This document shows, piece after piece, positions 1 to 64,000 of a stretch of 64,000 nucleotides of DNA. Position 1 is the first letter of the stretch. Every line of letters starts with the position of its first letter. The position numbers and the translations under genes are program-made. The DNA lies in NCBI GenBank assembly GCA_022841825.1, contig JALHQT010000008.1, forward strand, positions 248,001 through 312,000, in the 5' to 3' direction. The notes beneath the pieces were generated by a model. It saw only the letters and a program-made list of their open reading frames with translations, had not been told where the DNA came from and did not search any database. Source of the stretch: Anaerolineae bacterium. Its GTDB lineage: Bacteria; Chloroflexota; Anaerolineae; Aggregatilineales; Phototrophicaceae.

Positions 1-215
1 CGCTGCGCGATTGGCGTAAGGCGCGGGCGGCGGCGCTGGACGTCGAAAGCGATGTCATCATCGCCCGCGAAGCGCTCTGGTCGATCAGCGAGCAAATGCC
101 CGCGACGCCGGACGCGCTCGACGGAATCCCCGGACTGGGACCCTGGCGGCTAAACGCTTATGGCGAAGACCTGTTGCGCATCGTGCGCAGGTTCAGCAGG
201 CGTGGATCGGCGTGA
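1..215 (+). CDS. HRDC-domain protein, C-terminal fragment (RNase D-like)
   Basis: The open frame runs in from the left edge and ends at the TGA at 213-215, giving about 70 residues. It resembles an HRDC domain: a helical segment followed by a 'PGLGPWRLNAYGEDLLRIV' stretch, the helix-hairpin pattern that ends HRDC domains of ribonuclease D and RecQ helicases. These domains bind nucleic acid. Because the catalytic part lies outside the window, RNase D, a RecQ helicase or a stand-alone HRDC protein cannot be told apart; RNase D is my first guess. The next gene is on the same strand after 127 bases. Confidence 0.6.
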   Translation, partial: LRDWRKARAAALDVESDVIIAREALWSISEQMPATPDALDGIPGLGPWRLNAYGEDLLRIVRRFSRRGSA

Positions 216-342
216 TTCGTGTTTGAAAGGCAGCCTCCTCAACACACAGGATTAAGCAGGCGCTCAAGCGCATCCCCGCGCCACGTGGTATCCTCGTAAC
301 CAGCGTTCGTCATGCACACTGAACACGAGAGGACGCCTGATC

Positions 343-1746
343 ATGAAAGTCACATTCTTCGGCGCTGCGCGCACCGTCACTGGCTCGCAGCACCTGATCG
401 AGGTCAATGGCAGCCGCATCCTGCTCGATTGCGGTTCCTATCAGGGCAAGCGAGACGAGGCATTCAAGCGCAACCGCAACCTGCCCTTCGACCCCGCCGC
501 CATCGATGTCTGCGTTCTCTCGCACGCGCACATCGACCACAGTGGTAACATCCCTAACCTGGTCAAAAGCGGCTTTCGCGGCGACATCATCGCCACCCAT
601 GCTACGCGCGATCTGTGCGCCTCGATGCTGATGGACAGCGGGCACATCCAGGAAAAAGACACCGAGTTCGTCAACAAGAAGCGCGCCCAGCGCGGCGAAC
701 CACCTATCGAGCCGATCTATACGCAGGAAGACGCGGCGGCGAGCCTGGAAGCGTTCATCTCCCAGGGCTATGGTCGCGCCAAGCAGATAGCGCCCGGCGT
801 CACGATGACGTTTATCGACGCAGGCCATATGCTCGGCAGCGCCAGCGTTGTCCTCGACATCCAAGACCGCGAGCAGAAGCGAGACGTACGTCTCGTCTTC
901 AGCGGCGACATCGGGCGCGTCGGCACGCCGATCATCCGCGACCCGCAGATCCCCGACCGCGCCGACGTGCTGATTATGGAAAGCACTTACGGCGACCGCA
1001 CACACGCGCCATTGGATGACGAGATGAAGAAGATGGAGCGCGTCATCATCAGCACCTACAAACGAGGCGGTGCCGTGATCATCCCCGCGTTCGCTGTCGG
1101 GCGAACGCAGCAGCTTGTCTACATCTTCCATCAGCTCCGTCTCAAGGGCGACATCCCCAGAATGCCGATCTTCGTCGACAGCCCGCTCGCCATTGATGTG
1201 ACCAGCGCCTACCGCAACCACCCTGAATGCTACGACGCCGAGATCCGCGCCTTCATCCGCGACGAGAACGTCAAAGATCCGTTCGGCTTTGACGAGCTGC
1301 GCTACACACGCAGCGCCGAAGACAGCAAGCAGATCAACTTCCTGCGCGAGCCGTGCATCATCATCAGCGCCAGCGGCATGGCGGAAAACGGACGCATCCT
1401 CCATCATCTGCGCAACCGCATCGACGACGCGCGCAACACCGTGATGATCGTCGGCTACCAGGCAGAAAACACGCTTGGTCGCCGTATCATGGACGGCGAA
1501 CATCGCGTCCGCATCTTCGGCGAGGAGTACGACGTGCGCGCCGACGTGCAGGTGACCAGCGGCTTCAGCGGGCACGCCGACCGTGAGGGCTTGCACGAGT
1601 GGGTCGGCGGGATGAAAGAGCGTCCGAAACATGTCTTCCTGGTGCATGGGGAGATGGGACCTGCGACCGCGCTGGCGGGCACCCTCAAGCAGTCCTTTGG
1701 CGTCGATGTCAAGATACCGGATTGGAAACAGAGCTTCGAGGTGTAG
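343..1746 (+). CDS. MBL-fold beta-CASP ribonuclease/nuclease
   Basis: 467 residues. The N-terminal metallo-beta-lactamase fold carries the zinc motif SHAHIDHSG (H61, H63, D65, H66), followed by the family's later motifs 'DAGHMLGSASV' and 'FSGDIGR'. The middle is a beta-CASP domain, and the C-terminal part has 'ASGMAENGRILHHL' and 'SGFSGHADREGL', typical of the RNA-metabolising MBL domain (RMMBL). Proteins of this family are zinc-dependent endo/exonucleases related to CPSF73 and archaeal aCPSF, and act on RNA or less often DNA. GAGAGGA lies about 8 bases before the ATG. The stop codon directly abuts the start of the next gene, so the two are probably co-translated. Confidence 0.9.
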   Translation: MKVTFFGAARTVTGSQHLIEVNGSRILLDCGSYQGKRDEAFKRNRNLPFDPAAIDVCVLSHAHIDHSGNIPNLVKSGFRGDIIATHATRDLCASMLMDSGHIQEKDTEFVNKKRAQRGEPPIEPIYTQEDAAASLEAFISQGYGRAKQIAPGVTMTFIDAGHMLGSASVVLDIQDREQKRDVRLVFSGDIGRVGTPIIRDPQIPDRADVLIMESTYGDRTHAPLDDEMKKMERVIISTYKRGGAVIIPAFAVGRTQQLVYIFHQLRLKGDIPRMPIFVDSPLAIDVTSAYRNHPECYDAEIRAFIRDENVKDPFGFDELRYTRSAEDSKQINFLREPCIIISASGMAENGRILHHLRNRIDDARNTVMIVGYQAENTLGRRIMDGEHRVRIFGEEYDVRADVQVTSGFSGHADREGLHEWVGGMKERPKHVFLVHGEMGPATALAGTLKQSFGVDVKIPDWKQSFEV

Positions 1747-2166
1747 ATGTCCGACTACAATCCATTTGAACAAGAGTGGCGCGAGTGCCTGCGCTCACAT
1801 TACATCTACGTCATCCGCAGCGGCGACGAAGCGACCGAGAAGACGCTGGCGGGCGTCATGCAGCAGGCAGGCTTTGACGAAAAGACGCTGATTGAACTGC
1901 GCATCCACGCCACGATGCGCGTCGAGCAGATGGGTGAAGACTTCGTCCCGGATTTCGCCGCGCTAGAAGAACAGATTGCGGCGCAGGTGGAGACGCAGAT
2001 CGCCCAGCAGCAAATAGCAGCCGAGCCTGCGACCGCCAGCCAACCAGTGATCGCGTTGAGTACAACCGAAGAACAGGCGACGGACACCAGCGAGGCGGAG
2101 CCGCCGCCATCCGAGGAGTATTACGCGCCGCCCACCGACTCGCCGCAGCAGTTGTCGCTGTTCTGA
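1747..2166 (+). CDS. small acidic protein with C-terminal clamp-binding-like motif QLSLF
   Basis: 139 residues. The start codon follows the upstream TAG with no gap, so translation is probably coupled to the beta-CASP nuclease. Residues 1 to about 80 look helical and folded; from about 80 onward the chain is rich in E, T, A, P and S and is probably disordered. The last residues read SPQQLSLF. QL(S/D)LF is the known consensus by which polymerases, mismatch-repair and other factors dock on the bacterial DNA sliding clamp, and such motifs often sit at the end of flexible tails. I do not recognise the folded part. Clamp binding is inferred from five residues only. Confidence 0.7.
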   Translation: MSDYNPFEQEWRECLRSHYIYVIRSGDEATEKTLAGVMQQAGFDEKTLIELRIHATMRVEQMGEDFVPDFAALEEQIAAQVETQIAQQQIAAEPATASQPVIALSTTEEQATDTSEAEPPPSEEYYAPPTDSPQQLSLF

Positions 2167-2207
2167 GCAGGTCTCGCGGTTTGACTTCGACCCCGCGCAG
2201 CGAAGGC

Positions 2208-3588
2208 TCAGGCGCGCGGCATTTCACGCATCGGCAGGCTGATGCGGAAAATCGCCCCCTGCCCTTGCTTACTGGTGACCGCGATGTGTCCCTGATGCGA
2301 TTCGACGATCAGCCGTGTAATCGTCAATCCTACGCCCAGTCCCGCCTCGATGATCGTCCGCGCGTCATCGCCACGCTAGAACGGCACGAACACATGCTCC
2401 AACCTGTCGGGGGCAATTCCGTCCCCGCTGTCTGCGACTTCGATCTCCACCCAGTCACCCTTGCGCCGCGCGCGGACAGTCACAGCGCCGCCAAGTTTTG
2501 TGTGAGTCAGCGCATTATCCAGCAGATGATACACCGCCCGCTCCATCTGTTCCGCGTCGAGAGGGAGACAGATGACATCATTGCACTCGTAATCGAGACG
2601 AACATGCTTCTCTAACGCGCGACCGAGGCTGCGATTGATGATTTGTCTGAGCAGCAGGTTGACATCTGTCAGCTCCAGATTCTGCCCACCCAGTCCAGCA
2701 ATGATGCTCAGATTTTCGATCTGCTCCATGATGCCGTGCATCGAGGCGCGAATATTTTCCAGACGGGGAGCAATTTTGGGCTCCAGGTCGCCCTTGGTGA
2801 GGCGAGCAATCAGATAGCGATTGCTCTCGATTGTCGAAAGGCGATTGCGGAAGTCGTGCGACAGCGCATGGACAAAGTCGTTCATCAGCGTGACCTGCTG
2901 CTGGCGCAGCGCTAACCGCAGGCGCTCCTCTTCAGCACGCTTCTGGTCGGTGATGTCCAATCCAACCCCGTAGTCGCCAATGACACGCTGATGAGCATCG
3001 TCCCAATCTGGCACGCGCACGATGCGCACCCAGCATAGGGCGTCATCACGCCGCAAAATACGATATTCTGCCTCGACGGTCTCACCCGCCAGAACCCGCT
3101 GGCGGTCCGCAAGCGCACGCTTCTGATCATCCGGGTGATAGAGCAGCATGGCGTTATCGATGATCAGCTCTGTCGCGCTGTAGCCGTTGACCTGCTCAAA
3201 CGCCCCATTGATCCAGGCACGCGCCACGGTCCCATTCGGAAGCGACCTCCTTGTAGAAGGTATAGTCGCTCATCATTTCAGACGTGACTCGATAGCGCTT
3301 CTCATTCAGTGCGAGTGCCGCATGACTCAGCCTGTCATGACGCAGCCAGACGGAGACTCCCCAGGCAATGCCGACCAATCCGGCGACGCTGCCGCCAAAC
3401 AACAGCGTAAACGGAAGCAACGCTGCCTCATGCCGGTCAATGACCCTGTTCAGCGTCACCCAGAGAGGAACTGCTGCGCAGATCAGGACGGCAACACCAG
3501 TGAGAAGCATAAGGCTGGGCTTAAAACTCAGATCTGAGGATTCGTCTAAAGTGGTTTCGGTTCTAAAAAATGGCAGCGATGTACGCAT
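2208..3588 (-). pseudogene. PAS sensor histidine kinase, broken by a frameshift and an in-frame TAG
   Basis: The reconstructed product has two N-terminal membrane helices, a PAS domain, an H-box with the unusual sequence SHDFRNRL, and a HATPase domain (N box 'LLDNALTH', 'DSGDGI'). There are two lesions. Near 3236-3240 one extra base shifts the PAS domain, so the first frame ends soon after '...SEWDRGACLDQWGV'. At 2376-2378 a TAG stands where a Tyr codon is expected in VFVPF(Y)RGDDAR. Beyond the TAG the frame stays open to 2208 and encodes the G2 region (GLGVGLTITRL) and the domain end. GGGGGAC precedes the ATG at 3588. The gene is a close relative of the upstream neighbour at 3700-5369. True decay and sequencing error are both possible. 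Confidence 0.8.
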
Positions 3589-3699
3589 AAAAGTCCCCCA
3601 ACTATTTGCAACCCGCCCTTACCCAGATTAGCTGAAAGTATACTCATTGAACGTTAAGGTTTTTTCTACTCGGCAGGTATTTCCGGGACAAGGCAGGCG

Positions 3700-5369
3700 T
3701 CAACCAGAGTGGAGAGGTAGTGAGATGGTAAAGCAGCTCCCTTTGCCAACGGTACTGGAGGCGCTAATCGTCCCGTGATGTGCCTCAACGATCAGTTTGA
3801 CCAGCGTCAAGCCCAGCCCAATACCTGCGTGCGTCACCGTTCGTGCATCGTTGCCCGATAAAAAGGCTCAAAGATTCGGGGCAGTTTGTCTGCCTCAATG
3901 CCCACTCCGGTATCTTCGACCTGGATCAAGACATGATGGTCGCTCACCAGCGTGCGCAAAACCACGCTTCCCTCCTGCGCATGGGTTATCGCGTTATTCA
4001 GGAGATGCATCAACGCCCGCTCAAGCTGACCAGAATCGACATTCAGAGTAATTGGGCGTGCGGCAGGCTCAAAACGTAAGCGTATGCTATTTTCCCCCAT
4101 CGATTTCGCCAGGCTGCTGCACAACCCACTACACAGATCATTGATGTTCGCCGGGGAAAGATGGAGTCTGCTTACGGCATTGATGTAGGTGAGATTAGTC
4201 AACTGCTCGATCATGTCTTGAATATGAAGACTGATCTGTTCCAGTCGTGGCTGAATACGTTCAAGCGCCTCGCCGCTCACCTGTTTCCCGATCAGATAAC
4301 GTGTGGTCTCGACGGAGGACAGCCGATTACGAAAATCGTGCGAAATCGCTTTGACAAAGGTGTCGATCATGCTGAACTGCGCACGGCGCAGCGCCAGCTC
4401 GTCCTGTGCCCGCCGCGCATCACGCTCCTCGGTGATGTCTACGATGATCCCATAGTAACCCGTCGCCGCCGCCGCATCGCCGTCCTCGTGAACAGGCAGT
4501 CGTTCAATCCGTAACCATCGTTCACAGCCGTCTTTACGGATCATCCGCACTTCGTTGAACGTGGCTTCCCCGGCAGCGATTCTGGCTCGTCCTTCGTATA
4601 CAGGGGGTCGGTCGTCCGGGTGGATGACCATCATGAATGTCTCAGGTCCCAGTTCCTGGGTGCCATAACCACTCAGTGCCTGAAATTTGTCGGGCGTGTC
4701 CCAGATGATCGCGCGGCTACCCTCCGGGGTGAAGCGTGCAAAGAAGATGTAGTCCGAAACATGGTCGGAGACAGCCCGGTAGCGTGTCTCACTGATCGAC
4801 AGCGCATCGCTGCGTTTCCGCTCGCGCAGTCGCCAGTAATGGACAAACAGAAATGTGAATCCGGCGCTGAGCACGTTAAACATTAGCGGACCGCCAAAGA
4901 CTTGCTCAAGGCTTTGATCCGTCAGCGAAGGTCCCAATAGCAGTACCAGAGCGCAATATCCCACCGTAATCCAGATCGCCGTGCGAATGTTCAGAAAAGT
5001 TGCAGCATAAATGCTCACCGCGACCAGAAAATAGAGGTTTGAGCTAGCCAGCACATCGCCCAGAAGTGCCGTTGCGCCAAAGATAGCCACGACACCCAGA
5101 ACGGAATTAGCGGCGCTCGCCAACTCCGTCCGCCCAGAGCGTGCCAGCCAATACGTGATGGAGAAGCACAAGGCAGCCCCAAGAAGCGCGAGAAGGGCGT
5201 CGAACCGCCCTCGATTCAGGGGCAGGGTCAATAAGTACCCGAATACTGTCATGCAGATAACCATGAGCGAGATGCTGGCAATAATGCGGGCTTGTTCAGC
5301 TTGCTCTTCGGTTAGCCCGTTAACACGCGGCACAACCAGTGATGCCCACGTCTTACGTAGTGTTTCCAA
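3700..5369 (-). pseudogene. membrane PAS sensor histidine kinase, frameshifted in the ATPase domain
   Basis: The N-terminus has about six membrane helices (residues 30-185), then a PAS domain with PAC ('VDITEERDARRAQ'), an H-box of the same odd type (SHDFRNRLSS) and a HATPase domain. The frame ends at 3834, just after [11 protein letters not shown]. Restoring one G in the GGG run (3854-3856 as CCC on the plus strand) gives [13 protein letters not shown] followed by [10 protein letters not shown] and a normal domain end at 3700. As read, the protein lacks the G2 box that closes over ATP. It is paralogous to the kinase at 2208-3588 and broken at the same motif. A homopolymer sequencing error would explain this one simply. 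Confidence 0.8.
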
Positions 5370-5559
5370 CGTCTGCGACCACCTGACGATGTAAATCTGT
5401 TAGTAATCATCAAGAATTAGTATGAGACTAATCCGACTTTTGCGACATAAGGCTTGAAAGCCCACCGCGAATGGCACTAGCATTTCCAGCAAATCCATGC
5501 AAGCTAAAGGGATATTACGAAAAGGCACATGCCACAACTTCTTGAAGGATGATACACGT

Positions 5560-6783
5560 ATGAACTGGGACAGCAAGTTCGCCGCCCGCACCGCCCACAT
5601 GAAGCGTTCGACGGTGCGCGAAATCCTCAAACTGACCGCTCGCCCGGAAGTTATCTCATTCGCGGGCGGGCTGCCTGCGCCGGAACTCTTCCCGGTGGAT
5701 CGCATCCGTGAGGCGACCGACACGGTACTCGCGGAACGCGGACGCGAGGCGCTGCAATACAGCACGACCGAGGGGATGCGCGAGCTGCGTGAGTGGATTG
5801 CCAGGCGAATGTCGGGCGATCACTTGCAGATCCACCCCGACAACATCCTGATCGTCAGCGGGTCGCAGCAAGCGCTTGACCTGGTCGCCCGCGTGCTGAT
5901 CGACGAAGGCGACCGGATCGTCGTCGAAAACCCAACCTACGTCGGGATGCTGCAATGCTGGCGTCCGTACAATCTGAACTTCTCCGCCATCCCGACAGAT
6001 GCCGACGGGATGCAGGTCGAAGAGATTCCCGCCGTACTGCGTTCCGCGCCGCACAAACTGATGTACTCGATCCCGACCTTTCAGAACCCGATGGGCATCA
6101 CCCTCAGCCACGAGCGACGCCTGCGCCTGGCGGAAATCCTGGTCGAGCATGGCATCCCGTTCTACGAGGACGACCCGTACAGCGCGCTGCGCTACAGTGG
6201 GGATGACCTCCCGAATATCCTGACCTGCGAAGCGCAGGCGCGCGGGTCGAAAACACTCGACGGCAGCGTCATCTACGCGGGCACGTTCTCGAAGACGCTC
6301 ACCCCGGGACTGCGCGTCGGTTGGGTCGCCGCCGCCGCGCCGCTGATCGACAAGCTGGTGCAGGCAAAGCAGGCGCAGGACCTTCACACGGGCACGCTAA
6401 CGCAGCTCATCACCTACGAGATGGTGCGCGATGGGGTCTTCCTCGACCAGCACATCCAGACGCTGCGTGCGACCTATCGCCGCCGCCGCGACCTGATGCT
6501 GCGAATGCTGGAAGAGAACTTCCCGGAAGAGGTGACCTGGACGAAACCGGATGGCGGGCTGTTCCTGATGATCACGCTGCCCGAAAGCATGGACGCCTCA
6601 GAGCTGCTCAAGGTGGCGACGACGCGCGATGTGGCGTTCGTGCCGGGCGATGGCTTCTACACGGGCGAGGACGGGCATAACACCTTCCGCCTCAACTACT
6701 CGAACGCGCGCGAAGACCGCATCGAAGAGGGCATCCGGCGGCTGGGCGTGGTGCTGAAGGAAGCGATGGCACAACGGGCTTGA
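5560..6783 (+). CDS. PLP-dependent aminotransferase (class I/II, LysN/2-aminoadipate type)
   Basis: 407 residues from the ATG at 5560, chosen because AAGGA lies 8-9 bases upstream and the family begins near 'SFAGGLPAPELFP'. Fold type I features are clear: the substrate and cofactor segment 'SGSQQALDLVARVL', 'PTFQNPMG', 'YEDDPYSALRY', and the PLP lysine K245 in 'GTFSKTLTPGLRVGW'. The pattern matches the group holding 2-aminoadipate transaminase LysN and related broad-range amino acid transaminases, as well as the catalytic half of MocR regulators; there is no HTH domain here. The exact substrate cannot be read from the sequence. Transcription diverges from the kinase at 3700-5369. Confidence 0.88.
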   Translation: MNWDSKFAARTAHMKRSTVREILKLTARPEVISFAGGLPAPELFPVDRIREATDTVLAERGREALQYSTTEGMRELREWIARRMSGDHLQIHPDNILIVSGSQQALDLVARVLIDEGDRIVVENPTYVGMLQCWRPYNLNFSAIPTDADGMQVEEIPAVLRSAPHKLMYSIPTFQNPMGITLSHERRLRLAEILVEHGIPFYEDDPYSALRYSGDDLPNILTCEAQARGSKTLDGSVIYAGTFSKTLTPGLRVGWVAAAAPLIDKLVQAKQAQDLHTGTLTQLITYEMVRDGVFLDQHIQTLRATYRRRRDLMLRMLEENFPEEVTWTKPDGGLFLMITLPESMDASELLKVATTRDVAFVPGDGFYTGEDGHNTFRLNYSNAREDRIEEGIRRLGVVLKEAMAQRA

Positions 6784-6816
6784 AACTCCCCCGCGCATCC
6801 CGTAGAATGCACCCCT

Positions 6817-7266
6817 ATGGATGATGCCGCCTGGATGCGCAGCGCGCTCGCCGAGGCAGAACATGCTCTGGCGCATGGCGATGTCCCGATAGGGGCAATC
6901 GCCGTTTACAAGCGCGAAATCATCGGGCGCGGCTGGAACTGCCGCGAGCGCGACCATGACCCGACCGCCCACGCCGAGATGATCGCCATCCGCGAGGCGG
7001 CGCAGCACCTGGGTAAATGGCGACTGGACGGCGTGACGCTTTACTGCACACTCGAACCGTGCGCTATGTGCGCCGGGGCGATGGTACTGGCTCGCCTCCC
7101 GCGACTGGTCTACGCGGCACCAGACCCCAAAGCGGGGGCAGCGGGCAGCATCCTGGATCTCCTGAGGCACGAGCGGCTCAACCACCGCGTCGATGTGCAG
7201 GGGGGACTTCTCGCAGACGAAGCAAGCGCGCAAATCAAGGCGTTCTTCGCATCGCTGCGAACCTAA
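6817..7266 (+). CDS. tadA: tRNA-specific adenosine deaminase TadA
   Basis: 149 residues, the usual length. Zinc ligands and the catalytic acid are in place: H52-A-E54 and P81-C82-A-M-C85. The 'DVPIGAI' start, 'HAEMIAIREAA' helix and 'YAAPDPKAGAAGS' are typical of TadA, which converts A34 to inosine in tRNA-Arg(ACG) so that one tRNA reads CGU, CGC and CGA. A guanine or cytosine deaminase is less likely given these motifs. The gene lies just downstream of the aminotransferase and directly before a tRNA gene. Confidence 0.88.
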   Translation: MDDAAWMRSALAEAEHALAHGDVPIGAIAVYKREIIGRGWNCRERDHDPTAHAEMIAIREAAQHLGKWRLDGVTLYCTLEPCAMCAGAMVLARLPRLVYAAPDPKAGAAGSILDLLRHERLNHRVDVQGGLLADEASAQIKAFFASLRT

Positions 7267-7268
7267 TT

Positions 7269-7355
7269 GGAGAGGTGCTAGAGTGGTTGAATAGGCTCGT
7301 CTCGAAAATGAGTATGGTCGCGAGGCCATCGAGGGTTCGAATCCCTCCCTCTCCG
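7269..7355 (+). tRNA. tRNA-Ser (anticodon CGA)
   Basis: An 87-base class II tRNA. The acceptor stem GGAGAGG pairs with CCTCTCC, the T arm is GAGGG-TTCGAAT-CCCTC, and the anticodon arm is CTCGT-CTCGAAA-ATGAG, placing CGA as anticodon (reads UCG). A long variable arm fits tRNA-Ser. The gene begins 2 bases after the tadA stop codon and is followed by a terminator, so it is probably the last part of the tadA transcript or has a promoter inside tadA. Confidence 0.95.
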
Positions 7356-7362
7356 CAGCAAG

Positions 7363-7396
7363 AAGACCCACAGGCATGATGCCTGCGGGTCTTTTT
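7363..7396 (+). terminator. rho-independent terminator after tRNA-Ser
   Basis: AAGACCC-A-CAGGCAT pairs with ATGCCTG-C-GGGTCTT with a single A/C mismatch and a very short loop, followed by TTTTTCTCTC. It ends the tadA/tRNA transcript and, since the AAGA side supplies a run of T on the other strand, may also stop the convergent gene at 7400-8617. Confidence 0.85.
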
Positions 7397-7399
7397 CTC

Positions 7400-8617
7400 T
7401 CATCCCGCGCAGGCGATGCCCGTCATCAACCAACGCCCATCGATCTGCGACAGATCGACAGTCGCGAGTGGGAGGTGGTCATAAACACCCTCCCCTGCCA
7501 GATAAAGCGCATCCATACGAACCACCGCGCGATCTGAGCCGTTCTCCGTGATGACCGCATCAACGCGCTCCGGGAGATTCTGCGCACAGAGCACCGGATC
7601 GACTCGCAGCACCTCACCGCTGTCGAACACCTCCGTCAGCGTCGCTTGCATCGCATCGCTCAATGACGCCTCCAGCCCCGCGCCCCAATCGACCAGCGGT
7701 CGCCGCCCGGTATCCTGCTCCAGGTCATAGCGCCGGTACGCCAGGTAGCCGTTGTAGAAGAGCGACGCAACCGCGTCGGGTGCGATCTCGTCACTGACAC
7801 GGTCAATCTGCCAGAAGTCCGCCCCGCGCGTCAGTGTGATGAGCAGGTCATGCGGTGTCGGATTTCCCGCGAACCAACCGCGCAGCAGCACGGTTGCGCT
7901 CATGTCCGTCGCGCTCACCTGCTCGACGACAAACGACTCTGGCACATCCTGTGCCAGCAGAAACGGATCGGCAGCTATGCCCTCCGCGCTGCTCACCATT
8001 CCGTCAATGTCCGCAACCAGCCTCGCGCTCAGGTACGGCGAGTACTGGTAGGCGCGGTCGGTCAGCGGATTGGCGACACTGCCCTGGGCGTTTGGCTGGG
8101 TGTACCCCAGATACCAGGTGTAATAGGATTCGACCACGCCCGCTGGCGTGACATTCTCGCCATCCACCACATAGTCGATCTTCCAGCCATCGCGGTTATT
8201 GAGCAGCACGGTGATATTGTGCGAGTACGGATTGCCCTGGAAGTACTGTCGCACCAGCGTTTCCGCGCCGTCCGCCCACACCTCCGTCACCTCAACCTCG
8301 ACGCGCTCCGGAACATCCTGCGTCAGGGTGAAGGGATCGATCAGGGTCGCACCATTTTCGACCTTCGCCAGGACGTTATCGACATTGGCGATCCAACCCG
8401 GCGTGAGATTTGGACTGCTGCGGTACGCGCCCTCGATCAACGGGCTGCCGGTCCCCTGCGCCACATCCGACTGTAACTGAGCGAGATAATCGGCATAAAA
8501 GCTCTCCACGACTTCCCGAATTGCATCGGTCTCATCGTCCTGTCCACTCACAACGGCGACGCCCAGCCCCAAGATGACCAGGCTGATCAGCGCCACCCGC
8601 ATCCAACGAACAACCAT
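7400..8617 (-). CDS. exported protein with three tandem DUF3828-like repeats
   Basis: 405 residues. The ATG at 8617 has GGAGG 6 bases upstream and gives a good signal peptide (MVVRWMRVALISLVILGLG... then VVSGQDD). After it come three copies of a unit of about 120 residues, each with 'V..FY..YL', an 'LV(..)D' segment, 'DPF.L.QDVPE.', an aromatic beta strand and 'GNP..H...V.L....G.W.ID.V'. This is the layout of DUF3828 proteins, small NTF2-like secreted domains of unknown function. It ends close to the tRNA terminator. Three copies in one chain is more than usual and suggests a multi-site binding or scaffold role outside the membrane, which is inference. Confidence 0.75.
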   Translation of the reverse strand: MVVRWMRVALISLVILGLGVAVVSGQDDETDAIREVVESFYADYLAQLQSDVAQGTGSPLIEGAYRSSPNLTPGWIANVDNVLAKVENGATLIDPFTLTQDVPERVEVEVTEVWADGAETLVRQYFQGNPYSHNITVLLNNRDGWKIDYVVDGENVTPAGVVESYYTWYLGYTQPNAQGSVANPLTDRAYQYSPYLSARLVADIDGMVSSAEGIAADPFLLAQDVPESFVVEQVSATDMSATVLLRGWFAGNPTPHDLLITLTRGADFWQIDRVSDEIAPDAVASLFYNGYLAYRRYDLEQDTGRRPLVDWGAGLEASLSDAMQATLTEVFDSGEVLRVDPVLCAQNLPERVDAVITENGSDRAVVRMDALYLAGEGVYDHLPLATVDLSQIDGRWLMTGIACAG

Positions 8618-8636
8618 CGTAACCTCCACGAACACG

Positions 8637-9953
8637 CTACGGCTGTGTCTCAGCCAGCACCGTATTGACCATCACATCGACAAAGCGCGTCGGCTCTTCA
8701 TACAACGGCGTATGCCCGGAATTCTCGAACCAAATCAAGCGGTTGACCGGCGCATCAAGCCTATTGTGATACGCTTCGACCAGCGATGCCATCGCGTTGA
8801 CATCCCACCGTCCTTCCAGGAAGTAGACCGGCACATCCAGCGATGGCACATTTGTCATGAAGTCGATCTCGCCGAGACGCGGATAGACCGTCGAAAACAC
8901 CTGATCCAAGCCGCGTACCCAATTCACCTTGTCGATCAAACCGTACTCCGGCGCAAGCAGCACGTCGAACAGTCGATTATCGCTGCCACCCTCGCCCGCC
9001 GCATTGCGGTACATGTAACTGTTCAACACATTCAGGTATCCGGCATAAGTCCAGAAGTTCCCATCACCTGTGTACGGCGGCGCACCTGTGCGCTCAAGCT
9101 GTTCGAGCAGCGCGACATTGTCCTCTTGCCGCGCCATGTCGAGCGCAAACTCGTAGCCCATCTGATCGTTGAGCGTCGTATAGACCATCTGCGCGCTGGC
9201 GATGTAGGCGTGGAAGTCTTCGGGGTAGCGCTGCACCAGCCATGTCCCCAGGATCGTCCCCCACGATTCGCCCAGCACGTAAATCTTATCCTGCCCGAAG
9301 CGCTCGCGCAGCAGGAGTGTGAGTTCGTGCGCATCACTTACAAAACGCTCTGGAGTCAGCGCAGCAATATCGACTGCGCCGTAGGACTTGCCCGTCCCCG
9401 GTTGATCCCAGTTGACCACCACAAAGTGATCTTCGAGCGCGCCCAGGTAACGTCGCGTCCACGCCAGCTCGCTGCCGCCGGGACCACCTGCCAGGAACAG
9501 CAGCACCGGGTTCGAGACATCTTTGCCGCGAATCGTGATCCACTGCTCGGAGCCGCCAAGTGTGACCTGTTCGAGAGACGTAACGCTGTTCGGCAGCGGT
9601 TGCCCCTGCGCATCCAGGATCGCGGGGGTGCTGGCGAAGGTCTGCGAAAAGATGATCGCCAGGATCGAGACCCCGACGATGCCGCCGAAGCTGACGAGCG
9701 ACACCAGTAGGCTGCGTGAGGTCAGCAGCGCACCCAACAGCATGAGATCTGCCAGCGCCAGGATCACCGAGATGACCAGCGGCACCGACGTGCCGACGAA
9801 GAGCAGCACGACAGGCAGCGCAAGAATGAGGGCAAGCAGGAGTACAACAACTGCAAGCAGCCACGTTCCAAGGCGGCGTGTAAGGCTGCGCTCTACGATC
9901 TTCGGGGCGGCTTCGCCACCCAGGACGGGCTGATTCAGGCTATTCACACGCAT
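8637..9953 (-). CDS. membrane-anchored alpha/beta hydrolase (proline iminopeptidase-like)
   Basis: 438 residues from the ATG at 9953, which has AGAGGAAA about 8 bases before it. The first 130 residues hold several hydrophobic helices; the rest is an alpha/beta hydrolase. Visible elements are the oxyanion loop 'LAGGPGGSELAW', 'NWDQPGTGKSYG', the nucleophile elbow GESWG, and the late His in 'ENSGHTPLYEEP'. The HGGPG-like loop and WDQPGTGKS point to the proline iminopeptidase branch (S33), but with a membrane anchor that classic members lack. It probably faces outward. It sits 19 bases upstream of the DUF3828-like gene on the same strand and may share its transcript. Confidence 0.82.
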   Translation of the reverse strand: MRVNSLNQPVLGGEAAPKIVERSLTRRLGTWLLAVVVLLLALILALPVVLLFVGTSVPLVISVILALADLMLLGALLTSRSLLVSLVSFGGIVGVSILAIIFSQTFASTPAILDAQGQPLPNSVTSLEQVTLGGSEQWITIRGKDVSNPVLLFLAGGPGGSELAWTRRYLGALEDHFVVVNWDQPGTGKSYGAVDIAALTPERFVSDAHELTLLLRERFGQDKIYVLGESWGTILGTWLVQRYPEDFHAYIASAQMVYTTLNDQMGYEFALDMARQEDNVALLEQLERTGAPPYTGDGNFWTYAGYLNVLNSYMYRNAAGEGGSDNRLFDVLLAPEYGLIDKVNWVRGLDQVFSTVYPRLGEIDFMTNVPSLDVPVYFLEGRWDVNAMASLVEAYHNRLDAPVNRLIWFENSGHTPLYEEPTRFVDVMVNTVLAETQP

Positions 9954-10063
9954 GATGTTTTCCTCTAGTGACCTATCTACCGGATCGTCGCGAGAAATGC
10001 GTCCAAAACGGCGGCTCTTCATGGGGTGACGGGCGGATTAATCGCCAGCAGCGCCGTTCACCA

Positions 10064-10747
10064 TCAATCGACCGCGGTGTCGGCGTATGCTTTGTATGCA
10101 AACACAATGAACCACTGCAAGTAGGCAAGCTGCGTTATCCGCTCAACCAGCCCCAGAAGCGCAATGTCGTTCGCTATCAGGATGCCTGTAGACGCGCCGG
10201 ACAGAAGCATCACGAGCACCGATAGAATTGAGTAGACTCTGAAACCACGCCAGTGACTGGAGGACTGCTTCACTCCAAACCCGATGAGCAACATCGCCGC
10301 AACAATGCACAACGCCGAGACGCCGACCACAACCAGATGCATCGTGCCAGGCAAGGTTGCCGCAGACCCAATAGGATCTTGAGGAAATACGCTGGCAAGC
10401 AGCACCGCTTGTACACCATAGAGAACAATCAAAATGCCGCCGATTGCAACCCGTTTTCGCAGCCGGTTGTACTTCTCATAGATTGCCAATCCGAATACGG
10501 ACATCAGGATTGCAGAAACCACAAAGATTGCACTGAGAAGTACAATGTTTTGCGCGCCAGACTGTGTGAGTTCGCTCACCGCGTGGCGCAGATGCGAGTA
10601 GCCCGGTGTGATGAATCCGCCAAGCAGGACATTGAAGATGAAGATTAGGGAACCCAGAATGCCTGTCAGCATGACCGACCGGTTACTCAAGAAGCGGCTT
10701 GTGCCTTGTCCATGAGGCTGTGTGCTTGAGGTTGCGCGGGTTGACAT
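10064..10747 (-). CDS. DUF998-family membrane protein
   Basis: 227 residues with about six membrane helices. The segment 'FITPGYSHLRHAVSELTQSGAQN' after helix 1 is the hallmark of DUF998 proteins (P-x-Y-x-P/H...SELG), a family of small integral membrane proteins without an established function. The start at 10747 follows AAGGAGTC by a few bases. It lies between two hydrolase genes on the same strand, 110 bases upstream of the hydrolase at 8637-9953. Confidence 0.78.
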   Translation of the reverse strand: MSTRATSSTQPHGQGTSRFLSNRSVMLTGILGSLIFIFNVLLGGFITPGYSHLRHAVSELTQSGAQNIVLLSAIFVVSAILMSVFGLAIYEKYNRLRKRVAIGGILIVLYGVQAVLLASVFPQDPIGSAATLPGTMHLVVVGVSALCIVAAMLLIGFGVKQSSSHWRGFRVYSILSVLVMLLSGASTGILIANDIALLGLVERITQLAYLQWFIVFAYKAYADTAVD

Positions 10748-10809
10748 TACGACTCCTTAAATAGATAGATTGCGCAAATACTGAGTGAAAAACCTGGTCG
10801 TGCGGCTCC

Positions 10810-12252
10810 TTACGGCAGTTGAAAGCCGTCAGGTGGTCGTACACGTTCTGCACAGCTCATGTCGGGCGCTGTGGTGGGATCTTCGATGAATCCGGTCAGC
10901 AGCCGTGCGGCACACGGGTTTTGCGTGACGTAATGCAGGTGGTAGGGCAGCATCAACCCATGTCCATTCGGCAGCGTCGCCAGCGTCGAGTCCAGCCACT
11001 CCTGCGAACTAAACGGGTCGAGCGCGCCGCTCACAATCAGCGTTGGCACGTCACTGACGGCGGGCAGGCGATCTTCAAGGGTCGGCACACGCGCACCCCA
11101 GGCAGTGCATTGGGTGATCTCATTGTCGAGCCTGCGCTGGAACGCCGCCCGAAATACCGGACGGATCTCCTGCAATGCGGCACTGAAGTCCTCCGGCGTG
11201 ACGGCAAGGATGCTGTCAGTGCAGCGCATAGAAAAGTATGCGCCAATTGGATTCAATGGATCGGGCAGCGGCGTGAGCCGGGTCGCATACACCTCGACCA
11301 CCTCGTATTGTTCGGCGTACAAAGCGCCAATGAAGCCGGGGATGATCGGTATGTTCTGGTCATCTTTCATGAGTTGACTCAATCCGGCGATGAGTTCATA
11401 GCCAGTGACGACGACATCGACCCCATGTACCACCACGGGAAGCGGCTCGGCATTTAACCGCTCGACCACGACCGCCACGCTGTCCACCAAACCTTCTGGG
11501 AATGCGGCGCGGCACGCAGCATCTTCATCACAGAGTGCGGCGATGGCATCCAGAGTGCGCTGGAAATAGACCGGGATCGCCGAAGACAGGTCACCCTGTG
11601 GGGGCTGAAGCGCCGTCACGATGGCGGCACGGATGTTTTCCGGATGATCGCGCAGCAGCGTCATGGCGACCGACGAGCCATACGACCCGCCCCAGATGTT
11701 GTACGTCTCGTAGCCCAGCGCGCGCACAATATCGGCGGCGTCGGCGGCGTTATCGCGCGTGGTGAAGTCCGTGACATCGACGCCCTGCGCCGCGAAGCGA
11801 TCATGGCACGTTGTCACCCAGTCGGTGTTCGCCGGGTCGAGCGACTCCGGACAGGTCAACGCGGGTTCCGAGTAGCCCATGCCGCGATAGTCAAACAGTA
11901 TCAAATCCCGCTGGCGATTGACGCGCCGCATGAAATCGCCCAATCCTCCTGTGTAGGAGTCCAGCGTTCGTCCACCGGGTCCGCCATCCAGGAAGATAAG
12001 CGGGTCGGGCGAGGGATTGGGGCTGGTGGCGGCGAAGACTGCCACCGCCAGACGCACATCCGGCTCATCCGAATGGGCGCGATCCTGCGGCACGACGACC
12101 ATCCCGCAGCGCACATCCGCATGGCTGGCGAAGCGCACTGGGCAATCCCCCGGCTCGAATACCGGCACCGCCTGGACGGAGACAGCCGACGCGACGAAAG
12201 CGAGCAGCCACGAAGCAACAGCGATAACAAACCAGCGTACCAATCGGTTCAT
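10810..12252 (-). CDS. secreted alpha/beta hydrolase with TAP-like C-terminal domain
   Basis: 480 residues. An N-terminal signal peptide (residues 1 to about 28) precedes an alpha/beta hydrolase: oxyanion loop 'DGGPGGRTLD', 'DYRGMGYSEPAL', nucleophile GGSYGSS, an acid in 'VSGALDPFSS', and a late His in 'MLPYHLHYVTQNPC'. The Cys-rich loops and the C-terminal TAP-like segment match the secreted tripeptidyl aminopeptidase/SlpD-like branch of family S33. It is likely to trim peptides or esters outside the cell. The exact substrate is not visible. Confidence 0.85.
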   Translation of the reverse strand: MNRLVRWFVIAVASWLLAFVASAVSVQAVPVFEPGDCPVRFASHADVRCGMVVVPQDRAHSDEPDVRLAVAVFAATSPNPSPDPLIFLDGGPGGRTLDSYTGGLGDFMRRVNRQRDLILFDYRGMGYSEPALTCPESLDPANTDWVTTCHDRFAAQGVDVTDFTTRDNAADAADIVRALGYETYNIWGGSYGSSVAMTLLRDHPENIRAAIVTALQPPQGDLSSAIPVYFQRTLDAIAALCDEDAACRAAFPEGLVDSVAVVVERLNAEPLPVVVHGVDVVVTGYELIAGLSQLMKDDQNIPIIPGFIGALYAEQYEVVEVYATRLTPLPDPLNPIGAYFSMRCTDSILAVTPEDFSAALQEIRPVFRAAFQRRLDNEITQCTAWGARVPTLEDRLPAVSDVPTLIVSGALDPFSSQEWLDSTLATLPNGHGLMLPYHLHYVTQNPCAARLLTGFIEDPTTAPDMSCAERVRPPDGFQLP

Positions 12253-12335
12253 GACTCCATCCTCCCAATGATCGAAATATCCTCGGAGATTGTGCGACGC
12301 GACCAGACAGCAGGATCATTCATCAGCTTGGCTCC

Positions 12336-12761
12336 TCAACTCTCTCGCGCCAGTCGAACGTTTTCAGCGGCGATGACATGCCATAGGACGAACAGGACGA
12401 TACTTCCGCTCAGAAGCAGCATCCCCAGTGTCATCACGGATATACCCAGCGTGTCCCGCTGGCGAAGCGAGCGCCACCGGAGTGGCGAGATGTGCGTGTG
12501 CATGACAAAGGCTGTATTCATCACAAATGGCAGCAGCCCTATCACGATCAGCATGAAGGGAAGCGCGACATGCTCGCCCAGGCGATTCGTCCCGGCGAGC
12601 ACGGGGCTGAACGCATAACCCGCCAATTCGACGACAAACAGCGACTCGAAACCAGCGAACACGCCCATCAGCCGCCAACCGACGCCATCGCGAGCGAGCA
12701 GCGACAAGACCAGCGCCCCATGGAGTGCGAGCCAGAATGTCGTCGTCGCAGAGTCGTGCAT
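12336..12761 (-). CDS. small membrane protein, function unknown
   Basis: 141 residues with four predicted membrane helices (about 8-22, 33-50, 66-88 and 112-132). I recognise no family motif. The layout (a His pair 'MHTHI' between helices 3 and 4) is like several DUF families of small bacterial membrane proteins. It lies upstream of the secreted hydrolase with a gap of 83 bases, on the same strand, and is divergent from the two-component genes. Confidence 0.6.
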   Translation of the reverse strand: MHDSATTTFWLALHGALVLSLLARDGVGWRLMGVFAGFESLFVVELAGYAFSPVLAGTNRLGEHVALPFMLIVIGLLPFVMNTAFVMHTHISPLRWRSLRQRDTLGISVMTLGMLLLSGSIVLFVLWHVIAAENVRLARES

Positions 12762-12875
12762 CCCCGGCAGCCTTGTGGTATGTCCCCCAACACTCTCAGC
12801 CTACGCCACCCCAGACACGCTGTCTTCCGACGCGCGAGGAGTCCTGTCCCCCGATGAGCGATGGGGACTGCACCT

Positions 12876-12887
12876 GGTCAGTTGGCG
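12876..12887. promoter_or_regulatory. degenerate copy of the GGTCANNTGACC operator
   Basis: GGTCAGTTGGCG with flanks CCT and AGG matches 14 of the 16 defined positions of the longer consensus CCTGGTCANNTGACCAGG, and 10 of 12 in the core. It lies 109 bases before the sensor kinase start, a distance similar to the complete copies. A -10-like TACACT follows at 12953, so the spacing differs from the other sites. On its own it would not be called. Confidence 0.3.
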
Positions 12888-12996
12888 AGGTCATGACATT
12901 CATCACCAAAATTAATGTCCCTGGACGCTCCTTCACAGATTGCAAACCGCGTTACACTGAGTGGAGTCTGCCTACCGGAAGCAGAAAGGGGGTCGG

Positions 12997-14595
12997 ATGT
13001 CAGATCGGCACAATTCAAGCGACACATCCCCTATTTCAGATCCCGCACATGACCACACCGAACATCTACTGGGGATGCTGTTCGACCAGATGCCAATGGG
13101 CGTCGTGGTCTTTGACCGCGGCTACAATATCGTGCGTCATAACCCCACCTGGGCAGGACACATCCGAACCTATACAAAAGCGGGTGAAGTCCGGATCGGT
13201 CAGAACTTTTTTGATCTCGTCCCCGACGCACGCGCTACTCTGAAACCGCTGTTCGACCAGGTGTTGGCGGGCGTCCCTTTCCGGCAGGACAGCGTGAAGC
13301 TGACCGCAGATGGCATCGACTCGTGGTGGAACCTGGCGCTTGAGCCGATCCCGAACGGCGGGCTTCCCTCTGGCATTCTTGGTGTCTCGACGGATGTCAC
13401 CGCGCAGATTCAAACGCAGGCGGAACTGAAGCACGCGCTCGACGAACTGCGCCAGTCTCACGAGCGCATCGAGCAGCGGGTCGCCAACCGCACACATGAA
13501 CTCATGACGCTGATCAACGTACAGCAGGCACTCGCCAGCCGTCTGGACACCCAGGAAATCTTGCAGCTCATCGCGGATGAGTCGCGTCGCCTGACCAGCA
13601 CTGACATCAGTGCGCTCTTCATGCCAGACCAGGATGGGCTTTCGCTCGCCGTTCTCTCTACCGAATATGCGGTCGATATTGAGCCAGGCTACCGCATGTC
13701 GCTCACGGACTCTGTGACGGGCAGAGCATTTGCCACCGGGCAAGTGCTGCGCGTGGATGACTCGGGTCGCGAGAGTCACGTCGACCCGGTCGCCATGAGC
13801 AAAGCCTTCGTGCGCTCGATTCTATCTATCCCGCTGATCAGCGACAGCCGCACCCTCGGTGTCCTGTCCGTCGGCAATCGCACAGGTAAGTCGCTCGGCG
13901 AAGAGGTCGAACGCCTGTTGAAGCTTATGGTGCCGTCGGCGGTCATCGCGCTCGAAAATGTGAAGCGCTACGAGCAGGTGCGCGAGGCGGCAGCAGCGGA
14001 CGAACGAGGGCGGTTAGCCCGTGACCTGCATGATGCCGTCACCCAGACCTTGTTCTCAGCCAGCCTGACGGCAGAAGTGCTGCCCAAAATCTGGGATCGC
14101 AATCCGCAAGAAGGCATCAAGCGGCTGGAAAAGCTGCGCGAGCTGACGCGCGGCGCGCTGGCAGAAATGCGCACGCTGCTGCTGGAACTGCGCCCCTCCG
14201 CTTTGACAGAAGTGCCGCTCTGCGACCTGCTGCGCCAGCTCGCCGAAGGCATCGCCGGGCGCACGCGCATTCGGATCGATGTCAACGTCACCGGCACACG
14301 CGCACTCCCGACAGATGTGCAGATTGCCTTTTACCGTATCGCGCAGGAAGCCCTCAACAATGTAGCGAAACACTCCGGCGCAACGCACGCAGCCGTCGAT
14401 CTACGTTTCGAACGCAGGGTAATTCACATGGAAATCCGTGATGATGGCTGCGGCTTCGATCCTGCGTCCAGCGCAGCACATCATCTGGGCTTGAAGATCA
14501 TGACTGAGCGCGCCCAGGAAGTCGGCGCAGATCTATTGGTACAGACAGAAGTGGGGCGCGGAACTATCGTAACCGTTTTGCGAAATGAGGAGTAA
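12997..14595 (+). CDS. NarL-type sensor histidine kinase (PAS-GAF-HisKA_3-HATPase)
   Basis: 532 residues from the ATG at 12997, with AAAGGGGG 4 bases upstream. There is no membrane segment. Domains in order: PAS about 25-135, a coiled coil about 140-170, GAF about 170-320, a HisKA_3 dimerisation domain with phospho-acceptor H345 in 'RGRLARDLHDAVTQTLF', and HATPase about 435-530 (N box 'EALNNVAKHS', 'DDGCGFD'). It is therefore a cytoplasmic kinase sensing a small molecule or redox state through PAS/GAF. The response regulator follows after 8 bases. A degenerate copy of the regional operator lies upstream, so the pair may be self-regulated. Confidence 0.92.
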   Translation: MSDRHNSSDTSPISDPAHDHTEHLLGMLFDQMPMGVVVFDRGYNIVRHNPTWAGHIRTYTKAGEVRIGQNFFDLVPDARATLKPLFDQVLAGVPFRQDSVKLTADGIDSWWNLALEPIPNGGLPSGILGVSTDVTAQIQTQAELKHALDELRQSHERIEQRVANRTHELMTLINVQQALASRLDTQEILQLIADESRRLTSTDISALFMPDQDGLSLAVLSTEYAVDIEPGYRMSLTDSVTGRAFATGQVLRVDDSGRESHVDPVAMSKAFVRSILSIPLISDSRTLGVLSVGNRTGKSLGEEVERLLKLMVPSAVIALENVKRYEQVREAAAADERGRLARDLHDAVTQTLFSASLTAEVLPKIWDRNPQEGIKRLEKLRELTRGALAEMRTLLLELRPSALTEVPLCDLLRQLAEGIAGRTRIRIDVNVTGTRALPTDVQIAFYRIAQEALNNVAKHSGATHAAVDLRFERRVIHMEIRDDGCGFDPASSAAHHLGLKIMTERAQEVGADLLVQTEVGRGTIVTVLRNEE

Positions 14596-14603
14596 GTCCC
14601 AAG

Positions 14604-15242
14604 ATGACCCTTAATCCTATACGTGTGCTGATTGTGGACGACCACTCGGTCGTGCGCAGCGGCTTGTCCGATTTTCTGATGGTCTATGACGATCTCGAAC
14701 TTGTCGGTGAGGCAAGCGGTGGGCGGGCAGCAGTCGATCTATGCGTGAAGCTGCAACCCGATGTCGTCCTGATGGATATGGTCATGCCAGAAATGGACGG
14801 CGCAGCCGCCACGCAGGCGATCCGGACGCACTGCCCGGCGATTCAGGTGATCGCGCTGACGAGCTTTCGTGAGGAGGAATTGGTCAATGCCGCGCTCAAA
14901 GCCGGAGCAATAGGCTATCTCCTGAAGAATGTCACGGCTGAAGAGCTGGCAGCGGCGATCCGCTCGGCGGTGATCGGTCGCCCCACCCTGTCGCCAGAGG
15001 CGACGCTTGCACTCATGCACACGGCGACCGCCCCAAAACCTCCCGGCTTTGATCTGACAGAACGCGAGCGCGAAGTGCTGGCGCTAATGGCGGGCGGACT
15101 GAACAACGGGCAGATCGCAGAAAAACTGACGGTCAGCCTGTCCACCGTCAAATACCACGTCAGCAACGTCATCTCAAAGCTCGGTGCGTCCAATCGCACA
15201 GAAGCTGCGACCCTCGCTATTCAGCATCACCTGGTCGGCTGA
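14604..15242 (+). CDS. NarL/FixJ-family response regulator
   Basis: 212 residues. The receiver domain has the acidic pair D12-D13, phosphorylation site D58 (LMDMVMPEMDG), switch Thr/Ser in 'IALTSF' and Lys in 'YLLKN'. The C-terminus is a LuxR-type HTH (about 148-205) with 'LTEREREVLALMAGGLNNGQIA' and 'STVKYHVSNVISKL'. It is the partner of the preceding kinase. Its HTH type binds short palindromes as a dimer, which makes it the obvious local candidate for the GGTC(A/G)NNTGACC boxes found downstream. That link is inference. Confidence 0.93.
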   Translation: MTLNPIRVLIVDDHSVVRSGLSDFLMVYDDLELVGEASGGRAAVDLCVKLQPDVVLMDMVMPEMDGAAATQAIRTHCPAIQVIALTSFREEELVNAALKAGAIGYLLKNVTAEELAAAIRSAVIGRPTLSPEATLALMHTATAPKPPGFDLTEREREVLALMAGGLNNGQIAEKLTVSLSTVKYHVSNVISKLGASNRTEAATLAIQHHLVG

Positions 15243-15244
15243 CC
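15233..15244. promoter_or_regulatory. palindromic operator GGTCGGCTGACC
   Basis: One of five copies of GGTC(A/G)NNTGACC. Here the palindrome extends to CCTGGTC-GGCT-GACCAGG (15230-15247). It overlaps the stop codon of the response regulator and lies 120 bases before the start at 15365. No hexamer matches exactly at the spacing seen for other copies; TATCGC one base closer or TCTAAT at 15318 are candidates. Confidence 0.5.
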
Positions 15245-15282
15245 AGGGACTCTCCTCATCCTCTGACCCCGCGCAAGACTCC

Positions 15283-15305
15283 CCCCCAGCATATCGCTGG
15301 AGGGG
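15283..15305 (+). terminator. short GC hairpin after the two-component operon
   Basis: CCCC-CCAGC, loop ATATC, GCTGG-A-GGGG forms a stable stem with one bulge. It has no run of T behind it, so it may be a weak or factor-dependent terminator, or only a leader structure of the next gene. Confidence 0.3.
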
Positions 15306-15364
15306 AACAGTCTATTGTCTAATAAGGGAGGCATCTTAGAAGCCCACACTTTAGGAGACAGCGC

Positions 15365-15751
15365 ATGTTACGTCCGCTCTTGGCAATAATCCTTGCGGCT
15401 CACGGCATTGGACACATCCTATTTCTCGTCCCGTTGCTCGGAATTGCCGATTGGGGGCAGTCCACGCGCTCATGGCTGCTTTCAGACATGACACTTGCAC
15501 GTCTTACCGGTGCACTGATCTGGATTGCAGCCCTCATCGCTTTTGGTGCTGCTGTGTTTGGACTCATGAGTCAACAACCCTGGTGGCGCACGGCAGCAGT
15601 GATAGCAGCAATCATTTCGACGGTGGGATTACTCCTGTTCTGGGCAGCACCGATCACCGGATCGGTTTGGGCAGCGCTGATTGTTAATGTGGTGATTGTC
15701 ATTGCACTCGCGCTCCTGCGCGTTCCAAGCGTTGATGCCCTGGGATCGTGA
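15365..15751 (+). CDS. small four-helix membrane protein
   Basis: 128 residues with four membrane helices (about 4-24, 40-62, 72-93 and 98-118) and 'AHGIGH' in helix 1. It is not a family I can name with confidence; many Chloroflexota and actinobacterial genomes carry similar four-helix proteins of unknown role. AGGAGACAGCGC lies directly before the ATG. It is the first gene after the operator at 15233 and heads a string of same-strand genes. Confidence 0.65.
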   Translation: MLRPLLAIILAAHGIGHILFLVPLLGIADWGQSTRSWLLSDMTLARLTGALIWIAALIAFGAAVFGLMSQQPWWRTAAVIAAIISTVGLLLFWAAPITGSVWAALIVNVVIVIALALLRVPSVDALGS

Positions 15752-15788
15752 ACGTTTCAAACCGTTTCAAAGCGTCGGAGGCATAAAC

Positions 15789-16259
15789 ATGGAAACTACA
15801 ACAGCTCCCGAAGTTCAACTGGAAGACATGAAGGAAAAGTCGGTCGTCGGCATCCGCTTTCACACCAAGGGAAGCGAGCTGCCGGGTAACCTGCAGAAGG
15901 TCTATGCGCGCGTGCTTGAGCATCTGAAGACGCACTTCTCCAAATCGGACAGCGCCTACTGCCTCTACCATGACATGGAGAAGCAACCCTGGGATGTCGA
16001 GGCGGGTTTCGTCGTCCATCAGATCGTCGCCAGCCAGGACGACATCGAGTTCGGCACGCTGCCCGGTGGTCGGATGGCGACGCTCTGGCACATCGGACCC
16101 TACAACACCCTGAACGACTCGTGGATGGCGCTGGACGCCTACATCAAAGAACACCATCTGCATCCGAACAAGGTCATGTGGGAGCTTTACACAACCGACC
16201 CGGCGACCGAGCCAGACCCCACAAAGCAGCGCACGCTGCTGGTCTGGCCCGTCGAATAA
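15789..16259 (+). CDS. GyrI-like/AraC effector-binding domain protein
   Basis: 156 residues from the ATG at 15789, which has GGAGG 7 bases upstream. The chain is a stand-alone GyrI-like (SOUL-type) domain: 'MKEKSVVGIRFHTKGSELPG' opens the first strand, 'AGFVVHQ' and 'LPGGRMATLWHIGPYNTLNDSW' form the typical binding-cleft strand and loop, and 'ELYTTDPATEPDPTKQRTLLVWPV' closes it. These domains bind small hydrophobic or cationic molecules and either act as drug sensors or hydrolyse them. There is no DNA-binding domain. The avidin-like gene follows at once. Confidence 0.82.
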   Translation: METTTAPEVQLEDMKEKSVVGIRFHTKGSELPGNLQKVYARVLEHLKTHFSKSDSAYCLYHDMEKQPWDVEAGFVVHQIVASQDDIEFGTLPGGRMATLWHIGPYNTLNDSWMALDAYIKEHHLHPNKVMWELYTTDPATEPDPTKQRTLLVWPVE

Positions 16260-16277
16260 ATGAAACTGGAGAAAACT

Positions 16278-16652
16278 ATGAAGACCCTTGCAGGAACCTG
16301 GTACAGCGAGCGTGGTTCTCGTCTGGAAATCAGTGTCAATGACGCTGGCAGAATTGAAGGCAGCTACGCGCGTCCACATGGAAAATCCGCAGGAGACTTC
16401 CGCCTTGTTGGGATGGTCGATCCCGCACAGGTGGATGGGAATCGCTGTCTCGGCTTTGTCGTTATGTGGAACAATCCTCAGCTCAACCAGCACTCGATCA
16501 GCACCTGGTGTGGGCAGTATCACAGCGCAAGCGGTGACGAATTCCTGGATATGACCTGGCTGCTTACCGAAGAAGTGATGCCGGATGAAGATTGGAAGTC
16601 CACCCGCGTTGGCAAGGACATCTTCCATCGCCAAGCGCCGTCAAGCGAGTGA
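16278..16652 (+). CDS. avidin/streptavidin-family protein, cytoplasmic
   Basis: 124 residues from the ATG at 16278, which has GGAG 7 bases upstream; an alternative ATG at 16260 abuts the previous stop and adds six residues. The avidin pattern is unmistakable: 'LAGTWYSERGS', 'GRIEGSY', 'WNNPQLNQHSISTWCGQY', 'TWLLTEE' and 'DWKSTRVGKDIF'. Against streptavidin, S27, Y43, W79, S88, W92, W108, W120 and D128 are kept (S14, Y30, W64, S73, W77, W94, W106, D114). N23 is replaced by S10, T90 by S75, and S45 by R32. Known avidins are secreted; this one has no signal peptide. It may bind biotin weakly or another ligand. Confidence 0.85.
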   Translation: MKTLAGTWYSERGSRLEISVNDAGRIEGSYARPHGKSAGDFRLVGMVDPAQVDGNRCLGFVVMWNNPQLNQHSISTWCGQYHSASGDEFLDMTWLLTEEVMPDEDWKSTRVGKDIFHRQAPSSE

Positions 16653-16701
16653 GCCGGACCGTAAAACAGTATGAGATAAATTCGAAAAGGAGGAGATCAC
16701 C

Positions 16702-17220
16702 ATGCAGACTTATGTGCTCGTCGCCTACGCCAGCAAGTATGGCGCGACCAAGGAGATTGCCGAAAAGATAGGGCAGGTGCTCAATGCCTCTGGAATCGTC
16801 ACAGATGTCGAAGCGATTGAACAGGTGCGCGACCTGAAACCCTATACTGCCGTCATCCTCGGCAGCGCGGTCTATGCCGGGCAGTGGCTGGGCGAAGCGA
16901 CTGCCTTCCTCAAGGCGCACGAGATTGAACTGGCGCAGCGCCCAACCTGGTTCTTTTCCAGCGGACCCACTGGCGAAGGCGACCCTATCGAATTGATGAA
17001 GGGTTGGCGCTTCCCAGAAGGTCAGAAAGCGTTCGCGGAACACATCCAACCGCGTGACATCATGCTTTTCCATGGTGCGCTCGATCTGGGTAAACTCAAT
17101 TTCGCCGAGAAACTGATCGTCAAAGGCTTCAAGGCACCCACAGGTGACTTCCGGGACTGGAGCGTCATCACAGGCTGGGCAGTGCAAATTGTCGAGGCGC
17201 TTACAGCGGTCAAAGCCTGA
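16702..17220 (+). CDS. flavodoxin-domain protein (HemG/menaquinone-dependent oxidase-like)
   Basis: 172 residues with AAAAGGAGGAG before the ATG. 'VAYASKYGATKEIAEKIGQVL' is the FMN phosphate loop, 'VILGSAVYAGQWLGEATAFL' the 60s loop and 'PTWFFSSGPTGEGDP' the next strand. This matches the flavodoxin-like family that includes HemG protoporphyrinogen oxidase, though many members are simple flavodoxins with other roles. It is likely to be a cytoplasmic electron carrier or quinone-linked reductase. It lies between the avidin-like gene and a receiver-domain gene. Confidence 0.85.
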   Translation: MQTYVLVAYASKYGATKEIAEKIGQVLNASGIVTDVEAIEQVRDLKPYTAVILGSAVYAGQWLGEATAFLKAHEIELAQRPTWFFSSGPTGEGDPIELMKGWRFPEGQKAFAEHIQPRDIMLFHGALDLGKLNFAEKLIVKGFKAPTGDFRDWSVITGWAVQIVEALTAVKA

Positions 17221-17234
17221 GAACGGAACCGATC

Positions 17235-17630
17235 ATGTTTGGGCAAGCAACACCGATGCGCGTGCTGATTGCCGACCAACAGCCCAACGTCCGGCAGGCG
17301 CTCTGGCTGGTTTGTGAGCAGGGACTTGGCTTAGTGGTAGTCGCCGAGGCGGCAAATACTGGCACCCTGCTCACCCTACTGAAGGCAACGCACCCAGACC
17401 TGCTCATACTGGAATGGGGGCTTCCGGGTCTTGAAACTCCCGATCTCGTCCGCGCGCTGCTGCTGGACATACCGTTGACGATCATCGCGGTAGGCGCGCA
17501 GCAGGAAGATCGAATCGCCGCCCTCAGCGCAGGGGTGGACTATTTCGTCTACAAAGGCGATCCGCCTGAGAAGCTGTTTGACATCCTGCACAGCGCCATG
17601 AATGCGCCGCCGCAGAGGGACATCCCATGA
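17235..17630 (+). CDS. stand-alone receiver domain with Glu at the phosphorylation site
   Basis: 131 residues; the fold is a CheY-like receiver with no output domain. The phospho-acceptor position reads LLILE60WGLPG where a typical sequence has LMDLxMPG, so the Asp is Glu. The acidic pair is D14-Q15, and the switch Thr/Ser is Gly (AVGAQQ), while the Lys is kept (YFVYKG). It therefore cannot work as a normal phospho-switch and may sit fixed in an active-like form. The stop overlaps the start of the following transporter (ATGA), so the two are co-translated and may interact. Confidence 0.8.
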   Translation: MFGQATPMRVLIADQQPNVRQALWLVCEQGLGLVVVAEAANTGTLLTLLKATHPDLLILEWGLPGLETPDLVRALLLDIPLTIIAVGAQQEDRIAALSAGVDYFVYKGDPPEKLFDILHSAMNAPPQRDIP

Positions 17631-18892
17631 ACGTCGCACTCATTTCGCTGCTGGCACTGGTCGCCGCCGTACTCCTGAGTGGATTCCGGCGTGTCAACAT
17701 CGGCATCATCGCACTGGGGTTCGCCTGGGTCATCGGGCACTATATCGCCGGTCAGCCCATCGCATTTCTGCTGGAGAGCTTCCCCCTCAACCTCGCCGCC
17801 ATGCTTTTCGGCGTGTCGTTTCTCTTCGGCATCGCCGAGCAGAATGGGTCACTGCGCCGCATCACCTATCGAGTCATGCGGCTGGTACGCGGGCGCGCCG
17901 CGCTGATGCCATTGGTGTTCTTCGTCCTCGCCGCCCTGCTTTCGACCAGCGGCGCGGGCAATATCGCGACGGTCGCAGTCCTCGCGCCGATGGCAATGGC
18001 GACGGCGGGCGAGATGCGCATTAATGCCCTGCTGATGTCGATCATGCTTGCCAACGGCGCGAACGCGGGCACGTTTTCGCCCATCGCGCCGACGGGCATC
18101 ATTGCCAACAGCCTGATCCAGCAGATCGGCGTCGAGATGCAGCCCTGGACGCAGGTCTATCTCCCGACACTGCTGGCGCAAACCTTCGTCGCTCTGGTCA
18201 GCTACGGAGTCTTCGGCGGCATCGCGCTCTGGCGACACCATGAGGGTGATGGCGAGGGAGCCGCAGGTTCCCACGCCATCGAGCCAATCACGGCTGCCAA
18301 CGTCATGACTCTGCTGTGCATCGCCATCTTCATCGTCGGCGTCGTCTTCTTCAAGGCGGATGCCGCTTTTCTGACGATTTCGCTGGCGATCCTGCTCTGT
18401 ATCCTGGGCATGGGCGACCAGGAAGCGGCGGTCAAGGCGGCTCCCTGGAATACCATCCTGATGGTCTGCGGCGTGAGCGTCCTGATCGCCGTTCTGCAAG
18501 CGACGGGCGGGCTTGACCTCTTCACCTCGCTGCTCGCACGGGTGTCAACGCTGGCGACCGTGACTGGCGTGATCGCGCTGGCGGCGGCGCTGCTGTCCGT
18601 CTATTCCAGCTCTTCGGGCGTGGTGATGCCCGCCTTTATCCCGCTCATTCCGGGGCTGATCGCGCAGCTTGGCGGTGGCAGCCCGGTCGCGCTCGTCTCG
18701 TCCATCAACGTCGGCAGCCATCTGGTCGATGTCAGCCCGCTCTCGACGCTCGGCGCGCTCTGCATCGCCAACGCGCCGCCGGGCGAAGACCGCGACCGCC
18801 TCTTCCGCAGGCTGCTCTATTACGGGCTGTCAATGTCGCTGGTGAGCGCGCTGGTGTGCTGGTTCTTCTTCGGTGTGCTGCTCGGCGGTTGA
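17627..18892 (+). CDS. SLC13/MatC-like dicarboxylate permease
   Basis: 421 residues, about 11-12 membrane helices. 'STSGAGNIATVAVLAPMAMA' and 'NVGSHLVDVSPLSTLGALCIANAP' are the two repeated hairpin/unwound-helix segments of the ion transporter superfamily, and the N-terminus fits the MatC (malonate/dicarboxylate carrier) family. It is likely to import a C3-C4 dicarboxylate with sodium or protons. The start overlaps the stop of the receiver gene by four bases and the ZIP transporter gene follows after 15 bases, so all three are one operon. Confidence 0.8.
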   Translation: MNVALISLLALVAAVLLSGFRRVNIGIIALGFAWVIGHYIAGQPIAFLLESFPLNLAAMLFGVSFLFGIAEQNGSLRRITYRVMRLVRGRAALMPLVFFVLAALLSTSGAGNIATVAVLAPMAMATAGEMRINALLMSIMLANGANAGTFSPIAPTGIIANSLIQQIGVEMQPWTQVYLPTLLAQTFVALVSYGVFGGIALWRHHEGDGEGAAGSHAIEPITAANVMTLLCIAIFIVGVVFFKADAAFLTISLAILLCILGMGDQEAAVKAAPWNTILMVCGVSVLIAVLQATGGLDLFTSLLARVSTLATVTGVIALAAALLSVYSSSSGVVMPAFIPLIPGLIAQLGGGSPVALVSSINVGSHLVDVSPLSTLGALCIANAPPGEDRDRLFRRLLYYGLSMSLVSALVCWFFFGVLLGG

Positions 18893-18907
18893 GCGGGAAA
18901 GAAAAAC

Positions 18908-19723
18908 ATGATTATCGAGATGCTGCAATCACTCCCCCCAATTGGGCAAGCCATCGCCGCCACATTGTTCACGTGGGGCGTGACGGCGCTCGGCGCAGCG
19001 GCGGTCTTCACCACGCGCGAGATCAGCCCCAAGTTACTCGATTCAATGCTCGGATTTGCGGGCGGCGTCATGATCGCCGCGAGCTTCTGGTCGCTGCTCG
19101 CGCCTGCGATTGAGCATGCCGAAGGCGGCTTACTCCCAGCCTGGGTGCCCGCGTGTACGGGTTTCCTGGCGGGCGGCATCGTCCTGCGCCTGATCGATAA
19201 GGTGCTCCCGCATCTTCACATCGGCTTTCCGCGACGCGAAGCCGAAGGCATCCGAACGGGCTGGCAGCGTGCGGTGCTGCTGGTAATGGCGATCACCCTG
19301 CATAACATCCCCGAAGGACTCGCGATTGGCATCGCATTCGGTGCGGTGGCGGCAGGAATTCCATCCGCCACGTTTGCAGGCGCGATTGCGCTGGCGCTGG
19401 GGATCGGACTCCAGAACTTTCCCGAAGGTGTCGCGGTGGCAGTTCCCTTGCGGCGCGAGGGCATGTCGCGGATCAAGAGCTTCTGGTACGGGCAGCTATC
19501 GGGCGCGGTCGAACCGATCGCTGCCGCAGTCGGTGCGCTTGCGGTCATTTCGATGCGTCCGCTCTTGCCATATGCCCTCAGCTTTGCGGCAGGCGCGATG
19601 ATCTTTGTCGTCGTTGAAGAAGTGATTCCCGAGTCTCAGCGCGGCGGTCACACCGACCTCGCAACCATGGGGGCGATGCTCGGATTTGCGACTATGATGC
19701 TGCTCGATGTCGCGCTTGGATAG
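18908..19723 (+). CDS. ZIP-family divalent metal transporter
   Basis: 271 residues with eight membrane helices. The metal-binding motifs of helices 4 and 5 are plain: '[11 protein letters not shown]' and '[14 protein letters not shown]', with N, E and H/Q ligands. The second motif has Q-N-F instead of H-N-x, as in the ZupT/GufA group of prokaryotic ZIPs. It moves zinc or related ions into the cytoplasm. It is followed on the opposite strand by CorA- and VIT1-type genes, so the 18.9-22.1 kb stretch is a metal-transport cluster. Confidence 0.9.
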
Positions 19724-19748
19724 GACAGATCCCTACACGCCACGTGTT

Positions 19749-20681
19749 TCACATCCAGCGACGCCGCCAAAAGATATAGCCGACCGCAGCCGAAACGCCG
19801 AGCGAAAGCACCATAAGAATGGGAAACGCGGCTGGGGAGTCCTGCATGGGCAGCAGAACATTCATCCCGTAAATGCTGGCGACCATCGTAGGAAGGCTGA
19901 GAACAATCGTGATCGCCGCGAGGAATTTCATCACGACATTCAGGTTGTTGGAGATGATGGAAGCGAACGCATCCATCATCTGACTCAGAATTCCCTCCGT
20001 GATCGTCGTGATTTCGACGGCTTGCATCGTTTCGATGACAACCTGATTCAGAAGTTCGTGATCCTCCGCCAACATCTCGAAGTGTTCATTCTGTCTGAGT
20101 TGATCCAACAAGAGCGCATTAGAGTTCAGTCCGGTCGTGAAATAGACAAGACTCTTCTGCAATTTGAGCAGCACGAACAATTCCTGGTTTCGCTGCGCCA
20201 CCGACAGCTTGTCCTCTGCCACCTCAAGGACTGCCTTAAGGTGCCCGAGCTGCGACAGAAAATCCTCGGCAGTCGCAAGCAGGGCGTAAAGCACAAATCG
20301 CTCTGGTCGCAGAAAACCAGCATCGCCCCGACTCAGCCCAGTGAGCTTTTCCAGCAATGGCGCTGGGTGATTGCAGACGGTGATGATGTGATCGGGTATC
20401 AAGAGAATGCTTAGCGCTGTGGTCTTGTAGCCATCGCCAGGCGTCCTGGAGAGATGATAGGGGATGCGCAAGACAATCAGTTCGACACTGCCGCTGGTTT
20501 CATAGCGCGCCAATTCGTCGAGGTCGAGGACATGCGTAACAAAGCGATCTGGAATCCCAAAGCGCGTTCGTAAAACCTGCAAGTTGTCTTCTGTTGGGGA
20601 CTCGATCCATACCCAACATCCAGCTTGCAAGGTCTCGCGCCGCTCAAGCCCAAGGGAGGTCTGCTGATAGAAGTGGATCAC
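19749..20681 (-). CDS. CorA-family magnesium/divalent cation transporter
   Basis: 310 residues if the GTG at 20681 is used (AAGG 8 bases upstream); the frame extends to 20735. A large N-terminal cytoplasmic alpha/beta domain is followed by a long coiled helix and two C-terminal membrane helices, with the pore signature YGMNV between them (GMN motif). The C-terminus is basic (FWRRRWM). This is the full CorA layout, forming pentameric Mg2+ or Co2+/Ni2+ channels. It converges with the ZIP gene. Confidence 0.9.
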   Translation of the reverse strand: MIHFYQQTSLGLERRETLQAGCWVWIESPTEDNLQVLRTRFGIPDRFVTHVLDLDELARYETSGSVELIVLRIPYHLSRTPGDGYKTTALSILLIPDHIITVCNHPAPLLEKLTGLSRGDAGFLRPERFVLYALLATAEDFLSQLGHLKAVLEVAEDKLSVAQRNQELFVLLKLQKSLVYFTTGLNSNALLLDQLRQNEHFEMLAEDHELLNQVVIETMQAVEITTITEGILSQMMDAFASIISNNLNVVMKFLAAITIVLSLPTMVASIYGMNVLLPMQDSPAAFPILMVLSLGVSAAVGYIFWRRRWM

Positions 20682-20832
20682 ACATTCACCTTCACATGCA
20701 TTCGTAACACACAGTAATGTGGAAGAGACGCCCATGAGTCATCCTGTTATCTTCGTCCTCATGAGACGGCTCGATATCGTCAGAATTCAGCGGGCAGGAA
20801 CTGCTCGCTTTGGGGTGACTTTGAGCAATTTA

Positions 20833-21348
20833 TCACCCAAACTCGCGCAAAAGCTTACGCGCCCGCGAAGCAACCGATTTCTTCGCGTGCTGCTCGTAGC
20901 GCTTCAAGATCGCGTGAAACTCGTGACGCAGCGCCGTATCTTGTCTTGCGAAATGCGCCAAGCTTTCCAGCGTCAGATTGACCACGATCCAATCATCATA
21001 CGTGGCGAGGATGCGCTTGAGGAGTGCGATGGCGCGCGGCTGCTGGTCAAGAGTCAGCGGCACTTCGCCCAATATCTGCGCCAGATGCCACTGTACGGAG
21101 TGCTGGTCGATCTGCGCGACATCCGTCAGCAGGCGTTCGACATAAGGAATGAACCACTCCGGCTGCTCGCGAGCGACCTTTTCCAGCGCGTCGCCCGCCC
21201 GCATCCGCACAATCTCGTCCTCGTCGAATATGTACGAGAAGAGTTCTGCAAGAAGACTGCGTTCCGCCAGCACCCAACTCACGACCTCTTCCGTTCGACC
21301 GAGGGATCGTCGATCTCCACCGGAGAGTGCTTCTCGAATCGCCCCCAT
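20833..21348 (-). CDS. helical-repeat (HEAT-like) protein
   Basis: 171 residues from the ATG at 21348, preceded by AGGGGG at about 7 bases; the open frame upstream of that start overlaps the next gene and is unlikely to be coding. The chain is a series of paired helices ('MRAGDALEKVAREQPEWFIPYVERLL', 'VNLTLESLAHFARQ...ALRHEFHAILKRY'), as in HEAT or armadillo-type repeats. Such proteins are adaptors. The position between CorA and VIT1 genes suggests a link to metal transport, but nothing in the sequence shows one. Confidence 0.65.
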   Translation of the reverse strand: MGAIREALSGGDRRSLGRTEEVVSWVLAERSLLAELFSYIFDEDEIVRMRAGDALEKVAREQPEWFIPYVERLLTDVAQIDQHSVQWHLAQILGEVPLTLDQQPRAIALLKRILATYDDWIVVNLTLESLAHFARQDTALRHEFHAILKRYEQHAKKSVASRARKLLREFG

Positions 21349-21401
21349 CGTTAACCCCCTAAGACTACCCATGACGCCAGGGCACCTATGAGGCAGGAGC
21401 G

Positions 21402-22097
21402 CTAGACCGCAGTGCCGAACAATGACCCCACAACAGCAGTCAGGAACATCGCCAGTGCTCCCCAGAATGCGACGCGCACCGTTGATCGAAGGATTGGCGC
21501 GCCGCCCGTCCAGGCGGAAAGCGCACCCAGGACCGCGAGAAAGATCAGTGCCGTCGCCGTCACTGCCCAAACGAGCGCCGAGTCCGGAACGAGGATGACG
21601 GTGAGGAGCGGTAAGGCAGCCCCGATCGCAAACGATGCCGCCGACGCAAGCGCCGCCTGGACAGGACGAGCGCTCATGATCGACGAAATGCCGAGTTCAT
21701 CGCTGGCGTGGGCACCGAGCGCATCGTGCGCCATCAACTGTTGGGCGACCTGTTTCGCCAGCACAGGCTCAACACCCCGTTTCTCGTAGATAGCAGCCAG
21801 CTCTTCCAACTCATACTCAGCATCGGTGGCGAGTTCATGACGCTCGCGTGCCAGTTCCGCTTTCTCGGTATCCGCCTGCGAACTGACTGAAACGTACTCA
21901 CCCGCCGCCATCGACATCGCGCCCGCAACCAAGCCCGCGATTCCGGCGATCATCACGTCGCCGCGCGCCGCATTCGCCGCAGCCACACCGACGATGAGGC
22001 TCGCCGTAGAAACGATGCCATCATTCGCCCCCAGTACTGCGGCGCGCAGCCATCCAATCCGTCCTGTCAGATGCCGCTCAAGATGCCTGCTTCTCAT
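21402..22097 (-). CDS. VIT1/CCC1-family iron/manganese transporter
   Basis: 231 residues from the ATG at 22097, with AGGGA about 8 bases upstream. 'VLGANDGIVSTASLIVGVAAA' is the first helix with its conserved Asp, 'GMSMAAGEYVSVSSQADTEKAEL' (here AGAMSMAAGEYVS) the second, followed by the amphipathic metal-binding domain 'ELAAIYEKRGVEPVLAKQVAQQLM' and three further helices. Family members export Fe2+ or Mn2+ from the cytoplasm. It is transcribed away from the gene at 22353. Confidence 0.92.
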   Translation of the reverse strand: MRSRHLERHLTGRIGWLRAAVLGANDGIVSTASLIVGVAAANAARGDVMIAGIAGLVAGAMSMAAGEYVSVSSQADTEKAELARERHELATDAEYELEELAAIYEKRGVEPVLAKQVAQQLMAHDALGAHASDELGISSIMSARPVQAALASAASFAIGAALPLLTVILVPDSALVWAVTATALIFLAVLGALSAWTGGAPILRSTVRVAFWGALAMFLTAVVGSLFGTAV

Positions 22098-22254
22098 GAC
22101 ATTATCCCTGTCTTTCCAACGATGGTCGTGACTAGAAGCGCAACCACCCGATCCTAAGTATGCCCCGTGCATGAATCGGCGGATAGTGAATTTTGTCACT
22201 CAAGTGTGCATCTGGCGATGGATCTTGTGCCCGCCCCAGAGCAGGAACATCCCT

Positions 22255-22266
22255 GGTCAGATGACC
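22255..22266. promoter_or_regulatory. palindromic operator GGTCAGATGACC
   Basis: A complete GGTC(A/G)NNTGACC box in the divergent gap between the VIT1-type gene and the membrane protein gene at 22353, with flanks CCT and GGG. It ends 48 bases before TATGCT at 22315-22320, which I read as the -10 element of the rightward gene. The -35 region (ATTGTG) is poor, as expected for an activator-dependent promoter. Confidence 0.6.
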
Positions 22267-22314
22267 GGGAGAAAGACCCGATCATTGGCTGATTGTGTTC
22301 TGGGTCGGAGCGAT

Positions 22315-22320
22315 TATGCT
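22315..22320 (+). promoter_or_regulatory. -10-like hexamer TATGCT
   Basis: TATGCT lies 33 bases before the ATG at 22353 and exactly 48 bases after the operator at 22255-22266. The same hexamer at the same distance occurs at 31480, and GATACT at 37308. Confidence 0.45.
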
Positions 22321-22352
22321 CAGATCAGGAACTCAGTCAGAAAGGCTCCATT

Positions 22353-23228
22353 ATGCTCGCACGCAGTCGAACGTTGCTGTGGTTATGCCTCACCGCCGTC
22401 ATCAGCATTCTGATGGTCTGGGCATCACTATCAGGTGCCTTTGGCGAAAACTTCTATGCGCGCGACGTCACCATCATAGGCGCAAGCACCAGCGGGCAAG
22501 ACCTCTTCAATCTGCTGTTCGTGCTGCCGCTTTTCCTGGTTTCCGCCGTCTTCACCGTTCGTCGGGCGGGCTGGGCACTACCCGTCTGGTTAGGCTGTCT
22601 CGCCTACATCCTGTATGGCTACCTCGTCCTCGCCTTTGGCATCTATTTCAACGGTATGTTCCTGGTCTATGTGGCGCTGGTTGGCTTGACTCTCTACACG
22701 CTCATCCTCGCCATTCCGCATATTGACGCGCAGGAAGTGATGGATGCGATGAGTGGAAAGACGCCAACGCATGTACTTCAGGCGCTGATCGTCTTCATAG
22801 CGGTACTCTTCAAGGTTCTGTGGTTGAGCATGGTGATCCCCTCGCTTCAGGCGGGAACGGTGCCGCAGGAGCTGATCGAAAATCGACTGCCGACGCAGCC
22901 CATCCACATCATTGATCTGGCTTGGATCATGCCGGGAATGATCATCACTGTGATCGCCATGTTCCGGCGCTCACCAATCGCGTTCGTTCTCGCGCCTGCC
23001 TTCGCCGTCCTGACCGTCCTGATGGCGGCTGCGCTCGGCGCGATGACGTTGAATGTCGTGCGCCTCGGTCTGGCGACCGATCTGACGCTGCTAGCGATCT
23101 TCGGAGTACTGATGCTCGCCTGTTTGGGCGCCTTCGTGTGGTACGAGCAAGCCGCCGAGCAGCATGCAGCGTCGCCCGAAACGCCCTATGGGGCGCAAAC
23201 ACGCCGCCTCGATTCTGTGCACGTTTAG
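22353..23228 (+). CDS. seven- to eight-helix membrane protein, function unknown
   Basis: 291 residues from the ATG at 22353 (AAAGG 8 bases upstream). About seven or eight membrane helices. The first half ('DLFNLLFVLPLFLVSAVFTVRRAGWALPVW', 'YILYGYLVLAFG', 'FLVYVALVGLTLYTL') matches, residue by residue in pattern, the protein at 26677-27480, so the two are paralogues. I know no function for the family. It is the first gene after the operator at 22255 and is followed by the DUF6544-like gene. Confidence 0.7.
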   Translation: MLARSRTLLWLCLTAVISILMVWASLSGAFGENFYARDVTIIGASTSGQDLFNLLFVLPLFLVSAVFTVRRAGWALPVWLGCLAYILYGYLVLAFGIYFNGMFLVYVALVGLTLYTLILAIPHIDAQEVMDAMSGKTPTHVLQALIVFIAVLFKVLWLSMVIPSLQAGTVPQELIENRLPTQPIHIIDLAWIMPGMIITVIAMFRRSPIAFVLAPAFAVLTVLMAAALGAMTLNVVRLGLATDLTLLAIFGVLMLACLGAFVWYEQAAEQHAASPETPYGAQTRRLDSVHV

Positions 23229-23261
23229 AGTTGAACATTCAATTCACGAGGAGTCCTCTTC

Positions 23262-24098
23262 ATGCTTTCCCGCATCCTGATCATCATCGTCGTCGCGCTG
23301 GTCGTTGTCATCGGCATCGCCTGGCTCGGCTTGCGCGTGCCCGCATCCGCGTTCGCAGCGCCCGACGCGCCAACGGCAGCCGTGACAACCGTCCCCATCC
23401 CCGACGACCTTCCCGCACCCGTCGCACGCTTCGCCCGCGCCGTTTATGGCGATATGCTGCCGAGCGCGCCCACCGCCATGATCACCGGACGCGCACAGGT
23501 CACGATGAACGGCATCACCATGCCCGCGCGCTTCCGCTTCTATTACGACATGGCGCACGGACACTACCATGACATCCAGGTGACGTGGTTCACGATGCCC
23601 GTGATGGGCATCCACGAGCGACTGCTCGATGGTCACGCCATCATTGACATCCCGATCATTGGGCGCACGGAAAACGACCCCTTCACCAACGCCGCGTCCA
23701 TTCAGGGCTTCTGGGCAGAACTCCTCGCCTGGATGCCCGCGCTGGCACTGGGTGACCCGCGCGTGCAGTGGGAGGCAGTCGACGACAACAGCGCCCGCAT
23801 GATCGTGCCGGGTGCCGCGCCGGAAGAGGCGTTTACGCTTACCTTCGACCCGACGACAGGCTATCTCGATACGCTGACGACGCAGCGTTACCAGGGCAGC
23901 GACGGCATCCGTCACCACTGGCAGCCGCGCGCGCTGGAATGGCGCGTGATCGACGGCGTCCCGACGATGGCGCGCTCGTCGATCACCTGGGACGAAACTG
24001 CACCCTGGGTGACCTGGGAGATCGAGCAAGTCGCGCTCAACGTTGATGTCTCGGCACGGCTGGCGCAGTTTGGCGGCGAAGTTGCCGCAGCTTCGTGA
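23262..24098 (+). CDS. DUF6544-like membrane-anchored protein
   Basis: 278 residues with one N-terminal membrane helix (residues 4-24) and a globular remainder. 'PAPVARFARAVYGDMLPSAPTAMITGRAQVTMNGITMPARFRFYYD' and the following 'DIPIIGRTENDPFTNAASIQGFWAELLAWMP' fit the DUF6544 family, whose members have no known activity. GAGGAG precedes the ATG. It shares the transcript of the gene at 22353 (gap 33 bases). The globular part probably lies outside the membrane. Confidence 0.7.
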   Translation: MLSRILIIIVVALVVVIGIAWLGLRVPASAFAAPDAPTAAVTTVPIPDDLPAPVARFARAVYGDMLPSAPTAMITGRAQVTMNGITMPARFRFYYDMAHGHYHDIQVTWFTMPVMGIHERLLDGHAIIDIPIIGRTENDPFTNAASIQGFWAELLAWMPALALGDPRVQWEAVDDNSARMIVPGAAPEEAFTLTFDPTTGYLDTLTTQRYQGSDGIRHHWQPRALEWRVIDGVPTMARSSITWDETAPWVTWEIEQVALNVDVSARLAQFGGEVAAAS

Positions 24099-24152
24099 TG
24101 AACTACGGCTGAGACGCATCCGCGGATGGCAGCCGGAAATGTATGTATACCC

Positions 24153-24164
24153 CGTCATCTGACC
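24153..24164. promoter_or_regulatory. palindromic operator CGTCATCTGACC
   Basis: A near-complete copy of the regional box (first base C instead of G) with flank AGG. It lies 84 bases before the TTG start at 24249. At the standard gap of 48 bases stands CTCAAT (24213), a weak -10; CAATAG is two bases further on. Confidence 0.5.
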
Positions 24165-24248
24165 AGGACGGGAACCCTGCTTCTACCTGTTACGTGGGCT
24201 GCATTCATCAGGCTCAATAGAAGCAGATAAACACGAGGAGTGCTCGCA

Positions 24249-24761
24249 TTGATCACGTTGACATCAGAAGTCTATGTACCCAACACGCGGGGCATCGACA
24301 TCTTCGACTTCATGGTCAAACCCAACGACCGCGCATACCAGCGCTGGTGGCCCGGCATTCATCTGCGCCTCCACAACATCAAGGAAAGCCCCGCCATCGT
24401 CGGCAATGTTCTGATGATGGACGAGTACGTTGGCAGCCGTAGGCTGACCATGCGTGCGGTCGTCACCGAAGCCGTGCCGGGCAAGAAACTCACCTGGCAG
24501 CTTGTGAAGTTCGTGCCGCTGCCCGCCTGGCTGACGCTCGAATTCAAGAATGATGTTGGCGGTGTCATGCTCACCCATACGCTCACGACTGGCTTCGGCG
24601 GCACAAGCAATCTGTTCGACGACCTACTGCGTCTGTATCTGACACCCGAATTTGCGCAGGCACTGGACGAGCACGCCAAGACCGAATTCCCCATGTTGGG
24701 CGAGATGCTGCTGGATGCGCGCCTGTGTCCCAAACCGACCTTTGCCATCGGCGATATCTAG
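24249..24761 (+). CDS. SRPBCC-like small protein
   Basis: 170 residues from the TTG at 24249, with GAGGAG 8 bases upstream; a GTG at 24240 overlaps that ribosome site and is less likely. The pattern 'FDFMVKPNDRAYQRWWPGIHLRLHNI', 'RLTMRAVVTEAVPGKKLTWQLVKF.PLPAWLTLEF' and 'GGVMLTHTLTTGFGG' is that of a START/SRPBCC helix-grip fold, a hydrophobic ligand-binding or lyase fold. No catalytic residues can be named. It heads a row of co-directional genes including a methyltransferase 10 bases downstream. Confidence 0.72.
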   Translation: MITLTSEVYVPNTRGIDIFDFMVKPNDRAYQRWWPGIHLRLHNIKESPAIVGNVLMMDEYVGSRRLTMRAVVTEAVPGKKLTWQLVKFVPLPAWLTLEFKNDVGGVMLTHTLTTGFGGTSNLFDDLLRLYLTPEFAQALDEHAKTEFPMLGEMLLDARLCPKPTFAIGDI

Positions 24762-24771
24762 GGAGGTCATC

Positions 24772-25434
24772 ATGGCAACGAGACAATTCCCTCGTTTGGT
24801 TCTGTTCGGCTTAGTCCTGGCGGGCATCGGCGCGCTCTGGCGGCGGCGGCAGCATCCGCACCTGCCATGCCCATCCAGCCTGAGCTTTCTGCTGGAGAAC
24901 CCGTTCATGAACCGAATTGCGGGCGCGGAACTGCTGCTGGATCGTGCACATGTTACGGCGGGAATGCGCATCCTCGACGTGGGCTGCGGACCCGGGCGCA
25001 TCACGCTGCCGGCCGCGCGTCGCGTCGGCGCGACTGGCGAGGTCGTGGCGCTCGACATTCAGCAGGCGATGCTTCAGCGCGTGCAAAAGAAGATCAGTGC
25101 GCAGGGCGTGACCAATGTCCGACTGCTGCATGCAGGCGCGGGGGACGGCAAAACGGATGCGAACACCTTCGACCGCGCCTTCCTCGTCACCGTATTGGGC
25201 GAAATCCCGGACAAGGTGGCGGCGCTGCGCGAGATTTACCGCGCGCTCAAGCCAGGCGGCATCCTCTCGATCACCGAGGTTTTCCCCGATCCCGACTTTC
25301 AGACTCCAGCGGCAATCCGTGCAATCGCGGATGAAGTCGGCTTCATCCCCCACAATCGCATCGGCACTTTTCCCGCCTTCACCCTGAACCTGTCAAAACC
25401 CGTCACAAGTCGAATTGAGGTGCAGCCAACATGA
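24772..25434 (+). CDS. class I SAM-dependent methyltransferase, membrane-anchored
   Basis: 220 residues from the ATG at 24772 (GGGAGG 5 bases upstream). An N-terminal hydrophobic helix (about 8-22) precedes the Rossmann methyltransferase: motif I 'ILDVGCGPGRITLPAARRV', motif II 'VVALDIQQAML', and the post-motif 'ALREIYRALKPGGILSITEVF'. The UbiE/Methyltransf_11 branch fits best. The membrane helix suggests a lipid or quinone substrate. The stop overlaps the start of the M28 peptidase. Confidence 0.85.
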   Translation: MATRQFPRLVLFGLVLAGIGALWRRRQHPHLPCPSSLSFLLENPFMNRIAGAELLLDRAHVTAGMRILDVGCGPGRITLPAARRVGATGEVVALDIQQAMLQRVQKKISAQGVTNVRLLHAGAGDGKTDANTFDRAFLVTVLGEIPDKVAALREIYRALKPGGILSITEVFPDPDFQTPAAIRAIADEVGFIPHNRIGTFPAFTLNLSKPVTSRIEVQPT

Positions 25435-26651
25435 TCCACAATTCACTGACTCAGGCAGCCGAGTCTCACCTGCACAGCCTCTGTAATCTCGATTCAAGAG
25501 CGCTTGGGAGCGCGGGGAATCGTTACGCGGTCAATTGGTTCAGCCAGTCCGTCGAGCTTCACGGATTCACGGTCGAGACACAGTGCTTTGACTGCATGAA
25601 CTGGGCATCGGAAGGCGCATCGGTGATGGCGAACGGCGTTGTCTACAGCGCGCACAGCAGCCCGTATGCGCTTGGCTGCGACGTGCGCGCGCCACTTGTC
25701 GTCATCAGTACGCTTGGCGAGCTGGAAGGTGCTCCGATGCGCGGCAAAGTCGTGCTGCTGCACGGTGACATTGCGCGTGATCAGCTCATGCCAAAGAAGT
25801 TCCCCTTTTACAATCCGGAAGAGCACCAGCACATCTACAGCCTGCTGGAAGCCGGGCATCCCGCCGCCATTGTCACCGCCACTGGCAAAAATCCGAGCAT
25901 GGCGGGCGCGATCTACCCCTTCCCAATGTTCGAGGATGGTGATTTCGACATCCCGTCGGTCTACATGACCGATGTCGAAGGCACAAGTCTGGCACGGTAC
26001 GCCCATGAAATCGTTCATGTCAGCAGCCACGCGCTGCGCCAGCCTGCCACCGCCTGCAACGTCGTCGCTCGTAAGCCGGGAAATACTGACAGGCGCATCG
26101 TCGTCATGGCGCATATCGACGCCAAAGCGGGCACCCCCGGCGCGTTGGACAACGGTGGCGGTATCACGACACTGCTTCTGCTGGCGGAACTGCTCAAGGA
26201 CTATGTTGGGCAGCACACCGTCGAAATCGTCGCGATCAATGGCGAGGATTACTACTCCGCCCCTGGCGAAATGGAGTACATGCAGCGCAATGAAGGCAAG
26301 TTCTACACCCTCTCGCTCGGCATCAATATTGATGGCGTAGGCTACACCGATGGGCACACGGCTTATTCGTTGTACGGCTGCCCGCCCGGCGTCGCGGACG
26401 CAATTCGAGCGGGGCTGGCGAACTACTCCGGCTTGTGTGAGGGCGAATCGTGGTATCAGGGCGATCACATGGTGCTGGTCTCGCACGGACGCCCCGCGCT
26501 GGCACTGACTTCCGAGCGAGCGATGGAGCTGCTGGCGACGATCATCCACAGCGAACACGACACGCCTGACAAGGTCGATCCCGCGCGGCTGGTCGAAGCC
26601 GCAACCGCGCTGCGCGACGTGATCTGGCGCATCGACATGCTGGAGCCGTGA
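25431..26651 (+). CDS. M28-family zinc peptidase
   Basis: 406 residues. The co-catalytic zinc ligands can be placed: His in 'VMAHIDAKAG', the bridging Asp in 'GALDNGGGI', the catalytic and ligand Glu in 'INGEDYYSAPGEMEY', the Asp in 'INIDGVGYTDG' and the last His in 'IIHSEHDTPDKVD'. A PA-like insert lies in the first third. No signal peptide is visible, so the enzyme is probably a cytoplasmic aminopeptidase or amidohydrolase. The start overlaps the methyltransferase stop by four bases. Confidence 0.88.
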   Translation: MIHNSLTQAAESHLHSLCNLDSRALGSAGNRYAVNWFSQSVELHGFTVETQCFDCMNWASEGASVMANGVVYSAHSSPYALGCDVRAPLVVISTLGELEGAPMRGKVVLLHGDIARDQLMPKKFPFYNPEEHQHIYSLLEAGHPAAIVTATGKNPSMAGAIYPFPMFEDGDFDIPSVYMTDVEGTSLARYAHEIVHVSSHALRQPATACNVVARKPGNTDRRIVVMAHIDAKAGTPGALDNGGGITTLLLLAELLKDYVGQHTVEIVAINGEDYYSAPGEMEYMQRNEGKFYTLSLGINIDGVGYTDGHTAYSLYGCPPGVADAIRAGLANYSGLCEGESWYQGDHMVLVSHGRPALALTSERAMELLATIIHSEHDTPDKVDPARLVEAATALRDVIWRIDMLEP

Positions 26652-26676
26652 GGGTAGTAGTGTTGGAGAAATTAGC

Positions 26677-27480
26677 ATGTATACTCGCCCGCACCCGCTG
26701 CTTTATGGCGTATCGCTGCTGATTGCGCTGCTGGTAGCCGTGACATCCGCTGCCGGGCTGCTTGCCAATATCTACCCGACAGAGGAACTGCGCCAGAGCT
26801 TCCTGGCAAATGACCTTGTCAACCTCGTCATCGGGCTGCCCATGCTGCTCGGTTCAGTGTGGTCTGCGCGGCGCGGGCATCTGCTTGGTGCGCTGTTCTT
26901 ACCCGGCACGCTCTTCTTCGTCTTCTACAATGCGACGGTCTATCTATTTCACCTGCCATTGACTATCTGGTTTTTGCTCTACCTGGCGCTGGTCACGCTC
27001 ACCTCATACACGCTGGCGGCATTTGTCGCCAGCATGGACGGGCTTGCCATCCGAACGCAGCTTGATGGGCGGATTCCGGCAAGGCTGATCGGGGGCGTAC
27101 TGACGGCGCTTGGGGTGTTGTTCGTGCTGCGCGTAGTGGGTCAGGTAGTGAACCCGCCACCGACACTGGATGCCGAGCGTGGTCTGATGGTCGCGGACGC
27201 TGTGCTTGCCGTCGGCTGGATCATCGGCGGCGTGCTGCTGTGGCGGCGGACGGCACTAGGCTATGTCACAGGTGCAGCGCTGCTGTTCCAGGCGACGCTG
27301 CTGTTTGGCAGCTTGATCCTGTTCCTGATTTTGCAGCCTTTGCTGACCGGCGCAGCCTTCGCAGCGGCTGATCTGATGGTCATTGTCGTCATGAGCCTGG
27401 TTGTTTTCGTCCCGTTTGGGCTGTTTATACGCAGCAGGGTAGCGGTCAAGCAACCGATGAAACGAGCAATCGCTCGTTAG
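26677..27480 (+). CDS. membrane protein, paralogue of the one at 22353
   Basis: 267 residues, seven to eight membrane helices. The segment 'DLVNLVIGLPMLLGSVWSARRGHLLGALFLPG' and the later 'WFLLYLALVTLTSYTLAAFVASMD' mirror the protein at 22353-23228. No function is known to me. The gene follows the peptidase after 25 bases. An AACGAGC/GCTCGTT hairpin overlaps its stop codon (27461-27478). Confidence 0.72.
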   Translation: MYTRPHPLLYGVSLLIALLVAVTSAAGLLANIYPTEELRQSFLANDLVNLVIGLPMLLGSVWSARRGHLLGALFLPGTLFFVFYNATVYLFHLPLTIWFLLYLALVTLTSYTLAAFVASMDGLAIRTQLDGRIPARLIGGVLTALGVLFVLRVVGQVVNPPPTLDAERGLMVADAVLAVGWIIGGVLLWRRTALGYVTGAALLFQATLLFGSLILFLILQPLLTGAAFAAADLMVIVVMSLVVFVPFGLFIRSRVAVKQPMKRAIAR

Positions 27481-27547
27481 GAACGTTGTTTGGGGCGTTG
27501 AAACAGGCTTCCAGACAGCAACTGTGGGACTGAAAGGGTATTCCATC

Positions 27548-28228
27548 ATGAACCCGATACATGCGAACCAACCAGCGCCGCCGATGCCCTGGATGCGCTT
27601 CTTTCGCCGCACGCTGACCGCGCAGCACGGGCGCGAGGCAGCCGATGATCTGCTGCGGCGCGTGCAGGCACATTATGAAGGGCTGTACGACCAGCGCCCT
27701 GTCTTTGCACATGATGCGCTGCGTGATCATGTTGAGGCTTACATCCTGCCGGGGCTGGCGTTCTACCGGACGTTTCAGGCGGCTGACATGACGCAGCCAG
27801 ACGCACTGATTGAAACCCAGGATGTGCTGACGGCGCTGATCAACCACATGCGGACACGCTGGATCAAAGGGCTGACGTACCTGCCCGGCACTTACTGGCT
27901 GTTCCGGCGGCTGCTGCGGCGGACGATGCGTCAGCGTTTCGTGACGCCCGGCTTTGCTTTCCACTGGGTCGAAGATAGTCCTCGCCAGATCACCTTCACC
28001 ATCACACGCTGCCTGTACGTCAAGACCCTCACCGCCTACGGCGCGCCCGAACTCACGCCTGTCTACTGCAAACTGGATGAAGTCTGGGGCACAGTGCTTG
28101 CACCGAAGGTCATTTTCGAGCGCCCGCACATGCTCTCGCACGGCGACAACGGCTGTGAGTTCTGCTACCGACGCGGCGAACAGGGCGAGCGGGTCGCGTT
28201 TGTCGATAACCGCTGGGGCAGCATGTAG
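27548..28228 (+). CDS. L-2-amino-thiazoline-4-carboxylate hydrolase-family protein
   Basis: 226 residues from the ATG at 27548. The sequence 'FVTPGFAFHWVEDSPRQITFTITRCLYVKTLTAYGAPELTPVYCKLDEVWGTVLAPKVIFERPHMLSHGDNGCEFCYRR' fits the ATC_hydrolase family in its strand pattern and in the C-x-x-D...G-x-x-C-x-F ending (quoted here in overlapping pieces as seen across residues 140-215). In Pseudomonas such an enzyme opens ATC on the route to L-cysteine, but most members are uncharacterised. Conserved Cys and Asp are C187-like and D190-like by eye. An AAAGG site lies 11 bases before the start. Confidence 0.65.
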   Translation: MNPIHANQPAPPMPWMRFFRRTLTAQHGREAADDLLRRVQAHYEGLYDQRPVFAHDALRDHVEAYILPGLAFYRTFQAADMTQPDALIETQDVLTALINHMRTRWIKGLTYLPGTYWLFRRLLRRTMRQRFVTPGFAFHWVEDSPRQITFTITRCLYVKTLTAYGAPELTPVYCKLDEVWGTVLAPKVIFERPHMLSHGDNGCEFCYRRGEQGERVAFVDNRWGSM

Positions 28229-28292
28229 CAGCAGCGCGACCCTATCCTCCGCGTCAATGGATACACGGGCACAGTTGAACAGGAGCGAGAAG

Positions 28293-29027
28293 ATGTCACA
28301 AGCAATCCCACGGACCACTATCCCGACGCAGTCGCGCCTGAACAAGTACGGCTATAACTGCATCGCCAGACACATCGCGATGGTGGTCTTGATCTGTGCG
28401 CCGCTGTTCATCGGTGCTGGGACATTCGATTGGACATGGGCGTGGCTCTACAGCATCGCCACGCTGATGGGCTGGGTCGTCCTGAGCGTGGTGCTGGCGC
28501 GCGTTAATCCAGAACTGCTCAATGAGCGCGGCAAGCGCGCGCGCCAACAGACGGGCACGAAGCGTTGGGACTGGTCCATCCTGGCACTGTATACGCTGCT
28601 GCTCATCGCTACACCTCTGCTCGCAGGGCTGGATTATCGCTATGGTTGGAGCGCAGCGGCTAGCGATGCGATCAAGTTTGTCGGCGCGCTGGCGCTGGTG
28701 GCAGGCTTTGTCTTGCTCACGTGGTCAATGGCGGTCAATCGCTTCTTTTCAAGCACCGTGCGCATCCAGAGCGATCGCGGGCATCGCGTTGCTGCGACGG
28801 GTCCCTATCGCGTTGTGCGTCACCCCGGCTATGTGGCGGTCGCGCTGCACTTCATCGCCGTGCCGTTGACGGTCGGTACTTGGGTAGCGCTGATCCCCGC
28901 GCTATTGGGTGTCGCGCTGTTTGTCGTGCGTACTGCGTTGGAAGATCGCACGCTGATCGCCGAATTGCCCGGTTACGCGGACTACGCGCGCACGACGCGC
29001 AGCCGCTGGCTGCCGGGCGTGTGGTAA
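28293..29027 (+). CDS. isoprenylcysteine carboxyl methyltransferase-like membrane protein
   Basis: 244 residues from the ATG at 28293 (AGGAGCGAGAAG just upstream). Five membrane helices, then the signature of ICMT/phospholipid methyltransferase families: 'GPYRVVRHPGYVAV' (SAM-binding RHPxY) and the C-terminal 'EDRTLIAELPGYADYARTTRSRWLPG'. Bacterial members methylate lipids or isoprenoid-like groups in the membrane. It is the second SAM-dependent enzyme of this gene row with a membrane link. Confidence 0.88.
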   Translation: MSQAIPRTTIPTQSRLNKYGYNCIARHIAMVVLICAPLFIGAGTFDWTWAWLYSIATLMGWVVLSVVLARVNPELLNERGKRARQQTGTKRWDWSILALYTLLLIATPLLAGLDYRYGWSAAASDAIKFVGALALVAGFVLLTWSMAVNRFFSSTVRIQSDRGHRVAATGPYRVVRHPGYVAVALHFIAVPLTVGTWVALIPALLGVALFVVRTALEDRTLIAELPGYADYARTTRSRWLPGVW

Positions 29028-29058
29028 GTGTAAGCACAGGCAAGTTGAGGAGATTAAA

Positions 29059-29736
29059 GTGAACCGCGCAACCCGAACCATCGCCGCGATCATGGGCATT
29101 CTCTTCGCCATCGGCGGCATGAGTCATGGTTTCTTTGAGATACAACAGGGGAATACCCCCACCAATGGTCTCATCATCACCGCCATCAGCGACTCGATGC
29201 GCATGTGGACACATGGCAGCGAAACGGCATTCACGCTGATTCCGAATTTTCTCGTCACGGGCATCGCTGCCATCACCGTTAGCGTCGTGATCGTCGTCTG
29301 GTGCCTGGAATTCCTACACACCAAGCATGGCGCAACGGTCTACCTGCTGCTCTTCATCCTGCTGTTCCTCGTCGGTGGCGGCATTGGTCAGATCATATTC
29401 TTCACGGTCGGCTGGGCATTTGCCACGCGCATCAACAAGCCGCTGACAGGGTGGCGCAAAGCGCTGCCGGAAGGACTGCGGAAGGTTATCGCACCGTTGT
29501 GGATTTGGACAGCGACAGTGGCTTCGCTGCTGGTTGCTTTCGCGCTTGAAATCGCCATCTTCGGCATCGTCCCCGGCGTAGACGATCCAGATCAGCGGCT
29601 CTCCATCGTCTTGATTTCGCTTGTTAGCGCGCTCCTGCTGTTTATCCTGTCATTCGTCAGTGGATTTGCGCACGACATTCAGGCACATCTCGCTGAAAGC
29701 GAGAGCAGACCCCATCTCAGAGGCAAGATCGCATGA
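29059..29736 (+). CDS. five-helix membrane protein, function unknown
   Basis: 225 residues from a GTG start with GAGGAG 7 bases upstream. Hydrophobic helices at about 5-25, 55-80, 90-120, 150-172 and 185-210. 'GGMSHGFFEIQQGNTPTNGLIITA' after helix 1 is a distinctive polar loop, but I cannot assign a family. It lies between the ICMT-like gene and an oxidoreductase gene in the same direction. Confidence 0.6.
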   Translation: MNRATRTIAAIMGILFAIGGMSHGFFEIQQGNTPTNGLIITAISDSMRMWTHGSETAFTLIPNFLVTGIAAITVSVVIVVWCLEFLHTKHGATVYLLLFILLFLVGGGIGQIIFFTVGWAFATRINKPLTGWRKALPEGLRKVIAPLWIWTATVASLLVAFALEIAIFGIVPGVDDPDQRLSIVLISLVSALLLFILSFVSGFAHDIQAHLAESESRPHLRGKIA

Positions 29737-29843
29737 ATGAAAACTGTGGGACGGCGAGCATGTGACACGTCCAACGAAAACAGCCGCGCTGATTGAGGCT
29801 GCATGCATTGGCGCATCAATCAGCGGGCAGAAAGAGGAAACTC

Positions 29844-30782
29844 ATGAAAGCAGTGGTTTACACGCAGTATGGTCCGCCAGAGGTGCTGCACCTGGTTGAG
29901 CTGCCAAAACCCACGCCGAAGGACAACGAGGTCCTCATCAAAGTTCGCGCCACCACAGCGCATGTGGGTGACACGCGGATGCGCAGTTTCACCGTCCCAA
30001 AGGGGATGTGGTTGTTCGCGCGCCTGTTTCTCGGCATTTTCGCGCCCAGAAGGAAGGTTCTGGGGATGGAACTCTCAGGGGATATTGAGTCGGTTGGCAA
30101 GAACGTGACACGCTTCAAGCCAGGCGACCCGGTATTTGGGTCTACGTCCTCGGTCAATTTCGGCGGATACGCTGAGTACAAATGTATGCCTGAAGACGGG
30201 ATACTGGCAATCAAGCCGGACAATCTGACCTATGAAGAATCGGCAGCGGCTCCAACCGGGGCGGGCACTGCCTTGCGCTGCCTTCGCAAAGGAAACATCC
30301 AGCCAGGACAGAAAGTGCTGATCTACGGGGCATCCGGTTCCGTCGGTACCTACGCCATACAGATCGCCAAACATCACTTCGGTGCCGAGGTGACGGGCGT
30401 ATGCAGCGGTGCCAACCTGGAATTGGTGAAGTCGTTGGGGGCAGATGCGGTCATTGATTACACGCGAGAGGACTTTGCCGAACGCGGCGAAACCTATGAT
30501 GTCATATTCGACGCAGTCGGCAAGCTTGAGCCAGCGCAAGGCAAGAGAGCCTTGAAGAGCACAGGGATTTATCTGAATGTCCTGCAAGACTCAGGGCGCG
30601 GTGAGAAGATTGAAGAATTCCTCGCCGTCAAGCGCCTGATTGAGGACGGCAAGCTTCGACCGGTCATTGACCGCTGCTATCCGCTGGAGCAGATCGTCGA
30701 GGCGCACCGCTATGTCGATCAGGGACACAAGAAAGGGCATGTCGTCATCACAGTCGGCAAGGAAATACATCATGACCAATGA
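29844..30782 (+). CDS. zinc-less medium-chain dehydrogenase/reductase (quinone oxidoreductase-like)
   Basis: 312 residues from the ATG at 29844 (AGAGGAA 4 bases upstream). Typical MDR features: '[23 protein letters not shown]' start, '[12 protein letters not shown]' segment, and the NADPH site '[31 protein letters not shown]'. The zinc-site Cys/His set is absent, which places it with NADPH quinone reductases. The last bases overlap the start of the next gene by 11, so they are co-translated. Confidence 0.88.
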
Positions 30783-31395
30783 ACTGCGTGCATCATTTTC
30801 CGATAAGCTGATCACCGAACAACTCGCGTATCCCGCGCAGTCGTCGATGAAGTACGTCTACAAAACGCCGATACTCCTTTACCGCATGGGGCTGGGCAAA
30901 GTGGTCGGGCGATTGTTCATGATCATGACGACGACCGGGCGCAAGAGCGGACTGCCGCGCCGAACGGCAATCGAATTCCACCAGCACGCCGGGCGGAAAT
31001 ACGTCATGGTCGGCTGGCGACAGTCCGACTGGTACCAGAACATCCTGGCGAACCCGCTGGTGACGATCCAGACGGCGGACGGCATCGAGCAGGTACGCGC
31101 GCGACGGTTGGAAAGCGACGCCGACTATAGCGAGGCGTGGAACGTCGCCGTCAAAAGCACGCCCATCCGCGCCATCATGAAACTGATGGGTATCTCGATG
31201 ACGCACGACGAGTTCGTGGCGCAGAAGGACCGCTTCATCCTGCTGACGTTTGACCGCACGGACGAAGCCACGCCGCCGCCGCTGGAACCCGACCTGAAGT
31301 GGGTGCCGTCCGTCGTCCTGAACATCGTGGGGACGTTCGTCGTTCAGGCGATGATCGGGCGCTGGATCAAGAGACGGCGCGAGCAGAGCGAATGA
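30772..31395 (+). CDS. deazaflavin (F420)-dependent nitroreductase-family protein
   Basis: 207 residues. '[65 protein letters not shown]' is the split-barrel core of the Ddn family (seen across residues 48-112), with the TTTGRKSG loop that holds the F420/FMN phosphate and 'W(Y)QNILANP'. Members use F420H2 or FMN to reduce nitro compounds or quinones. The C-terminus has an added hydrophobic segment and a basic end ([11 protein letters not shown]). It overlaps the MDR gene, suggesting a joint redox step. Confidence 0.85.
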
Positions 31396-31419
31396 CAGGG
31401 GTGAGGGAGAGATAGGACT

Positions 31420-31431
31420 GGTCGCCTGACC
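31420..31431. promoter_or_regulatory. palindromic operator GGTCGCCTGACC
   Basis: A complete copy of the regional box, extending to CTGGTC-GCCT-GACCAG (31418-31433), between the Ddn-like gene and the acyltransferase gene. It ends 48 bases before TATGCT at 31480. Confidence 0.6.
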
Positions 31432-31479
31432 AGCTGCGAAACCATGTTCTCGCCTGATCACAAGAACGCCCTGCATCTC

Positions 31480-31485
31480 TATGCT
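31480..31485 (+). promoter_or_regulatory. -10-like hexamer TATGCT
   Basis: TATGCT, identical to the hexamer at 22315, lies 47 bases before the ATG at 31533 and exactly 48 bases after the operator. The -35 position reads ATCACA, a poor match. Confidence 0.45.
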
Positions 31486-31532
31486 GATGTCGTATGAAAA
31501 CTTACCTATCAGTCAGGAGTGCGAGGTAAACC

Positions 31533-32702
31533 ATGCCAACAGGTTCGCGCCGCTACGATCTGGATTGGCTGCGCGTGTTCGCGGTGCTGCTGCTGGTGCC
31601 GTTTCACAGCGCGCTGATCTTCTCCCTCAGTCCGGAGCATATGGTCTACATCAAGGATCGCGTCGAAAGCCCGCCGCTGCTGGCTCTCGATGGGTTCCTT
31701 TACCTCTGGCACATGCCGCTGCTGTTCGTCATCGCGGGCGCGGCGACCTGGTTCGCACTGCGGCGGCGCACCGCGTGGAGCTATCTGCGTGAGCGTGTGC
31801 TGCGTCTGCTCGTCCCGCTTGCCTTCTCGCTGGTGACGCTCATCCCGCTCATGACCTATATCCACTACATCGGCAGGCGGACGGCACCCACGCTGGCAGA
31901 GCACTACGCCAAGTTTTTCACCGTGCAGATGAACGACCTGGGCGGGATGCGCGGTCATTTCACCCCGGCGCATCTGTGGTTCATCCTCTTCTTGTTCGTG
32001 TTCTCGCTGGTGGCGCTGCCCCTCTTCCTCTGGCTGCGCAGCGACTCGTCAGCGGGGATACGAGCCACCATCACCCGCGCTTTGCGCAGCCCGATTGTGC
32101 TTGTGCTGCTCGCGCTGCCGCTGATGCTGCTCGCCGGACTGCCGGGGCTGGCGGATAAGAATCCCTTCTACTTCCTCGCTCTCTTCGTCATCGGCTTCCT
32201 GCTGATGATGGACGAAGCGGTCTCTGCGTCCATCGCACGCGCACTGCCGCTCATGCTGCTAGTGGCAGTGGTGACAACCGGCGTCTACTTCGCACCCTAC
32301 TTTGGCTTGTTCATGTTTCCGCGTGGCGATACCAGCGCAGCCACCTTGTATGGGGTAGCGAACGAGCTGGCGCGCTGGACGTGGGTTCTGGCGCTCATGG
32401 GGTTGTTCTATCGTGCGGCGAAGACCGACAATGCCTTTCTGCGCTACACCAATGAGGCGGCGTATCCGTTCTACATCCTGCATCTTCCCGTCAATACGCT
32501 GGTCGGCTACTTCGTCATCCGCCTGGATGCCAGCATCGGCGTGAAGTTCCTGCTGATCAACCTTTTCACATTTGCGCTGACGTTCCTGGTCTACGACCTT
32601 CTCGTCAAGCGGCTGGCGATCACACGCTTCCTGTTCGGCATGAAGCCGAAGCCTGCGACGAAACCCATGCAAGCACACCAGCCAAAGCCATCTCCGGCGT
32701 AG
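31533..32702 (+). CDS. acyltransferase 3 family membrane protein
   Basis: 389 residues with ten or more membrane helices. The opening 'RRYDLDWLRVFAVLLLVPFHSALIF' has the R/H pair of acyltransferase 3 proteins, 'LFVIAGAATWFALRRR' the second helix and 'PAHLWFILFLFVFSLVALPLF' the third. These enzymes move acyl groups from the cytoplasm to sugars or lipids on the outer face. 'GMKPKPATKPMQ' forms a short basic tail. It follows the operator at 31420 and precedes an MFS gene by 33 bases. Confidence 0.88.
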   Translation: MPTGSRRYDLDWLRVFAVLLLVPFHSALIFSLSPEHMVYIKDRVESPPLLALDGFLYLWHMPLLFVIAGAATWFALRRRTAWSYLRERVLRLLVPLAFSLVTLIPLMTYIHYIGRRTAPTLAEHYAKFFTVQMNDLGGMRGHFTPAHLWFILFLFVFSLVALPLFLWLRSDSSAGIRATITRALRSPIVLVLLALPLMLLAGLPGLADKNPFYFLALFVIGFLLMMDEAVSASIARALPLMLLVAVVTTGVYFAPYFGLFMFPRGDTSAATLYGVANELARWTWVLALMGLFYRAAKTDNAFLRYTNEAAYPFYILHLPVNTLVGYFVIRLDASIGVKFLLINLFTFALTFLVYDLLVKRLAITRFLFGMKPKPATKPMQAHQPKPSPA

Positions 32703-32735
32703 CGCCGTCGAACCACGGGCAAGGGGACATAGACC

Positions 32736-33962
32736 ATGTTCAAAGCGATTAATCGCAATAACCGGGGGTTCATGCTGGCAAACTTCCTGTTCGCCCTCAG
32801 CTATGGACTATGGATGCATCTTCGCCAACTCCATCTGGGCGATCTCGGTGCGACGCCTTTAGAGGTCGGCGCTGTGTTGGGCGTCATCTCGCTGGCGGGC
32901 GGCATACTGCCTATCCCCGCTGGTGTGCTGACTGACCGGATAGGACCGAAGCGCGTCATGCTTGCCGCATGGCTGCTCGCCGCGCTGGGCACGCTGGTCG
33001 CGGCGGTAGCGACCACCTGGCACGCGGCGGGAGTCGGTTTCGCCGTCTTCATGCTCGTCATCGGCGCAAACCCCGCGACCGTCTCCTATGTCTTGCTCAA
33101 CACCAAAGATCAGCAGGTCGAAAACGAGGCTGAGCGCGTGATGGCAACGGTGTTTGCCTCGTGGCCCGCCGCCATGGTCTTTGCTCCTGCGCTGGGCGGC
33201 GTCATCGCAGACACACTGGGGATTGGGGCTGACCTGTGGCTCGGTCTGCTGGGGTTTATCGCTTCGCTGCTGATCCTGATGCGCCTCGACGATGTGCGAC
33301 CGGAAGCACCAGCAAAAGCCCGGCAAGACTGGCGAGTCGTCCGCAGCAACCAGCGCTACCTCACGCTCGCGATCTTCTACCCGCTGGTCGTCATTGCGCT
33401 TTATCTCGGCTACGCCCTCGTCCCGACCTATCTGGAGTCCGTACGCGGTTACAGCGTGGGCGTGATTGGCACGTTGTTTTCCGTCCTCTCGGTCGGTTCA
33501 CTCGCCGCCAATTACGTCGTCGGCATACTCCGTCCGCGCCTGAGCTTCGCAGTGTTGATTGTGGCGGTCTGGCTTGGAACGCTCGCAATCTGGCAGACAG
33601 GCAATCTGGTGCTGGTCGGAGTCGCATTCACGCTCATCGGTGCGACCTCCAGCATGTGGCTGCTGGCGCAGACCGCTGTGGGAGAATCGGTAAGTCCGTC
33701 TCAGCGGGGTCTGGCGCTTGGCATCACCGAGTCGCTGGCATATGGGGCGATTGCTCTGGCATCCTGGGCAGCAGGGCTGCTGTATGAGTACACGCCTGCG
33801 CATGACTTGCCATTCATCGTTGGTCTCATCGCCATGCCGGTCATGCTGGCGATCTGGCTGCTTCCACGTTGGGGCGGCGTGCTAACCGAGGGTGCTGATG
33901 GTGACATATATGCTACAGCATCCGTGAATACGTCCGGCGCATCGAAGCGCCAGCAGACCTAA
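32736..33962 (+). CDS. MFS transporter
   Basis: 408 residues, twelve membrane helices. The loop 2-3 motif 'GVLTDRIGPKRVMLAAWLLAA' (G-x-x-x-D-R-x-G-x-(K/R)-(R/K)) marks the major facilitator superfamily. Substrate is unknown; drug efflux is a common role for this type. It is part of the acyltransferase transcript and ends before a strong hairpin at 33978-34020. Confidence 0.88.
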   Translation: MFKAINRNNRGFMLANFLFALSYGLWMHLRQLHLGDLGATPLEVGAVLGVISLAGGILPIPAGVLTDRIGPKRVMLAAWLLAALGTLVAAVATTWHAAGVGFAVFMLVIGANPATVSYVLLNTKDQQVENEAERVMATVFASWPAAMVFAPALGGVIADTLGIGADLWLGLLGFIASLLILMRLDDVRPEAPAKARQDWRVVRSNQRYLTLAIFYPLVVIALYLGYALVPTYLESVRGYSVGVIGTLFSVLSVGSLAANYVVGILRPRLSFAVLIVAVWLGTLAIWQTGNLVLVGVAFTLIGATSSMWLLAQTAVGESVSPSQRGLALGITESLAYGAIALASWAAGLLYEYTPAHDLPFIVGLIAMPVMLAIWLLPRWGGVLTEGADGDIYATASVNTSGASKRQQT

Positions 33963-33977
33963 AATCGCAGACAGGCG

Positions 33978-34020
33978 AGCCGCTCGCCCGCAATGCGATC
34001 GCCATTGCGGGCGAGCGGCT
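33978..34020. terminator. perfect 18-base-pair hairpin
   Basis: AGCCGCTCGCCCGCAATG (33978-33995) pairs perfectly with CATTGCGGGCGAGCGGCT (34003-34020) around the loop CGATCGC. There is no run of T after it. It separates the MFS gene from the next hydrolase and probably acts as a processing barrier or weak terminator. It ends 18 bases before the ATG at 34039, so it would also sit in the leader of that gene. Confidence 0.6.
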
Positions 34021-34038
34021 GACAAACATCGAGGGGTT

Positions 34039-34926
34039 ATGAACAAGAACACACGTAGGTTCGCGCGTGTCTTACCGATTGTCATTCTGGTCGTCACCCT
34101 GCTTGTCGCAGTAGTATACCTTGGACTGCCGGCGGTGATGGCGCTGGCAGCCATTCGCTCGGATAACCAGGAGGCTGGCGAGGCACCGCCAGGCTTCGCC
34201 ACCGTTCGAATCACAACCTCGGATGACATATCCCTGGCTGCCTGGTATTCGCAGCCCACCAACGGCGCCGCGATCATTCTGATGCATGGCGCGGGTGCGG
34301 GACGCGGCAGTGTTCGCAGCTACGCAGCGATGCTGCAAGAACGCGGCTATGGCGTCCTCGCGGTCAGCGCGCGCGGTTTCGACGACAGCGAGGGTGAGAC
34401 CAATCGGCTCGGCTGGGCGGGGTCTCTTGACATCGGTGCCGCAGTTGCCTACCTCCAGGCACAGGAGGAGGTTCGTGTCCTGGGCGGTTTGGGGCTGTCG
34501 ATGGGTGGCGAGATTCTGATGGGTGCCGCATCCGCATATCCCGCCATTCAAGCCGTGATCGCGGATGGTGCCACCCATCGCGCTCGTCAGGATTATGTCG
34601 ATCTACCCATGAACACGCCGTTGTATCGGAATTTCACACAGAGTGTATTCACGCTCATGGTGAGTGCGTTCAGCGGCGAACAACCCCCGACCCCGACCCT
34701 GCTGCAATCGATTCAGATGAGTCCTATGACGCAGTTCATGTTCATTGCAGCCGGTAACGACGACGAGGAAGTTGCTTTCAACACGCTCTTTCATGAACAG
34801 ACGTCGGAACACAGCAGTCTGTGGGTCATTCCACAAGTGGATCACACCGGCGGGTTTGCGGCAGACCCCGAAGCATACGAACAGCGTGTCATACGCTTTT
34901 TTGAGGAAGCGTTGACTACGCGATGA
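34039..34926 (+). CDS. membrane-anchored alpha/beta hydrolase
   Basis: 295 residues. One N-terminal membrane helix (about 10-32) is followed by an alpha/beta hydrolase with 'LMHGAGAGRGSVRSYA' (oxyanion), 'SARGFDDSEGETNRLGW', the nucleophile elbow GLSMGGE and a late His in 'PQVDHTGGFAADPE'. It resembles the BAAT/dienelactone-type and prolyl-like hydrolases anchored in the membrane. GAGGGG lies before the ATG. A hairpin sits just upstream. Confidence 0.83.
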   Translation: MNKNTRRFARVLPIVILVVTLLVAVVYLGLPAVMALAAIRSDNQEAGEAPPGFATVRITTSDDISLAAWYSQPTNGAAIILMHGAGAGRGSVRSYAAMLQERGYGVLAVSARGFDDSEGETNRLGWAGSLDIGAAVAYLQAQEEVRVLGGLGLSMGGEILMGAASAYPAIQAVIADGATHRARQDYVDLPMNTPLYRNFTQSVFTLMVSAFSGEQPPTPTLLQSIQMSPMTQFMFIAAGNDDEEVAFNTLFHEQTSEHSSLWVIPQVDHTGGFAADPEAYEQRVIRFFEEALTTR

Positions 34927-35013
34927 CGCGCTTGAGCAGCGCATCATGCGCTCAATGTTCCTTTCGACACATGGCAGGCGGCTGAATGCTCGTCTATCCA
35001 GACAGGAGGTCGT

Positions 35014-35871
35014 GTGCGAGCACTGACTGAACCCGTACTCATCTCCAATGGTCTCGCCCTCTACCGCATCGGCGAAGGCGAGCCAATCCTGCTCATGCCC
35101 GGACCGCATCGCTTTCAGATCCCTGGCGATGGCTCTGCACAACTCCTGATCGACGGACTGCTGTCGCTCGGTCGGCAGGTCATCTCGTTCGACCCGCCGC
35201 AGTCGGGGAACTCAACCCGCCGCGCGCATCTCTCGATGGAAGAGATGCACCAGTGTGCCGACGAAACGCTGGACGCGCTGGAGATCGCGACCCCGGTCGA
35301 TGCCATCGGGCACAGCATGGGAGGGCTGACCGTCCTCGCCTATACGCTCGAACGCCCGTCAAGCATTCGCCGCCTCATCCTGGTCGGCACGGGCAGTGGG
35401 CGACGCGCCTACATGGACATGTCAGGCGCTCTGGCAAATCCGCGTCACCCGCGCTTTTGGGGCATGGGGCTGCGAGCGCTGCTGCATCTCGCACTGCCCT
35501 GCCGCGCCAGCGAAACGCTGATGAATAACTACATCGAGCGCTGTTCGTTTGTCGATCAGCAGTATGTGGTGCGCCAGCCTGTGCGTTCCGGCGATTGGCT
35601 GCGCCCGCGCACAGGGCGCGCTGACTGGCACCGGATTGCCAGCAAGCTGGATTATGCGCCGCGTTTGAGCGAAATCACGTCGCCTACCCTGATCCTGTGT
35701 GGGCGACACGACTCACAGTTCCCACTCGCTGCCGCAGAGGAACTCGCGCAGGGTATCCCCAAGGCTTCATTGATCGTATTCGAGCGAAGCAACCATTTTC
35801 CATTCATCGAAGAACGGGTAGAGTTCTGGCAGGTGGTCGCAAAGTTCATGAAGGAGTTCCCTGGTGACTAA
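35014..35871 (+). CDS. alpha/beta hydrolase
   Basis: 285 residues from a GTG start with AGGAGG 4-5 bases upstream. 'LLMPGPHRF' replaces the usual HG oxyanion loop, the nucleophile elbow is GHSMGGL, the acid lies in 'LILCGRHDSQFP' and the His in 'ERSNHFPFIEE'. No signal peptide. The overlap with the downstream methyltransferase (8 bases) shows coupling; together they may modify one small molecule. Confidence 0.85.
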   Translation: MRALTEPVLISNGLALYRIGEGEPILLMPGPHRFQIPGDGSAQLLIDGLLSLGRQVISFDPPQSGNSTRRAHLSMEEMHQCADETLDALEIATPVDAIGHSMGGLTVLAYTLERPSSIRRLILVGTGSGRRAYMDMSGALANPRHPRFWGMGLRALLHLALPCRASETLMNNYIERCSFVDQQYVVRQPVRSGDWLRPRTGRADWHRIASKLDYAPRLSEITSPTLILCGRHDSQFPLAAAEELAQGIPKASLIVFERSNHFPFIEERVEFWQVVAKFMKEFPGD

Positions 35872-36610
35872 ACGCAACTGGCAGGATTTCTTCGATCAGT
35901 ACGCTCCCCAGTACATGGGCGAGGTCTTCGTCCGCGCTACCCTGAAAGAAGTCGATTTCCTCATCGAACATCTGCATCTGGCAGCCGGCGCGCGCGTCCT
36001 GGACATGGGGTGCGGCACGGGACGACACGCAGTGGAATTGGCGAAGCGCGGCTACATGGTCACGGGCGTCGATCTCAGCCAGGGGATGCTTACCGAGGCA
36101 GCGCGCGCGGCGCAGGCGGCGGGGGTCAGCGTAGAGTGGGTTCACAGCCCGGCGGAAGACTATGTGGCGACACAGCCTTTTGATGCGGTCTACTCAGTCT
36201 GCGAAGGAGCGCTCTCCTTGCTGGGGCAGGATGATCCGCCGCACCGTGATTTGCAGGTGTTCAGCAGACTCTATGCTGCGCTGAAACCGGGTGGGCGAGC
36301 CATCATCAACGTCCTGAACGGAATGCGTTATCTGCGTCTGTATAGTGAGGAAGACATCCGTGCCGGGCGATTCGACCCGCTCACGATGACCGAGCAGGGA
36401 GCAATGGAGGTGGATACGCCTGAAGGCAAGCGCGCGATTCCCACGCGCGAGCGCGGCTATGTTCCGCCGGAGCTGCGCCTGATGCTGGAAATATCCGGCT
36501 TCCACGTCGAGCACATCGGTGGCGGTACGGCGGGCAACTGGCGCATCGGGCAGCCAGATCTGGATGAGATGGAGCTGTTGGCAATCCTGCACCGCCCGGC
36601 GCAGGATTAG
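35864..36610 (+). CDS. class I SAM-dependent methyltransferase
   Basis: 248 residues from a GTG start; AAGGAG lies 7 bases upstream inside the hydrolase gene. Motif I is 'VLDMGCGTGRHAVELAKRGYMVTGVDLSQGML', and motif post-II '...ALKPGGRAIINVLNGMRYLRLY' fits small-molecule methyltransferases of the Methyltransf_25 group. No membrane helix. It is the last gene of the row that begins at the operator at 31420, closed by a terminator. Confidence 0.88.
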   Translation: MTKRNWQDFFDQYAPQYMGEVFVRATLKEVDFLIEHLHLAAGARVLDMGCGTGRHAVELAKRGYMVTGVDLSQGMLTEAARAAQAAGVSVEWVHSPAEDYVATQPFDAVYSVCEGALSLLGQDDPPHRDLQVFSRLYAALKPGGRAIINVLNGMRYLRLYSEEDIRAGRFDPLTMTEQGAMEVDTPEGKRAIPTRERGYVPPELRLMLEISGFHVEHIGGGTAGNWRIGQPDLDEMELLAILHRPAQD

Positions 36611-36625
36611 TCTAACAAGCGCGCA

Positions 36626-36663
36626 TTTAGGGTGGGCGGCTGTAGTCTGCCGCCCACCCTAAA
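36626..36663. terminator. bidirectional rho-independent terminator
   Basis: TTTAGGGTGGGCGGC (36626-36640), loop TGTAGTCT, GCCGCCCACCCTAAA (36649-36663): 15 perfect pairs with A/T ends on both sides. It lies between the convergent methyltransferase and DUF5668 genes and can serve both. Confidence 0.8.
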
Positions 36664-36679
36664 GTGCCCGAAGACGACG

Positions 36680-37081
36680 TTACGACTGTCCTCCACGCTC
36701 CGGGTTGCGCCATCCCATAAACATCGAAACCCCAATGCCGATCAGGATGAATGGCAGGAACCACTCCCAGGCATCAAACCATGCCATCAGGGTGACGCCA
36801 CCAAAGATAATCGCTCCCATCAGGCTGCTCCCCACTTCCGGGGTCATGCGCCCGTCGCGCGTATACGTGCGATAAGCGTTGTAGAGCATCCCAACGGCGG
36901 GGATAGCAATGAATAACGCCCACCAGTTGCCGCCCAGTTCCAGGATTCCCGCCTGGTTGAGCAGGAAGACGATCCCCAAGCCAATCAGTACAAGCGCGGT
37001 GGTCACCCTTGTACCCGCCTGATCCATGATGTCGCCCTTCCTGCGATCAGCTTCGCGATACATCGTGTTGTTCTCTGACAT
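36680..37081 (-). CDS. DUF5668/LiaF-like small membrane protein
   Basis: 133 residues. Four membrane helices in two hairpins: 'TTALVLIGLGIVFLLNQAGIL' and 'WWALFIAIPAVGMLYNAYR', then 'GSSLMGAIIFGGVTLMAWFDAWEWFLPFILIGIGVSMFM' (residues about 75-115). This is the repeated layout of the DUF5668 domain, also the N-terminal module of LiaF, which tunes LiaRS-type two-component systems. It is divergent from the gene at 37345, with the operator at 37248 between them. Confidence 0.72.
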   Translation of the reverse strand: MSENNTMYREADRRKGDIMDQAGTRVTTALVLIGLGIVFLLNQAGILELGGNWWALFIAIPAVGMLYNAYRTYTRDGRMTPEVGSSLMGAIIFGGVTLMAWFDAWEWFLPFILIGIGVSMFMGWRNPERGGQS

Positions 37082-37247
37082 GATCTTGTCTCCCCAACAG
37101 ATTGGAAAACAATCTGCATCTGCCGCGGCATGATTTCAGTCCCATCCTCAGTATGGGCGCAATGCAAGGAAGGGGTAGTGCAGACTGTCACGAGGGGACG
37201 ATGTTCCGGGAGAGTCTTGTGCTGCTCGACGGTAGGGGCTGAACCCC

Positions 37248-37259
37248 GGTCAGGTGACC
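37248..37259. promoter_or_regulatory. palindromic operator GGTCAGGTGACC
   Basis: The best-conserved copy of the regional box: a perfect 5-bp inverted repeat GGTCA-GG-TGACC, with a CCC and AGG flank. It lies in the divergent gap between the DUF5668 gene (start 37081) and the CPBP-like gene (start 37345), and ends 48 bases before GATACT at 37308. Confidence 0.6.
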
Positions 37260-37307
37260 AGGTCAAAGACCGTTTCTTGAGCGGATTACTCCGTATCAAG
37301 CGCGGGG

Positions 37308-37313
37308 GATACT
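37308..37313 (+). promoter_or_regulatory. -10-like hexamer GATACT
   Basis: GATACT starts 37 bases before the ATG at 37345 and exactly 48 bases after the operator, as at 22315 and 31480. The -35 position reads ATTACT. Confidence 0.45.
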
Positions 37314-37344
37314 GATAGGAGCGCCGCCCTGGGAAGGAAGAGCC

Positions 37345-38121
37345 ATGTCTAAGTCAATGAGTCTCGCCACTGCTGGAGCAGCACCAAAGCCATCCATCAT
37401 CCGGCAGGACACATGGCTTCCCGTCTTCCTTGCCATTGCCATGCGTATCAGCCTCTTCGCACTGATGCAGGGCTTCGTGGCGCTCATTTTTGTACTCCAA
37501 CAACACCCACAGTCCTGGGATGCATCGATCCGTTGGTGGCCGCTCTCAGCAGCGCTGGCAAATGTCGTTTGCCTGGCAGTGCTGACAAGCCTGAGACATC
37601 GACAGGGGCAAGTCCTGGTTGACCTCTACCGCGTCGAGAAGCACGCGATCAGGCGAGACGCGCTTATCAGCATCGGGCTGATGGTGATCGGCACGCCGCT
37701 CGCTATCGTGCCCAACGTCATGCTCGGCAACTGGCTTTTTGGCGATGTGGCACGCACCGGGGACTTCCTCTTGCGCCCCCTGCCCGCATGGGGGCTGATC
37801 ATCGCAGCGCTGGTGTTCCCGCTTACGAACGCCTTGAGCGAACTCCCCACCTACTTCGCTTATGCGATGCCGCGCATCGAACGCATCAGCGGTCGCCCCT
37901 GGCTGGCGCTGGCACTGCCCGCGTTCTTCCTCGCGGCGCAGCACATCACACTGCCGCTGGTGTTCGATGCACGCTTCATTCTGTGGCGCCTCGGCATGTT
38001 CATGCCGTTCGCGTTTTTCATCGCCTTTTGTCTCCGAAGACGTCCAAGCATCCTGCCGTACTTCATGCTACTGCATGGCTTGATGGACTTGCAGCTCATC
38101 CTGATGATACCAGCGGTGTAA
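37345..38121 (+). CDS. CPBP-like intramembrane protease homologue
   Basis: 258 residues with about seven membrane helices. Three motifs recall the CPBP/ABI family: an E-containing helix 'ALSELPTYFAYAMPRIER', 'FFLAAQHITLPL' (F-x-x-x-H) and 'LLHGLMDLQLI' (H-x-x-x-D). The first motif lacks the usual EE-x-x-x-R, so activity is uncertain. CPBP members include the prenyl-CAAX protease Rce1; the ICMT-like gene at 28293 would be its classical partner. AAGGAAGAGCC precedes the ATG. Confidence 0.65.
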   Translation: MSKSMSLATAGAAPKPSIIRQDTWLPVFLAIAMRISLFALMQGFVALIFVLQQHPQSWDASIRWWPLSAALANVVCLAVLTSLRHRQGQVLVDLYRVEKHAIRRDALISIGLMVIGTPLAIVPNVMLGNWLFGDVARTGDFLLRPLPAWGLIIAALVFPLTNALSELPTYFAYAMPRIERISGRPWLALALPAFFLAAQHITLPLVFDARFILWRLGMFMPFAFFIAFCLRRRPSILPYFMLLHGLMDLQLILMIPAV

Positions 38122-38144
38122 CGTCCGGTCGCCGCAGAAGAGAT

Positions 38145-39110
38145 ATGCTCGTGCGCCAACAGAAGCTCCGCGACGTCCAAATCCAGAAGTTCATGTTGAT
38201 CTTCGCGTTCGTGATGGTTTTCTTCTGGACGACGCAGGTCATTCAGTGGTACTTCAGCGGCAGCATCGCGCCTGCCCTGCTCATCAGCTACATCGTGGTC
38301 GCCACTGGCGGCGGGGTCGCCTTCTACATCATTCTGCCACGCCAGCGCCGCCCGTTTGCGCGTAAAATGCTGCTCATCTTGGTGGGCACGCTGCTGATCG
38401 GCGTCGCCTTCGCCTCGCGGCGCGGCAACATGCAGATCGAAGGATTCTTTTTTGGCATCCTGACGGGCATCGGGTTGCCCGTTGTGCTGCATTACGCGCT
38501 CGGCAAGATCTTCGGACCCTTCTTCTTCGGGCGCATCTGGTGCGGCTGGGCGTGCTGGTACAGCATGGTCTTCGACCTGCTGCCTTATCCCAGCGGTGAC
38601 CGCCGCATCTCACAGAAATGGGCGCGGCTGCGCTATCTGCATTTCGCCATCGTGCTCGTCGCCGTACTGGCAATGTGGTTTGTCTTCGGCTACCGCGATG
38701 GCGCACTGGGCGAGAGCGGTCAGCTCTGGTTCCTGATCGGCTTATTCAGCTATCACGCCGTCGGCGTCGTACTGGCGCTCGTGCTCCATGATAACCGCGC
38801 ATTCTGCAAGTATGTCTGCCCCATCGCCGTGCCGCTCAAGGCAGCCTCACGTTATTCGCTGCTCAAGGTCAAGGGCAGCCCTGCCGCCTGCAATCAGTGC
38901 GAAAACCGAGTCTGCGTCACCGTCTGCCCGATGAACATCCGCATCCCCGACTACGTTGCTCAGGGGCAGCGTGTGCTTTCGACCGAGTGCATCCTCTGCC
39001 AGGAGTGCATCAACACCTGCCCCGATGATGCGCTCAAGCTTTCGTTTGCGCTGGACGCAGGCGGCAGAGAACTGCTGGATGTCAAGACGCAGGAAACGCA
39101 GCGGGCGTAA
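38145..39110 (+). CDS. membrane 4Fe-4S protein (NapH/RdxA-like)
   Basis: 321 residues from the ATG at 38145 (AGAAGAG 2-5 bases upstream). Five or six membrane helices. 'GRIWCGWACWYSMVFDLLPY' follows the NapH/CcoG 'GRxxCG(W)xC' motif, 'FCKYVCPIAVPLKA' has the next Cys pair, and the C-terminus carries two 4Fe-4S clusters: 'CNQCENRVCVTVCP' and 'CILCQECINTCP'. Such proteins pass electrons from the quinone pool to a periplasmic or membrane reductase. The gene is 23 bases downstream of the CPBP-like gene and shares its transcript. Confidence 0.87.
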   Translation: MLVRQQKLRDVQIQKFMLIFAFVMVFFWTTQVIQWYFSGSIAPALLISYIVVATGGGVAFYIILPRQRRPFARKMLLILVGTLLIGVAFASRRGNMQIEGFFFGILTGIGLPVVLHYALGKIFGPFFFGRIWCGWACWYSMVFDLLPYPSGDRRISQKWARLRYLHFAIVLVAVLAMWFVFGYRDGALGESGQLWFLIGLFSYHAVGVVLALVLHDNRAFCKYVCPIAVPLKAASRYSLLKVKGSPAACNQCENRVCVTVCPMNIRIPDYVAQGQRVLSTECILCQECINTCPDDALKLSFALDAGGRELLDVKTQETQRA

Positions 39111-39132
39111 GTTCAGAAAAGCAGAAATGAAA

Positions 39133-39200
39133 AACCGCAAGGACGCAGAGGACGCCAGGATCATCATTGTGATCCCTACGTCCCCTGCGCCCCTGCGGTT
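39133..39200. repeat. long imperfect hairpin, REP-like element
   Basis: Nested arms AACCGCA/TGCGGTT, GG/CC, CGCA/TGCG, GGACG/CGTCC and GGATCA/TGATCC pair in order with small internal loops around TCATTG. It fills the gap between two convergent genes and probably ends both transcripts. Elements beginning with 'accgc(a)aggacgcagagg' are a familiar style of dispersed palindromic repeat in environmental bacterial genomes. Confidence 0.65.
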
Positions 39201-39225
39201 CAGGCAGCGAAATCCAACCTGCGTC

Positions 39226-39585
39226 TTAGTCGAGCTGAATTTTGACCTTCGTCTTGCCAGTCGTGCTCGGCGGCGGTTGTTCGCCACCGCTGCTCGGCTC
39301 GGTCACCTCTTCGCGCCGCTTCTCGAACTCACGGCTTGCCTTCTCCAGCTCGCTGATCGCGCTATCGACCAGCACCTTGAAGCCTTTGATAAACTCGCGG
39401 CGCGCCTCATTGCCGTGCTCCTTGAAGCCCGTCGGCAGCAGCGCATCGACCGCCTTGCCCGCTTCGTCGAACGCCTTCTTCTGGTGATCGACAAAGCGCT
39501 CAAATGCCTTGCGCAGATCTTCCGGGGTTTCCTTCTCAGCTTCGGGGCTATGCCCGTTGAGGTTGTTCATATCAGTCATCGTCAT
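39226..39585 (-). CDS. small helical coiled-coil protein
   Basis: 119 residues, highly charged. Residues about 18-92 form one or two long helices ('PEDLRKAFERFVDHQKKAFDEAGKAVDALL', 'FIKGFKVLVDSAISELEKASREFEKRREE', read in pieces), and the C-terminus is a short Pro/Thr/Lys-rich tail. It has no membrane segment. It resembles small proteins annotated only as hypothetical in Chloroflexota. GGAGAATGACG precedes the start at 39585; the ATG at 39579 is an alternative. Confidence 0.65.
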   Translation of the reverse strand: MTMTDMNNLNGHSPEAEKETPEDLRKAFERFVDHQKKAFDEAGKAVDALLPTGFKEHGNEARREFIKGFKVLVDSAISELEKASREFEKRREEVTEPSSGGEQPPPSTTGKTKVKIQLD

Positions 39586-39642
39586 TCTCCAGAACAGCGT
39601 TCCTTACACATCATTATACGTCCAAGCGCGCAAAAGGTTGCA

Positions 39643-39699
39643 TCGTAGGGGACGACCCATGGGTCGCTGATGGGACGACACATGGGTCGTCCCCTACGA
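39643..39699. repeat. 19-bp inverted repeat (GTAGGGGACGACCCATG family)
   Basis: TCGTAGGGGACGACCCATG (39643-39661) is repeated inverted at 39681-39699 without mismatch around a 19-base spacer that is itself partly similar (GGGTCG...GGGACGAC). It looks like a small dispersed palindromic element. It partly overlaps the end of the GHMP kinase gene (stop at 39694). Confidence 0.7.
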
Positions 39700-40608
39700 C
39701 GATGACTGCATCACGCTGATGACGATACCCTGCCTGTCAATCGGCAGCGTCCATGCGCGTGCTGACGCGCCTGCGTCACGCAGGGCGGCCTTCATCGCGT
39801 CGGCGATCCGCGCGTGATTCTTATCCGCGAACGCCACCAGCGCACCCCCATGTGTGCCGATCACGGCGCTTGCACCGAGGCGAAGCGCCTCGTCCGTCGC
39901 ACGTTCCGCGCCCGGCACCAGCGCGCGGGTGTGCGGGGCATACAGGCGGTCGCCCGCGACCTTGCCGAGCAGGTCGAGATTGCCTTCGCGCAGCGCGTCC
40001 AGCAGCAGCGGCACACGCCCCAGGTTATACAGCGCATCCGTGAGCAGCACACGTTCGGGAATTCTGCCCTCGACCGCTTCAGCGAAATCGTCGGTGTCGG
40101 GGGCGATAATGACGACTTGCAGGGAGGCGACAGGGAGGCTGCGATGCAACAGCGTATCGCCTTCCAACACCGCGCTGACCAGCCCGCCCAGCACCGCAGC
40201 CGTCACCTGGTCGGGGCGCTGTGTCTCTTCGGCAGCAATGCTCAGGACATCCTCTCGCTTGTACGGATTGGAGAGCAGGTTGTTGGCGGCGATGATCCCA
40301 GCGGTGATGTAGGCAGTTTCGACCCCCAACCCGGCAGCGTGCGGGATGCGGTTGTCGATGCGTACATTCAACCCCAGCACCGTATCTTCCAGGCGCTGGA
40401 ACACCCGGATCAAGCCGATGATGACGGGATGGCGCAGCCCAACGGCATAGCGCCCTGCGTCCTCGCCCGCCGTCTCGACGATCAACTGGTCGTCCGTGCG
40501 CTCGCTCACCTCAATAGTCGTGTGCAAGCCAAGCGCCATGCCCAAACCACCCAAGCCTGGACCGAGATCGGTGATAGTGGCGGGCAGAGTGATTTTGACG
40601 CGCCGCAT
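39694..40608 (-). CDS. thrB: GHMP kinase related to homoserine kinase
   Basis: 304 residues from the ATG at 40608 (GGAG 7 bases upstream). The opening 'PATITDLGPGLGGLGMALGLHT' matches homoserine kinase 'PAT.ANLGPGFD.LG.AL', and the C-terminal 'GASAVIGTHGGALVAFAD' parallels its 'GA.GA..SGSGP...A'. The ATP loop, normally P-x-x-x-GLGSSSA, reads 'IPHAAGLGVETA', so two of the phosphate-binding Ser residues are missing. It may be a true ThrB with an altered loop or a paralogue with another substrate. The stop lies within a palindromic repeat. The kinase gene upstream is 13 bases away. Confidence 0.65.
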   Translation of the reverse strand: MRRVKITLPATITDLGPGLGGLGMALGLHTTIEVSERTDDQLIVETAGEDAGRYAVGLRHPVIIGLIRVFQRLEDTVLGLNVRIDNRIPHAAGLGVETAYITAGIIAANNLLSNPYKREDVLSIAAEETQRPDQVTAAVLGGLVSAVLEGDTLLHRSLPVASLQVVIIAPDTDDFAEAVEGRIPERVLLTDALYNLGRVPLLLDALREGNLDLLGKVAGDRLYAPHTRALVPGAERATDEALRLGASAVIGTHGGALVAFADKNHARIADAMKAALRDAGASARAWTLPIDRQGIVISVMQSSS

Positions 40609-40621
40609 AGACGTGCTCCGG

Positions 40622-41641
40622 TTATGTGCTGCTGACTGCGGGCAAGACAAACGTGAAGGTGCTGCCATCGCCCAGGTTCGACGCCACCCAGATATCACCG
40701 CCATGCCGGTAGACGATCTTCTTCGCCAGCGTCAGACCGATTCCGCCGCCGGGCACTGCCTGCACGCGCGTATCGCTCGAGCGGTACAGGCGGTCAAACA
40801 CCAGGTGAATTTCGTGGTCGGAAATGCCTATGCCTTTGTCTGCCACCGAGCAGTAGACGTCGGCACCGTCGCTCCAGGCGTGGATGGCGATGCTGCTCTC
40901 GGGTTCGTTATAGAGCAGCGCGTTTTCCAGCAGTTGGACGACGACCATGTACAGTCGTTCCGGATCGCCCATCACTTTTGGAAGCGGGTCCTGCACCGAA
41001 AACGCGATGCCGATCTGCCGTTCCTGCGCCACCGGGGTCAGCGAGGAGATCGCCCGCATGATCGGCTCTTGCAGCCGCACCGGGCGATGTTGGATCGGCA
41101 GTCCCGCTTCGATCCATACGAGATCCACCAGTTCCGCCGCCACATCGTAAAGTTTGCTGGTAGTCTGGCGCAAGCGCGTGACAAAATGCTGCTGCTGGAC
41201 GGTGAGATCGCCCATCGACTCGATCAGTTCTGCATAGCCCCCCATAGCCATCAGGGGATTGCGCAGGTCATGCGCCATGCGGTTGATGAGTTCTTCCCGA
41301 CCGGCGTCGATCCGCCGCTGTTCGGTGACATCCTGAAGCATCACGATGCGGCTTCCATCCGCCAGCGGTGCAGCGATGGCGAGCGCCGTGCGGCGGCGAG
41401 GCAGATGGACTTCCAGCACCTGCTCGCCTTCACGCTGGAAGGCGTTCATCAGGTTCGCATTGTAGCGGAACAGCACGGAGGGCTTCTGTCCGCGTGCCTT
41501 TGCCGCGCTGATGCCGAGCATGGCGACTGCCGCCGGGTTGATTCGCCGGATCTCGCCCTGCGCATCCATGATGAGGACACCGTCGGCGCTTCGTTCAAAG
41601 AGAATATCGCCTAACACATTCAGATGCGGCTCGGACGCCAT
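40622..41641 (-). CDS. PAS sensor histidine kinase
   Basis: 339 residues, cytoplasmic. PAS about 8-110 ('ILFERSADGVLIMDAQGEIRRINPAAVAMLG'), HisKA about 118-185 with H-box 'INRMAHDLRNPLMAMGGYAEL', HATPase about 225-335 with N box 'LLENALLYNEPES', G1 'DKGIGI', F box 'VFDRLYRSSDTRVQAVPGGGIGLTL'. All catalytic boxes are intact, unlike the two kinases at 2208-5369. No response regulator is adjacent, so it is an orphan. Confidence 0.92.
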   Translation of the reverse strand: MASEPHLNVLGDILFERSADGVLIMDAQGEIRRINPAAVAMLGISAAKARGQKPSVLFRYNANLMNAFQREGEQVLEVHLPRRRTALAIAAPLADGSRIVMLQDVTEQRRIDAGREELINRMAHDLRNPLMAMGGYAELIESMGDLTVQQQHFVTRLRQTTSKLYDVAAELVDLVWIEAGLPIQHRPVRLQEPIMRAISSLTPVAQERQIGIAFSVQDPLPKVMGDPERLYMVVVQLLENALLYNEPESSIAIHAWSDGADVYCSVADKGIGISDHEIHLVFDRLYRSSDTRVQAVPGGGIGLTLAKKIVYRHGGDIWVASNLGDGSTFTFVLPAVSST

Positions 41642-41722
41642 GGTTGTTCCAAGAGCTCAATGAAAGCAAATCATCTGAACAAGCATAACGCATAAACGTC
41701 CTTAAGCCCGCAGAGACGTGCT

Positions 41723-44029
41723 TCATGGCGTTGTCGGCGGTTTCTTCGTGAGCGACCGTTTGACCGGTTGGTCGATAATCTCCTGCCAGGGCGCGTCCGG
41801 AGGCAGTTCAACCACCTGCTTGCTGGGGAACAGGATGCGTGTGCCGCCGGCGCTGCGCTCGACGACAACACCTTTGTGAGTCACGCTGACCGGATTCTCC
41901 CATCCACACGCGCCGCCCGTCCAGACCCTGGTCTTCGAAATAACGCGCACACCGAGGACGCGCAGCAGCAGGTGTAGGGCATAGTGGGGCGCACGATCCG
42001 AAGCAGCGCTTTCCGCGCCCGTCACTGAAAGCTGCCTGCGCATGACCTCAAACGCCAGCGCGTCGCCATACTCCAGCAGCCCCTCGCCAACCAGCGTATT
42101 CAGCGCCGGGTAAACGCGGACAGGCAGTCCCTCGGCAACTGGCTCCGCCCCGATGCCACCTGCGGCGAGATACCGATCCGATACCCGCCTGCCCACAACC
42201 CCTGCGCGTTCCGGCGCAATCCCCGCTGACCACAGCGGCAGCAGGCTGTCAGCATCTTCCATCGTCAGATCGGGCGTGAAAGCGCTCACTTTGTAAACAC
42301 GCACCAGCCCATCACAGCGCACACGATCGAGCCGTGAGAAGACCGCCTCGGTCGTGTAGAAGCCGCGCCCCGTCTCCCACTCAAACGCCGCGCTGTCCGC
42401 CGTCTCAATCACCTCTTGCCCATCCGGGCGAATGCCCTGCACGGTCAGCGTAAACTTCGGCGTATGCTCGAATCCACCTTCTACCAGGATGACGACGCGC
42501 GCGTGCGGCGACAGATCGACGACAGGCAGATGATCGGCGTCGCCTTCGCCGTCGGTGAGCAGCGCCTGGGCAGGTGATGCGCGATGCGTGTCGCGGTCGC
42601 GGTAGGTATAGCGTCCCTTCTCGGCATCCCAGAACGTCTCCAATACACCTCGCAGCCGCTCGACCTGCGCCGCGTACTCCGCCGCCGCCCCCTCATCGCG
42701 CAGGTAATGCGCGATTTCGCGCAGACTGATCGCCTCGGACAGCAGGTGTGCCAGCAGCCCCGGTGTCTCGACAAAGCGCGCGTGAACGCGCACGCTGGCA
42801 AGCGACAACCGCGTCATCACGCCCATCTGCGCGGTGGACTGCCATTCGGGTGCGCCATCGCCGTCCCTATCCCGGTCGGACGCCAGCCAGCGTGCGAAGA
42901 AACGCCGCAGCCCCGGATAAGTCTCTTTCAGAAAGACGCTGTCTTCGCTGTACTGAAACACGCTCCACACCAACCGCGCCAGCAGCGGAACATGCAGCAG
43001 CGTCGGGCGGTCGCCAATCGGCGGCTCGGCGTCAATCCAACCATCCTCGCGCTGCGTCGCCAGAATGTTGCGCACCACTCCCTGCGCCAACCCGGCATCA
43101 ACCGCCGCCATCCCCAGCACATTCATGTAGGTCGTATGAGCGGGCACGGCAGCGCGGGCGGCTTTGCTTGCGCTGCGCTGCGGGGTCAGGATCGGCAGCG
43201 CCGCGCGTTCCGGCGCATGGACAAACGACTGCACGAGTCGCGTATAGGCGACTGCGATGCGGGCGTCGAGAGCGTCATCCCCGGTTTCGATCCGAGGAAT
43301 CGCGCTGGCAGCAGTGGAGAGCTTCTTGAAGGCGGGTCCCCAGTCCTGCATGAGCCAGCGCTTGGCAGCGCTCAGCGCCGCGCGCGCATCCTCTTCCGCC
43401 GCGCAGACAAAGCGCAGCGATGCCTTTGCCCCCGGCGCGAGCGAGAGTGCGGCACTGATCTTGTTCCCGCTCGTGTCGGCTGCCGCGAACCCGTTCTCGA
43501 TCATCAGGATCGGCGTCAGGTCGCGGACAACACCCAGCGAGAGCGCATGACGTTCGCCAGGAATGAAGATGACTTTCGTCGGCATTTCGCGCTTGTCGAT
43601 GCCGACGAATCCCAGAATGTCGAGACGCAGCGTGACTGGCTGCTTACTGCTGTTGCGCAGTGTGAAACGCCCGCCAACTGCCCGTGAGTCCATCGCCCAG
43701 AATTCGGCGAGCAGGGCGAGCTGTGGAGTGATTTTGGTCTGCAACTGCATGAAGTTCGGGGTAAAGGCACGGATGGTCGTCGGTCCGGCGTACTGCCCCG
43801 TCTGGTAGATCACCTGGTCGTCGATCAACCACATGGGTACCAGCGAGACCAGACCTGCTCGCCCGCCGTAGCGTGTATGCAGCGCAAAGAGAGCGCTCTC
43901 GCCCTCGCCTGGGTGGACTTCCCACACAGCATCGTAGCGCGCATCGGTGGTCCCGATGCGCGCATCAGCCGCAATATGGAGGGGAGTGGAGGAGCGAAAC
44001 GGAAGCTGCCAGACCCGCAAATCTGCCAT
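41723..44029 (-). CDS. (alpha/alpha)6-barrel glycoside hydrolase-like protein
   Basis: 768 residues without a signal peptide. The first 230 residues are a beta-sandwich, the middle (about 240-520) has the helical pairs and aromatic/acidic loops of a six-hairpin barrel ('YMNVLGMAAVDAGLAQGVVRNILATQREDGWID', 'DRDRDGDGAPEWQ'), and a second sandwich with 'DGLVRVYKVSAFTP' interrupts it before the last helices. This layout recalls glycogen-debranching and GH63/GH78/GH94-type enzymes. 'RDRDGDGAPEWQ' looks like the metal/catalytic loop of GH63-type enzymes. I cannot name the substrate. Confidence 0.68.
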   Translation of the reverse strand: MADLRVWQLPFRSSTPLHIAADARIGTTDARYDAVWEVHPGEGESALFALHTRYGGRAGLVSLVPMWLIDDQVIYQTGQYAGPTTIRAFTPNFMQLQTKITPQLALLAEFWAMDSRAVGGRFTLRNSSKQPVTLRLDILGFVGIDKREMPTKVIFIPGERHALSLGVVRDLTPILMIENGFAAADTSGNKISAALSLAPGAKASLRFVCAAEEDARAALSAAKRWLMQDWGPAFKKLSTAASAIPRIETGDDALDARIAVAYTRLVQSFVHAPERAALPILTPQRSASKAARAAVPAHTTYMNVLGMAAVDAGLAQGVVRNILATQREDGWIDAEPPIGDRPTLLHVPLLARLVWSVFQYSEDSVFLKETYPGLRRFFARWLASDRDRDGDGAPEWQSTAQMGVMTRLSLASVRVHARFVETPGLLAHLLSEAISLREIAHYLRDEGAAAEYAAQVERLRGVLETFWDAEKGRYTYRDRDTHRASPAQALLTDGEGDADHLPVVDLSPHARVVILVEGGFEHTPKFTLTVQGIRPDGQEVIETADSAAFEWETGRGFYTTEAVFSRLDRVRCDGLVRVYKVSAFTPDLTMEDADSLLPLWSAGIAPERAGVVGRRVSDRYLAAGGIGAEPVAEGLPVRVYPALNTLVGEGLLEYGDALAFEVMRRQLSVTGAESAASDRAPHYALHLLLRVLGVRVISKTRVWTGGACGWENPVSVTHKGVVVERSAGGTRILFPSKQVVELPPDAPWQEIIDQPVKRSLTKKPPTTP

Positions 44030-44049
44030 GATCGCAGTCCTTCATCACG

Positions 44050-44098
44050 TTGTAGGGCGCAGCCTGTCTGTCGCCCTGCTGAGAGGGCATCCCTACAG
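44050..44098. repeat. imperfect palindromic element ending TGTAGGG/CCCTACA
   Basis: TGTAGGGCGCAGCCTGTCTG...CAGCAGG-like filler and AGAGGGCATCCCTACA form a weak palindrome whose ends (TGTAGGG and CCCTACA) resemble the arms of the repeat at 39643. It may be a decayed relative. The pairing inside is poor. Confidence 0.3.
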
Positions 44099-44119
44099 GA
44101 GAAATCATCCGAAGCGTGT

Positions 44120-44806
44120 TTAGCCGCCGCCGCCAAGCTGCCAGGTGCTGTCCACCTCATTAAAGCGGAACTGTTCCTGATACAGGCTGTAGAGGATGTG
44201 GTAGCCCGGCGCGGGCACGTACGCGCCGCCGCGCACCGTCCCGCCGGGATGGTACTCGTAACGGCTGACATAGCCGAACTCAGGGGTTGTCGCCCAACCC
44301 AGGGCATCGCGCACGTCCTGGTTGGTGCGCCAGAGCTTGCCGAAACCGCGCTGCGGCTGCAGCAAACCATCCGGCGGCACCAGCGCCGCGTCCACCTCGG
44401 GGTCAGTGCCGTCTTCATAGGTATCGGGATAAATGGTCCAGGCACCGCGTCCCTCGCCCGTCAGCGCCAGCACCCAGATCTGCCCGGTCGGCTGCACCCA
44501 GAACATCCGCCCACGCTGGAAAAGCTGCTCCGCAACCTGGATCTCGCCAATCGTCGGCGTCGGGAACACATTCGGGGTGGCGGTCGCCGCAAGCGTCGGC
44601 GTCGATGGCACGGTTGCGGTCGCAGCCGCTCCAGTTGTCTGAGTCACAGCCGCTGCTTCAGAAGGGGTCGCGGCAACCGGAGACGGCGAACTCACCCCGT
44701 CCGGCGTCGCCGTCACGACCAGGACCACCTGTGTTGGCGTCTGCCCCTGGCAACCTGCAAAGACCAGGGCAAAAAGTAGAGAGATGGCAAGGATGCGCAA
44801 AGGCAT
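44120..44806 (-). CDS. lipoprotein, extracellular
   Basis: 228 residues. The signal peptide ends in the lipobox LVFAGC, so the mature protein starts at a lipidated Cys (about residue 18). Residues about 20-80 are a Thr/Ala/Pro/Val-rich linker, and the C-terminal domain (about 85-228) has several aromatic strands ('RMFWVQPTGQIWVLAL', 'QRGFGKLWRTNQDVRDALGWATTPEFGYVSRYEYHPGG'), read as a small beta-rich module. This kind of protein is common in Chloroflexota surfaces, with no known function. Confidence 0.75.
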   Translation of the reverse strand: MPLRILAISLLFALVFAGCQGQTPTQVVLVVTATPDGVSSPSPVAATPSEAAAVTQTTGAAATATVPSTPTLAATATPNVFPTPTIGEIQVAEQLFQRGRMFWVQPTGQIWVLALTGEGRGAWTIYPDTYEDGTDPEVDAALVPPDGLLQPQRGFGKLWRTNQDVRDALGWATTPEFGYVSRYEYHPGGTVRGGAYVPAPGYHILYSLYQEQFRFNEVDSTWQLGGGG

Positions 44807-44948
44807 GAAAACTCCAGGGCTGGGCGACCGTTGTCATCGCCAACGACAATCAGATTGGTTTACGCCGCCTACGCAGCGCGTTGCCGATTGTAGCAGAGGT
44901 AACAGGCAGCGCAAGCGCAGCGCGGGGCAGGCGTAGGGCAAGTACCCG

Positions 44949-46787
44949 CTATTGCGGCAGCGTCTCCAGATACGCGATCAAGGCGTCAATGTCCTCCTGG
45001 ATGAGGGTGCCAACGAGTTGGTGTACGCCCGGCAGTGCGAAGACATCGTAGAGCGTCTCAGCGCGTCCGTCGTGGAAGTAAGGCGCGCTCAACGCAACCC
45101 AACGCAGCGAGGGCGTATCGAACGCACCATCCGTGCGCTCAAGTAAAGTACCACCCGTCCCCACGTCTGCGCGCTGCTGATTGGTCAGCGCGGCGGGCAC
45201 ATGGCAGGTTGTGCACTCCATCTCGGTGAAGACTTCCGCACCGCGCGTGACCACATCGATCTGGTCGGCAGGTGCTGTGAGCGGCAATGGAACCGGCAAG
45301 GAATTGAGATAGCTCACCAGCGCGTCGAGGTCGGGAGAAAGTCCGCTGTGAGGCTCGCCCTCAGCAAAATTAGGCAGCAGCAATCCAGTCAGCCCATCGC
45401 CACCTTGAAGTCGGCGAATCTTGATCTCCAGATCCGCCAGCTCATCCCACCGCCCCGACCAGGTATACGGTGCCGCATCTGACAGACCATACAACACCGG
45501 CGTATTGCGCGGACCTTCCAGAAATCCCTGCCAGGTTCGACCGTCAGACATGCCATCAAAATGACAGTTGGCACAGCTCATCCAACCATCTCGGCTCATG
45601 CGAGGATCGGTCGCGGAATAGAACAGGCGCGTCCCGATCAACACGTCACTCGGCAGATCCAATGTGCTGATCGGCAGGCGGTCGATGATGGCAAGGTCGC
45701 GCGTTCGAATGGTCGTGATGTTGGCATCGAAGGCATTGTAGACATACAGCAGCGAGTTATCCCGGTTGAGCAGGACGCCGCGCGGGTTCGCGCCCAAGGC
45801 GACACTCCCGCGCCACCGCCCGTCGAGATCGAGCACGCTCAGGGAATTGCTGCCCGCATTCACGATGTAGACCCGCTCGGCAAACCGATCCAACGCCAGG
45901 GCAAATGGCATATTGACCGGGCGATCTAACTGATCTATCGCCAGTCGCGCACTGCGAGTCACGGACAGGTCGCTCAGGCGCAGCACATTCACCACCGGCG
46001 CGACCGCGCTGTCATACGTCAGATGCAGATTGGAAGAATTGGTGCGAGTTTGTGGGAGATAGGCGATCCCGCGCGTGATATCTAAGGCAATGGTCGGCGA
46101 TACACTGCTGCCCGTCGCGCCGCCGCGCGCCACCAGTTGCCCAGTCGGCAGGTAAACCAGACTCACATCCCCGCGCCAGAAATCGGTCACATAGAGAAAA
46201 TCGCCCCACAGCGCCAGCCCGCTCGGCGTCTCCGGCACACTGAAACGCCGAGAAACCCGAGTGTTGGTCAGGTCAACTTCGACGACTTCGCCGCTGCCCT
46301 GGAGCGACACATAAGCGATCGAGTCGCTGCCGCTCACCACCCCATAGGGGAAGAGACCGAGCGAAATCGTCGCAAGCACTTCGGCGGCGCGAATGTCGAT
46401 GATCGACACTGTGCCGCTGCCACGATTGGTGACAATCGCCCGCGTCCCGTCGGGCGTGATGGCAACATTACGCGGGTCATTGCCCACAGCGATCTCAGCC
46501 ATCACACGCTCATTTGCCGGCACGACGATGGCAACCGTGTCGTTCAGCATGTTTGCCGTCACGATGGTGAGACCATCACGCGCGAGCGCCATGGTCCCGC
46601 TCGTGTACGCAGGTACCGAGCGCGCATCCGGCAGGGCAAACAGGGGGCGCGGGGTCGGCTGGGCATCAGTCTGCGCCTCGGCTGGCGCAACAGTCCAGGA
46701 TATGGCGACCACCAGCACCAGCGCGATGACCGGCAGGAGGAGGAGCAATGTGCGCAGGGCGCGGTTATCGAATGTCGATCTGCGCAT
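44949..46787 (-). CDS. YVTN beta-propeller/dihaem cytochrome c fusion (MauG/peroxidase-like)
   Basis: 612 residues with a signal peptide (about 1-38). Residues 50-380 are a seven-bladed YVTN/NHL-type beta-propeller ('VGNDPRNVAITPDGTRAIVTNRGSGTVSIID', 'VNAGSNSLSVLDLDG', 'VYNAFDANITTIRTRDL'). The C-terminal third has two haem sites, CANCH and CTTCH, in a cytochrome c peroxidase/MauG-like arrangement ('APYFHDGRAETLYDVFALP'). It is an exported redox protein that may act on the 1095-residue protein encoded just upstream (gap 3 bases, same transcript). Confidence 0.88.
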   Translation of the reverse strand: MRRSTFDNRALRTLLLLLPVIALVLVVAISWTVAPAEAQTDAQPTPRPLFALPDARSVPAYTSGTMALARDGLTIVTANMLNDTVAIVVPANERVMAEIAVGNDPRNVAITPDGTRAIVTNRGSGTVSIIDIRAAEVLATISLGLFPYGVVSGSDSIAYVSLQGSGEVVEVDLTNTRVSRRFSVPETPSGLALWGDFLYVTDFWRGDVSLVYLPTGQLVARGGATGSSVSPTIALDITRGIAYLPQTRTNSSNLHLTYDSAVAPVVNVLRLSDLSVTRSARLAIDQLDRPVNMPFALALDRFAERVYIVNAGSNSLSVLDLDGRWRGSVALGANPRGVLLNRDNSLLYVYNAFDANITTIRTRDLAIIDRLPISTLDLPSDVLIGTRLFYSATDPRMSRDGWMSCANCHFDGMSDGRTWQGFLEGPRNTPVLYGLSDAAPYTWSGRWDELADLEIKIRRLQGGDGLTGLLLPNFAEGEPHSGLSPDLDALVSYLNSLPVPLPLTAPADQIDVVTRGAEVFTEMECTTCHVPAALTNQQRADVGTGGTLLERTDGAFDTPSLRWVALSAPYFHDGRAETLYDVFALPGVHQLVGTLIQEDIDALIAYLETLPQ

Positions 46788-46790
46788 GGC

Positions 46791-49700
46791 TTATTGCGCC
46801 TCGTTTTCATTCAGGCTAATCAGGCGGTCATGGAAGAAATGATAGACGCGGTGGAGAAGGCGCGGTGTGCCGCTTTCATCCGTCGCGCGCACCAGGAATG
46901 TCAACTGTCGCACATCAGACGCCGCCGCACCATCTACGCGCGCCTCAACTTCCAGGTTCGGGAAGCGGCGGTTGATGTTGGTTGGATTGTACTGATAGGT
47001 GAAGCTGCGCCCGCTGAAGCGCAGGTCGCCCTGTTCCAGCACATAACCTTCCGTGCGCAGGGAATAGCTGATGGCATCGCCCGTCCAACCCTGCGGCAGT
47101 GTAAAGCTGAAGTTATAGGGCAGCGCCGAGGGAATCGCGATGTCCGCACGTGTGCTGCGTTCCAGTGGGATGCTGTTCGCGTCCACGACGTAGAAGACGA
47201 ACCGCCCGCTTGGCGAGCCGGGGATACCCCCGAAGACAAACGGTGGCTGCGGCTGCCCTGCCGACGTCTGCGCATCGGTCACCACCTGGATGTCCACAGT
47301 CCAGATGCCTGCTTCGTCCGCAACAAAATCCTGCGTCGGATCATAATAGTAGCCGACTGCGTTGGCGCGCCCGGAAACCTGACGCTGGGCGCCGCCTGGC
47401 GAGGTGATTGTGACGCCGACGGTGAGGGGCAGCGCTGGAGCCGATTGTCCACTCACGGCAACCGTATCACCGATGGTCAGCACATCCCCGGGCTGAAGCC
47501 CGGTTGGGACGAAGAAGGCATCGTAGCTGTCATTTGGCAGGACGAGCAGCGCACCCGCATCTGCGGAACCGTCGCTGCCGCGCGCGGGCGGAGCCACTCG
47601 TGCCCCCGGTTCATCATCTTCTTCGATGACCACCCCCACAGCCCCGTAAATACTGCTGTTCTGGATAGCGATTTCGCTGTTTCGCAGAATGTTTCCCGCG
47701 AAGATGAAGAAATAGTCCCCTGGCTGCGCCCCCTCGAAACCCGCGCCAATCTGCCCATTGAGCGGATCGTCGAGGTCAACCCAGACGGGCAGCGCTGGCA
47801 TTGACGAACCGAGTATGTATTGGCGCATGCTTACATTCGGGCGGACGATGCTGACGTAGCTGTAGCCCTCGCTGGCTGGCGGGGCAGATGCAGCGGGATC
47901 ATACGGATCAGCACCTTCGGAGAACAGTGCGGCAGGGAGTTCGAGCATTGCCACATGCTCACGCAGGTTGTCACCAAAGCGAGAAGCATCCGTGGCAGCG
48001 CCTTGCAGGAGCCAGTCGCTGTACCGCCCAAAGACATCCTGCAAGCGCGGATACGCGGCGATGCCGCTCTCATCCCCATCCGGGACCCACAGCGCGTCCC
48101 CGCTGTAGTAGGGCATCCGCATGATCAGGGGCACGTCAGCCGGGTCGAGACCCGCGTTCCCTATGACGCGGTTGGCGGTATACCAAGCCTGACGCGGTTC
48201 AACCGCCATGTTGAACAAGCCCCGCTCGCCACGCGCCACAAAGTCCATCCCAGGGCTGGCGATCACGCCTGCCAGGCGCTGGCTGCCCGCCCACAAGCGC
48301 CCTTCGGCATCGGTGTAACGCACCTCGTAATCGATCACGTATTCGCCAGGAGTATCCAACAGGATCGCCGCATCGGGCTGGAAGACCCCACCGCTGTTCG
48401 CCTGCCCTTCGATCACCTGCTCCTGTGGTTCGCTGCCATCCAGCGGGTAAACAGCGACACGCACCCGTACGTCGGCAGGCGCAGCAGGGGCAATGCGCAC
48501 AGCGGCGTTGAGCTGATCGTCGGTCTCGAACGGTGTCCCAGGCAGCATAGCGGGAGTCAGGTCGAAATGCTCGGCGATGACCAGATGGTATTCGCCACCA
48601 CCGACATAGCTGTGACCAAAGATGTCGCGCAGCGTGAGAGTCGCATCAATCGTATGCTCGCCATACTGCGTGAAACGAAAGGCACTCAACGCCGGATTAA
48701 AGGTCGTCAGCCCATACATTTCCACAGGGGATTGGACGCCAAAGCGTTGGCGCTCGTCTGCTGCATCCGACCCAATTTGCGCCTGTACAACTGGAAGGTC
48801 TCCCAGAATCGTCGGCGTCTGATCTGGCGCAACCACCCGCACCCGCCAGTTCCCCGCATCGCCCGCCAGAGGGATCAGCGGAGGTACCGCCTGATCGTAG
48901 GCGTTTGCCAGAAGCTGCGGCAGATAGGGTTCGAGTGAATACGATTCGGGTGTGCCGTCCTGCGCATTCGGCGGCAGGATGTATGTGGGTGGGTTAAGGC
49001 GCACGCGGTTGGACAGTTGAATGCCCGCGTTTTCAGCAGGCAGTATCCCGCGCCCGCCATCGCTCGGCGCATCCATCAACAACGCAAGTGCCAGAGGGAC
49101 ATCCGTCACGCCGCCCACATTGAGCACCAGCGGCAGCCGCACCAATGGAGAAACCGGGACGGCGGAAGTTCCAAACACCTGGTTTGCGGACAGCGGTTCG
49201 GGCAGCGCGTCGCCAGCGCGGACGAGGAAACGCACTACGGGCACATACAGTCCGTGCACCAGCGCGCCAGGAAGCCGGCTTTCGAAAGCGAACGAAAACG
49301 CCAGCCCATCTGTCACCGGCGCAATATCGTCGCGGTCGGCGACTGCTTCGCCAATCGGGATCGTCACGCCGATGTCGTCGATTGGCAGCCCCGAAGCGGT
49401 CAGTACACCCGACCAGCCGTTATTGGTCTCGACACTGCCGACGGGGCGCAGTCCATTGCTGCCGCGCACCGCGATGGGCAGCAGTTCGAGCTTAGCGATA
49501 AAGCGCAGGTTGCTGATATCGACGCCGGGCTGCGGCACGGTCATATCCAGGCTCAGACGAAGCGGTTGTGGGTCATCCGGGTCGAAGAGAACGCGGTTGA
49601 TCTCGCCCTGTGCTTGCCAGCGCTCACCCTGTCCCAGCGCGCCGGACACGGAAAAACGAACACGTTCTCGGCTGATCTCAGGCAGCATTCCCCAGACAAT

Positions 49701-50078
49701 TGTTGCTGGACCACCAGGCAGCGACCCCGGCTGGTCTCGCTGCGCCTCTGGCACACTCCCCTCGACAGGGCTTATCAGAAATGGCGTGTTGCCGGGTCCA
49801 TAAATTCGGGTCGTGAAGCTCCCCGTGATGCCTGCCTGGGTATAGACCACGTCCTGGGTATACAGATTGCGAATGGCAACCTGCGCCGCCGGGAAGACCG
49901 CGTTCTGTGCCCCTGAGATGGTGACTTCCCCCTCGGCGTTCGCAGGTTCGACAGTGATCAGCGCTGCGCGCGGTGGATCGCCCGGTGCCAGGCGTGGTGC
50001 GTCGCCTTGTGCCTGTATCGCCCCGGTAAGCATAGACATCGCCAGCAACAGCGTAAAGAACAGATGAAGACGGCGCAC
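46791..50078 (-). CDS. large exported beta-rich protein, function unknown
   Basis: 1095 residues with a signal peptide (about 1-24, 'LLLAMSMLTGAIQAQG'). The rest is almost entirely predicted strands, arranged as several immunoglobulin-like or macroglobulin-like modules, with 'VRVRVAVYPLDGSEPQEQVIEGQANSGGVFQPDAAILLDTPGEYVIDYEVRYTD' (seen in pieces about 490-540) the clearest. Near the C-terminus, 'DFVADEAGIWTVDIQV' is another. No membrane anchor or sortase signal is seen. The gene is 3 bases upstream of the cytochrome gene, so the two form an operon; it may be the cytochrome's substrate or scaffold. Confidence 0.75.
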   Translation of the reverse strand: MRRLHLFFTLLLAMSMLTGAIQAQGDAPRLAPGDPPRAALITVEPANAEGEVTISGAQNAVFPAAQVAIRNLYTQDVVYTQAGITGSFTTRIYGPGNTPFLISPVEGSVPEAQRDQPGSLPGGPATIVWGMLPEISRERVRFSVSGALGQGERWQAQGEINRVLFDPDDPQPLRLSLDMTVPQPGVDISNLRFIAKLELLPIAVRGSNGLRPVGSVETNNGWSGVLTASGLPIDDIGVTIPIGEAVADRDDIAPVTDGLAFSFAFESRLPGALVHGLYVPVVRFLVRAGDALPEPLSANQVFGTSAVPVSPLVRLPLVLNVGGVTDVPLALALLMDAPSDGGRGILPAENAGIQLSNRVRLNPPTYILPPNAQDGTPESYSLEPYLPQLLANAYDQAVPPLIPLAGDAGNWRVRVVAPDQTPTILGDLPVVQAQIGSDAADERQRFGVQSPVEMYGLTTFNPALSAFRFTQYGEHTIDATLTLRDIFGHSYVGGGEYHLVIAEHFDLTPAMLPGTPFETDDQLNAAVRIAPAAPADVRVRVAVYPLDGSEPQEQVIEGQANSGGVFQPDAAILLDTPGEYVIDYEVRYTDAEGRLWAGSQRLAGVIASPGMDFVARGERGLFNMAVEPRQAWYTANRVIGNAGLDPADVPLIMRMPYYSGDALWVPDGDESGIAAYPRLQDVFGRYSDWLLQGAATDASRFGDNLREHVAMLELPAALFSEGADPYDPAASAPPASEGYSYVSIVRPNVSMRQYILGSSMPALPVWVDLDDPLNGQIGAGFEGAQPGDYFFIFAGNILRNSEIAIQNSSIYGAVGVVIEEDDEPGARVAPPARGSDGSADAGALLVLPNDSYDAFFVPTGLQPGDVLTIGDTVAVSGQSAPALPLTVGVTITSPGGAQRQVSGRANAVGYYYDPTQDFVADEAGIWTVDIQVVTDAQTSAGQPQPPFVFGGIPGSPSGRFVFYVVDANSIPLERSTRADIAIPSALPYNFSFTLPQGWTGDAISYSLRTEGYVLEQGDLRFSGRSFTYQYNPTNINRRFPNLEVEARVDGAAASDVRQLTFLVRATDESGTPRLLHRVYHFFHDRLISLNENEAQ

Positions 50079-50182
50079 AGGCAGGCTCCGTTTGGATGCT
50101 TATCACAAGTTTGAGACATGGTGAAACCGTACTCAAACCCATCATAACACAGGATGAGCCTGGCGACCTGCATGTCTCCGAA

Positions 50183-50758
50183 TTAAGGCTTCAGTGAAAG
50201 CTGTTGAATCAGGTTGTCCAACGCGGCAATCAGCGTCGATGGATCGGCATCATTGAGAAGCGTATAATCCGCGATGGCAATCGGTCCACCTTTTTCCAGA
50301 TTCTCGATTTCGGCGATGTCGCGCGACTGCGCCTCTTCCGGCGTCAGCGGGCGTTCGGGGCGATGCGTCAGGCGTTCGTAGCGAAGCTGACGGGTCGTCA
50401 CGACCGCCACGATAATCAAGCCTGCTCCGAATTCCTCTCGCAGAAGTTTGTACTCGCTAAAGCTGTAAAGCCCATCAATGACGATAGTAGGACGGTGGGC
50501 AAGTTCGGCTTTCAGAATCGGCAGCGCACGACGAGCGATGGCATCCATACCGTCCTGGGCGCGGAATTCCTCGCGCACCGCGCGTTCGTTTTCCGGGGTC
50601 AGCGGCAGCCCGCGCCGCAATACTTCGTCGGTGACGATCCCGCCGAAACGAAATTGGAAAAAGCCGAGTTCGGCAAGATGCTGGGCACACAGGCTTTTGC
50701 CCGCGCCGGGCATCCCGACCAAGGCAAGCGCACGCGGATTGGAAGGTGATGACACCAT
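50183..50758 (-). CDS. P-loop nucleotide kinase (dephospho-CoA/NMP kinase-like)
   Basis: 191 residues from the ATG at 50758, GGGGAG 3 bases upstream; a GTG four bases later in the same frame region is an alternative. The P-loop is 'VGMPGAGKS', followed by the kinase core 'FGGIVTDEVLRRGLPLTPENERAVREEFR', a Walker-like strand 'TIVIDGLYS', and the lid 'YERLTHRPERPLT'. It resembles archaeal and bacterial adenylate kinase-like or dephospho-CoA kinase-like proteins (Flagellar/UPF0200 style). The substrate is not clear. Confidence 0.78.
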   Translation of the reverse strand: MVSSPSNPRALALVGMPGAGKSLCAQHLAELGFFQFRFGGIVTDEVLRRGLPLTPENERAVREEFRAQDGMDAIARRALPILKAELAHRPTIVIDGLYSFSEYKLLREEFGAGLIIVAVVTTRQLRYERLTHRPERPLTPEEAQSRDIAEIENLEKGGPIAIADYTLLNDADPSTLIAALDNLIQQLSLKP

Positions 50759-50869
50759 AACTCCCCAACAGATGAGCAGGCAGTAGATAAGGCGATTATA
50801 CACGACGGGGAGTTGCGACCCGGAGGGCGGCTGCGCGGCAATAACATTCGTGCAGACTGCACAATAGAA

Positions 50870-50889
50870 TTAATCGATTAAGCGCTTAA
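50870..50889. promoter_or_regulatory. overlapping palindromes TTAATCGATTAA/TTAAGCGCTTAA
   Basis: Two perfect 12-base palindromes share TTAA: TTAATCGATTAA (50870-50881) and TTAAGCGCTTAA (50878-50889). They lie in the divergent gap between the P-loop kinase and the LacI gene. Centre-CG palindromes of this type are usual LacI-family operators, so autoregulation is likely. Confidence 0.55.
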
Positions 50890-50909
50890 CCAGCAATACA
50901 GCAACCATT

Positions 50910-50921
50910 GACAACGTTGAC
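50910..50921. promoter_or_regulatory. operator-like GACAACGTTGAC
   Basis: GACAACGTTGAC differs from the perfect palindrome GACAACGTTGTC (50973-50984) by one base; the same unit is thus present twice, 63 bases apart (six helical turns), before the LacI regulator start. Two sites in phase fit looping by a dimeric or tetrameric repressor. Confidence 0.55.
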
Positions 50922-50972
50922 TATGGCAGGTTATTGTCACCTTTGTTGGTTGGCGTTTCCCTGCTGTGAGCT

Positions 50973-50984
50973 GACAACGTTGTC
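50973..50984. promoter_or_regulatory. operator-like palindrome GACAACGTTGTC
   Basis: A perfect 12-base palindrome with central CG, as in LacI-family sites, second copy of the unit at 50910. It lies 46 bases before the ATG at 51031. Confidence 0.55.
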
Positions 50985-51030
50985 CGACGAGCAGGTTATC
51001 TTTCGACATAATTGGGCAAGCGCACAAACA

Positions 51031-52026
51031 ATGGCAACCATTAAACAGGTAGCGGATGCCGCTCACGTTTCTTTCAAGACGGTATCGCGCGTCATCAACG
51101 ACGACCCCAACGTGAGCGCGACCACACGCGCCCGCGTCATTGACGCTATCAATACCCTGGGCTATCGCCCGAACCTGATTGCCCGAAACATGCGCACGCG
51201 CCGCTCGCACCTCCTCGGTTTTGTCGCCGACGAAATCGCCACCACGCCATTCGCCGTCAACCTGATCAAAGGTGCTCAGGATGCGGCATGGAAGCGTGGA
51301 TTCATGCTGATGATCGTGAGCTGCGATAATGACGCAGCACGGGCGGAAGGCGCAGTCGAGACGCTGCTCGAACGCAAGGTCGAGGGCGTGGTCTACGCAA
51401 CCATGCGCCACGAAGTCATCGTCCCACCCCCGCATATTGACGAAGCCCCCTCGGTCTTCGCCAACTGCCGAGCGGAAGATGGCAGTGTTGCGTCCGTCAC
51501 GCCGAATGAGGAGCGCGGCGGCTTTGAGGCGACGGAAACGCTCATCCATCGTGGACGCCAGCGAATCGCCCTGATCAATCTGGAACCTGGCGCAACCGCC
51601 GCACAGGCGCGGTTGGCAGGTTACCTGCGCGCGCTGACGACACACGGCTTACCCATTGACGAACGCCGCATCCGCAACACCGACGATGGGCAGCCTGACG
51701 ATGGCTTTCGCCGCATGGATGAACTACTGGATCTCACGCCGCCGCCCGATGCCGTTTTCTGCGCCAACGACCGGATTGCGATGGGCGCATATGACGCCAT
51801 CAAGGCGCGCGGGCTGCGTATTCCGCAGGACATCTCGGTCATCGGCTTTGACAATCAGGAGGTCATTGCGGCGTATCTGCGCCCTGCGCTGACGACGATG
51901 GCGCTGCCACATTACGAAATGGGCTACTGGGCAGTCGAGCACTTGCTGCGTGCCCTGGACAACGGAGCAATAAGCCCCGAACAGGTCATGCTTCCATGTC
52001 CACTGGTCAGGCGAGCGTCCATTTAG
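51031..52026 (+). CDS. LacI-family transcriptional regulator
   Basis: 331 residues from the ATG at 51031; a longer frame from 50908 would run through the operators and is not used. The N-terminal HTH is 'ATIKQVADAAHVSFKTVSRVINDDPNVSATTRARVIDAINTLGYRPN', with the hinge helix 'LIARNMRTRRSH'. The rest is a type I periplasmic-binding fold for a sugar effector ('GFVADEI', 'VFCANDRIAMGAYDAIKARGLRIPQDISVIGFDN'). It is likely to control the sugar ABC transporter encoded directly downstream and itself. Confidence 0.93.
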   Translation: MATIKQVADAAHVSFKTVSRVINDDPNVSATTRARVIDAINTLGYRPNLIARNMRTRRSHLLGFVADEIATTPFAVNLIKGAQDAAWKRGFMLMIVSCDNDAARAEGAVETLLERKVEGVVYATMRHEVIVPPPHIDEAPSVFANCRAEDGSVASVTPNEERGGFEATETLIHRGRQRIALINLEPGATAAQARLAGYLRALTTHGLPIDERRIRNTDDGQPDDGFRRMDELLDLTPPPDAVFCANDRIAMGAYDAIKARGLRIPQDISVIGFDNQEVIAAYLRPALTTMALPHYEMGYWAVEHLLRALDNGAISPEQVMLPCPLVRRASI

Positions 52027-52135
52027 CGCTTCCCCCGTTGGGCGACCAGGGTAGCCAGAGACTTTGTGCATGTCGCCCGATTCAACCTGTGAGAGTTGTC
52101 ATGACTTTCATCAGGGGCTAAGATTGTGATGTCCG

Positions 52136-52154
52136 GTGAAACGTTCGCGTTCAC
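52136..52154. promoter_or_regulatory. operator-like inverted repeat GTGAA-N9-TTCAC
   Basis: GTGAAACGTTCGCGTTCAC is a 19-base inverted repeat (arms GTGAA/TTCAC with ACG/CGC near-symmetry inside) 45 bases before the start of the binding-protein gene. It is a candidate LacI-type operator, though unlike the sites at 50910 and 50973. Confidence 0.4.
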
Positions 52155-52198
52155 CGCATCAAAGCATGTGATTGCTTTACAGAATACAGGAGTACAGC

Positions 52199-53560
52199 AT
52201 GTCGAAGTTTTTCAAGGTGAGCCTGCTGATGGCAGTCCTACTCGTCGCTCTTGGCGCGGGTGCTGCTTCAGCGCAAGGCGGGTGTCCCGCTGAGTGGACG
52301 CTCATGAGCGCGGAGCTGGAAGCCGCGTGTGCAGGCGAGCTGTCGGGTACGGTGGTCACGATGACCGGTCCGTTCACCGATCAGGACGAAGTTAAGTTTA
52401 ATGATGCGATTGCACCGTTCGAAGAATGGACAGGCATCGACATTCAGTACACCGGCTCGAAGGAATTCGAAGCTGCCATCCGCGCAGCGGTTGAAGGCGG
52501 CGCAGTCACCGACATCGTCGATTTCCCGCAGCCCGGTCTGCTCCGCGACTTTGTTGAGGGCGGCTACGTCCTGGATGTCAGCACCTTCCTCAATGCCGAG
52601 CACCTGAGCGGCAACTACATCCAGAGCTGGCTGGACATGGCGACCATCGGCGGACCCGATGGCGACATCATGGCGGGTGTCTGGAATCGTATCAACGGCA
52701 AGAGCCTGGTCTGGTATCCCATCGCTGCTTGGGAAGAAGCCGGCTACGAAATCCCCACCACCTGGGATGAGCTGATCGCCCTCAACGAGCAGATCGTCGC
52801 AGACGGCAGCAGCCCCTGGTGCGTTGGTATCGAGTCTGGCGCGGCAACCGGTTGGGCAGCCACCGACTGGATGGAAGAAATCATGCTGCGCACGACCTCG
52901 CTGGAAAACTACGACAACTGGACGATCCCTGCCGATGCAGAATCGCGCCTGCTGTTCAGCAGCCCGGAAGTCACCAATGCAGCGACCGTCCTGGGCGACA
53001 TGTGGTTTGCCGATAACGTCGTCTTCGGTGGTCGTGAAACCATCGCCAGCACCTTCTTCGGCGATGCCCCGCTCCCGATGTTCGAAGAACCCGCAGGCTG
53101 CTATATGCACAAGCAGGGTAACTTCATCACCAGCTTCTTCCCCGAAGGCACACAGCCCGGTGTCGATTATGGCGTCTTCTACCTGCCGCCGATTGACGAA
53201 GAACTCGGTCGTCCGTTCCTGGTCGCTGGCGACATCTACGCGATGTTTGCGGATCGTCCCGAAGTCCGCGCCGTCATTGACTTCTTCAGCCGTGGCGAAT
53301 CGGTTCGCGCGTGGCTGGGTGCAGGTGGCGCGCTCTCCCCCCACCGCGATGCTCCTCTCGATTGGTACGGTGTTGAACTCGAACGCAACATCGCCGCCCT
53401 GATCGCCGACGCAACGAGCGTCCGCTTCGATGGTTCCGACCTGATGCCGGGCGCAGTGGGTGCCGGTTCATTCTGGAAGGGCATGACCGACTGGATCAGC
53501 GGCACGGTTGACCTCGAAACCGCGCTTGCCGAAATCGACGCTGCCTGGCCGACTGACTAA
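52199..53560 (+). CDS. sugar ABC transporter substrate-binding protein (AglE-like)
   Basis: 453 residues from the ATG at 52199, with AGGAG 6 bases upstream. A signal peptide 'MSKFFKVSLLMAVLLVALGAGAASAQ' (in pieces) is followed by a family 1/41 extracellular solute-binding domain: 'TDIVDFPQPGLLRDFVEGG', 'YPIAAWEEAGYEIPTTWDELIALNEQI', 'GDIYAMF' and 'VRAWLGAGGALSPHRD'. This resembles the AglE/ThuE alpha-glucoside type. No lipobox is seen. It is followed by a hairpin and the two permease genes. Confidence 0.9.
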   Translation: MSKFFKVSLLMAVLLVALGAGAASAQGGCPAEWTLMSAELEAACAGELSGTVVTMTGPFTDQDEVKFNDAIAPFEEWTGIDIQYTGSKEFEAAIRAAVEGGAVTDIVDFPQPGLLRDFVEGGYVLDVSTFLNAEHLSGNYIQSWLDMATIGGPDGDIMAGVWNRINGKSLVWYPIAAWEEAGYEIPTTWDELIALNEQIVADGSSPWCVGIESGAATGWAATDWMEEIMLRTTSLENYDNWTIPADAESRLLFSSPEVTNAATVLGDMWFADNVVFGGRETIASTFFGDAPLPMFEEPAGCYMHKQGNFITSFFPEGTQPGVDYGVFYLPPIDEELGRPFLVAGDIYAMFADRPEVRAVIDFFSRGESVRAWLGAGGALSPHRDAPLDWYGVELERNIAALIADATSVRFDGSDLMPGAVGAGSFWKGMTDWISGTVDLETALAEIDAAWPTD

Positions 53561-53605
53561 AGGCGTTCTGCCAGCCAGTTTGTAACTTCACACGTTGAAG
53601 TCATC

Positions 53606-53640
53606 AAAGGCAGGGCTGACCAGACGGTTGCCCTGCCTTT
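53606..53640 (+). terminator. attenuating hairpin between binding-protein and permease genes
   Basis: AAAGGCAGGGC (53606-53616) pairs with GCCCTGCCTTT (53630-53640), followed by GTCTTTATTC. A smaller hairpin ACTTCA/TGAAGT (about 53586-53601) precedes it. In sugar transporters such structures raise binding-protein expression above that of the permeases. Confidence 0.65.
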
Positions 53641-53654
53641 GTCTTTATTCGTTA

Positions 53655-53756
53655 GAGTGGAAGTAAAAGTTGGAAGTTAAAGGCGATGAAAATGCGGTGT
53701 CTGAAGAGCCAGAATTGCTTTTGACTTTGCACTTTTTACTTTGAACGAGCACCTGG
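53655..53756. repeat. A/T-rich ACTTT-type imperfect inverted repeat
   Basis: GGAAGTAAAAGTTGGAAGTTAAAG near 53660 is matched in inverted form by CTTTTGACTTTGCACTTTTTACTTTG near 53717. The pairing is imperfect; the stretch is much poorer in GC than its surroundings. It could be a decayed mobile palindrome inserted in the operon. Confidence 0.4.
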
Positions 53757-53766
53757 GAGCTTTTCC

Positions 53767-54858
53767 ATGCAGGCAAAGTTAGACCGCCCCGCAGGGGGGC
53801 AAGACGGGTTCAGCGCTGCCCAGCTTGCCTTATCTGCTGTGCTGATTGGGATTACATTCATCGGGCTTTACGCAGGGTTCGTCTTCCTGCGCGATAGCAC
53901 CGCCGACCGCATCTTCATCGCCATCGCCGCGATTGTCTGGGGCGTAGGCGGGATTGCCGCGCTGTATTTCGTCTTCAACAATCTGGTCGAAAAGCTGCCC
54001 GGCAACTGGATGAGCCGCCTACAGCCGTTCATCTTCGTTGGACCTGCGATCCTTCTGCTGGCATGGTATCTGGCAGTGCCAACGCTGCGCACCCTGAGCC
54101 TCAGCTTCTTCGACCGCACGAGCACCAACTTCGTCGGCTTGGATAACTACATCGCCGTCTTCACGCAGCGTCAGATGGTCGAAGCATGGACGAACAATCT
54201 GCTGTGGATTGTCGTCGGCACCGCCTTCGTTGTCATCTTCGGGCTGCTGATCGCCATCCTTTCCGACCGCAGCGCTTTCGAGAATGCTGCCAAGTCGCTC
54301 ATCTTCATGCCGATGGCGATTTCGATGGTGGGTGCCGGCGTCATCTGGAAGTTCGTCTACGACAACAATCCCAATATTGGTTTACTCAATTCCATTGTCA
54401 CCGCATTTGGGGGAGAAGCGCAGCCCTGGCTGACGCTTGTGCAGCCCTGGAATAACGTCTTCCTGATCATCGTCGTGGTCTGGTTGCAAACCGGGTATGC
54501 GATGGTACTCATCTCTGCCGCCATCAAAGGCATCCCGGAAGAACTCCTGGAAGCCGCCCGCGTCGATGGCGCTAACGAAATCCAGATCTTCTTCCGCATC
54601 ATCCTGCCCAGCATCGCGCCTACCCTCGTGACCGTCGTCACCACCGTCGTCATCTTCATGCTCAAGATCTTCGACGTGGTCATGGTGATGACCGGCGGGC
54701 AGTTCGGCACGGAGGTTGTTGGTGTGCGCTTCTACCGCGAAGCATTCACAGCAGGCAACGCAGGTTTTGCGTCCGCCATCGCCATCGTGCTGCTCATTGC
54801 GGTCATTCCGGTGATGATCTACAACCTGCGCCAATTCAGCCAGCGCCAGACGTTTTAG
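53767..54858 (+). CDS. sugar ABC transporter permease (AglF/MalF-like)
   Basis: 363 residues with eight membrane helices, two at the N-terminus before the core. The EAA loop reads 'EELLEAARVDGANEIQIFFRIILPSI', the site that contacts the transport ATPase. The 'SDRSAFENAAKSLIFMPMAISMVGAGVIWKFVY' region matches AglF. It forms the first half of the heterodimeric permease with the next gene product (gap 9 bases). No ATPase gene is nearby, so a shared MsmK/UgpC-type ATPase elsewhere is expected. Confidence 0.9.
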   Translation: MQAKLDRPAGGQDGFSAAQLALSAVLIGITFIGLYAGFVFLRDSTADRIFIAIAAIVWGVGGIAALYFVFNNLVEKLPGNWMSRLQPFIFVGPAILLLAWYLAVPTLRTLSLSFFDRTSTNFVGLDNYIAVFTQRQMVEAWTNNLLWIVVGTAFVVIFGLLIAILSDRSAFENAAKSLIFMPMAISMVGAGVIWKFVYDNNPNIGLLNSIVTAFGGEAQPWLTLVQPWNNVFLIIVVVWLQTGYAMVLISAAIKGIPEELLEAARVDGANEIQIFFRIILPSIAPTLVTVVTTVVIFMLKIFDVVMVMTGGQFGTEVVGVRFYREAFTAGNAGFASAIAIVLLIAVIPVMIYNLRQFSQRQTF

Positions 54859-54867
54859 GGGGCTACC

Positions 54868-55977
54868 ATGCAAAATCAGAAACGCCGCGCGGCTATCATC
54901 GTCAACGGTATTCTCTTTCTCATCGTCCTGGCGTGGTCGATCCCGACCATTGGGCTGCTCGTCTCATCCATCCGCTTCCGCAACGACATCCGCACCAGCG
55001 GCTGGTGGACAACTCTTCCTAATCAGGCATGGGTGGCGACCGGCAATCAACTCCCCATTCCCGACGGACAGACGCGCGACCAGCCCATCACCGTCACCAA
55101 TTCCGCCGGAGTCGCCACCACCGCGTCTTATGACGAATGGCTGGATGGAGTCGATATGGGCGATGGCTCCCGCCTGGTGTGGGTGGGAAACCTGCGGCGT
55201 GGTCAGCTTGAAGAGTACCGCCAGCAGTGGACGATGAACACGAACTTCACGCTGCAAAACTACGAGCAGGTCATCAGCGGGCGTCAGTATCAGATTCAGA
55301 ATATCGACGGCACCACTGAAACGGTACAGGGCGACGACATGCTCGGCGCGTTCCTCAACTCGCTGACCGTCACCATCCCGGCAACAATCATCCCGATTTT
55401 GATCGCCGCATTCGCCGCCTATGGCTTCGCCTGGATGAGCTTCCCAGGGCGAAAGATCCTCTTCATCCTGGTCGTCGCGCTCCTGGTCGTCCCCTTGCAG
55501 ATTGCGCTCGTGCCCATCCTGCGCGATTACGGGCAGATCGGGCTGAACGGCACATTCCTCGGCGTATGGCTGGCACACGCGGGCTTTGGGCTGCCCCTGG
55601 CGACCTACCTGCTCTATAACTATATCAGCGGTCTCCCGCGCGAAATTCTGGAGTCTGCGTTCATCGATGGTGCGTCCCACTTCACCATCTTCATACGCCT
55701 CATCCTGCCACTCTCAGTACCCGCGCTGGCATCTTTCGCCATCTTCCAATTCCTCTGGGTCTGGAACGATTACCTGGTCGCCCTCATCTTCCTGGGCTTC
55801 AACCAGCAGAACGAAGTGCTCACCATCCGCATCGCCGACATGGTCGGGTCACGCGGGCAGGACTGGCATCTCTTGACGTCGGCGGCATTTGTCTCCATGA
55901 TCGTGCCATTGATCGTCTTCTTCGGCTTGCAGCGCTATTTCGTGCGCGGGCTGATGGCAGGTTCTGTGAAGGGCTAA
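54868..55977 (+). CDS. sugar ABC transporter permease (AglG/MalG-like)
   Basis: 369 residues. Six core helices; an insert of about 100 residues after helix 1 ('SIRFRNDIRTSGWWTTLPNQ' to 'LQNYEQVISG') is typical of AglG-type permeases, which are longer than MalG. The EAA loop is 'PREILESAFIDGASHFTIFIRLILPLS'. The stop codon directly abuts the start of the P-loop ATPase gene. Confidence 0.9.
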   Translation: MQNQKRRAAIIVNGILFLIVLAWSIPTIGLLVSSIRFRNDIRTSGWWTTLPNQAWVATGNQLPIPDGQTRDQPITVTNSAGVATTASYDEWLDGVDMGDGSRLVWVGNLRRGQLEEYRQQWTMNTNFTLQNYEQVISGRQYQIQNIDGTTETVQGDDMLGAFLNSLTVTIPATIIPILIAAFAAYGFAWMSFPGRKILFILVVALLVVPLQIALVPILRDYGQIGLNGTFLGVWLAHAGFGLPLATYLLYNYISGLPREILESAFIDGASHFTIFIRLILPLSVPALASFAIFQFLWVWNDYLVALIFLGFNQQNEVLTIRIADMVGSRGQDWHLLTSAAFVSMIVPLIVFFGLQRYFVRGLMAGSVKG

Positions 55978-57300
55978 ATGTTCGACACCGCGCCCAAGAA
56001 CATCTATACAGAAGGTGCTTCCGCCCCGTTTGCAGGGCGTGGAAGCGCCTTCGCGCGGGTACGCCGCCAGATCATCGACGCTTCACAGCAAGGTGCCCTG
56101 CTGGTGCTGGGGCGCAGGCGCAGCGGCAAGACAGCGTTCCTCCGCGCGTTTGACGGCGCTTTCGACGAAAGCTTCGTCGGCGTTTACGTCACGACCCAGT
56201 CCCTGACCGGAACGGAACAGGATTGGTGGGTCGGGCTGGCGCAGTCGATCACGGAACGCTTGATCGATCGCGCGTTCACCCTGACGCGCCTGCAGGAACT
56301 CCAGCCACCAGAAGACGATGCACGAGACTGGTTCACGCGCGTCTTCCTGCCGCCTGTCCTGGCGCTGATTCGTCCCCATCGTCAGCTCGTACTGCTCGTT
56401 GACGATGTCGATGGGCTGCTTGACCAGATTGCGCAAAAGGACTTTCGAAGCGACACCCTCACTTATCTGCGCGCGATGACCGATCAGCTTCCGCAGTTTC
56501 ACATCGTCGCCACACTCGGTCTGACGCACGAAGCGCGCCTGAGTGAGCTTTATCCACTTGTCCTGCCCACGCATACCGTGCGCCTGACCAGCCTGGCTCC
56601 ACAGGAAACTGCCTGGCTTCTGCGCGAACCGGTGCGCGACCTATACACCCTGGACGACGCCGCGCTGCGGGATGCCCACACGCTGACAGGTGGCGAACCC
56701 GCCTTCGTTCAGATCGTCGGACAAACCCTGTTTCGTCGCTATCTGAGCGACGATCAGACGAGCTTCACTGGCGACGACATCAAGCGCGTGGGGCAAACGC
56801 TTTATCGCTACATCGAAGGTGACCTGCGCCAAACCTGGCTGATGCTCACGTACAATGAGCAGCGCGTGCTGCGCGGAATCAGCCAACTGATCTACGCCGA
56901 CCCCCTGCGCCCGGTCGATCTCGACGCCATCGCAGCCTGGCTTGCCGATAGCGACGACCCGCTCGACAGCACGGCGATCAGTGCGGCGCTGCGCAGCCTG
57001 GAATATCGAGAAATCGTCTCGCTCATCCCGCAGGGCATCCAGATTCAATCGGAGTGGATGCAGCGCTACCTGCTCGAAAACGCCTTTAATGTGCCGCTTG
57101 CCACGCCACCAACGGGGAGCGGCGGCGCAGGCATAGGTGTCCTCAGTCGTCGTAATCGTGGTTTACGGATTGTGCTGCTACTGGTGCTGGTCGCGGCGCT
57201 GGTGGCGGGGATTCTTCTGCTGTCCGCGCTGAGCAGCCTGCCTGCCGAACGGGAAATCATCCCGGCAGAGCCGACAGTGACGCTGTTCGGCAGCGGTTAG
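55978..57300 (+). CDS. membrane-tethered AAA/STAND-type ATPase
   Basis: 440 residues. A P-loop NTPase with Walker A 'GRRRSGKTAFL' (about 44-54) and Walker B 'LVLLVDDVDGLLDQ', a sensor region 'FHIVATLGLTH', then a winged-helix part (about 290-375) and a C-terminal membrane helix (about 398-420). It is not an ABC ATPase: there is no LSGGQ signature. It belongs to the ORC/STAND-like ATPases often fused to signalling modules. Its start follows the permease stop with no gap, so it is co-translated with the sugar transporter. The C-terminal outside segment is short. Confidence 0.8.
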   Translation: MFDTAPKNIYTEGASAPFAGRGSAFARVRRQIIDASQQGALLVLGRRRSGKTAFLRAFDGAFDESFVGVYVTTQSLTGTEQDWWVGLAQSITERLIDRAFTLTRLQELQPPEDDARDWFTRVFLPPVLALIRPHRQLVLLVDDVDGLLDQIAQKDFRSDTLTYLRAMTDQLPQFHIVATLGLTHEARLSELYPLVLPTHTVRLTSLAPQETAWLLREPVRDLYTLDDAALRDAHTLTGGEPAFVQIVGQTLFRRYLSDDQTSFTGDDIKRVGQTLYRYIEGDLRQTWLMLTYNEQRVLRGISQLIYADPLRPVDLDAIAAWLADSDDPLDSTAISAALRSLEYREIVSLIPQGIQIQSEWMQRYLLENAFNVPLATPPTGSGGAGIGVLSRRNRGLRIVLLLVLVAALVAGILLLSALSSLPAEREIIPAEPTVTLFGSG

Positions 57301-57303
57301 TCT

Positions 57304-59127
57304 TCACTCAACGGCGATGTCACAACTGCCATCCGCGATGTCGCAGGTCGCCAGGATAATTCCGCCCTCGCGCACGACAAAGTCTTTGACCGTGCCCGTC
57401 GCGATCCAGAACCAGCGCGGACGCGAAACCGCCCGCCACGCCTGACGCACACAGCCCGCAGGCGCTCCCCGGCTCACATATGCGTCCGTCCACACCTGTA
57501 CACAATCGCCGGGGTCGAAGCGTGCGACACTGAAGCCGCTGCTGCCCCACTGAGTCGCTCGGAAGAGGCGCTCACTGCCGTCATCCAGCGACTGCGCAAA
57601 TTCAATGCCGGTTAAGTCGATGCGGCGGCTGCCCACGTTGACCAGCGTGACGACTTCACCGTCATAGGTCAGGCGAAGATCAAGGCTTGCCGAGAGCGCA
57701 CTTCCCGCCGGAGTCGCCGATGGCGCTGATGTCAGACGAGTTGTGGCAGCTGTCACGGTGATGCGGGTTGCAGTCGGCAGCGTGGTCGGGCGAGTCACCG
57801 GCTCTTCAACTGCTGTGGAGGTCGGTGCAGATGCACCAGATGTCTCTGTTATGCCCTGCGCCAGCATGGGCGCTGTTGCATCTGGCGAGATCGCACGCAA
57901 CCCCGGCAGGAGCGCCAACCCAAGTCCCAGCAGCGCGATGATAGCAATCGCAGCGGCAACCATCAGGGGGCGGCGGCGCGGTTTACTGGTAGGTAGGCGC
58001 GGCAGCGAACCCATCTCGCCCGTCAGATCCTGCGCCCAAACAGGCACAACCGCCGGGCGCGCCTGACTGAGCGGCTTGATTTCTGGCTTGGGCGATGATG
58101 CCGCCGCGCTGGCAGCGACGTGCAGCGCTTCCGACGAGGACTTTTGTGACGGCGGGAGCGGGATCGTCGCACTATCGCGGCGTAAGGTGCTATCCGGGTC
58201 TTCTGCTACTGTGACCCGCAGCGCCTCATCCGTAAACAGAATGCTCTTGCCGGTGCCTTTCAGCGCTTTTTCCAGTGCGTTCGCAAGCGCAGCGCCGCTC
58301 GGATACCTTTTCTCCGGCTGCTTCTGCAATGCCTTAAGGAGAACGCTGTCCACGTCAGCGGTGAGTTCGTGGTTGATCAGGCTAGGCGGCGGCGGCGGGT
58401 CCTGCAAATGCTTGATCGCCACGCTCATCGCCGAGGGATCGTCGAACGGCACGCGCCCCGCCAGCATCTGATAGATCACGACGGCGAGCGAATAGAGATC
58501 GCTCTGGGGCACTGCATTGTTGGAGGCGACCGCCTGCTCTGGCGCGATGTAGTGCGCACTGCCAAAGGTATTGCCAATCGAGCCTTCCGGGACGCTCAGT
58601 GCCAGCCCGAAATCGGTCAGGATGGCGTGACCGTCGTTCATGACCATGATGTTCGACGGCTTGATGTCGCGGTGGATGACGCCCTCGCGGTGTGCATAAT
58701 CCAGCGCCGCGCCAATATCCCGCGCCACGCGCAGCACCGCCCCAAAGGTCATACGCGCACGGCGGCTGGCATGGTCGCGCAGCACATGCGTCAGGTCGTA
58801 ACCTTCGATGAACATCATCGCCATGTAGTAAAGGTTACTGAACTCGCCAAACTGGTAGACGCTGACAATATTGGGGTGGCGCAGCCTTGCGATGGAACGC
58901 GCTTCGCGGTGAAAGCGCTCGCGGTACTCCGGCGCATCCGAGCCAGCCGCAAGATGAGCGTCGATCACCTTGACCGCCGCGTAACGCTCCAGCTTGGGAT
59001 CGAACCCCTTATAGACGCGCGCCATCCCCCCGCGTCCAAGCAGGCTGACGATGCTGTAGTCGCCGAGCTGCTGACCGATCAGCGGGTCGGTGACCAGGGT
59101 GGGTTTCTTGAGCGGTTTCGCGGTCAT
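57304..59127 (-). CDS. Ser/Thr protein kinase with membrane helix and LTD-like outer domain
   Basis: 607 residues. Kinase domain 20-285: Gly loop 'LLGRGGMARVYKG', Lys in 'AAVKVID', catalytic loop 'VIHRDIKPSNIM', 'LTDFGLAL' and 'HYIAPEQ'. A Ser/Pro-rich linker follows, then a membrane helix at about 390-412, a Thr/Ala linker and a C-terminal beta domain ('LTYDGEVVTLVNVGSRRIDLTGIEF') resembling a lamin-tail (LTD) domain outside the cell. PASTA repeats are absent. It converges with the ATPase gene (3 bases) and diverges from the Clp gene. Confidence 0.9.
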   Translation of the reverse strand: MTAKPLKKPTLVTDPLIGQQLGDYSIVSLLGRGGMARVYKGFDPKLERYAAVKVIDAHLAAGSDAPEYRERFHREARSIARLRHPNIVSVYQFGEFSNLYYMAMMFIEGYDLTHVLRDHASRRARMTFGAVLRVARDIGAALDYAHREGVIHRDIKPSNIMVMNDGHAILTDFGLALSVPEGSIGNTFGSAHYIAPEQAVASNNAVPQSDLYSLAVVIYQMLAGRVPFDDPSAMSVAIKHLQDPPPPPSLINHELTADVDSVLLKALQKQPEKRYPSGAALANALEKALKGTGKSILFTDEALRVTVAEDPDSTLRRDSATIPLPPSQKSSSEALHVAASAAASSPKPEIKPLSQARPAVVPVWAQDLTGEMGSLPRLPTSKPRRRPLMVAAAIAIIALLGLGLALLPGLRAISPDATAPMLAQGITETSGASAPTSTAVEEPVTRPTTLPTATRITVTAATTRLTSAPSATPAGSALSASLDLRLTYDGEVVTLVNVGSRRIDLTGIEFAQSLDDGSERLFRATQWGSSGFSVARFDPGDCVQVWTDAYVSRGAPAGCVRQAWRAVSRPRWFWIATGTVKDFVVREGGIILATCDIADGSCDIAVE

Positions 59128-59340
59128 ATCAATCGGAAGTGATGCTGCCCTTCTTTACGCAGAGTATAACAGCAACACCCCAGATGGATCGGTAAGATTC
59201 GCAATCTGAGCGTAGGCTTGCGGTGGATTCAACCACATCATACAAGGGTTTGACAAGCCAGATATGGGACTTGCGCCGGGATGCGGGAGAGCAGGAAGAT
59301 GCGTTATACTTCCGGTAATGAGGTCCGCATGTACTGATAG

Positions 59341-61725
59341 GTGTGTCGCTTGAACCTGCAACCGAATTTCCCGGAAAAGGAAATACGCAAACGCTGCGCC
59401 TGGCTGCTCTCTCCCGCGGCGGAAGAAGCGCGTCGCCAGGGACACAACTATATTGGTGTCGAACACTGCTTCATGGCGCTCACGCGCAACGATGATGGTC
59501 CAACGACCAACCTGCTCCGTCGCGCCGGCTTAAGTCCTGGGCAGGTACGCCGCGAGATCCGTAAGGAAATCGGCTCCGGCGAAGGCACCTTGGACGAAAC
59601 GCTGCCGCTCACGCCGCGACTTGGCATCGTCCTCTCGATTGCTATTGCGCTCTCCGAACGCGATGATGAAGAAGACCTGGACGAAGCGCACGTCCTGCTC
59701 GCGCTGATGGAAGAAGGCGAAAGCGTCCCCGTGCGCAAGCTGGTTGAGATCGGCTTTGATATCAACCTGTGGCTCAACCGCCTGATCGCGGAAGCGTATC
59801 AGGATGAACTGCGCAATTCGTCGGTCTTTGAAGGCAACAAGTTCCCTCAGTTTGCCAGTCTCGATGACGATTTCCCGTCCGAAGACCTGGCGTTTGACTC
59901 GGACGAATATGTGCCGAAGCGCAGCAGCGATGGGCGGATGCCGACTCCCCTGCTCGATAAATACGGGCGCGACCTGACTGCCCATGCGGGCATGGGCAAG
60001 ATTGGACCCGCCATCGCCCGCGAAAAAGAGATCCGCCAGCTCGCGCGCACGCTCCTGCGCAGCAAGAAGAACAACCCACTCCTCCTCGGCGATGCCGGAG
60101 TCGGCAAGACCGCCGTGGTTGAAGGGCTGGCATTCGCCATTAACCAGGGCACCGCGCCCGATGTGCTGCTGCATCGCCGCATCGTGCAGATCGAGATCGG
60201 CGCGCTGGTTGCCGGGACGAGCCTGCGCGGGCAGTTCGAGGAACGCCTGATCGGCATTGTCGAGGAGGCGAAGCAGGCGGGCGATGTCATCCTGTTCATC
60301 GACGAAATTCACACCATCGTCGGCGCGGGCGACACCATCGACAGCAACCTCGACGCCGCCAACATCCTCAAGCCCGCGCTCGCACGCGGCGAGATCACCT
60401 GCGTCGGTGCGACCACCCACGAGGAATACCGCCGCGCCATCGCCAAAGACCCGGCGCTGGAACGCCGCTTCCGCACGATCGACATCGAAGAACCTTCGCG
60501 CGATGATGCGGTCACCGTCCTGAAGGGGCAGCGCGCGCGTCTGGAAGCACATCATGGCGTCATCATCCCTGACGACACCATCGAAGCTGCGGTTGATCTG
60601 TCGATCCGTTACATGACCAGCCGCCGCTTGCCCGACAAGGCGATTGACCTGCTTGACGAAGCGTGCGCGCGCGTTCTACTGCGCAGCATCACGCCGGACG
60701 AAGTCGTCGGCAACCCAAACGATGTCATGGTGCACAACATCGCCGAGGTCTTGTCCGAATGGACGAGTATCCCGGTCACCGAGCTGACCAACGACGAAAA
60801 GCGGCGCCTGATCGACCTGGAGAACTTTCTCTCCTCGCGTGTGATCGGGCAGGAACAGGCAATCGCTACCGTCGCGGAAACCATCAAGATGGCGCGTGCA
60901 GGACTGCGCGACCCACACCGCCCGCTTGGCGTCTTCATGTTCCTGGGACCGTCCGGCGTGGGCAAGACCGAACTGGCACGCGCGTTAGCGGAGTTCCTTT
61001 TCGGGTCGGACGAGTCGATGCTGCGCTTCGACATGTCCGAGTTCCACGATTCGCACACGGTCGCGCGGCTGATTGGTGCGCCACCCGGCTATAAGGACGC
61101 CCAGCGTGGTGGGCAACTCACCGATGCCCTGCGCCGCCACCCCTATTCCGTGGTACTGCTGGACGAGATCGAAAAGGCTGCGCCGGAAGTTTATGACATC
61201 TTCCTTCAGGTCTTCGACGAAGGACGCCTGGCAGATGCCCAGGGCGGCAATGTCGATGCTCGCCATTCGGTGTTCATCATGACCAGCAATGTCGGCAGCG
61301 ACAAGATTAGCAAGGGGCAGTTCGGCTTTAAGTCCACCGATGAAGCGCCAGACTACAGCGGCTTCCTCAAGGCGAGCGGCTTCCGCCAGGAATTCACCAA
61401 TCGTATTGACGAAGTCATCATCTTCCGCGCGCTCGATGTCGAGACCATGAGCAGAATCCTCGACCTGCAACTGAACGAGCTGCACGGGCGGCTGGAAAGC
61501 CAGCAACTGACACTCAGACTCTCGCAGCAGGCGCGAGAACTGATCCTGAGTGAGGGCAGCGACGCCGTCAATGGAGCGCGCCCCCTGCGCCGTGCCATTG
61601 ACCGTCTGCTCACGCGCCCCCTCAGCGCCCGCATTGTCGAAGATTCGTTCAAACACGGCGACATCATTATCGTCAATCGGGATGGGGCGCGCCTGAATTT
61701 CGAGGTTGAAGCCAAATCAGGCTGA
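59341..61725 (+). CDS. clpC: Clp-type AAA+ ATPase (ClpC/ClpB-like), no middle domain
   Basis: 794 residues from a GTG start; a TTG at 59350 is an alternative. N-terminal Clp repeats (about 15-150; 'GVEHCFMAL', 'VLLALMEEGES'), AAA1 with Walker A 'GDAGVGKTAVVEGLA' (about 250) and Walker B 'VILFIDEIHTIVGAGD', a short linker, and AAA2 with 'GPSGVGKTELARALAEF' (about 540), 'LLDEIEKAAPEV' and the C-terminal D2 domain. It lacks both the long ClpB coiled coil and the UVR motif of ClpC, and no ClpP loop can be seen with certainty. It unfolds proteins for refolding or proteolysis. Confidence 0.9.
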   Translation: MCRLNLQPNFPEKEIRKRCAWLLSPAAEEARRQGHNYIGVEHCFMALTRNDDGPTTNLLRRAGLSPGQVRREIRKEIGSGEGTLDETLPLTPRLGIVLSIAIALSERDDEEDLDEAHVLLALMEEGESVPVRKLVEIGFDINLWLNRLIAEAYQDELRNSSVFEGNKFPQFASLDDDFPSEDLAFDSDEYVPKRSSDGRMPTPLLDKYGRDLTAHAGMGKIGPAIAREKEIRQLARTLLRSKKNNPLLLGDAGVGKTAVVEGLAFAINQGTAPDVLLHRRIVQIEIGALVAGTSLRGQFEERLIGIVEEAKQAGDVILFIDEIHTIVGAGDTIDSNLDAANILKPALARGEITCVGATTHEEYRRAIAKDPALERRFRTIDIEEPSRDDAVTVLKGQRARLEAHHGVIIPDDTIEAAVDLSIRYMTSRRLPDKAIDLLDEACARVLLRSITPDEVVGNPNDVMVHNIAEVLSEWTSIPVTELTNDEKRRLIDLENFLSSRVIGQEQAIATVAETIKMARAGLRDPHRPLGVFMFLGPSGVGKTELARALAEFLFGSDESMLRFDMSEFHDSHTVARLIGAPPGYKDAQRGGQLTDALRRHPYSVVLLDEIEKAAPEVYDIFLQVFDEGRLADAQGGNVDARHSVFIMTSNVGSDKISKGQFGFKSTDEAPDYSGFLKASGFRQEFTNRIDEVIIFRALDVETMSRILDLQLNELHGRLESQQLTLRLSQQARELILSEGSDAVNGARPLRRAIDRLLTRPLSARIVEDSFKHGDIIIVNRDGARLNFEVEAKSG

Positions 61726-61741
61726 TGTGAGGCATGATCCG

Positions 61742-64000
61742 TTGAATCCACCACCCCAATCGGGGCGACGCCCCCCCAGCATGAGTGCGGACGAGCGAGA
61801 AGCGCTGCTCAAGCAGCGTCACCGTGAGGACACGCGCGATTACTTCGCAACCGATCCCAGTACCGATATTCGCATTCTGGGTCAGCTTGCACTGCGCCGC
61901 ACCAGCATCAGCGATTACTTCGCACTCGGCGACCTTTGTGCGCGCAAAGCCTACACGTCGGATGATCGTCTGCTGGTCTTTTACGTCGGCAAGGCGATGA
62001 TCGCCTATCGTAAGGCAGAGATGCTCGCGACGGACGACCAGGATCGCCTGTTGGCACAACAGATGATCGAGCGCTTCAACAAGTGGCTGCAAGATGCTGC
62101 GCGCCAGGTGCCCACGCGCCGTAATATCGCAACAGCGCTGTGGGCTGCGGCGGAAGACGATGACGAGCGGACGTTCGAGGAGGACTGGGACACACTCACC
62201 CTCGAAGAATTGTTTCAGACCCGCCGCCGACTTTCGACGACCGGCACGCTCGATCAGACGCAGATCGCCGACGACCCATCGCTGGAACACAGCGAGCACA
62301 GCAGGATTATCGGCGAACCGGACGTCACATCGAGCGATCAGGAAGACGAAGGCTGGATGTCCGGCGAGTCGGCACCGAGTGTTTCCGAAGCGCAAGGACA
62401 GACGCAGTTCGACCTGGGCAGCGCGCCGCTCTCGCAAACCCAGTTCCGACAGGAGCGTAAGACCGCGACAGTCGTGCGCGCGCGCCGCCAGCCCCCACAG
62501 CAGGGCGAATTCGAGATCGGCGACCGCATTGAAGACCGCTATGAAGTCGAAGACGTGCGGCGCGGCGGCATGGGCGTCGTCTATCTGTGTTATGACCGCG
62601 AGCAGGGGGTAGGTGTCGCGCTCAAGAGCTTTCAGGCGCGCTTCTTCGATAACGACCGCGCCATCGCCCGCTTCATTCAGGAAGCGGTAACCTGGATTCA
62701 ACTGGAAAAGCATCGCCACATCGTGCAGGCGAAGCTCGTGCAGAACATCGCCGGGCGTCCGCACATCATCCTCGAACACATCGGTGCCGCCGAGGGTCTT
62801 GAGCCTGATCTGCGGAGTTGGATCGATCACAAGCGGCTGACGCTCCCGCAGTCTCTGGAGTTTGGGCTGCACATCGCGTTAGGGATGCAGCATGCCGCCC
62901 AGCGTGTGCCCGGTCTCGTCCACCGAGACCTCAAACCTGCCAACATCCTCGTCACGCACGATGGTATCGCCAAAGTGACCGATTTTGGCTTGGTGCGTTC
63001 GGTCGATATCGACGACCAGGCGCTGCCCGTGTTGGAACGCGAACTGAAGCTCACGCCTGACGACCGGCTGACGCGCGTCGGTGCTATCGTCGGTACCGCG
63101 CCCTATATGTCCCCGGAGCAGTGTAAGGCAGGCGATGTCGATCTGCGGTCGGACATTTACGCCTTCGGCTGCGTCCTCTACGAGATGATCTGCGGTCGCC
63201 CGGTCTTCCAGGTGCGCAAGTACGACGACTGGCTGCACGCACACGTCTCGGAAACACCGGTCTTCGACGAGCTTTATGAGGGAACATTAGCGCCCGAACT
63301 CAAGCGCCTGATGATGGGCTGCCTGGAGAAATCCCCCGCCGACCGACCGCCCTCCTGGGGTCACATCGTCGCGGAACTGTCCACCATCTTCGAAGCGATC
63401 ACCGGCGCACCTGCCATCCTCGAAATTACCGGACCCGCGCTGGAAGCACGCGAGCTGATGGACAAGGGCTACAGCCTGACAGAGCTGCATCGCTACGAAG
63501 AAGCCCTGCGCGCCTACGACCGCGCCATCGCGCTCCAACCCGATTACGCCTGGGCATGGGCGCGCAAGGGACGCACACTGCGCCTGCTTGAACGCTATGC
63601 GCAGGCGGTCGATTGTTATGACGAAGCACTGCGGATTCAACCGCGTTATGCCTGGGCGTGGAAAGGCAAAGGCATCGTTCTGGAGCGCATGAGTCAGATG
63701 AACGATGCGCTCGAATGTTACCGGGTCGCCACAGAGATCGACCCCAACGACGTGTGGAACTGGTACAACCAGGCGGACGCACAGCAGACGCTTGGAAACT
63801 ACGAGGTCGCCTTGCCGCTCCTCACGCATGCGCTGCAAATCGACCCACAGCACGCCAATAGTTGGGCAAAGCAGGGGCAAATCCTCCGGCAGCAGGGGCG
63901 GCATCAGGAGGCATTAAGCGCCTACAGCCACGCCGTGCGACTGGAACCGAGCTACGGTTGGGCGCACAATGGGCTGGGGCTGACGCAGAAGACGCTTGGG
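61742..64000 (+). CDS. Ser/Thr protein kinase with C-terminal TPR repeats, incomplete at the window edge
   Basis: The frame is open to the right edge, giving more than 750 residues. I take the TTG at 61742, with GAGG about 10 bases upstream, since the ATG at 61781 has no ribosome site; GTG 61727 is also possible. The first 255 residues are an acidic region of unknown fold. The kinase domain follows: 'VRRGGMGVVYLCYD', Lys in 'VALKSF', 'VHRDLKPANILV', 'VTDFGLVRS', 'PYMSPEQ'. From about residue 580 come at least five TPR units ('YEEALRAYDRAIALQPDYAWAWARKGRTL...'). No membrane helix is seen. It follows the Clp gene closely. Confidence 0.88.
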   Translation, partial: MNPPPQSGRRPPSMSADEREALLKQRHREDTRDYFATDPSTDIRILGQLALRRTSISDYFALGDLCARKAYTSDDRLLVFYVGKAMIAYRKAEMLATDDQDRLLAQQMIERFNKWLQDAARQVPTRRNIATALWAAAEDDDERTFEEDWDTLTLEELFQTRRRLSTTGTLDQTQIADDPSLEHSEHSRIIGEPDVTSSDQEDEGWMSGESAPSVSEAQGQTQFDLGSAPLSQTQFRQERKTATVVRARRQPPQQGEFEIGDRIEDRYEVEDVRRGGMGVVYLCYDREQGVGVALKSFQARFFDNDRAIARFIQEAVTWIQLEKHRHIVQAKLVQNIAGRPHIILEHIGAAEGLEPDLRSWIDHKRLTLPQSLEFGLHIALGMQHAAQRVPGLVHRDLKPANILVTHDGIAKVTDFGLVRSVDIDDQALPVLERELKLTPDDRLTRVGAIVGTAPYMSPEQCKAGDVDLRSDIYAFGCVLYEMICGRPVFQVRKYDDWLHAHVSETPVFDELYEGTLAPELKRLMMGCLEKSPADRPPSWGHIVAELSTIFEAITGAPAILEITGPALEARELMDKGYSLTELHRYEEALRAYDRAIALQPDYAWAWARKGRTLRLLERYAQAVDCYDEALRIQPRYAWAWKGKGIVLERMSQMNDALECYRVATEIDPNDVWNWYNQADAQQTLGNYEVALPLLTHALQIDPQHANSWAKQGQILRQQGRHQEALSAYSHAVRLEPSYGWAHNGLGLTQKTLG

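Follow-up and report, generated by a model that had tools for sequence, protein, structure and literature searches.

A signal-less avidin with an altered biotin pocket, conserved in a small clade of Anaerolineae

Here we describe an avidin gene at positions 16278-16652 (+ strand) of a 64,000-nucleotide stretch of Anaerolineae DNA, hereafter the window (the whole stretch that was analysed). Its product, a protein of 124 amino acids without a signal peptide, has the complete tryptophan box of streptavidin together with five altered biotin contacts, all of them common to its two nearest relatives. The variant is real and conserved, within a family already known, and its likely role has an experimental precedent in another avidin. 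In our judgement there is an even chance that the protein serves as a cytoplasmic, exchangeable store or buffer of biotin with a loosened ureido pocket, in a bacterium that imports biotin. The role of bacterial avidins kept inside the cell is a largely open question, on which this clade bears: a cytosolic binder as tight as streptavidin should compete with biotin ligase.

Identity and predicted fold

The open reading frame is intact (124 codons plus stop), and its translation matches the Pfam family Avidin (PF01382) with an E-value of 5.9e-24 and 85.1 bits, compared with a cut-off of 24. The original prediction of an avidin homologue was thus correct in both place and family. In phmmer comparisons with streptavidin chains the best E-values were 2.3e-37 (a tandem chain) and 7.3e-21 (single chains), and the best 60 matches listed were all streptavidins. 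Against the NCBIfam streptavidin equivalog NF047623 the protein scored 79.7 bits, below the cut-off of 300, which places it by sequence among the avidins but apart from streptavidin itself. An AlphaFold2 model built on a 22-row alignment has a pLDDT of 87.1 and a pTM of 0.80. Foldseek matched this predicted model to streptavidin entries (TMq 0.78-0.85 among the best 50 matches), and VIA-align gave its best match to tamavidin 2 (Z 18.5, r.m.s.d. 1.9 over 119 residues), with streptavidin also matched. The fold is predicted to be like that of streptavidin and tamavidin 2, that is, an avidin beta barrel.

The host genome holds one copy of the gene. Neither a viral nor a plasmid origin was retained: a viral scan yielded one pattern match, which was unrelated, and a plasmid search two Streptomyces records at 37.7%. 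A promoter or an Rfam element was likewise rejected as an explanation of avidin control, with no sigma-70-like promoter site in 15200-17700 and no Rfam match in 12000-20000. Terminator-like sites in 15200-17700 number three, compared with 2.4 expected.

Start codon and location in the cell

The first possible ATG in the avidin frame, at 16260, is abutted by an in-frame TAA (16257-16259), which is the stop codon of the GyrI-like gene upstream. Starting at this ATG would add the residues MKLEKT (16260-16277, + strand) to the protein. We favour ATG 16278 as the start, because a GGAG at 16267-16270 (+ strand), its probable ribosome-binding site, fits it. Depending on the start, 5 or 11 residues stand ahead of the GTW motif. 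With a stop codon directly 5' of the first ATG, a signal peptide is impossible on this sequence. The prediction that the protein lacks one is thereby borne out, and the chance that a signal peptide might appear from a different start is ruled out by the same TAA. The accompanying statement that avidins are mostly secreted was too strong: the survey of bacterial avidins by Laitinen et al. (PMC8033661) gives predicted signal peptides in about 50% of them, and an avidin without one is not rare among bacteria.

The biotin pocket

Streptavidin numbering is used for all pocket positions. Fourteen contacts were scored (N23, S27, Y43, S45, N49, W79, S88, T90, W92, W108, L110, S112, W120 and D128), of which S27, Y43, W79, S88, W92, W108, L110, W120 and D128 are unchanged in the window protein. 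The tryptophan box (W79, W92, W108 and W120) is therefore complete in the alignment. The alignment places Ser at N23 (codon 16305-16307), Arg at S45 (16371-16373), Lys at N49 in the lid loop L3,4 (16383-16385), Ser at T90 (16500-16502) and Glu at S112 (16569-16571), all on the + strand. The four tryptophans and D128, and the replacement of N23 by Ser and of S45 by Arg, had been recognized beforehand and are all real; K49, S90 and E112 are additional and were absent from that account. Overall, the protein matches streptavidin at 9 of the 14 contacts, compared with 30 of 103 other positions (P = 0.014). At site 86, which lies outside the 14 contacts, the window protein, its two nearest relatives (L004 and L005) and the sequences with Gly at 23 have Gln, and streptavidin has Ala.

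Within the hydrogen-bonding set of streptavidin (N23, S27, Y43, S45, N49, S88, T90 and D128), N23, S45, N49 and T90 are altered. Since this set varies within the avidin family, its incompleteness does not count against membership; what it lowers, judged from the residues, is the expectation that the protein binds like streptavidin. In streptavidin, N23, S27 and Y43 bind the ureido oxygen of biotin and S45 and D128 the ureido hydrogens, and the S45A mutation alone costs 4.3 kcal/mol, as described in PMC4888747. The engineered 'Dead' subunit combines N23A, S27D and S45A and has an open lid, as described in PMC5175265. The window protein is naturally altered at two of these three positions (23 and 45); unlike the 'Dead' subunit it is natural, keeps S27 and has Arg, not Ala, at 45. 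Compared with streptavidin of Streptomyces avidinii (about 33% identical; L026) and streptavidin C1, it has the same predicted fold, the tryptophan box, S27, Y43, S88, L110 and D128, but differs at N23, S45, N49, T90 and S112 and has neither a signal peptide nor a C-terminal tail.

The extra Cys (TWCGQY) singled out in the original prediction is present. Within the trio formed by the window protein, L004 and L005 it is private to the window genome, with Ala in L004 and Ser in L005, and it was rejected as a functional feature. A second Cys (GNRC) is common to all three proteins.

Conservation of the altered pocket

A scan across genome contigs gave 33 avidin loci, of which 21 were aligned with the window protein and 12 (L022, L023, L025 and L027-L035; Streptomyces) were left unaligned. 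The tree comprises 29 sequences and the contact table 25, with L059 and L062-L064 in the tree only and L003 left out of both the tree and the contact counts. The nearest relatives of the window avidin, L004 (66% identical) and L005 (63%), both come from Anaerolineae metagenome-assembled genomes, and the three form a clade with support of 100/99 in the tree. S23, R45, K49, S90 and E112 occur together in all three members, so that comparison with the closest relatives, the first check proposed for the gene, finds N23S and S45R in both.

All 14 contact columns are identical within the trio, compared with 71 of 122 columns overall (P = 2.8e-4); for the five altered columns alone, P is 0.046. Across the three trio pairs, third codon positions are 42-44% identical and first and second positions 74-87%. 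For the two pairs that include the window gene, dN is 0.28-0.30 and dS at least 1.9; dS is saturated for the third pair. The identity of the contacts, together with this codon pattern, points to purifying selection on the trio avidins and to an altered pocket that is maintained and is not decaying. Three sequences are a small clade, and we count this as a weakness of the storage reading.

Avidins elsewhere in the Chloroflexota

Within the order, 10 of 154 genomes carry an avidin. These genomes all belong to the window's taxonomic family, and in the window's own genus the count is 1 of 15. The ten comprise the window protein, L004-L011, which had already been found, and L041, which is new. Among 61 relatives two carry an avidin, as do two in a phylum sample of 400 (the window's own genome is counted in both). 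The ten Chloroflexota sequences group together with support of 100/100 in the 29-sequence tree, and none retains the full set of ureido contacts: Ser replaces N23 in three and Gly in six, and L010 keeps N23 and has Asn for D128. All 13 aligned avidins from outside the Chloroflexota keep N23, S27, Y43 and D128; L061, from a Burkholderiales survey, has Ala at 128. In these alignments the window's lineage stands out for its eroded ureido contacts.

The sister clade (L006-L009, L011 and L041) resembles the window protein in that no signal peptide is seen, N23 is lost and the taxonomic family is the same. It differs in having Gly at 23 and Thr at 45. K49 and E112 of the window clade contrast with Asp or Glu at 49 and R112 in five of the six sister sequences (L041 has G49), although the sister-clade lid has an insertion and the alignment at position 49 is unsure. 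The L041 avidin (1492-1908) has Gly23, Ala27 and Phe43, so that all three ligands of the ureido oxygen are altered, with the tryptophan box kept.

A MaoC-like gene, which is not a feature of the window, lies 3' of the avidin gene in five of the six sister-clade loci (L041 excepted). This putative dehydratase gene is directly downstream in L006-L009 and L011, with a gap of a few bases in L008, L009 and L011. The copy of L007, the one to which Pfam was applied, matches PF01575 (E 4.2e-26), with a weaker match to mesaconyl-CoA hydratase. A distant avidin match of 38.4 bits was also seen in the same phylum (L003, 1486-1950, - strand); W79 is missing by eye, and the protein is perhaps not a biotin binder.

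Gene neighbourhood

Directly upstream of the avidin gene lies a gene for a GyrI-like small-molecule-binding protein (15789-16259, + strand; PF06445, E 2.5e-16), and downstream of it one for a flavodoxin of the Flavodoxin_5 family (16702-17220, + strand; PF12724, E 1.9e-29). Both neighbours are as first described. Neither gave a tblastn match in the fetched stretches round the L004 and L005 avidins, and given this absence a functional link of the avidin to them was rejected.

Farther out are genes for a PAS-GAF histidine kinase (12961-14595; PF07730 and PF13185), a LuxR-type response regulator (14604-15242; PF00072 and PF00196), a 128-residue protein without a Pfam family that is a membrane protein by eye (15365-15751) and a receiver-only response-regulator protein (17235-17630; PF00072), all on the + strand. 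The kinase recurs in L049/L004, L045 and L046 (where the contig end cuts the copy), the LuxR-type regulator in L045, L046 and L049 at 74-79% identity, and the receiver-only protein in the same three. Window positions 12961-17630 and the stretches L045, L046 and L049 thus present a recurring block of kinase, LuxR-type regulator, membrane protein and receiver-only protein, with GyrI-like, flavodoxin and avidin genes variably between or beside them.

This block lies around or beside the avidin gene in the window and in L004/L049. The stretches fetched as L045 and L046 contain the block but no avidin, and in the L045 genome the avidin gene is on a different contig; block and avidin lie together in two of the four genomes examined that hold all four genes. 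The L005 avidin stands, by eye, between an ABC ATPase-like gene and a carbamoyl-phosphate-synthase-like gene, in a 12-kb locus in which none of the block genes was found. No neighbour gene is common to all three clade members.

Biotin supply in the host lineage

No BioB above the curated cut-off was found in any of 98 family genomes; matches below it occur in 96 of the 98 (best 40.9 bits, compared with 225). A divergent BioB might escape this test, since of 14 control genomes only 7 reach the cut-off. We found BioY in 56 of the 98, all ten avidin carriers among them, and each of the ten also has domains of the biotin/lipoate ligase family and the C-terminal domain of biotin carboxylase. This gene content (no BioB above the cut-off, together with BioY, a ligase-family protein and carboxylases) suggests a biotin-auxotrophic host that takes up biotin through BioY and uses it. 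Among the BioY-bearing family genomes, 46 of 56 have no avidin, which weighs against the storage reading.

The association of BioY with avidin was not taken as independent evidence, because P is 0.0025 over the 98 genomes and 0.19 when one genus is omitted (34 genomes, no avidin, BioY in one). In genus g17 (34 genomes) there is no BioB over the cut-off, and BioY occurs in one genome only. Of the eight neighbours scanned together with the avidin, none was seen to be a biotin gene, another point against storage.

A possible cytoplasmic biotin store

We infer a biotin-like ligand from the contacts that are kept, and an affinity for biotin that is lower than that of streptavidin from the loss of affinity in streptavidin mutants at N23 and S45. 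Biotin would enter the cell via BioY. In the avidin, the intact tryptophan box would hold it together with S27, Y43, S88, L110 and D128, less tightly than in streptavidin owing to the replaced N23, S45, N49 and T90. Loosely held in this way, it could be released again for use by biotin ligase and the carboxylases.

Rhizavidin, the avidin of Rhizobium etli, bears a signal peptide. Three rhizavidin-like loci (L062-L064) were judged by eye to have a hydrophobic N-terminus and to retain the N and S of the WTNQxGS motif. Like the window protein, rhizavidin is an avidin in an (apparent) biotin auxotroph with biotin uptake genes; as described in PMC8914248, mutating rhizavidin in the auxotrophic R. 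etli revealed a part in storing biotin, and in Rhizobium avidin homologues are found together with biotin transport genes. This similarity of host setting suggests, by analogy, cytosolic storage as the role of the window protein. The same paper calls rhizavidin a high-affinity binder, however, and storage therefore does not need low affinity, which counts against our reading. Rhizavidin also differs in being a homodimer (PMC3344845). Bradavidin can be likened to the window protein as a bacterial avidin with tuned access to biotinylated ligands; it tunes by a C-terminal intrinsic ligand, according to PMC3344845, whereas the window protein is tail-less.

The original prediction had offered a different ligand alongside low-affinity storage. 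Its cytoplasmic location and altered contacts stand, and are conserved in the trio. It is unlikely, in our view, that the pocket has been re-tuned for another small ligand to be carried or sensed, such as a biotin precursor, a degradation product or some other ring-containing molecule that turns an acidic or hydrogen-bond-accepting group towards Arg45. Arg45 only donates hydrogen bonds, at a place where Ser45 of streptavidin meets a ureido hydrogen of biotin (PMC4888747), K49 and E112 add charge, and the five changes are common to three of three clade members; the pocket Arg and Lys might instead favour the binding of a carboxylate. Yet the nine contacts shared with streptavidin, among them all four tryptophans, S27, Y43 and D128, make another ligand less likely than a biotin store, and no shared neighbour gene points to one.

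The protein might also bind biotin as tightly as usual, be signal-less by chance, have its substitutions compensated, and serve in defence as a biotin trap set free when cells lyse. The intact tryptophan box is compatible with this, about half of the surveyed avidins are signal-less in a survey that favours defence (PMC8033661), and avidins are patchy among the relatives and in the phylum sample. We nevertheless consider it rather improbable: substitutions at N23 and S45 reduce the affinity of streptavidin (PMC5175265 and PMC4888747), and a tight cytosolic binder would be expected to compete with the cell's own biotin ligase. The location of the avidin gene in or beside the kinase block of the window and L004/L049 might suggest a regulator that, on binding either biotin or a biotinylated carrier protein, signals this state to the neighbouring two-component system. 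The block without an avidin in L045 and L046, the separate contig of the avidin in the L045 genome and the L005 locus free of block genes all argue against this, and we regard it as very unlikely.

A natural clade altered at two positions that engineers use to cripple streptavidin, in a lineage apparently without biotin synthesis, is a direct test case for reversible intracellular storage, and laboratories could gain from it an avidin that evolved naturally and lets its ligand go. The literature searched yielded no description of the altered pocket and no relevant paper on Chloroflexi avidins; the variant may already stand in published sequence lists (for example the supplement of PMC8033661, in whose main text the word 'Chloroflexi' is absent).

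C-terminal tails of signal-less avidins

In the window protein, L004 and L005 the chain stops just past the final strand, and a C-terminal tail reaching the biotin site is absent from all three. Other signal-less avidins carry an SHP tail: those of Nitrospirota (L012 and L013), Gemmata (L014), Flavivirga (L015), Janthinobacterium (L017) and Methanoperedens (L024), that is, 6 of the 10 non-Chloroflexota sequences without an evident signal peptide (the N-termini of L059-L061 were judged by eye). A Chitinophagaceae avidin (L016) and its second copy (L059) have SLP instead of SHP, and L060 and L061 have no C-terminal tail. The SHP motif aligns to G151-N152-P153 of streptavidin in both MAFFT and phmmer. 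As described in PMC3344845, residues 150-153 of full-length streptavidin fold into the biotin site, and the artificial Strep-tag II is WSHPQFEK; the C-terminal peptide of streptavidin C1 also folds into the biotin site (PMC7924230). No title or abstract opening on SHP tails in natural avidins was found in the literature searched.

In the AlphaFold2 model of L015, residues 120-128 form a helix, and the block pLDDT is 94 for residues 121-130 and 78 for residues 131-139. VIA matched residues 1-138 of this model to full-length streptavidin (2bc3; 133 residues, Z 18.1) and to streptavidin C1 (7cq0; 134 residues, Z 17.3); among the other 48 matches listed, one reaches residue 126 and the rest end at or before 119. 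The SHP tails, which are Strep-tag-like, are predicted to fold back as in full-length streptavidin, with the qualification that AlphaFold2 may have learned this arrangement from 2bc3 and 7cq0.

We tentatively suggest, as a rather doubtful extension of the storage reading, that cytoplasmic avidins spare their own cell's biotin, either by an SHP-tail plug or, where the tail is lost, by a weakened pocket as in the window clade. The guanidinium of Arg45, which is ureido-like, may rest on D128 when the site is empty, and K49 with E112 may act as a latch for the lid. This would make the protein a reversible buffer of biotin, built for that purpose. Against the plug, the authors of PMC7924230 report that the tail regions of streptavidin C1 have no effect on its biotin-binding ability, and in bradavidin the tail affects mainly large biotinylated ligands (PMC3344845). 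A rule that the tail is lost when N23 is lost was rejected as not general, since L060 and L061 keep N23 and yet are tail-less. The L010 avidin has PSP, a remnant of the tail.
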